DNA of 64,000 bases, taken from assembly GCF_964355755.1 (NCBI RefSeq), contig NC_092673.1:15195001-15259000 (forward strand). Reading direction: 5' to 3'. How positions within the stretch are numbered: position 1 is the first letter of the stretch; each line of letters starts with the position of its first letter. The notes below the pieces were generated by a model. The model did not search any database. It saw only the letters and a list, made by a program, of their open reading frames with translations, and was not told where the DNA came from. The position numbers and the translations under genes are program-made. Below, piece by piece: positions 1 through 64,000 of the stretch. The DNA comes from Antedon mediterranea. Lineage: Eukaryota > Echinodermata > Crinoidea > Comatulida > Antedonidae.

Positions 1-1594
1 CCACTTTTTTCATTACACAAATATTGTATAAAAGTATTTTACTTGAACAAATGTTATGTGTAGTTTCATTTCATGTTTTCATTTTTGTCCATGATCATTG
101 GTTTAAAGTTTATAAGCCGATTCTGCTGCTCTGATGTATGCATTTCAATGTGCATCACATACTGGGTTGGGTGCAACAATATTATCTGAATACTGTACCT
201 TTTTTATTATTATATACTATAGCAAGATGTATCATTAAAAAAAATGATAAAAATCATTTACAGTATTAAATTTGTTCACTTTATTACCCCAGGGGGCAGT
301 TACTTAAGGTAGCTTTCAATTTTCAACCTAGTGCCTACATAAATTGGTGTTGGCTCGGAACTAGAATCAAAAACTGTGTCAAGGAATCCCGAAAGTAATG
401 AGCTACTATAGCTCCACTGTGTTTTTGTACTCTAACCAATAGGCTTTGTCGACTGGTCTGAGCTCCTCGGACTACTTGCTATTTATCTACTTTATGAGCA
501 GTTTGAAGGACTCATAGTCGACCAGTCAAATATACCTGAATCAAAGTGCATGTTGGTCAATCAGTTTCGTTACACTGACAACAGCGCAGATCCTTGGGGG
601 GCATATCCACATATTTTTTAGTGGGAAGGGGAGATGGTTGACAGAATCCCCAGAATTTGTATTTGTTCAAATGTTAATTATGAGTGCAATTTCCAGTCAT
701 CTAAGTGTAATTTTCTTTAATTTTACTACTACCAGATTTGGAGGTGCTGCAAAAGACAAAGTCCCAGCTGGACCGTCTGCCCCATTATGGTTGGGTTTAC
801 CATTTATTAGTGTATGTTTGGGGATAAGAATAAGTAACCTAATTTAGATACCGCACAGGCGACCATACCAATACCAATGTACAGTAAAATTGCTGTCTGA
901 CATCAAGCTATGCCTATACTTCAACAGATTCTCATCGGATGTACGTGTCTTTCACTGATGAAGCTCGGAAATTGTGCATGCATCATCGTACCACAACATA
1001 AAATCATTACATGCAAATGGTCAATTGATGTCATAAGCTGAAGATTTACTAAGGTTCACTTGAAGTTAGTTTAGTTTGCAGACGTGAAATCGGATAGTTG
1101 AAATGTGCTCATAAATTGATTGAAACAACCTATAATTGCTCATCTCGCTCGCAAAGTATTCTTTTATTTCTCCCCCTCACCTTTCGCAATGGATGTGCTG
1201 TTTTACCAGTGTTTTTAATCAATAACTTTGAATCAGATATTGAGTATTGATACTTTATCTTCTTCCATTCATCTATTAAAAACTAAAACTAACTGACAAA
1301 CCAACAACTCAAGTATATAATCTTTCAATAAACACATTTATTAATCTTCTTGTAAATCTTTTGCAAACAAGCAATGTAAAGGCTCATCATTTTCAGTCAC
1401 TGCTTGAAATGGGTTGCTAAAACTAATTATAGACACAGCTAACAGATGTTTTGGTAGCTGTGAGACGTTGTGGCAACCGGTATATTGAGATTTTAGTATT
1501 TTATATACACATTTGATATTAAAGAGTTCATTCTTCTACGACCACAACAAGCAAGCCGTCTAGATCACACTGAAATCGGAAACAATCATTTCAT
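1..1594. other. Intergenic, no supported gene
   Basis: AT-rich sequence with no gene I can support. A short open frame at 741-846 (plus) follows a plausible acceptor (ACTACCAG) and reads with some hydrophobic character (APLWLGLPFIS), so it could be a terminal exon of a gene starting left of the window. I do not recognise it. The part next to 1595 is probably the 3' UTR of the minus-strand gene; a TTTATT (AATAAA on minus) lies near 1330. Confidence 0.4.
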
Positions 1595-2418
1595 CTAGTC
1601 AAATATTGAGCCTTCTGAGGATGCTAAAAGATAAAAAATAAGTAACAATTAATTAGTTCATAAATAATAATCAGAATATTTTGTTATTATAAAATAAATC
1701 TACTGGCTGACTAGTTAACCTGGCCATGGCTCCAGTTTTCTGGTTTTCCCCCAAAAAGAAAAGTTATTTCCACACAGTCAGTTTTAATATAATCATTCTT
1801 TTGTTTAGAAATAAAATATTTTATTACAATTCAATTCAATTCAACTTTATTTCAGACAAACTGTCCATATGAAACATATAAATACAATAAAAAATAATAC
1901 AAAGCATTATGTGATGGGAATGTGACAACCGTCATGGAGAGAGGACTAATAATTACCTGCAGCAGCCTCTTTCTTAACTTCCTTAGCTTTTTTCTCTTCT
2001 TTTAACTTCATCAAAGTATCTTCTTTCTTTTGCAGTGTTTTGTGGTGACTTGAACCATATTTGATTCCAATCAATATGGCAGCATACCTTGAAAACTGTA
2101 AAAAAATAATTTCAATATTTTCTAGGCCTAGTTTAGATGCGTGGAAGGCTCGGATCATGCAATGGATGGGCATCGATCGGGTGTATAGGCCCTATAGCCT
2201 CTAGTACACTACAGACAGTACATACAGTGAGGCCCTTAGCTAGCTAGGCCTAGCTTTGCATAGCAAAAAATGAGTATCAGTCAATTAAAATAAATTAAGA
2301 TAATGGAACAAAATAATTAATAATTTCATAAATGTACTGTGCTTGCCATATAATTACTTACAACCTGAAATATACCTACCCTAACAAGCGGTGAAACTAC
2401 AACCGGTGCAGGAGCCAT
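1595..2418 (-). CDS. ATP5ME: ATP synthase membrane subunit e (three coding exons)
   Basis: Small single-pass subunit e of the mitochondrial F1Fo ATP synthase, which in this family helps dimerise the enzyme in the inner membrane. Coding exons on the minus strand are 2380-2418 (MAPAPVVVSPLVR), 1957-2095 and 1595-1623, joined through AGG|gtaggt, tacag|TTTTC, GCAG|gtaatt and tttag|CATCC. Together they give 207 nt, i.e. 68 aa plus stop, against 69 aa in human. The start resembles the vertebrate VSPLIKLGRYSA region (here VSPLVR then FSRYAAILIGIKYG). A hydrophobic segment is followed by a lysine/glutamate-rich helix and an acidic end (SSEGSIFD) like the family's EDDSILK. Without the third exon the frame runs into an intronic stop and loses this tail. 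It is divergent from DDX41 across a 183-bp gap. Exon structure is seen; function comes from the family. Confidence 0.88.
1840..1905. repeat. Dispersed AATTC-rich repeat end in 3' region of ATP5ME
   Basis: A CAATTCAATTCAATTCAA run followed by a T-rich segment sits in the second ATP5ME intron. A similar start (ATTCAATTCAATATC, then AATACAA-type sequence) occurs at 49671-49770 in an HTRA2 intron, so both look like copies or 3' ends of one dispersed element. No coding content. Confidence 0.35.
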
Positions 2419-2601
2419 CTTTATTCTCTCTTTTCCACAAATTGTGTGAGCGCACAGCGCATGCTCGCGTTTTCGATGTAAAAAAGACAACAGCGCCACC
2501 ACACACACACATGCACAAAAAAACAGCAGAAGTAGTTCTCGAGAACACAACAAACAGGTTTTAAATTTTACTTATAAAAATCATCCTAAAGAAAAATACT
2601 T
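2419..2601. promoter_or_regulatory. Bidirectional promoter region ATP5ME / DDX41
   Basis: The two start codons are divergent and 183 bp apart, so the promoters and 5' UTRs of both genes must lie here or overlap. The interval has no obvious TATA box placed for either gene. It contains a CA-rich stretch (2502-2520) and GCGC/CGCG-like words near 2450-2470, which fits a CpG-type shared housekeeping promoter. The spacing is seen; promoter activity is inferred. Confidence 0.6.
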
Positions 2602-18941
<16,340 letters not shown>

Positions 18942-20030
18942 ACAATGTAATCAATAACAGGAAGGATCACTTGCCCAACGGGCCAGCTGACTGTTGAACG
19001 CCAAGATGTAGCGTGGTTGTAAAGATAGGATTGGAAGTCGCGATGTCGTATTGCTGGTCGTAAGGATAACTTTTGCAATAGGCCAGATGCCAGTTAGAAG
19101 CTGATACGTAGTAATGTAGTTCATAAGGTTAACTTGGTCATTGGGCCAGCAATCTGCTTTATAAAGAGCTGTGTTGAAATAGTGAGGGTCATAAAGGTAA
19201 CTTAGCCAATGGGTCAGTTGTCTGATAAACGCTGATATGTAGTACTGAGGGTCGTAAGGATAACTTGGTCATTGGGTCAGTCGTCTGCTAAGAGCTGTGT
19301 TGAAGTAGTAAGGGTTGTAATGGTAACTTAGCCAATGGGTCAGTCTTCTTGTAAAAGCTGATATGTAGTAGTGAGGGTCGTAAGGATAACTTGGTCATTG
19401 GGTCAGTCGTCTCCTAAGAGCTGTGTTGAAGTAGTAAGAGTTGTAATGGTAACTTAGCCAATGGGTCAGTCTTCTTGTAAAAGCTGATATGTAGTACTGA
19501 GGGTCGTAAGGATAACTTGGTCATTGGGTCAGTCGTCTGCTAAGAGCTGTGTTGAAGTAGTAAGGGTTGTAATGGTAACTTAGGCAATGGGTCAGTCTTC
19601 TTGTAAAAGCTGATATGTAGTAGTGAGGGTCGTAAGGATAACTTGGTCATTGGGTCAGTCGTCTCCTAAGAGCTGTGTTGAATTAGTAAGAGTTGTAATG
19701 GTAACTTAGCCAATGGGTCAGTCTTCTTGTAAAAGCTGATATTTAGTAGTGAGGGTCGTAAGGATAACTTGGTCATTGGGTCAGTCATCTGCTAAGAGCT
19801 GTGTTGAAGTAGTAAGGGTTGTAATGGTAACTTAGCCAATGGGTCTGTCGTCTTGTAAAAGCTGATATGTAGTAGTGAGGGTCGTAAGGATAACTTGGTC
19901 ATTGGGTCAGTCATCTGCTAAGAGCTGTGTTGAAGTAGTAAGGGTTGTAATGGTAACTTAGCCAATGGGTCAGTCTTCTTGTAAAAGCTGATATGTAGTA
20001 GTGAGGGTTGTAAGGATAACTATTGTCATA
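18942..20030. repeat. 63/126-bp tandem array derived from the DDX41 C-terminal exon
   Basis: From 19251 the phrase GGTCGTAAGGATAACTTGG recurs exactly every 126 bp (19251, 19377, 19503, 19629, 19755, 19881, with a variant at 20007). Each 126-bp unit is two related ~63-bp halves (GGGTCGTAAGGATAACTTGG and GGGTTGTAATGGTAACTTAG). The half-unit aligns without gaps to the last 51 bases of DDX41 coding sequence (GGCCGTAAAGATTACTTGGC to the stop) at roughly 70% identity. Intermediate copies lie between, e.g. AAGGATCACTTGCCCAACGG at 18963. The array probably forms the 3' UTR or immediate flank of DDX41. Confidence 0.9.
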
Positions 20031-21615
20031 AAAAGGAGAACCTTGTCAATTTCTGGCTTCTTCTTGAGGGTTTGTAATTAATTAATGTATGTATGTAATG
20101 TAATCAACTTTGCATATAAGACTGTTTCTCACAGCATTAACGATTGGGTTAATTTAACCATTATTTTCAGGCTGCCATTTAACTGGTTACTGAAAATGTG
20201 TCCTGTTTCTGCTGCCAAGACATTGTTGTGCAATGTGTGCATGTTTCCTTGGACTTCTAGTTCTATTTCAGTAACATAATATTATGATGTTCATGTAATG
20301 AATATGACAAGTAAATCATTGAATTACTTTTATCTGGTTCATGTCTGGCATAAATAGGAGTTTGCTTTGTGTAAGTAGTAACCTAACCTAGTTCTTGTAA
20401 CTCGATTAACTACCATCCAAATAAATTGATTGTAAAGCTTAAAGATATACATACATACATTCGTTTGGTATTGAGATAAAGATTATGAATGAGCAGATTT
20501 ATGTAAACCTAAAATACAATTTTCAATGCTTGGTAATTAAAGGATTACAGAATTTAAAGATTATTAGTATGATAATTATGTTTCAATTTTATATAGATTA
20601 GAAAGTACTGATTATACTGCAGTTACTGCAGTAACTTTGTTACCTTATTTATGCGGCAGTTACTGCAATAAACTGTGTATGATTCCCAGAAAAAAAATTT
20701 GCTAAATAGTTGGTTGAAGAGTAAACAAAATGTGGTTACTGCAGTAGAATAGTTTCTTAACAGTAAGACTTCAAACAGAGTACTAATAAGCTAGGCCTAT
20801 TTGATAACCATTATCACATAATTATTTAATGAACCTTCTTCTATTGGAAGCATTTCGAATCATAGCTGAGTGCTACCTATATCATACAGACCTTTATGCT
20901 TAATATCTTGTTAAAAGAAGGTGGTCATCTTACCAATCACTGACCTATCTTTCATTTACGCTTATACGTGTTAATGATTAGTGACATTTTGTATTGTATA
21001 AAACGATTAAATTTGCCTATCGTTATACGATTGACGCTGTGAGTGTTGATTGACAAAATAGCCTTGGCTATCACACTTCAATAATGCTGGAATATCATGA
21101 TATATTGTTAATATGTAGAAATAAATGACTGTAAGTCTGTATAATGATCGGTAAATATTGTGTGAGTATTGTATTGCTATCATTAGTTGAATTTGATCGC
21201 ATGTACGGTTGACAACATTTAGTACAGATGTTTCTTTGATTAATTCATTATGTCGTTCAAAATATTGCTTGCTTTTGTACTTGTGTGCGTACTTGGGTGT
21301 TTGTGCGTGCTTAATTGTTTTCTTGATTGATGATTGATTGTGTGCATGTTTGCTTGCATTTATTTTATTTTTTATTTTATTCATTTCGGCAATAGACATG
21401 AAATAATAATTACAAAACATAGAAATATATATATATATATGAAGACAAGACACGAAGCCGAGGAGCCGGGCCGAGGAGAGACAAAAGCATTTAAAAAAAC
21501 GCTGTCACCGGTAAGGTGTGTCTCTCCAACACAAAAATTACAAATAACAAGAATATATACTATAATATATAACATAGACATTTCACAAGATAAAAAAAAT
21601 GATTTATAAAGTTAC
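20031..21615. other. Intergenic, no supported gene
   Basis: AT-rich, with open frames only of chance length. Small palindromic words (GTTACTGCAGTAAC) recur at 20620-20750, and an ATATATATATATAT run lies at 21426-21440. I see no RNA gene. Confidence 0.45.
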
Positions 21616-23060
21616 AAAGTTTCTCTCCGACTTTTAAAATATTGCTTTAGGGATAATTAACAAACCATTAACAATAATATTGCGAATCTCGTTGGGTATG
21701 GAATTCCAAGTTCTAGTGAATCTGGTCGGGATGCAAAATTTTGACATATCATTACTGGAGCGAAGATGCTTGAAAGTGAGGGTATCATGACGATTATTAA
21801 CTATGAGTAAATTATAAATAATAGATCTTTGATGATAAAGTAAAACATTGCAAGCAAATAGAACAGTATAACAATCTCTAATGGCGATTGTGGATGGGAT
21901 ATCATTTGAGAACAAAGATGTCAGTGCAATTGGTCTATAGTTGCATAGGTTCGTCTTGCTGAGCTTCTTATGAACTGGTGCGATGTTTGCACTTTCCAAA
22001 CTTTTAAACACATTGGCAAGTAATGGCGATAAACCTTTGGCACAGAGTTTTAACATTTGAGATGTTAGGCCATCGGCCAGCTTTGCCCACAGAGAGATTC
22101 ATGATCTTCCTGAAAACTACAATGGGATGGACAATAATGTTTGCTAGAGTTGTAACCTCTAGTCTGGGTGATGTAGATTCATCTGCTAATGGGTCATTCT
22201 GGGTAAAGTAAGATTCGAATAGTGAATTAAACGCGTTCGCAATTGTCCTCGGATCGGAGCACATTGTATCATTAATCACAAATGAAGAACAATTTTTGCA
22301 GACTTCCGTTTGGAATGGACATACTGCCAGAATTGCTTCTTGTTATCAGCTTTTTCCATTAATTCATCAATATATTTACTGTGGGAAAGGAAGGAAGTCA
22401 ATAAGGGTGCTGGATGACAATGGTATGCGTGACAATCTGCTGGAAATCAAGTGATGATGTCCAATTGCTGACTCTGCTGTGCAAGTTGTTGGTAACGTGT
22501 ATGTCGGCCAACCAATTGAGGTTAAAATCTCCAAGCAACGTTACTCCTTTATATTTTTCAATACGAAGTTGCAGAACAATTTCCTCAAGTTCCAAAGCAG
22601 AGTTAGGTTTAGATGATGATCTATAAAATACACCGCAAAGCCATCTACCATCATTGACACTGAATTCTGCCCAGACACATTCAACATTTTCCATTGAAGG
22701 ATGGATAACTTGGATGGGATGTAATTTAGGTTTAATGGCCAGAAGCACACCACCACCGTCTTTATGAGCACCTCTGTCTTTGCGAAAAAATGAAATGTTG
22801 GTTTGATATAACACCATCAGGAACTGTATCGGTGAGCCAGGGTTCAGTTATACCGATGATTGATAGGTGAGTATTCTGTCCCAGGTAAGTTTGTAGACAT
22901 CTTAATTTGTTTTTTAGGCTCCTGGCGATGAATAATACACCACATATGCTTTCAGATGTTGCAGTTGTATTAAGGGAAGAATCTTCAGAAATATCACTGG
23001 TCAAAGGTGATTTGATCGAAGGTAAGAGAAAAAGGAACAACATTTTGTTTCGATTCAATT
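21616..23060 (-). mobile_element. Non-LTR retrotransposon remnant with endonuclease and deleted reverse transcriptase
   Basis: Minus-strand pieces in order: endonuclease amino part ending GITEPWLTDTVPDG (22762-23058); after a frameshift near 22810, FFRKDRGAHKDGGGVLLAIK and VTLLGDFNLNW (22398-22817), the APE-type endonuclease; a linker with DPRTIANAFNSLFESYF (22004-22279); then NIAPVHKKL and NYRPIALTS, the start of the reverse transcriptase. The frame then jumps straight to an RT C-terminus (CIPTRFTRTWNSIPNEIRN) at 21634-21900. The catalytic palm with the xxDD motif is absent, so about two thirds of the RT is deleted. It is a CR1/L2-like fossil, not functional. Confidence 0.8.
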
Positions 23061-23099
23061 TAACATTGCTATAATATACGCATATATTATTTTTTCAAC

Positions 23100-24310
23100 G
23101 TCTTTTATCTTTTCAATTTCATTTCAATTTTCCGAAAAGAAATGCATGTAGGCCTACTAGCTATAATAGTAAAAGACCGCGTTATGTGATTCTGCGCATG
23201 TCATGTTATGGTATAGTAACCAGTTATGTCGAAAAACTAAAGGGTCGAAATTTGGCAATTTTCGAAAAAAAAATATCTCTACTATAATTACAGGGTTTTA
23301 TTTTCAAAAAATTGCCAAATTATCTACTTAAAAATATGTATTGAGGTAACATGCGCAGAACACATTATGGGATTCTGCGCATGTCACATGATATTGTAAC
23401 CAGTTTACATGTGGAAAAACTAAAGGGTCGACATTTGGCAATTTTGCTAAAAAAATTAGTACATTAATTGTTTAAAAACATGGTCAAATTATCGACTTTA
23501 AAAAAATATGTTAAGGCAACATTATTTGATTCTGCGCATGTCACATGTTATAGTAACCAGTTAGCCTATGTCGACAAATAAAAGTAAACATTTTGCCATT
23601 AAAAAAAATATCGCTGACTATAGTACAAGGATTTTTCCCCCGAAAAATTACCAAATTATCAACTTTTTAAAACATTTATTGAGGTATGATAGAGTAAACC
23701 AGTTATGTCAATGTGCAATATATTATGTGCATCTGCGCATGTTAAATAATGATATACTTAGTAACCAGTTGACCGTCGAAAAACAAAAGGGTCAAAATTT
23801 GGCAATTTTTCGAAAAATATCTCTGTAAGATTATAGTACAGGGATTCTTTTTGGAAAAATTGGGAAATTATCGAATTTTATCAAATATGTAGGCCTATTG
23901 CATTTACATGCGCCAAACATATTTTGTGGTTTTGCGCATGCCATAGGATAATTATAGTAACCAAATATGTCGAAAAATAAAAGCGAAAAAATTGGCAATC
24001 TTTTCGAGAGAAAAAATTCCTGTACTATAGTACAGGATTTCTTTAAAAAAATTGACAAATTATCGTCTCAAAATGAATTTAGGTATACATGCTCATGTCA
24101 CATTATGATATACAGTAAAGTAACCAGTTATGTCGAAAAACAAAAGCGTCGGAAAATGGCCAAATGTATAGAGGTAACATTCGAAGAACACATTATGAAG
24201 TTATTTCGAACAAGGACAACATTTGGTCATATAGAATCAACAAGTGTTATCAAAAACGGACCGGGTGAACCACTTTGTCGAAAAATATTGGCATTTCAAT
24301 ATCTAAGTTG
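23100..24310. repeat. Tandem array of ~160-200 bp degenerate monomers
   Basis: Six diverged copies of a unit built from TCTGCGCATGTCACAT, AGTAACCAGTTATGTCGAAAA, GGTCGAAATTTGGCAATTTT and AAATTGCCAAATTATC. The TGCGCATG landmark falls near 23192, 23372, 23531, 23735, 23931 and (as GCTCATG) 24090. The array sits immediately upstream (in element orientation) of the endonuclease of the minus-strand retrotransposon, so it may be its 5' UTR monomers. Confidence 0.85.
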
Positions 24311-24319
24311 CTGAAGTTC

Positions 24320-24625
24320 TTTAAAGATATATTGTCTCCCCAAAAAAACATGAAAATGAAGGTTTATTTTTAAAAAGGACTTTTACAGTTTTAATAAAGT
24401 GAATTACTTTCATAAAAACAAAACTAAAAAAAGTCACTTAGGCCCTATAAAAAGATAAATAAACGGTTAAATTCAACCAAAAACTCATACTTCCAGTCTA
24501 GTCAATAGACCAATTTTTGCTTTAATTTACAGTTTTTTTCAGATACAATTTTTGGCCTATAAGACATGAAAATGGCATTCTCAAGAAAGAAAAAAATGTT
24601 GTTAAAGGGGACAATATATATTTAA
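24320..24625. mobile_element. MITE family A copy
   Basis: Starts TTAAAGATATATTGTCTCCC and ends AAAGGGGACAATATATATTT. The interior has AAAAACATGAAAATGAAGG, ATAAACGGTTAAATTCAACC and AATTTACAG as in the other copies. About 300 bp, non-coding. Confidence 0.8.
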
Positions 24626-26726
24626 CTGGTAATTGGTAAGGAAATACTGTACACCCAAAGGAAGAAAAGACAAGAAGACCATTTAACAAAACGATATTTT
24701 ATTGAAGTAAATAATAATAATAATATTATATATAGTGCCAGTTTCTTCTTTTACGTGGCTGTACTGATTTTCTTCCCGACAAACCAAGTATAGTTATCAC
24801 ACGCCACGTAATGTTTTTCATTTTTCTTGCATTATTTCATTGGAAAAAAGCGCCATCACAGACAGGCCTTGGTAGTGATAGTTGTATTGTTGATAAGTAG
24901 CACTGGACAAGTATCCACAGTTTACTAAGCGTGTGTTTCAACAGAGTACAACATCTTTCACGGAGATGATAATCGGTGATAATATACAATAAACAATCTC
25001 ACTATACTAGTATCTTACCAGACTATTTCAAATCAATAAGGTAGGATACGTAACAGTATGTGTTAGTTTGTACAAAACGCACACGGTTTCAAATTTACTG
25101 ACTAGTCGAGAAAGAGGTACAGTAGTAGGCCTAATATTTTTAACACATTGAAATCTGAGAAGGTATTTGTTTATAATACAATGACATATAATGGTACAGT
25201 TGGTAAACTAATAATGTTAGTACAGTAGTAGTAGTAGTAGTAGTAGTAGCAGTAGTAGTAGTAGTAGTAGTAGTTAAAGTTCAATACCTATTATTTCACG
25301 TAATTATCATAAATAAGCAGGCGTAGGCCTACACCGTACTGTTTATTCTAATGTACCGGTATATGTAATTTCTTAATTAGTAGGTACAGCAGTTTTCCAT
25401 TACGTTCTGCATGTACTCTTCTTATCTTATACAGTAGGCCTAGTTTTTTTTTTCATAACCCATTTTCTGTTTTGGAATAACTATTTAACTTTTTTGCTCT
25501 ATTAATCAACTATATTAGGTATTAGGCCCAGTAAAGTGTATGTCCGCGTCTTTGCATATCAACAACAATGGGTGTGGGGGAAATGTACATTGTAATGATA
25601 TATTATACATTTTACATTGTATTACGATGATAGACGATGTTTACTGTTGACAGTGGACTTCTTTCCAATCTGTGACATACTTGATCGCCATGCGCTAAAT
25701 TTGATTTACAACATTAAACTTGACCGAGTGGCGTGGCGTATCACTAAATCACTGAATTCCATTATTCTGTTTCGTTCATTATCTAACTGAATTAAATACA
25801 TCGGAAATAATCCACATAACAAAACAGATACAAACAAGTGAGACTTTTCAGCTAACTATGGTTTCAGGCAAAGTGCGATGTTAGTAGATCCACAATTCAT
25901 ATTGTTATGTTTTATGTACTTACACACACTCTTCTCCCTCGGGTTAAGACGTTTGCCGGATTAGTGGCACGAAAAAAGAGCAGAAGAGCACCCCTCCCCC
26001 CATGATTCGATTCCCGAGAATAAATTCGCATAGTGGAAACATGGTATATTGTTTAAAAAGATGACTTTTTCGACCTGTGGTAGGCATGTTGAATTAAGAA
26101 TAAACCGCCTCCGAATTCATGTATTAGGGTAGTTAAGTGAAAATGATCACAGTCATTTTTAAATTCACTGTTCGGGTTTGTTCTGATCGAAATATTAACA
26201 TAACAAGTAGTATAGCAATGGAAGATATCAAAGTGCTGAGTTAAATAAATTGCCTTCAAATACTAGGAATGTACTTTACAGACTTAACCATCAAAAATGA
26301 CATTGAGAATTTCAATATAGACTGCACATGTTTTGAAATGCTTACTCGGTATTTAGAGACGAAGAATAGAAATCAGAATGTGTACTATAATAATACTAAA
26401 TTGAGTTTGGAGGACATTGAGACTAGATCAATCAAGTACTAATGACTACATCGTATTCATAAGCTTATTTAATCTACGATTGGATATATTTCGCTATTAT
26501 GGTGGTACTGTACTACCGTAACTATATTATTACAGTAGGAGGCCTTACATCTCGCTATTCATTCATTCATTCATAATAACATTTACTTCTTTTTCTCTTT
26601 CAATGTAAACAAAATACAAATTTAAATATAAATAATATAGATGCAAAATCCAGAAAGTAAAATAAAAGGTCTCCATCCAAAAAAACCTGTGACGGGTAGC
26701 CAGTCAAAAATCAAATTGTATTCATA
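24626..26726. other. Intergenic, no supported gene; (TAG)n microsatellite
   Basis: No coding exon recognised. A trinucleotide GTAGTAGTAGTA run with one AGCAG interruption spans about 25222-25275. The stretch is AT-rich and contains scattered TAGGCCTA words. Confidence 0.45.
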
Positions 26727-27025
26727 TTGATGTTTGATTTAACATACAGAAATAAAACAGGACAGACAAACAAACAAGCCAAGCACAAAAAGACAAAGAC
26801 AATGATTAATACCATGGAAGCACAGAAAACCAAAATAAATGTGTTCTTATTTTATTTAATTTTGCAAGTAATTTTTATTGTGGTGTACGGTATAAATCTA
26901 ATTGGTAGTTTTCCCGAAATTCCCCCTTTTTATTACTCACCACACAATCCTGACGACCGGATAAAGATAGGACTTAAAAGTTCCGATATGGTGGTAATGC
27001 CGTATAAACCTATTAGTACTTGTAG
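26727..27025 (+). CDS. Possible first coding exon of a type II (signal-anchor) membrane protein
   Basis: Open from an ATG at 26727 (a second in-frame ATG, MINTMEAQ, follows) for about 99 codons. A polar lysine-rich amino end is followed by a ~23-residue hydrophobic segment (VFLFYLILQVIFIVVYGINL), then a polar stem with PEIPPFYYSPHNPDDR, ending at a plausible donor TTGTAG|gtaggc at 27026. This layout suits a Golgi transferase or similar signal-anchored protein. I found no continuing exon before the next gene and do not recognise the family. It may be a chance frame. Confidence 0.3.
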
Positions 27026-27303
27026 GTAGGCCTTGGATTATATTGTAATAACAATTTATTGTCACTAGTTATTAATATTTAGCCCCAATGTTTCTATATT
27101 AATATTAATACAATCTATTGTAATATAGTGTTGTGTTGAGGTACTAATGAAGACTCTTACTCGCTTAACTGTCGTAACACATATTGTTTATTCAGTATAA
27201 TACTTCAGTACAATATACAACTATAAGTATAGATAAGGAACGGAGGATCAGTGATGCTGTCGGTGAGGTGAGGTGTGAAGTGTGTAGGTCTGCTTCTGAA
27301 GAA
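27026..27303. other. Non-coding stretch, nothing recognised
   Basis: AT-rich. The word TGTAATATAGTGTTGT at about 27120 recurs as a direct repeat near 28852; the flanks do not extend into an LTR-like match. Confidence 0.3.
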
Positions 27304-27378
27304 GTGGCTGTAAGGTGTGTGCTCCGTGAGGTGGCTGTAAGGTGTGTGCTCCGCGAGGTGGCTGTAAGGTGTGTCTGG
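27304..27378. repeat. 27-bp tandem repeat, three copies
   Basis: GTGGCTGTAAGGTGTGTGCT plus seven bases, repeated nearly three times. The unit length is a multiple of three, so both strands stay open through it (plus strand reads VAVRCVLRE per unit). Confidence 0.85.
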
Positions 27379-27676
27379 GCTCTTCTGAAACTTGGGGGTA
27401 TATTGGCTTCGGTTCATTTGCATAATATGTCACTACGTAATCTGTGAGGGTAACGATTGGTCCTAAGTTGATCCCAATATATCGATCATCAAAATTCAAA
27501 ATTAATCTTTTATAAAAAAACTCGTTACAAAATCAATACTTAATCATAATTTTAATTCTTCTCTTTTAACTGAAATCACATTATTACTAAACAAATATCA
27601 TCAAATACGTAGACTATGCTATCATTAATTTATCAAATGTCGTAATTTAAAAATAATCTTGCAAAAAAAAATTAAA

Positions 27677-28200
27677 TCAGTAATTCGTTGCATTATACAA
27701 ACGTTTTATGAATCGTTTTGGCGATCCACTTATCGGTATCTGTTTATCATTAATGATCTCTTTAATCAATTTATCTGTATCGTTATATCTGTCAATATTC
27801 CACCAAAATTTGCGATCATTAGATTCGTGTTTTGTTTTATCAGAGTTGTGTTTGGCTGAAGTCGGTTTAGAATATGAAACTAAAACTTGGAAATGTCCTG
27901 CTTTAAATCTACCTCGGTTTAATGTCATATTTGAATCATTGGGTGCTGTCATAATTAAATTAGTTTGTTCCTTAATTTGTTCTTCTTTCATTTGGAATGG
28001 GGCTGCTAATCCCATGTTATTCTCTACACAGTCAATGTAAGGTTGTTTAATGGATTCTACTTTAGTTGGATGTGTAAGGGTATCTGATTGGGTGGGTGTC
28101 CTATCATGTTCGTTGACAAATTAAACATTGTTTTCGTCATTTACTACGTTAACGGTGTTCTGAATTTTCTCATTATTATCGGTGGGTTTAGGCCTATTCA
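27677..28200 (-). pseudogene. Unrecognised minus-strand open region with an internal stop
   Basis: On the minus strand a frame stays open for most of ~170 codons, with one stop near 28118. It includes NMGLAAPFQMKEEQIKEQT and GRFKAGHFQVLVSYSK, with a polar, threonine- and asparagine-rich start. I do not recognise it. It could be a decayed gag-like or host-derived sequence, or chance in AT-rich DNA. Confidence 0.2.
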
Positions 28201-28324
28201 ACAATTATTTTAACAATTTAAAAAAACAATTTTAGTGTATATATATGTAAACTCTCACTTTTCAATCAAGGTTACAAATCAAAAATCAAAATGGTTTTGA
28301 CTTACCCCAAATGCTTCGGATCCA

Positions 28325-28487
28325 ATTAAAAATGAATTAAAGGAATGCAAAAAGTGTTCAAAAATGTTTAAATGTTCAAACAACGAATTAAAGAAATGTT
28401 AAAGTGCTCATCAATGTTCAAATTTTCAAACAACGAATTCAAGGAATGCGAAAGGTGTTCATCAGTGTTCAAAATGGTCAAAAAAAG
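28325..28487. repeat. ~50-58 bp tandem repeat, three copies
   Basis: Three diverged copies containing GAATTAAAGGAATGC, GTGTTCA and TGTTCAAACAACGAATT, with landmark AACAACGAATT at about 28380 and 28430. Confidence 0.75.
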
Positions 28488-29879
28488 TAAATGTTAAAAA
28501 AAACGATCGAAAAAAACCGGCGTGAAGTTGAAAGTGTCCAAACGAAACAGTTCTTGTCCGCTTGCTTCTGTTTTCCGTTTTGATTATTCTTGTGTCTTTC
28601 TCGATTATCTTCTTTGTCTTCATCCAATGGTTATAATTTGATAAAATTTCTGCTTGTCTCGATCTCATTCAAATATAATTTCAGCTTGTCTTTTGTGTAA
28701 AAGTAGATTTCTGGTTTTCTCCTTTCAAACAAATATGGTTATTTTTGTCTTCGTCTTCGTCTTCGTGTCTTGTTAAGTGTTTACTTCTTGTTTTCTTGTT
28801 ATTCTGTTTTCTCACTCTGTTCCTTATAAAATTTGGGTCTTCCACCATGTAATATAGTGTTGTTGTTGTACTGACTTGTAAAATGTAAATATACTATTGT
28901 ATATTACGTTTAATATAAAAATATAACATTAACTCCACTCTATAACCATATCATGTTAAGGTTTTATTACGTAAGTCATTACGTCAGACATTTTACTGTC
29001 TGCATTTGTATTAATTATTGTGGCTATTAGTAGGCCTACGTACTTCCAAATGATTACTGTAATCATTTTTATACGGAGGTTGTTCTTTATAATAATTTAT
29101 TGATAAACTGTATCGGATACTTTAATCAGACCTAGTCAGGATTTTTACAAGAGGTTCGTTTTTTCCACACAAAAATTTGCGAAAATTGTTATGAGATGGG
29201 GGACGGGGTTCGGAACCGTTAAATCCTTTGGGTAGATATTAACTACTTTGATGGGACAACGAAGATAAATATAATCAATGTGTAGTGTGTACAACATCAA
29301 TCAATAATATCAGATTTGAACCCAGCGAGAGACCATGGTATGATTAAATCGGGCTACTGTTTATGGTTGCTTAGCAACTTGTTTATTTTTATGTCTATGC
29401 AATAACCGTCGTATAAATTGAAAACACGTAAATAGGCTTTGCAGTATTGTAGGCCTAAAATAGGGTCGATGACATTGTATCGTGCTAAGCATAATATGTT
29501 ACAATCATTTTGTATTGATGTATTATATATAACAATCGACTGTCACCTTTTTTTTAATTGAAATAAGTACCCCTCCAAAGACTAAGTCCTTGGCGAACTT
29601 CTTAAAGACATTCTGGTGCCCTTGGTATCGAACTTCTCTCATCTTGTCAACGTCACGTACTTAATTATCATAATTGTTCGATAATGAGCTAACGATTGTG
29701 TGATAATGTTTTTTAAACAATAAAGCAGACATATCAATAGTTTACTTTTGAATGGTTGTCCACTAATGTTGTCAAACGTCATTGTACGAAACGTCCCTGA
29801 AGCAGAACCGATTCTTCAAGGTTCACCGCTGTAGTTAACAACGTGTTATGGACATGGTCGATGAAGATGAATGCATACA
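28488..29879. other. Intergenic, no supported gene
   Basis: AT-rich with CTTCGTCTTCGTCTTCG at 28751-28767 and TAGGCCTA words. No exon-like or RNA-like signal seen. Confidence 0.4.
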
Positions 29880-31443
29880 TCTATATATAAATTTACGTAA
29901 GGGCAAAATTCGGTAAATCGCGCCTTACTTCTAGAATTTTTACTCGATGGTATATAAAGTTGGTTCGTACTTTCGGTACTGATTTTAACCACCTGATGTA
30001 ACCCTGTTTACTAATTAAATTAAGTTAGATAATTAGTTATTGACGATTAAAACGAATTTAGGTTCAACGATTTGCCCCAAATAGGGGTGTTTTCCGATCG
30101 TGGTATACACTGTCTAATGGATGTCCATCTTGAAAAATACCCGCCACAAAAATGCGAGGAGGCTTCGCATTTTCCTATCTCCTCCTACGATAATTGTTTT
30201 TAATAGCTGAAAACCGGTTGAACAGTTCGAGTACAGCATCATAATGTTGAAGACAGGCCGATTTTTTTAAAAAAATACTATTTTGATACATTTAATATAC
30301 GTTTTTACAAATGTATTGATTTTTGATGAATGGAACATTCCAAATTATTTGGTTTAACCATACAGGTATAGATTTAGATTTATGGGCCCCCTTGGAGAAT
30401 AAACATAAATAGTATTGCAATGCTGTACAATACTGTTAAGGTATTAACCACTTTTGATCGCAATTTGAATCGCAAATTTCTTACTGTGAGTGTTGGTACT
30501 GTTAGATGTAATATAAAAATATATACAAATAAACTTTATTACTGTGAGTATGGGTAGGCCCTACTGTTAGATTATAAACATATAATATACAAATAAACAT
30601 TCCAAATTATTTGGTTTAACCATAGAGGTATAGATTTAGATTTAGATTTATGGGCCCCCTTGGAGAATAAACATAAATAGTATTCCAATGCTGTACAATA
30701 CTGTTAAGGTATTAACCACTTTTGATCGCAATTTGAATCGCAAATTTCTTACTGTGAGTGTTGGTACTGTTAGATGTAATATAAAAATATATACAAATAA
30801 ACTTTATTACTGTGAGTGTGGGTAGGCCCTACTGTTAGATTATAAACATATAATATACAAATAAATAAACGTTATTACTGACAGTTGCTTCTCAACGTTT
30901 GTATTAATTAATAATTTAAAAATATATAAACGTCGTAGTGGTGTATCGTTACATGTACTTTACTATTTCAATCGACTATGACAGTGAGAGTTTTAACAAA
31001 GTACCGTATTAAATCGTAAATGGTTTACTGTATTTAGTGGTATATTATTTATAGGCCTATAAAACATTAAAAACAATATTTCGTTACTGAGTGGATAAGA
31101 ATATATTTTAAAATGTTTCCTCTTTGTACCTATCTTCTCCCCCCATCCCTCAACCCTTAATGTTACATACAAAACACAAATTGGGTTTGTTTAAATGAGT
31201 CCAAATAAAAAAATTTGACTCATTTTGTTTCTCTCTCGGAAGTAATTCCCAGGGTGCTAATTTTGGTTGACTACATAAATCATCGTGTCTATTTATTCGT
31301 TTCTGTAAACGACAATGTATTATAGTCCTGCAGTACGTACATTTGAAATCTCCATTTTTTTCTCGCTGGAAATACTGTGTATTCGAGAACCATCTGTGGG
31401 CACGACCTAGATGGTACGCGAGCGAAGCGAGCGTGCCATCTAG
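29880..31443 (+). mobile_element. Non-autonomous Helitron, copy 1
   Basis: Begins TCTATATATAAATTTACG directly after A and ends with hairpin CGCGAGCGAAGCGAGCG, then TGCCATCTAG, directly before T. These are the Helitron hallmarks: 5' TC, a 3' hairpin about 10 nt before CTRR, insertion between A and T, no TIR and no target duplication. A second copy in opposite orientation at 52580-54229 has the same ends with the same A/T junctions. There is no Rep/helicase, so it is non-autonomous. This copy has its own ~262-bp internal tandem duplication (30339-30600 and 30601-30868). Confidence 0.9.
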
Positions 31444-33328
31444 TAATAATAAGTACCCATGATTCATATAACCAACTGGTAGGCCTACGTAAATGTATAC
31501 GGCATTGGTTTTCGTTTCGTGGTTCAAATCAGTACAGAAAGCATGGACCTACGTTCTAAACCATTGATTAAAAACTACACACGATAAACACGATTGACTG
31601 AATTTGCACTGGCTTTAATAATACATACATAGATATGTATTCAATGGGATTAATGTAGTAATGTAGCCCATGTGCTGTATATTTTATATTGTTTTGTTTA
31701 TGTTGTATACCCGGGGTTTTATATTCTTAACTAAATACACAATAAAGAAAACCGGTAGCGGTACTATATATAACAACCGTGCATTAACTATTGTAATACT
31801 TTTGTAATCATATCCAAAAATAAAGTCACTTTTATTATTGCCAGGGATAACGTTATTATTGTTAGCATAATACATAGCCCACAACGAGTATAATGTACAA
31901 TTGAAGAATTAAATACTTTAATAATAGTACAGTTTAAAAAGAATAGTTTAACATAACATCCAGGGGGTATGACATAAAAAACACATCTTCAAGTTCACGT
32001 TTACAATGTAATGTCAGTGTCGAGACAATATCGAATAGCTTGGGAATTGTGTTAACTAAGTCATCAAAATAAAGTCGGTAGGGAGTCTAACTTTCAGGGG
32101 TTCTATTTTCGGTAAATAGCTTTCGGAAAAATCTTATCTGAAAAGTACGCGTAATTATTACACTTAGAAATGATTTATTTATCAGGAATTTTAAGATAAA
32201 TAATTTAAACGACCTAATTAATTTGCGTGAGATTGCCAGCAACAGAAATAAGTGGCTTTTGTTATTTTGAATCGTTATTTTTACGTTATTTTATTTTTTG
32301 TTGTTGTAGGATGCATGCATATAAAAACGTATCAGATTTTGTAAATCCACAGTGCGTGGTTTTGTTACATTTTTTGGAATAAAGTTACCTATATATACGC
32401 GTAATTATTAACCCATTCTGACATGGCTTTTATGTTTATGCCAAAAATGTTCGTACGAATAATGATATTGATTTGTATAAGTTGCCACTAAAGCTTCTAA
32501 GTCATTCCCATTATTTATAACCTACGTTTAAAACCACTTATAAAAACAGATTTTAATCTGTACATGGTATTACGGAATCAAGGTCTAGGTTTATCTTCGT
32601 ATAAACAAGATTTCAAAAAGCAATTGCAGTGTGCATATATATTACGTAGGTTACACTCTAATCTTTTATATTTCCAAATAGCAAATGTACATTTTCACAC
32701 GCTTATATGTATGGCTGTTTTGATTGATTCGAGCACGTTTACAGTAATTGCTTAATGTATAAAAATAATAACTTCAATTTTTATCAAATTATTATTTCTC
32801 TCCTACAGAAAACTATGGAGTCCAATTGATTGCCTGTGTACGTTTACGAAGATACACAAAAAGATGCAAGTATGTCTACAATATGGACCAAAATACCATT
32901 AACCAATCAACGTGTTCCAAGAACAATAGCGACTATTTAACGTTTTAGCGAGAAGCTCGAATTGCTATCATTTACAAATTGCATTAGAGTGGATATGTGC
33001 GTAAGGTAATTTGTTTTTAATATGGGACGAATTTTGGAACAATCATAGCAAGGACAAACAGCGTCTATATCAATAATAATAATAATCAGGGTATTATGCA
33101 TCAATCGTGAACACAATTCTTTATTTTAAGCGTCACCCATTGTGTTAATAAATCTGCCTTGTCCTTCATCGTGTCAAATATAAAAAAATTAGGTGATGTG
33201 TGCACTTGGTTGGATAGAATCAAGACGTTTACAATACATGATCTACATGTAGTTTTAACAAGATTATAGAAGAGCATTTATGTGACATAGATACATATCG
33301 TCAAGAAAATTAATAAAGAGCCATCAAT
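31444..33328. other. Upstream region of the amine-type GPCR
   Basis: No coding exon recognised. A pyrimidine-rich acceptor-like TTTCTCTCCTACAG at 32796-32809 could start a 5' UTR exon that continues to the GPCR start at 33329. The rest is AT-rich. Confidence 0.35.
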
Positions 33329-34540
33329 ATGAATGTGACAGACGTGAATGCCATAATTGTTGGTTCGACACCATTACCAGTCCCATCGGGATCACTACAA
33401 AATATAATAATCGGAGTAATGTGCGTGATTGCCATTCTAACAGTTATCTTCGGTAACTTTTTAGTCGTAGCCTCCGTCGTACTGTTTCGTAGATTACGAA
33501 GCCCATCTAATTTGTTATTGGTGAACTTAGCGGTTGCTGATATTGCCGTTGCCGTATTTGTGATGACATTTTCAACCGTGCGGATTCTCTACAACAACGA
33601 ATGGATATTTGGAAACTTTGTTTGTCTGATGTGGATGTCGTTTGATGTGTTGTGTTGTACTGCTTCCATTTTAAATCTATGTATGATTTCGATGGACAAA
33701 TACCTTGCGATTACGCGACCTTTAAAATACGTGCGAATTTTAACAAAACGTCGCGTAGCCGCAATGATAGCGATTGTATGGATTTTATCAGCACTCGTAT
33801 CGTTTGTACCGATTTTTAGCGGTATGTACGCCTCTGGAAACTCGCACGTAAACGATTCACTCGAATGCAGTGTCAATTTTGCCGTTTCTCCTACATATGC
33901 AATCATTTCATCAATGACGTCATTTTACGTACCTTTAGCCATTATGGTTTTTACATACTGTAAAATATACAGAATTGCGCGAGATCAAGCGAATCGAATT
34001 TTAATAGAAAGAGCTTCTTTTGAAAAGTTTGCTAACGGATCGCACACTAAAAGGACTTTCTTTCAAGAATACAAAGCCGTTCGAACTTTAGGTGTTGTCA
34101 TGGGTGGTTTTATATTTTGTTGGCTTCCGTTTTTCCTAATGTATATAATAATTAATGTGTGTGGCTGGCAACACAAAGTTCCAAAAGAAGTTGATTGTGC
34201 AGTCACGTGGCTAGGTTATATAAATAGCATGATGAATCCGTTTATTTATAATTTCCGACATCAAGAATTCAAAATGGCATTTAGAAAAATCGTCATCTGC
34301 GCACGATGTCGCAAAGTCAACAGGCGCTTGTACACTTCAACTATGCGTAATAACTCGTTCGATCCTTACAAACAATCCAATATAGGAGGGGATGGAATTG
34401 AAGACGAAAAAGTGAACGATTCCGATCGCAACAGCAATATCAAGTCAATGAAACTCGCACCCCTTATTGAACAGTTCAATAACAAACCTATTAACGATTT
34501 TGATAGTGAATCTATTGAATCCGAAACTGTATTCTATTAA
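33329..34540 (+). CDS. Single-exon amine-type class A GPCR (D1/beta-adrenergic/octopamine-like) with DKY motif
   Basis: A 403-residue seven-helix receptor without introns. Class A and amine signatures: FGN (N43), LAVAD (D71), C99 paired with C180, ligand-anchoring aspartate D106 in MSFDVLCCTASILNL, TM5 serines S194, S195 and S198 before FYVP (the catechol-binding positions 5.42, 5.43 and 5.46), CWLPFF (264-269), and NPFIY (303-307) after W294-LGY-NS. The long tail is acidic and asparagine-rich. The closest families by eye are D1-like dopamine, beta-adrenergic/beta-octopamine and 5-HT4-type receptors, which usually couple to Gs; ligand and coupling are inferred. Odd point: the TM3 end reads MDKYLAI, so the near-invariant Arg3.50 of DRY is lysine (codon AAA). 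The start at 33329 gives a short N-glycosylatable amino end (NVT). An AATAAA lies near 34712. Confidence 0.93.
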   Translation: MNVTDVNAIIVGSTPLPVPSGSLQNIIIGVMCVIAILTVIFGNFLVVASVVLFRRLRSPSNLLLVNLAVADIAVAVFVMTFSTVRILYNNEWIFGNFVCLMWMSFDVLCCTASILNLCMISMDKYLAITRPLKYVRILTKRRVAAMIAIVWILSALVSFVPIFSGMYASGNSHVNDSLECSVNFAVSPTYAIISSMTSFYVPLAIMVFTYCKIYRIARDQANRILIERASFEKFANGSHTKRTFFQEYKAVRTLGVVMGGFIFCWLPFFLMYIIINVCGWQHKVPKEVDCAVTWLGYINSMMNPFIYNFRHQEFKMAFRKIVICARCRKVNRRLYTSTMRNNSFDPYKQSNIGGDGIEDEKVNDSDRNSNIKSMKLAPLIEQFNNKPINDFDSESIESETVFY

Positions 34541-36661
34541 GGCTCTCTCTTAATTGCTCTATGAAAGCAATTTATTGTTTGTGAGAAAATTTTACAAACC
34601 AGATAATGATTGGTGATGATAACATTATCTACAAAACAAGCAAAAACTAATCGAAACTTAACTTATCATTTTTATATAAAGCATTTAGTATAAAAAAGAG
34701 TGCTATTATTAAATAAAATGTACTCGGCAACAATGGCCAATTTGTTTCTTTTTTTTTTGCAGAGATTTAAAAGATATAAAAATAATATCATTGGGTATAA
34801 TGTATGAGCGTTAGTTCTAACCGGCGACTACGTTTAAAAAGTATTTATTTATTGAGTATTGAGTATAAGAGCATTGGTACCGTACTAAACGACGACGACG
34901 ACGTTTAGGCCTAAAGAGTATTATTTATCACGGAGTATACAGTACTCATTGAGTATACGAGCATTGGTACCGTACTAAACGACGACGACGTTTTAGGAGT
35001 ATGTCTATTAATCACGAAGTAGCAGGCCTACTCAAAATGTCCTAACTTAAATCATGATAGGCCTATTTATTAATTCTGGTTCCCATGTGGACGCAATGAT
35101 GTACGCGAAACGCAAATGAAAGTTGAGCCTTTTCTCTCCTTTCTTTTTGTCCAGACTGATGTTTTTATGATTTTTACTATACAGTATTTCCTTATGGATG
35201 AATAAAAGAAACTTGCTCCAATCAAAGCGTCATGTCAAATTACTCGCGTTCGATCGTGTACTTCTTTAGGTTTCGATAAGGGCGCAAAATCGAGGCCAGT
35301 ATAACAGTAAAATCAATTTTGATCGTTGAAGAAATCGATTGTTAAAGAGGGGTTCACACCATTCTTTGTCAAATTAACATTGAAGATTTTAGAACCTATC
35401 AGCCGACAACAATGGCGATGATTTGGATAATTAAGGACAGCCGTTTGATCCTTGCATCAACAATTTAAATAAAACACTGGTCTTGTTTCTATGTAATTTC
35501 TTCTATTTTGTTTAAGGTATGGAATGCAATGTAACACACACTGTCCCTTCGAGACAAATGCATAGCACATCACGTGATAAACTAATACATGTTCAAGGTA
35601 CCAGTGGAAATAAATTTAATTTAATTATGCATCATCGACCTCTGTCTCCAACCGAATTGTTTTGTAATTTGGCCCGTTTTGTCCTTCATTAAACACTTCA
35701 CAAACGAATGTAGTGTGTACCTGGTGAGCTACGATGGACAGAGTTTGTTTTGATTCGACCAGGAGAGAAAATAGCTACCCAGTGCACTCACTCCAATAGC
35801 ATATATAAATACAGGCCTACACCTACCTACAAAAAAAACCAATTATTTATTGTCCTGTATAACATAGTAGAAGTATAGATGAATAAAAAATCAATCTATT
35901 ATATATATATTATAGCTTTAATAAAGTTATTCACTTTTGCAAAACAAAAACAATGATTTTGCTTATAAACACAAAATAAATTGTTAAATTTGACCAACAA
36001 AAAGCTATTTTTGACTTGACCAAAAATATTTCAAGAAAATCAGCTTATTCAACAAACAAAAACACGTTTACATTTTTTTTTATCAGAGGAACATTATATC
36101 TTAACTGTTAAAATTGTTTTAAAGATTGTCCATTTTAACTATTTCTGTGCGCCGAACTGCTAAAGTGTTTTGGATCAAATTGATATTATTTGAACATTAT
36201 GCAAATTGTGATTGTTTTCTTTCCGCTTTTTAAATCAAGTCACTTTTGATTCACAATTGAAACAACATCATATCACCTGATATCAACACTTTTTATTACA
36301 ACATCCATTAAAGTCCAAATACTGCTGAAGCCTTAATGATCATGTTGTTTATCGACTCTGAGAAAGCCTATCAAATGACTGTGTTTTAAGTACGCTACTT
36401 GAGTTCATGTTCGTAGATGTTAACTTTAATATTATTCATCAAATCTTTAAGAGCTGAATGTATAAATTGTACACTACAATAATGATGTTTCTATTTCCAT
36501 CTAATAGCATTAGATTGACACATCATTAAATCAACTGTATTATATGCGCATTATTTAAACATATAATGTGCATGTTTTTCATGTTAATGATGTATAAAGT
36601 ACATTTTTGTACGTCAGCAATGTTTTGGAAAAACTAAAGCAGAAAACACAACAATTGTGCA
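34541..36661. other. Intergenic: short duplication and MITE fragment
   Basis: A two-copy repeat containing GAGCATTGGTACCGTACTAAACGACGACG occurs at 34870-34905 and 34958-34990. A degenerate family A MITE fragment (AGCTTTAATAAAGTTATTCAC, AAATAAATTGTTAAATTTGAC) spans about 35880-36110. No gene seen. Confidence 0.5.
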
Positions 36662-37006
36662 TTAAAGATGTATTGTCCCCCTGAAAAAATAATTCTTAAA
36701 ATATTTTTTTTTTTAAATTCCATTTTAATGTAACGTAATAGTTAACCACTTTGACCAAAAATTGAGTCTAAAAAAGTGTATTTACCTGAAAAAATTGTAC
36801 TTTAATGCAAAAAATGGTCAAATTGGCTGCCAGCCAATGGATTTTTGGTTGAATTTAACCATTTATTTTGTCATTTTACAAGTGAAAACATTTTTTTTTT
36901 TTTCTACGGATGTGATTAACTTTATATTAACTACAAAATAAGGTATTCAAAGTCTGATTTAATTAATCTTCATTTTTCATGTTTTTGGGGGACAATGCAT
37001 CTTTAA
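36662..37006. mobile_element. MITE family A, best-preserved copy
   Basis: Terminal repeats TTAAAGATGTATTGTCCCCC and GGGGGACAATGCATCTTTAA enclose ~305 bp with short internal palindromes (e.g. GGCTGCCAGCCAATGG). TTAA forms the outermost four bases at both ends, which suits a TTAA target duplication. Non-coding. Confidence 0.88.
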
Positions 37007-37617
37007 ACTCTTTAGTAACAAAGTTAAATCAGAAAATTTGCTCCTTAAAAGCAGATAATGGCAACCTCTATTTTCAAAATTTAACTAAGCAGGTATTGAG
37101 TTATTCTACCGATCTGATCTGATGAACAGTTTACACGTGTATGTAAATGTACCACATCCGGCTGACCAAATACAATACAGCAGACTGCAATGTCAGGTAT
37201 TCCATTCTTAAAATGTACAGTAGAATACCTAATATAATGTCATGCTCGAGTATAATTGCACCATAATAAATTTAATTATACTGTTTAATTGTACTGTATA
37301 ATCCCATGGAACTATACTCGGTCACATACGGTAAGAGCTTTTGATATATGACAACCAAAATACGTCATGTAAATACACTATATGCGTACAAGGATATTGA
37401 GACGCGTTTCCTCATTTCCACAGTTTTGATAGTTTCTAGGTCTAGGCTACGACACATTGATGGATCTGACCTAGTTAGGTAGTAGGTCGTCGCAAATCTA
37501 CATCATATGAAGACAACACAGCCATTACCGCCATAAATACAGGTGAATATCAGACAGCTCTTTGCTGCATTTTGGATGATGGAGTTACCAGCTTCAATCC
37601 TGTGTACACTTTTAATA

Positions 37618-40600
37618 TCAGGTGGTCTTGGATGTTTGTGGTTCTTTTGGTTTTGAAGATCGGGCAAATTGCTGATTTCATTATGAAGGAAAATAACTTT
37701 ATCTATATAGAGTAGAGCATAATAAAATGCATACATTGATAAAACATGAGCACCACAATGAACACAGCAATGGAAGAATTATCATCATCACAAAGGTAAA
37801 ATCAACCTTCTGGCACAAAAACAATGGTAAAATCAGCACAAATACACATCATTGTCACCATCAACACTCATTTACACTATACTAGGACGATAACGATAAA
37901 TAGACAAATATGCATTTTTCATACATAAAACAACAGAAATATAAAACTTCATTCTAGAATTATAGATGAAAATGATATTTTCACACGTCCAATCAAATGA
38001 CGACATGATTAGTAAGAACAATAATATTGTGACACTACAACGATTTTATTGTTTTTATTTATCATAACATCATTTGGTGATGAAATATTATTTTTATTAA
38101 AGACAGCATTAATAATAATAATAATAGTCTGTTCTTATATAGCGCATATAAGCAGGCTCTCAATGCGCTTTACATAAAAAATATAAGCAGGAAATGTTAA
38201 ATTAATGAAAAGCTTGTTGGAAAAGGAAAGTATTGAGTTGAGTCTTAAATATCCTATAGTTCTAGAATGAGTATACATTATTGTCACCAACATAACCATG
38301 AAATCATAGTCACTGTCAGCATACATTATTGTCACCAACATAACCATGAAATCATAGTAACTGTCACTGTAAGCATACATTATTATCACCAACATACCCA
38401 TGAAATCATAGTCACTGTCACTATAAGCATACATTATTGTCACCAACATAACCATGAAATCATAGTCACTGTCACTATAAGTATATATTATTGTCACCAA
38501 CATACCCATGAAATCATAGTCACTGATAAGTATATATTATTGTCACCAACATACCCATGAAATCATAGTCACTGTCACTATAAGTATATATTATTGTTCA
38601 CCAACATAACCATATAATCAAAGTCACTGTAAGCATACATTATTGTCACCAACATAACCATGAAATCAAAGTCACTGTTAGCATACATTATTGTCACCAA
38701 CATAACCTCTAAATCATAGTCACTGTCAGCATTTATTATTGTCACCAACATAACCATAAAATCATAGTCAGTCACCACAAGCATACACTATTGTCACCAA
38801 CATAACCTCTAAATCATAGTCACTGTCAGCATTTATTATTGTCACCAACATAACCATAAAATAATAGTCACTGTCACCACAAGCATACACTATTGTCACC
38901 AACATAACCATGAAATCATAGTCACTGTTAGCATACATTATTGTCACTAACATAACCTTAAAATCATAGTCACTGTCACTATAAGTATACATTATTGTCA
39001 CCAACAAAACCATACAATCAAAGTCACTATAAGCATATATTATTGTCACCAACATAACCATAAAATCATAGGCACTTTCACCACATGCATACATTATTGT
39101 CACCAACATAATCTTTAAGTCATAGTCACTATCACTGTAAGCATACATTATTGTCACCAACATAACCTCTAAATCATAGTCACTGTCAGCATTTATTATT
39201 GTCACCAACATAACCTCTAAATCATAGTCACTGTCAGCATTTATTATTGTCACCAACATAACCATAAAATCATAGTCAGTCACCACAAGCATACACTATT
39301 GTCACCAACATAACCTCTAAATCATAGTCACTGTCAGCATTTATTATTGTCACCAACATAACCATAAAATCATAGTCACTGTCACATAAACATTGTACTT
39401 ATCTATGTAACAGATTTTATTATTGTCTATGATTGTCTTGTCACCAACCTCACTGTCACCCCATTACCAGCATAATTATTTTATATTAACACTATATCAT
39501 AAACTTATATTGTAATCTGCAATAAAGGATACAACAACAATAGGCTTTCCCAGTAGTTGGTAACCATTTGTGTCCTTAACGGCTTTCTTTGCTGCAAATT
39601 CACTGGGTAGGCTAACAAAGGCCTGACCCTTCATACGACCTTGGGTCATCAATTGAATTGAAAACCTACCAATAAAAACAATTAACATTAATGTGATTGG
39701 AAAACTTTTATACCAGGTTCAATTTATCAAACATGCTTAGCAAAAAAAAATCATTGTTTAAGTTAATGATAAAAAATATAAATAAATGACAAATAAAAAA
39801 AGAACTGGTTTGATAACCTAAACCTCCGTCTACACTCTCAAACTAGTTTGACAAAAACAAGTTTAGTGCGCCCAAATATTGTATTACAGGGAATAATTTC
39901 GCCAGTGTAGCATAGCAAAAAGCTATACAAAACAACCTTTTTGCTACACATTTCTACAATTGTGTAGCAAAAAATACAAAACAAAACTATGTTTCTTGAC
40001 TAAAAAATCAGTTATCATAGCAATTTTGCTAAACAAAATTTTCAAATGAAATTTTTCCCTGTATTAATACAGTATGATATCATCGTGTCCTTATATGGGC
40101 ACATAACATTTTTTGTCATGTTTGATAGTATAGACAGTGCTATAGTCTTTAGTCATTTTTTAGGAAATGTTACTTTACAATATCTAATGTTTTCTGAAAA
40201 CAAATTTGGGTCAACCCAAAGGTAAATTGTTTTATGATAGAAATAATGATGAAAACTTACATATCTTGGTCCATTTTTGAGTCCCAGTCAACATATCGTC
40301 CATATATGAACTTTAAATCTTTTTGTTCACATTGTTTGTTTAGGTTTTTGATATATAAACGTGTAGTTGGTTCTCCTGCATTGTACTTCTTAAAAACTGA
40401 CATACTTTCCATTTCTAAAAACATCAACAAATCATTTATAAATAAATCAAAAATTGTAAAAAGTTAATCATAAATGATTAAATTAATTACATTTTCTCTA
40501 GTCTAGTAAATGTCTAATTTATAAAAAAAAAGAAGTTGTATTCCAGTTTGCATTTGCGTTAAAAAAAAGTTGTTTTTTATTCCAGCTGAAGAATTATAAG

Positions 40601-43600
40601 TATGAAATGCCATGTGTGGCAAAACATTTGTCTTTTCAGGAGAATTAAGTGAATCACTGTCTAGAACTTAGACTACCTTTAATTACCATGTTATTTCATA
40701 GTAATTTACCCATTAATGTACATTACAGTTGCAATTAATGGCCAGATACCTACTTTCTAAATTGTCAGTCTCTTAAACCTTATATTAATTCATTAACTGT
40801 ATGTACTTAAATTATTATTGCAATAATATTGTAAAACTAAGACTCCAAATCTTAAGGTTAAAATAGATTGGTTAAAATCATTTATTGATTTGATATTAGT
40901 CTGATATCTTTCAGAATATATCGAAGAATACTAAAATATAATTATAAGTAAAATTTGTTTTATTTCCATACTCTCTAACAGCAAATACATGACTCGGCAA
41001 TTAATCAATGAACCTCTTTTATTCATCTCAATACACATAACAAAAAAGGAGTCAAATAAATTTAAGTAAGATAAAAGGGACATCCAGGAAACTCCAAAGG
41101 GCTTGTGATAAGAGGCCCACAAAAATAGTTACATTAAGATATTAATAAATAAATAACCCATGCTTTCTAAAACCACTTTGACAGGATTTGAATCATGGAC
41201 TCTGGGAATGTCAGCCATCAAGCCACTACTTATTTATTTAATCAGTGTTTACCTTTGCTTGATATTCTGTTCTTCCTAAGTTCTCTTGAAGAGATAAATT
41301 CTTTCACTTCATTTTCATTGTCATCATCACTTGATTCATTTTCTGAAGGTAATTCTTCTGTTTCTTTTGCTGTGGCTTTCATCACTCCAAAACCCACAGA
41401 TGTTGTAGATTCATCAACATTGGTTGTGACAGCTTCTATAAACAAAAACAATATCAATAATAACACCTCCAGATCCTGTCATTTGATTGAGGGTCACATG
41501 ATAAAAATGATGTTCCCTATTAATTGCTTCACATAGCACAGTGAATTCAGATTTTTACCGGATGAAGGCCTGACAGGGTGTTCCCTTAACGACTGCAAAA
41601 CAACAATGCTTTGCACATGCTCAAGCTAGAGCCCGGTAAATTACTTTTAATATTAGCAAGGATGACTAAAAAGGGCAAAGGTTTACATAGTATGATTTGG
41701 AAAAAGTCATGGTAGAACCCCTATGGGGGCATCTTCTAACCAGACAAAGTGTCCCCTGAAGACGACCGCCCCCCGAATATGGTTAAAACATATATTTCAT
41801 AGGAAAAGTGCTTTCTACATATAGGTGTCCCTAAATATAGGTGTCTCAAAGGATGGATGCTGCTGTAACAACAAAGTCAGATATTAATGCCAGAAAACGA
41901 GATAAATTACAAATAAGAATTATGGGGGAAAAAAGTAATCGGAATAAACTGGAGAACAAACAAAACAAAATTTAGCATTCAAGAATAAAGATGGCCGAAC
42001 TACCGCATAAGATAATGAAGGAATTTGTTAATTTTTACCTGTTTTTTTGGTATGAGCTTCTAGGATATCAGATAAGCTTTGAGGTAGTTTCATTTCTAGC
42101 TTCTTAATAGTAGTAGCTGGTAACTGTTGATCAAATACATCTTGAGGCTTGGCTGTGACAGTAGCCGTCCCTGCTGTTAAGGCCTTTACTAGGCCAGCAG
42201 ATGGTACCTGTAATTTCATTTTCTTAGCTCTAGGAAATCTAGCCTGGGAACGTCTTTTAATCGATGGTTTTACTTTTTCTCTGTTAAAAGAAAATATTTT
42301 ATTATTATACAGTAATTTATTTCATAAATGTTATGTAAAATACATATTTATATAATATTGTCACTATTAGAATAAATCCAAAAGAGACAATCGAAGCATA
42401 TTGATTGAAAGCCCAAAAGTTCTGTGCAGAACTACATTATGTTGTACAGCAAACTGCTTTTATACATCTTTTTATAATTTGAAAAAATGATCAACTCTCT
42501 TACTTCTTCTGTTTATGTTCGCCATCACTCTCCAATTCAGACTCCTCTGTGGAACTTGCTATTTCCATTTCATCTGGTTCAGGAGGTTGCTCAGCTGGGG
42601 CATCAGTTGGAATGGGAGGTGTTTGAGTGACAGGTCCAAAGGGGGCTGGAAGGTTCATCTTGTTCATAAGGTGTAGCACTTGAGTGTAAAACTTGGGAAC
42701 TGATACTAATGCATTGATGATATTTGCCAAGATACCTACGGTAGGCTGGGGATACTTGTAGTATAGTTTTGGGTTTATTGGAAAGTCTAGACTGTAAATA
42801 AGCCAAAATTAAAAAGATATTTCATAAACAATATATAACCCTATAAGAGTCAGCAGTGGCATAATGCAGGGGGCAAAGGCCCCTGGTTTAGCCCTCCAAC
42901 GCAGTGTAGTTGCATTGGGGCTGTTCATGCTCTGGGGCCCCTTAAGCCTTGGGGCCCTGGGTTTAGCCAGTGAGCAGTCATAACAGTTACGCCACTGAGA
43001 GTCAGAGTGGTATACATGTAAAGTAATAATAATAAACCAGTCATTGTTTTTTTTATCAATATGAAAACATTTTAAAGTGTTAATGAATGTTTTTACCCTA
43101 GACCACTACTTGCACTCAGTATCTGCCCTTTCAGTTTTCTAGCTTTTTCCCTGGCAACATCTTCCACATCTTTTTCTTTACTTACATCCTCTCTGTTCTC
43201 ATCATCAGGTTTTCTGTTAAAAAAACAAATTTGTTTTCTTACTATTTTATTTATTTATTCTCATATTTCTTGATACTGGGTGACCTCTTCAAAGACTGGT
43301 CTCCCAGAGTGGCTGCATGTGTCAGTGGATGTGTGTGTACTAGTACACTGGGGTAACCCCTTACACGTCTCGAAAGACAGAGTTTTAGTATAAAAATGTT
43401 TAAAGAAAACGTCAAAGAGGTAAAAAAAAGTTGACAAGGTTAGATGCGCCGATGAACCTAGGCTAAGACTACCTCCTATTGTACTGTACATACCTTTAGC
43501 CTTCTAACATAGATAAATGATTTTGACCTAATGGAAAATCTATAAATGCAAATCTATCCATGATACGGATACATACATACAGTATACGTTTCATGTATAC

Positions 43601-45355
43601 ATGTGTTTGTTTGCCTAAACTCTCTAATTTACTTGAAAAGTTTACTTTTGATTATCAAGTAGAGATCCGGCAGCCATGTCCTTCTGCTGTTGTGTCTTGG
43701 CAAATTCTACAACCAATGTACGTCCCATAACCTTTAGCTGATGTAACCTACTTAACGCCTACAGACAAAAATTTTACAAAATATGTCAGAAATATGGGGT
43801 ACCAACAGCATTATGTACACAAGCGTGGCTTACAGGGATGATGGGTATTCTGAGCCATAAATGATTTTGCATAATTTTTGAAATTTTTGATGTATTGCAG
43901 CTTTTTATTTTTTATTTAGTCAATTGTAGTCTTATGTTCATACTTGTACATTGTTAAATAATATATAGTGTTTTTAAATATTGTAATTATTATTTTTAAT
44001 ATGAAACGTTTTTATATATTTTTGTACAATTTTGTGAAAAGCACTCAAAATATTTTCCTATGTGGACGAAATAAAGTTATCATATCAAATAGAATACCAA
44101 AATACTAATTGTTAATTTCAGTCCTTTATGTTTCTTCTCTTTTTTAACAAGAGGTGGTTGATCATACTACAGTAACTGTTACCAATATCCCCATATTCTT
44201 GCTATCCTCTCAAAATTTTAACCATGGATGGTTGTTATATACAGTATTACTATTTTACATAGGCATACTACAAACATACCTGTAGTACACTTTACATAGG
44301 TTACTCAAATTCACATTGCAAGCTGTTTGTTTACTTCAGAAGATATACTTCATATAATGCAGTAGATAATAAGTACAAATGGTTGTCTACACTATCAAAC
44401 TTTATGTGACAAAAAAAATGTGATGTGCCCACATCACACTTTTTTTTGGTCAAACTAGCTTGATAGTGTAGACAGAGCTTTAGTTCAATCCCATTACAAG
44501 AATATGCAACATTCTTACATTTTCAGCTGACTCTTCATCTTCAAAGGTAGCAAATGCTGTGTGTCTCTGAGAAAAAAAATAACAAATATATTTACAAATT
44601 AAAACAAAAATTTCTATGATTAGAGGTTGGAAAAAACAAATAGGTAAAATATGTGAAAAAGTATTGAAACATGCATATCAAAAAAATACGGGTAATTTAT
44701 TTTAAAAAAACCTTCCATCAATAAATACCCTACATGTAAATTCATGTCAATTGTATGACGCACTATACAACCCATTAGAGAGGTGCATTATTTCTCCAAT
44801 GTGCATCATACCTTATGTATACCATGACGCACCCCTGTGTGACACACATTTTTAATTAGTGACGGACCTTTTAGAGAACAATGACGCACCTACCATGACT
44901 ACTATTTGTTTTCGTTTCATGACAGTTGGTCAATTTTTAAATCTAAAGTTCTTAAAGCTATTTAATTTTGACATTTTTGTATGTTTCATATTGTATTTTT
45001 CTGTGTTTTTACATATATATTATATCTAAATATATATAAATAAGGCATCCTATAATCGGCTATTTTTCGCCGTTGGATGTAGTTGAAATAAAATGACAAA
45101 AAAAAACCAGTGACACACCATTGTTCATTGAGGTGGATGTACCAATTAGGATTTTTGACACACCCCATCATCATTAATTCCGGCTCTCGGGGGAGTGATT
45201 GTTTATTTTAAGATCCTATTTACCAAACATCCTTTGTTAGATAGACACTTGACACCCACTGCTCCAAAGTGCTGCAATAGGCTTTGCTTATCAGCAGTCG
45301 TAAGTTCATCTGGAAGATGTCGCACAAGTAAAACATTCTTTTCTGATCCACCCAT
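37618..45355 (-). CDS. RNPC3: U11/U12 di-snRNP 65K protein (ten coding exons)
   Basis: RNA-binding protein of the minor (U12-dependent) spliceosome. In the family the C-terminal RRM binds the U12 snRNA 3' hairpin and the amino part contacts the U11 59K protein, bridging the di-snRNP. Minus-strand coding exons: 45224-45355, 44519-44566, 43646-43758, 43097-43213, 42504-42791, 42039-42280, 41253-41435, 40261-40414, 39533-39665, 37618-37671. Phases all agree: 1464 nt, 487 aa (human 517). RRM1 (~8-80) has LLVRHLPDEL and RHTAFATF, continuing in exon 3 with GRTLVVEFAK. The middle holds the family hallmark ANIINALVSVPKFYTQVLHL and NKMNLPAPFGPVT, then acidic and lysine-rich linkers. RRM2 (~395-475) has RLYIKNL, GRMKGQAFVSL and GKPIVVQFARSSKPK. 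Reading past exon 9 gives a false end; the true last exon (QFARSSKPKEPQTSKTT, stop) lies 1.86 kb away beyond a U12-type intron. Divergent from HTRA2. Confidence 0.95.
38115..38175. repeat. Dispersed AATAATAAT / GCGCTTTACAT repeat fragment
   Basis: AATAATAATAATAATAG followed by TTATATAGCGCATATAAGCA and AATGCGCTTTACATA is a common invertebrate interspersed-repeat end. A similar tail (TATGTGCGCTGTATAAATC before ATTATTATT) occurs at about 56495-56535. Confidence 0.5.
38262..39390. repeat. ~48-54 bp minisatellite in the RNPC3 U12-type intron
   Basis: About 22 copies of a unit with CATTATTGTCACCAACATAA, CATGAAATCATAGTCACTGTC and a variable CACTATAAG spacer. Higher-order duplication is visible: a block around 38690-38870 recurs around 39155-39390. 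Both strands carry open repetitive frames of up to 174 codons that are artefacts of the period. Confidence 0.95.
39827..40145. mobile_element. MITE family B copy split by a second MITE
   Basis: Left end CCGTCTACACTCTCAAACTA and right end TTTGATAGTATAGACAGTGC match the family B TIR. The middle is interrupted at 39887-40061 by another element. Located in RNPC3 intron 8. Confidence 0.75.
39887..40061. mobile_element. 175-bp hAT-like MITE nested in family B
   Basis: Terminal repeats CAGGGAATAATTTCGCC and (reversed right end) CAGGGAAAAATTTCATTTG, flanked by TATTA on both sides. CAGGG ends are typical of hAT superfamily MITEs. The interior has two GTAGCAAAAA inverted words. Short target match, so the duplication length is uncertain. 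Confidence 0.65.
41166..41236 (-). mobile_element. Possible tRNA-like SINE head
   Basis: On the minus strand AGTGGCTTGATGGCTGACAT resembles a tRNA A box and GATTCAAATCCTG a B box, about 35 bp apart, with TATTTATTTATTA runs on both sides. It does not fold as a complete tRNA. Lies in RNPC3 intron 7, next to exon 7. Confidence 0.4.
42854..42997. mobile_element. 144-bp hAT-like MITE with perfect 8-bp target duplication
   Basis: Ends CAGTGGCATAATGC and GTTACGCCACTG are imperfect inverted repeats, and the element is flanked on both sides by AGAGTCAG (42846-42853 and 42998-43005). An 8-bp duplication is diagnostic of hAT transposition. GC-rich relative to its surroundings. Located in RNPC3 intron 4. 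A related, interrupted copy is at 18383-18713. Confidence 0.9.
43250..43500 (-). mobile_element. SINE body fragment related to the 5337-5705 copy
   Basis: Shares the word CTGGGGTAACCCCTTACACG (compare CCGGGGTAACCCCCTACTAT at 5471) and the TTATTTATT tail orientation with the tRNA-derived SINE in DDX41. The tRNA-like head is not recognisable. It lies in RNPC3 intron 3. Confidence 0.4.
44391..44482. mobile_element. MITE family B, compact copy
   Basis: TTGTCTACACTATCAAACTT and its inverted partner TTGATAGTGTAGACAGAGCT enclose GTGATGTGCCCACATCACAC, so the whole ~92-bp element is nearly one hairpin. Located in RNPC3 intron 2. Confidence 0.88.
44755..45175. repeat. GCGTCA/TGACGCA-rich dispersed repeat
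   Basis: GACGCACTATACAACCC, CATACCTTATGTATACCATG and GACGCACCCCTGTGTGA match, in reverse, sequence at 2990-3260 inside the long family A element. Both are rich in TGACGCA words that resemble CRE/AP-1 half sites; this is most likely element structure. Located in RNPC3 intron 1. Confidence 0.7.
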
Positions 45356-45635
45356 TTTAACCACGTTTTACCATGTAAACAGTTACAAATGTAAATATTA
45401 TTTAATCTGTAAAGCAAACATTTTTTTAATTTATATTAATAACTAATACAAGAAGCAAACAGTTTCCAAGTACAGTATTGTCATTTGTTTACCTCTATTA
45501 TTTATGCACTAGGCCTGGGATCTATCTTGGCCAAAAGGCTGGTCACGGTGTAGTACAGTAGTAAGCATAGATAGGCTAGTAGTAGACTTAGACTTGATCT
45601 AACGTAACTAGCTAGGCCTACAACAGTACACAGAG

Positions 45636-47957
45636 TAGGCCTGTCACGACAAATATGGTCCGGGGCCAAAATCGGTCCGCCCGGACCAGTTTTTTGGCTC
45701 TAAACTTGTGGCCAAAAGCAGTCCCCCAAAGGCCAAAATCGGTCCGGGTTTTTCTTCTGTCGATTTTAATTGAATTACTACAGTACTGACTACAAATCAT
45801 GTACCATAACCCGCGTTTGTCGCGCGTGTAAAATATGTGTAATTGCCGCGTGCCTGTATTTGCCGTGTGGACCATGACGTCATCACTTTGTAGCTTTTTA
45901 CTGGTAAAATATGGAACTCCCGGTACGACGCCGCGACAACACACACGTGGGTATCAGTTTGTTTTGTTTCTATTGTTTAGGCCTACCATCATATTTATGT
46001 AATCTGAACCCGCCCGTTACTGTATGTAACAAAGTTTATTTTTTCTCTATTGTTTAGGCAAACAATAAATAAGAAAGTTTATAGAATTCATGTAAATCGG
46101 GGTTTTGTTTAGAGTTCACGTCGTATTATTTTAATTTTTATATAATGTGAGGCGTACAGTGAGAAGTGTACAACAGGGAGGCTAGATAGAATAGAGAGCT
46201 ACTGTACCTAAGCCCCCCACAAAAAAAAACATATTTAGCGATCTTTAATAGGTCAATAAATAGCCTAATAATAGTAAAATCATAAAATGATGTTTCCTTG
46301 TATTTTCGTAACCAAAAGCCAAATATTTAAATTAAAATACAGCGCTAGTGTTTTAGGCCAAGTACAGTATTCGCTCAACTGTGACTGTGAATGGGTTTTC
46401 CGCCGCTCAGTGTAGAAAGTAAAATTATTACGTTCTTCTAACACGTTTATTACATGTCTTTAGTATATTTCTATCTAACATGTCTGCATTGTATACTTGC
46501 TTTATACATTCTCTGCTTATGAAACGACTTAATAAGTTGCTAAATTGACGTTTAAAGCAGATATTTGTCTGACATCAGCCCATTTTTATAATGAAAACAA
46601 AACAAGGTTCCGAAAATGGTACAGTCCAAAATGAGGTGTGCAATTAAATAATATCAACGTAAACATATGCGCACGGTATCGGGGCTGTAATTATAAGAGA
46701 ACTGATTTCCCCTGGACGGGAAATGGTAAAAACTTGTATTTATTCGACCTCGCTTCTCTCTCGCTCTGGCTGTGTGTGTGCGGGAGGAGAATCGCTCCAA
46801 CGTGGTTTCGTGGAGCGATTAATGGTCCAGTCCGTAACAGGGGTGTACATTAGTTACCGCGCTAAATACATGCATGTCAATACTGGCGTTGTAATACTAT
46901 ATAAATGTTTTCCTCCCCGACGGGGAATGGTAAAACCTTTATGTTATTATTTGGCCTAGCAACTGTGTGTACTCAATGGATGAACTCTACAACGTGGTGC
47001 GTACAGAAAGTACGTCATTCGGCCACCAGCAACGATCGTGTTTTGAAAGATATTGTTGGGTCTTTTCTACCTTGTTTTTTTTAATGAGTTTTCTCAAATA
47101 CTTAATAAATATGACTTAAAAATATATATAAACAAACCCTGAAAGCAAACTAGGCCTAGAATAGTAGTACTGTACTCCCGGTAGTAGGCCTACTAACTAG
47201 GACTATTTTCAATCACAGACATAATTGCATCATGATTCATGGAGGTTTTTACCTCCATGATTGCACTATGATAAATAAATCGATTTTTTATTTCAAATAG
47301 GCCTATATTTTGTTATATAAAATGCTGTTATCCTGTACTGTAATTCCAGTTATTGTCTGTTTGATGATAATAATATATATGAACAAAACATCAACAAATT
47401 ATAAATACAGTTCGCTGCAGTTGAATTACTCAATGCAGTAATGCATGAGTGAATATGGACAGTATTGTTAGTACCTAATTACACGCGAGTCACGCGTTTT
47501 TCACACCCGTGTAAAATGTGTGGGCTTGGTATATGATATGTAGTCAGTACTGTAGGCCTATGTTGCTGTTTCTAAGTTGTTTATGGCTAGAAAAATATCC
47601 CATGATATATAAGTAAGTTATCTTGTCGAATAAATACTAATTAACTATAAATAAATGTATTTTATCTTATATTAGTTTTCAATATGACTTAAATCATGGC
47701 CTTTTTTAAAATGATATGTAACATTACGACTCATTTTGCGCACCAAATATTTGGAAAACCGGACCATATTTGGCGGCCAAAAAACAGTCCTATACTACAG
47801 ATTTTATCCAGGCCGGACCAGTTTTGGCGGCCAAAATTGGTCCGGCCGGACAGGTTTTGGCAGCCATAAATGGTCCCCTGCCTGGACTGATTTTGGCAGC
47901 CAAAACTGGTCCGCCGGACTGATTTTGGCCCGGACTGATTTGGGTGTGACAGGCCTA
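45636..47957. mobile_element. 2.3-kb inverted-repeat element between RNPC3 and HTRA2
   Basis: Starts TAGGCCTGTCACGACAAAT and ends GTGACAGGCCTA, an exact 12-bp inverted match. The subterminal regions (45650-45775 and 47755-47940) are built of repeated GGCCAAAATCGGTCCGG-type words in opposite orientations. The centre is AT-rich and includes a hairpin CATGGAGGTTTTTACCTCCATG (47236-47257). Open frames in the ends are repeat artefacts. No transposase recognised; target duplication not resolved. Confidence 0.7.
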
Positions 47958-48115
47958 AGTAGGCCCGGCCTAGCTAAGGCTAGGCCTAGTACTAAAGTAG
48001 GCCTAGCATAGCCTAGCCTATATAGGCCAGGCAGGGCCAGGCCACCCTGCAGGGGAGGGCCTAGGCTAGGCCTAGGCCTAGGCCTAGAGCTAGCCCTCTA
48101 GGCCTACTTTGTCTT
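47951..48115. repeat. TAGGCC/GGCCTA-rich island upstream of HTRA2
   Basis: A dense run of overlapping TAGGCCTA, GGCCTAGG and GCCTAGC words (e.g. GGCCTAGGCCTAGGCCTAG), unlike the AT-rich surroundings. TAGGCCTA is scattered across the whole window but peaks here, 240-400 bp before the HTRA2 start. Confidence 0.75.
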
Positions 48116-48351
48116 GGCTTCCCTGGGTAATGATAGTAAGTATGATGATGATGATAATGATAAAACCAAAATAAAAAGGAAATTAGAAAAAGAAATCAAT
48201 GTAAATTTACCTAGGCCTAGGTTCTAGTAGTAATAAAGTACAACAACAACAAAAAACAGCATGCTATATGCCATAGAACTTGATAGGCTACATAGAGGGC
48301 GCACTCAATTTGTTTTTCTTCTGTTTTTTCGGTCTTAGTTCTCGACAAGAG

Positions 48352-50789
48352 ATGGCGCTTTATTTCAAAATGGCAGCCTCCATAATAAGAACGTCTATAA
48401 TCTCATATGTTGGAAGAAAGAGTTTTGTACGTTTATTTGATAATAAAGCGTCACTTTGTATGCGCCAAATGTATAAGAATGTACCTATAAGGACAATTAC
48501 ACAAAAGAAGATGGATGAAAATAGACGAAAATATTGGTTATCGACAGGAACATTTGCAGGCCTGATTGTTGTGCTCGTCTTTGCTAGTCCCTACCTTCCA
48601 GGCTTCATCGAAGCCCCTAGGCATTGGGAACCCAGAAGGGACAAAAAAAGAAGAAACTTACAGCAAAAAGAAGCTGGAATTGAAGTAGACGAAACAATTG
48701 ATGACACCCCTCGTAAACCGCATCCAGGTTTGCGTTTACCCCGAGTGAAAGCTTTGGAGATAAATGAAAACAATAATAATGATGATGAGAAAGGCAAAGG
48801 GTCAAAATCAATTTCAAATCGATTCAATTTTATAGCAAATACAGTAGATCTTGCAGGTCCAGCAGTCGTGTATATAGAAATGCAAGGAAGGTAATGTCAT
48901 TACCAACATTAATAAAACAATTAGTCCCTTAAGAAATATCAATGTAATAACACAATGCAAGCAAGAACTAGGCCTAGTTTAAGAAATAAATTACTGTACG
49001 CCAAATCCCAAATGAAACTTTTCAGGGCTTCCAGTTAAGTAGGGGGAACTCATAAAATTACCAAACATACAGCAGTAATCCACATCTTTTTTTATAGGCA
49101 TCCATTTCACAGAGGTCAAGTTCCGATGTCAAATGGCTCGGGCTTTCTAGTCTCTGATGATGGCTTGATATTGACAAATGCTCACGTTGTTGCCAATGGA
49201 CAGCAAAGTAAGGTTAAAGTTCGACTGAAGGATGGTACAGTTTACGAAGGTAGAGTCATCGCCGTCGATTCTGTTTCTGACCTGGCGACTTTAAAAATTA
49301 ATGTTGTAAGTGAAGAATAATTACAATATCTTTAAATAAATGTTAGTTGTAATTTTATTGCATTTAAAATATATATTCAATTTCATTACAGTTTTCTGTG
49401 TCTTGTGTTTTAGAAAAAAAAAGTTCCAAAATTAAAAATTGGAAAATCATCACTGTTAAGGCCTGGAGAATGGGTTGTTGCTATGGGAAGCCCTTTGTCT
49501 CTTAGCAACACGATAACTGCCGGAATAGTAAGCGCTGTTAGTCGGACAAGCAAAGAACTTGGATTAAACAAAGATATTGACTATATCCAGACTGATGCTG
49601 CAATTACTGTAAGTTGTAAATGTGCACAGTCTTGATATAAATTTATATAGAAAGTAAATATTTGTGGAATATTCAATTCAATATCTTTATTCATCAATAC
49701 AATACACAACAAAAGAAAGAGTAAACAATTTAATGAAGATGCAAGTGACCTCTAAGAAACCCCAGGGGCCTGTTAAAAAGTAACTTTTTTTTTTGATTGA
49801 CAGTATGGTAACTCCGGCGGTCCTCTGGTGAACCTAGATGGTGAGGTAATTGGAATCAATACCATGAAGGTTACCGCTGGTATTTCCTTTGCTATACCAA
49901 TTGATTACGCTTCAGATTTTATTGAAGAAAGCAAGAAAATTGTCAACAGTAGGTTGAAGTAGATGTAGTTCAATTACTTCAGAAATGCTATATTCTATGT
50001 TTCTTTATACAGCAGTAAAGAACTGAACTCAAAAGTGTATTATAGATGTATAACTTGGGATAATACTTTTCCTTCAGAATCGAATTCTTCAAGCTGGTTC
50101 ACTAGTAATAACACTCCAGCCGTCAAGGGATCACAGAAATGTTACTTGGGCATCACTATGCTTTCTTTAACGCAGCAGATAATTTTAGAACTTCAACAAA
50201 GATCTCCAGATTTTCCAGATATTCATCAAGGAGTTCTTGTTTATAGAATTGCATATGGATCACCAGCACACAAGTAAAATACAGTAGTTATTAATCCATG
50301 CAAAGCAATCTAACAACAGGACGCTGAGCTTGCCTTGCCAAGATAGGAACTCGTAACAGTCCTTTGATCTTATGTCTGGCCGCGACAAATACCAACAGTA
50401 CTGTACTATGTACATATTCTCTACGGCGCTCTCCGTCTGTTACGTGTTCTGGAACTGATCGTGTCGCAGCCACAGATAAACCCTTTGATCTCCAGAGCTC
50501 AGCATCCTGTTGTAAGATTGCCTTTCTCCATTGTTGTAACAAATTGTGTTAAATGTATAACTACAGTAGTCAATAACAGTTTAGCTTCTTCTAGATAACG
50601 TAGCCCATTTTTGTTTCTGTTTGTAGAGGTGGTTTACAACCAGGTGATATCATCACTCACATTGACAAGGAACAAATCAAGACGTCAAAAGAAGTGTACA
50701 ATGCTGTAAAGAGTGAAAAACAATTAAAAATCTCTATCATTCGAGGTCAAAAGGTCATGCAGCTGTCAGTAACTCCTGAAAGTATTTGA
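48352..50789 (+). CDS. HTRA2: HtrA-type mitochondrial serine protease (six coding exons)
   Basis: Trimeric serine protease of the mitochondrial intermembrane space, used in protein quality control and, when released, in apoptosis. Coding exons: 48352-48890, 49098-49305, 49414-49608, 49804-49948, 50078-50273, 50627-50789; phases agree, 1446 nt, 481 aa (human 458). The amino end is basic (targeting presequence), then a membrane segment (~63-84) and a charged linker. Protease core: [16 protein letters not shown], catalytic H209 (TNAHVV), D241 (SVSDLATL) and S318 (YGNSGGPL), with [17 protein letters not shown] and [13 protein letters not shown]. The C-terminal PDZ domain (~385-475) has YLGITM, GVLVYRI and [11 protein letters not shown]. 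In-frame ATGs at 48280 and 48370 are alternatives; 48352 or 48370 (MAAS) suits the family best. ASPY at 78-81, at the end of the membrane segment, could be the exposed IAP-binding tetrapeptide after processing, but this is a guess. AATAAA at 50986-50991. Confidence 0.95.
49671..49785. repeat. Dispersed ATTCAATTCAATA repeat in HTRA2 intron 3
   Basis: ATTCAATTCAATATCTTTAT followed by CAATACAATACACAA and ending near CCCCAGGGGCCTG. The beginning resembles 1840-1905. Probably the end of a LINE/SINE; non-coding. Confidence 0.35.
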
Positions 50790-51634
50790 GAATCATTAAT
50801 TAAATAAATATATGTGGTGCAGTAAATAGTCAATCCTACAACCAAACTAAAATAATACTATAATCTTTGAAAACTAATCTTAGAAAACGCAAACAGCATG
50901 TTATCCTTTAGGAAAAAACAGATTTCTTCTTTACGTATTCTGGAAGTGTTATTTTTAAACTAAAATGTATTTGTTTTCATTTTGAAATAAAGATATATAA
51001 TGGACATTTTTTACCAGCTATCTATCTGATTAGAAATAATAATACAGTACTTATCCACTTTTTAAAAGAAAGTAAATGGAACGCCCTCTATTGGTATTAC
51101 CTCGCATACCATACGATTTGGCCCCATCTGTTTTATTATTTACAATGGCGTGCTTATATAAACCGATACCATACAATCAGTGTTCATACTTTACCTAAAC
51201 TCTGAACATTAATTAAATGTACTTATATTACCCCCTCATATTATAAAAGAAACAATTGTAAGATTACGTCATCTATACCATTGTCTAAATTAATACCACG
51301 TAGTCTTTTAATAACTACAACAATATTATTGCATTATATAGTGAAACTCATTCAAATCGAGGTAAGTAGGTTACCTTTTAAATTCAATTCATTTTAATTG
51401 GCCTTTAAGTAGGCTATTCTATGCAACATAAACACGTATAATAGATGACATTCTAATCGCCGCTGTATACTTTACTGAATCTAAACTATTCCATATTTTT
51501 CAAACAAATAACACAATTGTAACATTTAAGGTAATTTTAGCATTTATACCTAGAGTGCCTAACTATTGTCCTACATAATAATAATAGGTTATTCTCGTGA
51601 GAAAATAGAATAAACTTGAATTAAGCAAAGGGCC
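50790..51634. other. HTRA2 3' UTR and intergenic DNA
   Basis: Contains the likely HTRA2 poly(A) signal at 50986-50991, then AT-rich sequence without a recognisable gene. Confidence 0.45.
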
Positions 51635-51805
51635 ATGAAAATGAAATCAGTTCGTTATCTTCTCATCCTTATTAATCTTGTATATGCCCTCTACCTGTTA
51701 CTCATGGGGATATGTTATTTGGGTTATCAAATATTCGTGGAAAGAGAACTTCTGTGGGTCTGTTTCGTTCATCAAATGGGTGGATCAACTACTATTGTCA
51801 CTTGA
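51635..51805 (+). CDS. Possible 56-aa single-pass membrane microprotein
   Basis: ATG at 51635 opens a 56-codon frame. A short basic start (MKMKSVR) is followed by a ~24-residue hydrophobic stretch (LLILINLVYALYLLLMGICY) and a polar end; stop at 51803-51805. The layout resembles the first transmembrane helix of a tetraspanin or a stand-alone microprotein. No continuing exon found. The frame may be chance, because AT-rich DNA easily encodes leucine/isoleucine runs. Confidence 0.25.
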   Translation: MKMKSVRYLLILINLVYALYLLLMGICYLGYQIFVERELLWVCFVHQMGGSTTIVT

Positions 51806-52268
51806 TTCGATAACATGTATGGAATAATGTCACTTATAGCCTTGTGATTGACCTACAACATCTGGATATGTCGGGTCAATGAGGGACATTTCCTGACATA
51901 GTGCTTATACTACCTATATCTACTTTAGAAAAAAACAATACTAACTCTAAAAATAATGATAATATCAATTACAGAACGTCAAATCACAAGATTAAGTAGG
52001 CCTACATATGAACATTACTCATTTCTATGATTGTTGTCAGCCAACTTCAAGCATTCTTCTCATCAACTTGTCATCATCAAGTGGAGGTTACCTTGGCAAC
52101 TCTTTGATTTCATTTTATTTTTCTACCACACTTCTTCAGGCAAACTTTTACCACTAAGGCGGAACCGGTAAGGTATACACTCTACAGAATACTAAGTGTT
52201 ATGTTTGTTATTTAATAAGAACACATTAAATAGTTTAGGCCTATTTAGTTTTAAAATACATTAAATCA
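51806..52268. other. Intergenic, nothing recognised
   Basis: AT-rich sequence between the small frame and the next MITE, with no exon-like signal. Confidence 0.4.
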
Positions 52269-52565
52269 TTAAAGATATTGTCTCCATGAAAAACAACTTT
52301 TTAATTTTGTTTGTGTTGAATATGTCATTTTATGTCACATAGTTATTAAATTTGACGACAAAAAAAAAAAAGAAATTGGATATAAAATAGTATTTACCTA
52401 AAGAAACTGTAATTTAAAGCAAATGGGTTTTGTTGAATTTAACCGTTCAATTTGTCATTTTATAAAGTGAAAACGTTAATTTCGGTGTTTTTTTTGTACG
52501 AAAGTGATTGACCCATTCAATCTGATTTTATTAATTTCATGTTTTTTGTGGACATACATCTTTAA
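52269..52565. mobile_element. MITE family A copy beside Helitron copy 2
   Basis: TTAAAGATATTGTCTCCATG at the left and TTTGTGGACATACATCTTTAA at the right, interior as in the other copies (TTGAATTTAACCGTTCAATT). It ends 14 bp before the Helitron. Confidence 0.8.
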
Positions 52566-52579
52566 TATAATTCTATATA

Positions 52580-54229
52580 CTAGATGGCACGCTCGCTTCG
52601 CTCGCGTACCATCTAGGTCGTGCCCACAGATGGTTCTCGAATACACAGTATTTCCAGCGAGAAAAAAATGGAGATTTCAAATGTACGTACTGCAGGACTA
52701 TAATACATTGTCGTTTACAGAAACGAATAAATATACACAATGATTTATGTAGTCAACCAAAATTAGCACCCTGAGAATTACTTCCGAGAGAGAAACAAAA
52801 TGAGTCAAATTTTTTTATTTGGACTCATTTAAACAAACCCAATTTGTGTTTTGTATGTAACATTAAGGGTTGAGGGATGGGGGAAGAAGATAGGTACAAA
52901 GAGGAAACATTTTAAAATATATTCTTATCCACTCAGTAACGAAATATTGTTTTTAATGTTTTATAGGCCTATAAATAATATACCACTAAATACAGTAAAA
53001 CATTTACGACTTAATACGGTACTTTGTTAAAACTCTCACTGTCATAGTCGATTGAAATAGTAAAGTACATGTAACGATACACCACTACGACGTTTATATA
53101 TTTTTAAATTATTAATTAATACAAACGTTGAGAAGCAACTGTCAGTAATAACTTTTTTTTAAATTTTTTTATTTGGACTCATTTAAACAAACCCAATTTG
53201 TGTTTTGTATGTAACATTAAGGGTTGAGGGATGGGGGAAGAAGATAGGTACAAAGAGGAAACATTTTAAAATATATTCTTATCCACTCAGTAACGAAATA
53301 TTGTTTTTAATGTTTTATAGCCCTATAAATAATATACCACTAAATACAGTAAAACATTTACGATTTAATACGGTACTTTGTTAAAACTCTCACTGTCATA
53401 GTCGATTGAAATAGTAAAGTACATGTAACGATACACCACTACGACGTTTATATATTTTTAAATTATTAATTAATACAAACGTTGAGAAGCAACTGTCAGT
53501 AATAACGTTTATTTATTTGTATATTATATGTTTATAATCTAACAGTAGGGCCTACCCACACTCACAGTAATAAAGTTTATTTGTATATATTTTTATATTA
53601 CATCTAACAGTACCAACACTCACAGTAAGAAATTTGCGATTCAAATTGCGATCAAAAGTGGTTAATACCTTAACAGTATTGTACAGCATAGCAATACTAT
53701 TTATGTTTATTCTCCAAGGGGGCCCATAAATCTAAATCTATACCTGTATGGTTAAACCAAATAATTTGGAATGTTCCATTCATCACAAATCAATACATTT
53801 GTAAAAACGTATATTAAATGTATCAAAATAGTATTTTTTAAAGAAAATCGGCCTGTCTTCAACATTATGATGGTGTACTCTAGCTGTTCAACCGGTTTTC
53901 AGCTATTAAAAACAATTATCGTAGGAGGAGATAGGAAAATGCGAAGCCTCCTCGCATTTTTGTGGCGGGTATTTTTCAAGACGGACATCCATTATACAGT
54001 GTATACCACGGTCGGAAAACACCCCTATTTGGGGCAAATCTTGGAACCTAAATTCGTTTTAACCGTCAATAACTTATTATCTAACTTAATTTAATTAGTA
54101 AACAGGGTTACATCAGGTGGTTAAAATCAGTACCGAAAGTACGAACCAACTTTATATACCATCGAGTAAAAATTATAGAAGTAAGGCACGATTTACCGAA
54201 TTTTGCCCTTACGTAAATTTATATATAGA
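52580..54229 (-). mobile_element. Non-autonomous Helitron, copy 2 (inverted)
   Basis: On the minus strand it begins TCTATATATAAATTTACG after A (54230 complement) and ends with the CGCGAGCGAAGCGAGCG hairpin and TGCCATCTAG before T (52579 complement), the same ends as copy 1. It is longer (1650 against 1564 bp) because of a ~354-bp tandem duplication (about 52808-53160 and 53161-53514) that copy 1 lacks, while copy 1's 262-bp duplication is absent here. Shared sequence is nearly identical, indicating recent activity. Confidence 0.9.
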
Positions 54230-55522
54230 TGTGATATTATTAACACTAGGCTACCACTGCGTTGTTGACATTCTAAAGAATTACATGTTTCTAAACTTTA
54301 CGTTTACTACGAGGATTGCAGTACGCAAACGATGTACAAAATATCATAATTTTAATACAATTATTCAAAATAATTTAGTTATTGATACATCATTGATGTC
54401 GATACAATTAACTCACAGATACTAATTTGTGGATAACTTTTGAAAGGTCATCTTTTTGTATTCTGTTGGACGATCAAAGCGATATACAAAAATGAGATAA
54501 GATATATACGAATAAGTTGGGTTTGGTTATTATATTGGATGGTGGCGTTAACATTTGACGTCATACACATATACTCTAAAATTGCTTCTCCAAATAAGTG
54601 ACGACTTTAAGGGTCATTCAAGTTAAACTTCTATTCTTTCTTTCACCTATCTTATCGAATTCAAGTAGGCACGTAATACTGGGAACGGTTACAAGCGGGA
54701 CCTGTGTGAGATCGCCAAGTACACTTAGTTCTTGAAGTGGGTTAGCTCAAGAACCAAGCCTAACTGAATCTCTCATCGTCTCTCATGGGTACCTGTAGGT
54801 TTATTGTTCTTATAATCTCTGCTAAAACAATTAGAAGGATGCTTCCCGTATGAATTACTTTTGGCCAATCCTTGTATAGTTGCCTTCCGTTATATGTAAC
54901 ACAAAGCAATTAAATAGTCCTAATAACAACTTATACGCAACCTCGTGTTACGAAACATTGAATGCATTTGCTTACAATGTTACTGTATGTAGGCATATAC
55001 TTTTCTGTTTAAATGTAAATAATGGCAATCTAACTTAAGATAATTGAAACAGACGTTAATTTTTGTTATAGCTTTCAGCAGTGTGCTTCGCTATATATAT
55101 ATATATATATTTTTTTATTATTTACTTTATGATTGGTCGCTTTTTATTTTCTTCCGCCCTATTTTCATAATTAGGTTTTCGTATTATTCTTCGTACAGTA
55201 TAGACTACATTGAGGCTAAAACTTAATAACAAGCTTTCGATGGTGAAAAGGGGACGGTATACCAAACAAAAACGCGTTGAAATGTGTACCGACCTGCCAA
55301 AAATTGTACGGATTTAGCATGACTTAGTGTAAACGGAAAACTAACTTAACTTACCACAGGGTTCCGGAGTAAAGTATGGTACAATATTTACAAAGCCAGG
55401 ACATAAACACTTGTTAAACATCATATTCCGTAATTAAGACATTATCAATGTTCTAGAAAGAACACCGACTAATATTTAAGTGTGGACTAATTTCACTTTT
55501 ACATTTTCTATAGGTTTACTTC
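54230..55522. other. Upstream region of the first tandem GPCR
   Basis: AT-rich, with an ATATATATATATATATATA run near 55095-55111. An acceptor-like TTTTCTATAG at 55505-55513 just before the ATG at 55523 suggests a 5' UTR intron. Confidence 0.4.
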
Positions 55523-58199
55523 ATGGAAATGGAATCTAGCTTTCCACTACCTGATATCGATGATTTTCCAAGCGCACGAGAGGAATCTACTAGTAATTCT
55601 TTTTTTTTTTTAAATTCACTTGAACTTAATAATTGCAATTCATTATAGGTACTATATAAATAAATTAAAGTTGATATAAAACATACACAATCATAAACAA
55701 TAACATTTTAAGTTCAAGTTACGATAGGGATAGAGGCAATTGCTTTCTTGTCGGCCTCTTAATCATCATAATTAAAATATTATAGATACGCTATTCATAA
55801 AATAACTCACAACATTCTCTTTTACCAATGCTATAAACAAAGCCACTTTTAACTCTGTAGATTAAACACATTAAAAACAATTAATCTTGTTTATCTTATC
55901 CACTCTTATTGGATCACGATTTAATGTTCTTCTTTTAACAGTTGAATACGAAGATTTCGATGGTACCAATCAAGTACGGGCTCATTTATCAATCACCATC
56001 ATTTCCTGTTGTATCTCTTTTATCGGTAACCCTTTGGTGGTTTTCTGTGTCTGGAGAACACCACTACTACATGATGTTACATGGTTATGTCAGTGTATTG
56101 TGTGTTTTTCTGTTTTACTACACACAATTGCGTTACCATTTTCATACCTGTCGCACACCGATCCAATGAACTGGCCTCTGGATGGCATATATTCCTGCCA
56201 AGCCGTTCACTTCTTCTCTGATTTTGGCAACGTTTTCATGCGGCTCTCAATATTAACAGCTTGTGGTATCAGGTAAACTTATTTAATAGACTATTATGAT
56301 ACTCATTTTTCATTAAAAATAAGTATCATATCAATTGGGGATCTCGTTAATTAACTTCTGTTTGCATTTCATTTTTATTAACTATCAGACATTGTCTGCC
56401 TTTTGATGCATTTGTAAATGATATTCTGAAAGTGCGTAGGTTGGTCGAGACAGATATTACAAAGTGCGACGATTATCACTTGAGCACTTTAGTGGATATG
56501 TGCGCTGTATAAATCTTATTATTATTATTATTATCACAAAGTGCGAAGTAACAGTCATCGCTGGGCCAAGAATCGAGAAATCAAGCGAAGAATCAATCAT
56601 GTGCACATAATTAACATGATATGAAGACGAAACTAGCTCCTACAAAGTCATCGCAAATAACTGTTTTTTTGGTGTCTAAAATAGATCATTGATTCGTTCT
56701 TTAGGTGGTTGTCCTACTCATCCATAAACAGCATCTGCAGACGTCGTCCTTTCCTTACTGTCACCGGATCCCTCATTGTCACGCTACTTGTTTCTATTTT
56801 ATCAAGTTTACCAGCTATTAGATTTGTCGTAAATACCTCTTTTATTGTTTTTTAAATGTATATACATTGTTACAAATGACGTCACAAAGTTTGCTGAAAC
56901 AGTTATTGCTCTACTTTTATTGTCATCATGTCATCATCATATTTTGGTTCAAATTTATAATTGTGGAAATTCACATGTGTGAACAATACGCAATTCATCG
57001 TCAGTGACACATTGTTAAAAACTCTTAATCTTTGTAAATGCGCGTTCGAAATGACAATGTTAATATGCTGCCATTGAGTTCATTTAACTTTTTTTGTATT
57101 ATAACTATTTCAGTTCCTATATCAAGATGACTATGACAATCAATTTTGTCTCTTCAATGACGTGCGCTCTAAACAGTACAAAATGTGGTTCACATACCTC
57201 CTAATAATGACTTTGATATTGCCGTTAATGATAATGGTTTTATCCATCACACTGTTAATGGTTCGTGGGGACAGGCTTTATGCGGAAGAGTACGATCCAC
57301 GCATGGAGTTCCATAACATCCACGAAGCACAGCAGTATCCTTCCGCCGATCACATGCAAGCAAGCAACACAAACATCGACCCAACTATGTTGTCATCAAC
57401 CGTTTTGAAGAACCCCAGTCACAAAAATGCCGCTTGTTATGGAAATGACATTAACAATGAACACCAAGTAAGCGTAAGCAATTTAATTTAAAAACAATGC
57501 ATCAACTTCAATCAATAATTTTAAAACCACTTTCAGAATTACTTGTGCGCAACTATCTACTATTAGAATGTATGCGCACTTTCCAGTAACTAACACCCTT
57601 TATAAACGTCTGATATCCTGTGATATTTTTATTCCAGTGTGAATCAACTACGGTTAAAGTCAAGCCTTATGTGATAGAATTTGAAGATTTCAGAACACTC
57701 ACAATTCGAGATCAGAAAAAGGTAAGCTATCTATGGACAGCCAAACTAATACAAATTATATTGTATGGATATTAGGCGATAGAAGTAGAAAGAAACTGTT
57801 TTTAAGGTTCAATTCAATTCAATTCAAAAAACATTTAATTTTTTAATTAATAAATTTAAGTGATTATAGCAATTATTTAACACATTTATTATTTCATTAA
57901 TTGAATATTTAAATAAATTTAAATATTTGTGCTTTCAGGCAACATTGATGCACCTCTTCATGTCAGTATCATTTGCTGTCTGCTTGGCGCCAATTTCTAT
58001 AATCTGGGCCATCTATCTCGGTTCCGACTTCAACAATAGCAGCCCGGCGCTCTTCCACAGTTACCGCGTTTCTGGTTTGGTTGCAGCTACATTCCCGATG
58101 CATATTCCTATCATTTGTTTTCTGTTTTCCCGCCATCTGCGCCAAAATGTGATAGAGCTTTGTAAAATAAGAAAAATATTTATAAAAATAACACGATAA
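55523..58199 (+). CDS. Divergent class A-like GPCR, tandem copy 1 (six coding exons)
   Basis: Coding exons 55523-55592, 55942-56272, 56705-56828, 57114-57467, 57638-57721, 57939-58199; phases 1,2,0,0,0; 1224 nt, 407 aa. Hydropathy shows seven helices: TM1 with IGNPLVVF, TM2 WLCQCIVCFSVLLHTIALPF, TM3 after SCQAVHFF, TM4 in exon 3, TM5 YLLIMTLILPLMIMVL, a long loop in exons 4-5, TM6 MSVSFAVCLAPISIIW, TM7 SGLVAATFPMHIPIICF. The class A plan is kept, but several key motifs are altered. There is no LAxxD in TM2, DRY reads IRW across the exon 2/3 junction, CWxP is CLAP, and NPxxY is lacking. It is a head-to-tail paralogue of the gene at 60382. I do not recognise the family or ligand. Confidence 0.82.
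56430..56536. repeat. SINE-like 3' end in GPCR intron 2
   Basis: GAGCACTTTAGTGGATATGTGCGCTGTATAAATC followed by an ATTATTATTATT tail is the typical end of tRNA-derived or V-type SINEs with a GCGCTATATAAAT motif. Confidence 0.5.
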
Positions 58200-60381
58200 A
58201 CCATGCACTCTCTATAAAACAACACGATACGTACGTGTACGTTATACATAACTTGCACATCACCTATACATTGGACTGAATATGTATGTTGTATATACTG
58301 TAGGCCTATATGTAGAAAATCAAATAGGCCAGTTTTTCTTAGGAATTTGTCTCTTTTTCATGGCTTGTTCACATTTATGAAAATGTAAGCCCTATAAGCC
58401 TGTTTTCCTCTGGGAGAATTCATTTTCATAAATAGAAAAGTTGCATGTGACGCGAAGAAAAATTACGCAACCAGTCGTGAATGAAAACAAATAAAACTAA
58501 AAAGTATATTCTTGAACAATACCACAGTTATAAGATAAACAGGTTAATTAAACAATTATTGAAGACACCTGAAGTTTAAAAACACCAATCTTAAGGATTT
58601 TTGTGAAATGATTGAAAACATATTGAATATTACTTGATCGCTTCGTGAATTATTTAGGATTATTGAAGCATTTTAAGCACTTGCTGATGGTAGTGGAGTT
58701 TGTATATAACTTCTTTCGATATAAATGTAACGCCATACTATGTTGTGGCGCCATTACGGTAGATTTTGTGACCTACTTTGTACAAATCCATCGAGGGGAT
58801 GTAACCTTGACCATGGAACATTATCAATATACTTATTATCTCTTAGGATATGTGAAGTAATCCCAGAGAAACAACTTTTAAGATGAAAATAAGACTTTTT
58901 CATTTTCCTAAAATTCTACAATTTGTTTTACCACCCTATCAACTTCTGTGGTCTTTATTGTTTTTACTGCAAAAATATAAGCTTACAATAAATAGTTACT
59001 TTTGAACAATTAATGTTGTTTTAATTAAATGAAGTATTATTTATTAATAAACAAGCAATGAAAGACTAAGCTTACAGATAGTTTTTTTCTCAAAAGAATG
59101 TTTTAAATCAGAATTATTCAATCTGTTCAACAAACACAAATATATTTATGGCTCATACACTTATACTAATAATATAAATATCTTTTAACTAAGATAAGTC
59201 TATCGATGTTTTCCGCAGCTAGAACGGGTTGAAACATCAAACTGGGAAACTGTCATGCTTGTTGTTGTACCGTGCTTAATATGTTCGGGTATTATAGTAA
59301 ATTTTTACACTTCCTGTGCAAATCAACCAATCTCAGAGACTCTGTGGAATTTTTGAAATGATATGTTCGATTTCTTATGGGATATTTAAATTCTTATAAC
59401 ATCCGGTAGATGATACTTCAAATACAATATCTCTCTGTTTCTTCTATTTTACGACAGATTTTGTTTTCTTAAGAGTGTTCCTTTTATGTAAACATAGAAC
59501 ACTTCTGTTAAATTGTCTCGATAAAAATTGCACATAATATGTTAACATCTCCTCGTAGCAGAAAAAGAAAGAAAGAAAGTCAAATTATTGGTAAAGTAAA
59601 AGGAAAAATATCGGCTGTAAATTATCAGATTAGATTAATATAGTCTAACAGTGATTCAATACAATTTTAGATATATAATTTAATCCAAAATAGTATGTTC
59701 AGTGGCTTGTTCTATGTTTTATTTCTATTGGAATAATAGTATGTTTCTCTGGACGTGAGTAAATGTTCATATTCATGTTTGTGGTAAAGAATTTGTTTGC
59801 ATTTTAAGTTTGTTCACGTGAGATTTTGGAAGAATAACTTCCGGTTTTGACTTCAAAGGCTCAGCACTTTACTTTAATAAGCAGTGGGATAGATGCGCAT
59901 GCTCACAGGTCCAGTTGTCCAAAACCCAAGAGGGCAATGGTGTGCAAATTAATATTGGAAATAGATCTGTAAATCCCAAAAGAAGTAATGCTAACAGTTT
60001 TCTCAGCTTCTTCAGTTGAGGATCGGAAACCACAGAGTGTGTTGTATGCTGAATAGCTCACTTCACAAACTATTCGCAATTGTTGTAGAAGCTTCGATCT
60101 TTCACGACGTGTTCTTACAATCGTGGATATATATTGCAGCATTGGATACGAAGAAGTAAGTTTTTGAAATTTTTTAAAATTGTAAACATTAATTTAGTAA
60201 AGATGAAATTACGGTATACTTTACATGATCTATCTATCTTGACATGTTTTTGTAATGTACATTGCATGTAATATACATGAGCATTATGCGACAATCTTAT
60301 AAATACGCAAGGGAAAATGTTAATAGAAATACGTAATATTGATTGAAATTAATTTTTTTTATGTCTTTTTAGTTATACAAA
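58200..60381. other. Intergenic between the two GPCR paralogues
   Basis: No additional receptor exon or other gene recognised. AT-rich sequence. A minus-strand frame at 59903-60142 overlaps the likely 5' region of the next gene and shows no family character. Confidence 0.45.
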
Positions 60382-63300
60382 ATGGGAGAAGATTCGGCGA
60401 TTTTTTGGAGTTTTGATGTTCCCTCTTATCCTGAAGAATACCCTGATGGTAAATACGTTTTTAACCAGTTTTATTTTCTCTTACCCACCTTATTAGTACC
60501 AGTCTGGATCCCATCCATTTGTTTGTAGTCTGTCGATCCAGAATTCTGGCGGTCAATCACTCTGAGAAAATGAGTGTGTCTTGACAATTTACATACTACC
60601 ACGGTCAATATTTAACTAATTAAATTTGGGATTTTTTTGTATGTGCAACAAGTACATTGATCAATGACATAAATATTATTCTGTAGCTTGTAATGGTCAT
60701 CATTGCGTTGTGTCCTAGAAACAAAGCGTTAGGGTTGATACAGTAATCAAATAAGAAAGTTTCTCCAAAAACCTAGCTGCAATATAAAATCATTGTTGTG
60801 GCTTTACCTTACATATATTTCTTTTTTGTAGAAGAAAGTGTTGATGAGATCGACGTACACGCTGAGCCATGGCTTAAGACATACTTAGCAGTAACAATTA
60901 TTGCGTGCATCACAGGACTACCATTAAATTTTGCAATCCTTTTCATCATCATGAAAAAGAAACTGTACAGAGATGTTATATGGTTTTTACAAGGCGTGTT
61001 TAGTATTACTCTCATCGTGCGTATTATAATGATACCAATTGAGTACCATGCAAGCCGGCACCCCCGTGGATTTGCTTATGAAACTGTCGCTTCGTGTAAG
61101 GCGTTTCACTTCTTCGTTGAATTTTCAGGAGCAAGTTCAAACATGATGCTCTTGGCATTGCTTTCGGTTAGGTAAAAGTAAATCATTTTGTATACACCAA
61201 TAATTTATACATCGAGTATATTTCATATGACATCGAGGGCACATTTCAGCAAACTTGATTTTAAAACATCCGTCTGCTGCGATCAGGAAGTTCTACGAAA
61301 ATGACAATTGTCCAATTTATTTATATGCTAAGTATATAAATAAATTGGACAATTATACTCTGTTTTTAAAATTGGTTCCAACAATGATGCAACACAATGA
61401 TGTACGTGCTACTAGTAGACTAGTATACACTAGAAAATGTTACATAAAGCTTGTTCGATCGAGTCTGACAACAGAAGTTTGCCATGATGACCCGTCGAAA
61501 CTTTCCTTGCGTGTAGGCCTACGTAAATATTTCGTTTTCGTTGTTCTAGTAGGTAAGCGATCTTAAATATTGTCTTTTTATCCTATCAGGCTTATTTCGT
61601 TTACACCTCGGCGTCAGTACATTGCAAAGCATCCGATCATTTGTGGTGTTTTTGTGAGCATGGTCGTCATGTTTATTGCATTCTTTTCGACGGTTCCAAT
61701 TGTGTCCTATTTGGTAAGTTATAAACAATCGTTATTATTTAAATTGAAATCCTAGACTGCACTGGAAACTTATGTTTGTAAACTCGAGCAAACTGCAAAC
61801 TTGGCAAGACACAGATTTAGTGTAGACCATTTTTGTAAATCTGTAAGAAAAAAAGAAATTATGAGTTTGCAAAACAAGAAATTGGTGAATGGTACTAATA
61901 CAGACTAGGCTTAACATTAATATTACATTCAAAAAATGAATAAATAAATAGTAGTAGTTTTACTATTTGAGACACACTTATAGAAGGCCTTTTATTTCTT
62001 TTGTCAAATGTATTTTTGGAAGTATATGTTCTTTATGTAAACACCAAAACGAACGGTTTAAATTTTCTTTTGTTTCAAACTAAATTAATAAATTTTTTTT
62101 CTTAACACAGTATTTCAAATGTTGCAATATTGTTATGAGTTTATTATATTATTTTAAATTTTTTATTTTAATGCGTTCTATCTCAACTTGTTTTTCACGT
62201 ATTAGAGGAATAAAGCTAAATTTTGTGTAGAAGGCCTATTTATCAAATATCATTTGAAGAAATATTTATTTTATTTTTGTTAGGATCTAACTATATTTGA
62301 TGACGAAAGAATAATGCGGATTTGCCACGTTCATTTTGACAAATACGACCCGTATCTCCGATGGAATAAATTCAATGTCAGTTTCTGTATGTTCATGCCG
62401 TTCATAATTGGTGTTATCTGTGTAATTATTATGGCAATCAACCAGACGAAATTCTATCGTGAATATTGTAAGACATCCGTGTCGTACCTACGCCAGCTCG
62501 ACAGTGTGGATAATAAGGAAAACGGTTCAACTAAGGTTAGATTACTAAATAATGTACATCTATTTTGCTCTACATATTGTTAGCCAATTTGCAACTTCTG
62601 TGCAATTGGTCACATAGTATATATAGAGGGCGCTTAACTGACAACAAAAATCTGCATACTAAGCATTTGAAGAGAGCCCTCTATCAGATTTATTTAACTT
62701 TTTATGATATTCCATACTTGTTTGACAAGTATAACAATATACATATCCGCAAACTTGTTTTTGCTTTAATAACTTGTTTTATTTGTTATACATATTATAT
62801 ATATATATATACACAGTATCACTATAATTTTGTATTTACATTATGACATGACAAATTTAAATACATATACAAATTGTTTTGATGTGTTATGTGTTTTTTT
62901 TTCTATACTGTTGTCTAATGTTGTTTGTAATTTTGCTTACTGTTCTTTTTTATTTTGTAAAATGGATGCAGCATTAATTGATGTATGCCACCAATATAAA
63001 GGATTCTTATTAATAAATAAATAAAAATTCAGGCCGCAATACCTCAAAAATGCTTATGGAGATATCCCATGTAATAGGAATTCGCTTTCACACAAACAGA
63101 TCCAATATTTTTTTTTATATATTTGTTTTTCTTTTAAGGCTAGTGATTTTGAGGATGACCGCCCTATGGTTGATGAAATTTACTCTGGGGAGTCTGAACA
63201 AGAAGAAAGAAGGGTAACTTATTATTACTGCACATTTTTAAATTTCAAAATGGCACTTCACGAAAAAACTTTCTGCGCATGCTCATAAGTGTCATGACGT

Positions 63301-63721
63301 TTGCAGAAATTAATAAAGAAAATGTTTTCCAGAAATATTATATAAGCGGATACAATTATTATATTATTATTATTATTTATTATAATAAATGATCAAAGAA
63401 GCATGTGCATTTACTAAACATAACTAAACTGATACCTTTGAAAATATTATTTTATTACTACTAACAACTGAAATTGAAGTAATTTCTGTATTTTCTTGCT
63501 TTCAGATAACGATTCTGCACATAGCATACATGGTTATATACATGGTGATCTTGCTGCCCTATGTTATCTCAGTAACGATGGCTGTGCATTACGCAAACGC
63601 CTACACATCTGTTCTCCACTGGGCGTTGAAGTATACTCACATCGTATCGTTAACTGTCGGAATCATAAACCCACTAGCGGCTTTTTTCATTATTCCAAAG
63701 TTACGCGAATTAAAATCTTAA
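60382..63721 (+). CDS. Divergent class A-like GPCR, tandem copy 2 (six coding exons)
   Basis: Coding exons 60382-60448, 60832-61171, 61590-61713, 62284-62535, 63139-63213, 63506-63721; phases 1,2,0,0,0; 1074 nt, 357 aa. The exon count, all five phases and the 124-nt third exon match the gene at 55523, so the two arose by duplication. Seven helices are visible: TM1 TIIACITGLPLNFAILFIIM, TM2 after YRDVIWFL, TM3 after SCKAFHFFVEF, TM5 FNVSFCMFMPFIIGVICV, TM6 AYMVIYMVILLPYVIS, TM7 VSLTVGIINPLAAFF. Motif decay differs from copy 1: DRY reads VRL, TM7 keeps NP (NPLAAFF), and the third loop (exons 4-5) is shorter and acidic (SDFEDDRPMVDE). The amino end is acidic with no signal peptide. Family and ligand unknown. 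Confidence 0.82.
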
Positions 63722-63860
63722 GAACAAGAATCCATCATTCTGATGACACTGTAGACCTAAACATCATATGAGAATCTATTGAGGTTATTTGAAATGTGAC
63801 TTGCACTATGTAGAATAGAACTGTTTAAAAAAAATATATTGAACTATATAAACTAATTGG
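63722..63860. other. 3' flank of GPCR copy 2
   Basis: AT-rich sequence, probably 3' UTR; no clear AATAAA in the immediate stretch. Confidence 0.35.
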
Positions 63861-63960
63861 GACACCTCTATTCAGGGGACACTTATATTTAGGGGACACC
63901 TCAATTCAGGGGACACCTCTCTCCAGGGGACACCTCTATTCAGGGGACACCCCATTCAGT
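63861..63960. repeat. AGGGGACACCTCTATTC tandem repeat
   Basis: Five copies of a ~17-18 bp unit AGGGGACACCTCTATTC. Related words (GGTGTCCC, AGGGGAC) occur at 9655-9715, 15570-15605 and 41740-41870, so the unit probably comes from a dispersed element. Confidence 0.85.
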
Positions 63961-64000
63961 AGGCCTATCGAAGCTTGGAGTCCCTTTTATAATGTATACT

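Follow-up and report, generated by a model that had tools for sequence, protein, structure and literature searches.

In vertebrates, expression of the 48K and 65K proteins, encoded by SNRNP48 and RNPC3, is tied to U11/U12 activity (PMC5473595, PMC8329584) through the USSE, a tandem of unused U12-type 5' splice sites that exerts negative feedback and whose anatomy is known from animals and plants (PMC3584512). For SRSF10, CENATAC and Drosophila dUrp, the output of a splicing factor is known or proposed to be tied to its own minor intron, where major and minor sites compete or are nested (PMC7244321, PMC8329584, PMC3584512). Mammalian RNPC3 itself has been listed among the genes that contain a minor intron (Olthof 2019, cited in PMC6865273); this is given at the level of the gene, and a literature search returned no text naming which mammalian RNPC3 intron is minor.

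The RNPC3 gene analysed here resembles these systems in different respects. With the vertebrate feedback it would share a tie between U11/U12 activity and 48K/65K expression, and a USSE is also present in the 48K gene of this genome; however, where the vertebrate USSE is a tandem of unused sites, RNPC3 has a single U12-type donor of a predicted real intron. As in SRSF10, CENATAC and dUrp, splicing-factor output would be tied to a minor intron of the same gene, but no strong competing U2-type donor was noticed here in an unsystematic look. The likeness to mammalian RNPC3 is that of the same gene with a minor intron, at the level of the gene. The putative U12-type intron of RNPC3 would be a further instance of a phenomenon already seen, since mammalian RNPC3 already is a minor-intron gene.

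The window, i.e. the whole stretch of 64,000 nucleotides analysed (G000:C4:15195001-15259000), belongs to a 354-Mb genome of 18 contigs. Its minus strand carries RNPC3 in ten coding exons (45355..37618), separated by GT-AG introns throughout and joined in a single open frame of 487 amino acids:

45224..45355, minus strand: exon 1, coding, with the ATG at 45355 (gene model)
44519..44566, minus strand: exon 2 (gene model)
43646..43758, minus strand: exon 3 (gene model)
43097..43213, minus strand: exon 4 (gene model)
42504..42791, minus strand: exon 5 (gene model)
42039..42280, minus strand: exon 6 (gene model)
41253..41435, minus strand: exon 7 (gene model)
40261..40414, minus strand: exon 8, N-terminal extension and start of RRM2 (gene model, 3egn alignment)
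39533..39665, minus strand: exon 9, bulk of RRM2, ending in GKPIVV (gene model, 3egn alignment)
37618..37671, minus strand: exon 10, coding end, QFARSSKPKEPQTSKTT-stop (gene model, 3egn alignment)

Residues 352-481 match RRM2 of human U11/U12-65K (3egn, "RNA-binding protein 40") with an E-value of 4.9e-46, the second-best match being RBM41 (E 2.6e-19), and residues 6-84 match other RRMs. This is the architecture of RNPC3/U11-U12-65K, with an N-terminal RRM and a C-terminal RRM preceded by the 65K-specific N-terminal extension. No other strong locus was found when the RRM2 region was used as query against the whole genome. On the basis of this similarity, the gene can be firmly assigned to RNPC3 (U11/U12-65K), as originally predicted. 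RBM41, the 65K paralogue, was sought in the genome with the aim of learning whether the last RNPC3 intron predates the 65K/RBM41 duplication. The search gave other RRM genes and RNPC3 itself, but no RRM that could convincingly be assigned to RBM41. Beside RNPC3, a frame resembling the mitochondrial serine protease HTRA2/Omi was seen by eye at ~48369-50760 of the window (plus strand), divergent from RNPC3 and with ~3 kb between the starts.

U12-type GT-AG introns are characterized by an RTATCCTTT donor, by a TTCCTTRAY branch site some 10-20 nt before the AG that is complementary to U12, and by the lack of a pyrimidine tract next to the AG. Searches of the genome with Rfam models identified two U11, one U12 and one U4atac snRNA, and one clear U6atac plus a second weak match. 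As U11, U12, U4atac and U6atac are all present, the organism is expected to splice U12-type introns. The last coding intron of RNPC3 has the following elements:

37672..39532, minus strand: last coding intron, 1861 nt, phase 0, predicted U12-type GT-AG (gene model, splice-site scores, U12 pairing)
39524..39532, minus strand: putative U12-type 5' splice site GTATCCTTT (best among the 7488 GT sites of the window)
37684..37694, minus strand: putative U12-type branch-site block ATTTTCCTTCA, with the branch A at 37684 (matrix score, U12 pairing)

The junction of exons 9 and 10 reads GKPIVV and then QFARS, and is established independently of splice-site motifs, because the alignment with human 65K RRM2 (3egn) crosses it without a gap. 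The donor GTATCCTTT agrees with RTATCCTTT at 9/9 positions, and is unique at such a score among the 7488 GT sites on both strands of the window. With an approximate U12 matrix it scores +16.4 bits (the other eight RNPC3 donors, +2.2 to -19), while its U2 donor score is the lowest of the nine introns (-1.9 versus +2.5 to +7.0); the splice-site matrices are approximate, rounded consensus frequencies, and the snRNA pairing is independent of them. The U6atac snRNA contains AAGAAAGGAGAG, the AAAGGA of which complements TCCTTT in the donor. The energy of U11-donor pairing did not discriminate, as 702 of the 7488 GT sites equal the donor in this respect.

At the other end, the acceptor (...TTTTCCTTCATAATGAAATCAG) ends at 37672, and the branch-like TTCCTTCA places its A 12 nt upstream of exon 10. 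The 3' end of the intron (TTATTTTCCTTCATAATGAAATCAG) has the top branch score among the nine RNPC3 introns by matrix scoring, by which an equally good block occurs 8-20 nt before 1.3% of AGs. The branch site TTTTCCTTCAT departs from TTCCTTRAY at two positions, with C for A/G and T for C after the branch A. Pairing of the branch block with the genome's own U12 snRNA (ATGCCTTAAACTAATGAGTAAGGAAAATAACG) gives -14.3 kcal/mol, compared to -3.0 to -8.9 with the remaining eight introns of RNPC3, and pairing this strong was found in only six of 6357 AG contexts, including this one. Finally, three of ten positions at -13..-4 are pyrimidines, versus 6-10 of ten in the other introns; a wider window of -22..-4 does not discriminate.

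Taken together, these features make it very probable that the last coding intron of RNPC3 truly belongs to the minor class (U12-type, GT-AG); its splicing would complete RRM2 and create a self-dependent link of positive sign. The original prediction had described the same coordinates and sequences, the 9/9 donor and the branch-like site 12 nt before the AG, and scoring of donor and branch with U12 matrices agrees with it. It had also taken all other traced introns of the window to be U2-type, which holds by score for the eight other RNPC3 introns. The other genes of the window were checked solely at the remaining perfect RTATCCTT octamers; two of these stand in surroundings that do not look coding, and another (57335) adjoins an open frame.

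Most of the intron is filled by a tandem repeat:

38273..39388, minus strand: 48-bp minisatellite, 22 copies, with AATAAA hexamers and near-miss RTAT(G/A)CTT octamers (TRF)

The repeat had been described as a ~50-bp minisatellite filling most of a 1.86-kb intron; its period was measured as 48, with 80% matches, and it covers 1116 of the 1861 nt (60%). The array matches itself at 84-88%, and elsewhere in the genome only one place matches, at 68%. AATAAA occurs nine times in the intron (2.6 expected, P 0.003), mostly inside the minisatellite, and all RTAT(G/A)CTT octamers of the intron lie within it. Both stem from one repeated unit and require no function: the AATAAA enrichment was rejected as a functional signal, being largely one multiplied repeat unit, and the octamers were rejected as U12 donors, as they have no C at +5 and are taken to be a single fortuitous near-match that the repeat has multiplied. 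The minisatellite most likely represents a passive expansion in a tolerant intron. Near-perfect tandem duplications are also present elsewhere in the window, at 52807-53515 (354 bp, 98%) and 30334-30865 (268 bp, 96%).

RRM2 of 65K is the domain that binds U12 snRNA. In the mechanism that we propose, U11 and U6atac would recognise GTATCCTTT and U12 would recognise the branch site TTTTCCTTCA, upon which splicing by the minor spliceosome would fuse GKPIVV with QFARS and complete the last beta-strand of RRM2. Full-length 65K would in this way depend on the machinery that it helps to build, a self-dependence of positive sign. We infer that the minor spliceosome removes this intron in vivo. Retention would lead to a different C-terminus:

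39497..39532, minus strand: read-through frame on intron retention, VSFIADYNISL-stop (translation of the retained intron)

After exon 9 the retained form reads ...GKPIVVVSFIADYNISL-stop, gaining 11 residues and losing the last 17 (QFARSSKPKEPQTSKTT). Aligned with human 65K, the retained form diverges between the residues equal to V498 and Q499, three residues short of the site of p.R502X, a human variant with which less of the intron recognition complex forms (PMC3958305; PMC7612377). By this parallel, the retained form of 65K should fail at U12 binding, as p.R502X does in human. Such retention may occur and may bear on the 65K level. The claim that splicing of the last intron is needed to complete RRM2 is borne out by the reading frame and the human 65K alignment.

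The 3'UTR of RNPC3 contains a single half-site:

37390..37397, minus strand: lone ATATCCTT, 221 nt past the stop (motif scan)

No tandem was found between 45400 and 35000 on the minus strand when pairs within 45 nt with at most one mismatch were sought, a stretch that includes the 2.6 kb past the RNPC3 stop. A genome-wide scan for tandem RTATCCTT returned mostly satellite arrays and, on the minus strand, one match at C1:17369994-17370013; a same-strand match to zf-U11-48K (C1:17371156) lies 1.1 kb upstream of it. Around this element, tblastn with a human 48K sequence found the exons of SNRNP48 (locus L013, G000:C1:17366501-17376500, minus strand). The element, ATATCCTTAATGGTATCCTT, occupies the intron that precedes the exon aligned with human IYSSLP, and begins 53 nt after TTTTTTCTTTACAG, a strong 3' splice site. 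It has the anatomy that defines a USSE, in which U12-type 5' splice sites in tandem closely follow a U2-type 3' splice site. With this canonical USSE, 48K is probably still under negative feedback in this genome. Two consecutive zf-U11-48K (CHHC) fingers at G000:C1:36872864-36873648 (plus strand) have a GTSF1-like arrangement rather than that of 48K. Introns of both RNPC3 and SNRNP48 contain a short dispersed repeat (TCTACACTATCAAACTAGTTTGACAAAAAA-GTGTGATGTG...) that has an inverted-repeat look:

~44470-44380 and 40150-39850 of the window (minus strand), and ~5870-6010 and 7370 onward of the reverse strand of L013: MITE-like repeat

In CENATAC (CCDC84), a second minor-spliceosome gene, no U12 intron was seen, with neither a perfect U12 donor at an exon end nor a TTCCTTRA branch motif. 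The gene lies at G000:C8:4684138-4687594 (plus strand), and a lone ATATCCTTA inside it, at C8:4686827, is at no recognisable exon end.

That the major spliceosome instead excises the last RNPC3 intron, using a U2-type donor that is weak or cryptic, would accord with its GT-AG termini and with the possible conversion of minor to major introns, but appears extremely unlikely, given the worst U2 donor score of the nine introns, an AG without an adjoining pyrimidine tract, and a nearest in-frame alternative donor, 3 nt upstream, that would cost one V of the conserved VV. The lone ATATCCTT could likewise be read as a USSE half that, like its vertebrate counterpart, controls the RNPC3 3' end, a role at which the original prediction had hinted. 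It is located in the 3'UTR, with an expectation of only ~0.07 sites of this kind per 1.9 kb; however, as predicted, it is single, and even with one mismatch allowed no second site exists within 45 nt, so that the definition of a USSE does not apply. In addition, no clear pyrimidine tract and AG could be seen upstream by eye, both of which the true USSE of the 48K gene has. A USSE function is highly improbable for this motif, which probably is a chance occurrence.

With the U12-type assignment retained, the question is whether the intron has a regulatory role. The possible autoregulatory loop of the original prediction stands in its anatomy, in that 65K would be self-dependent if its last intron is spliced as predicted; the loop itself goes beyond this anatomy, and the dependency is positive, opposite in sign to the negative feedback of the USSE and by itself not homeostatic. 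A regulatory loop, on its own positive in sign, is possible. It is reasonably likely, however, that the intron has no regulatory role, being an inherited minor intron that was neutrally kept and in which a repeat has grown, its U12-type class unchanged. Minor introns are spread over several hundred mammalian genes, RNPC3 being already among them, the minisatellite hardly occurs outside this locus, and CENATAC, in which neither of the two U12-type motifs was seen, gives no sign of general self-targeting. Against such neutrality, loss of the last RRM2 strand is severe in human, implying that retention is not silent, and 48K and 65K are feedback-regulated in vertebrates (PMC8329584). A regulated sensor seems somewhat unlikely: low minor-spliceosome activity would leave the intron in place, yielding a truncated or nuclear-detained 65K mRNA and amplifying the drop, beside the negative USSE feedback on 48K. 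The retained frame does truncate RRM2, the 48K gene of the same genome has a canonical USSE, and SRSF10 is known to be regulated through its minor intron (PMC7244321), as has been suggested for CENATAC and Drosophila dUrp (PMC8329584, PMC3584512), but a positive loop is unstable unless buffered. Very doubtful is a bistable switch, in which the tandem USSE of vertebrate RNPC3 would be replaced here by a slow U12 intron with an AATAAA-rich repeat, giving a kinetic choice between full-length 65K and an early-polyadenylated form truncated in RRM2.

If spliced as predicted, RNPC3 would be a clear non-mammalian case, in a genome that carries the minor snRNAs in full, of a gene for a core component of the minor spliceosome whose last coding junction itself requires minor splicing. 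Should the intron position be common to mammals, the arrangement would be old, and the positive link beside the negative USSE feedback on 48K would form a testable part of the tuning of minor splicing.
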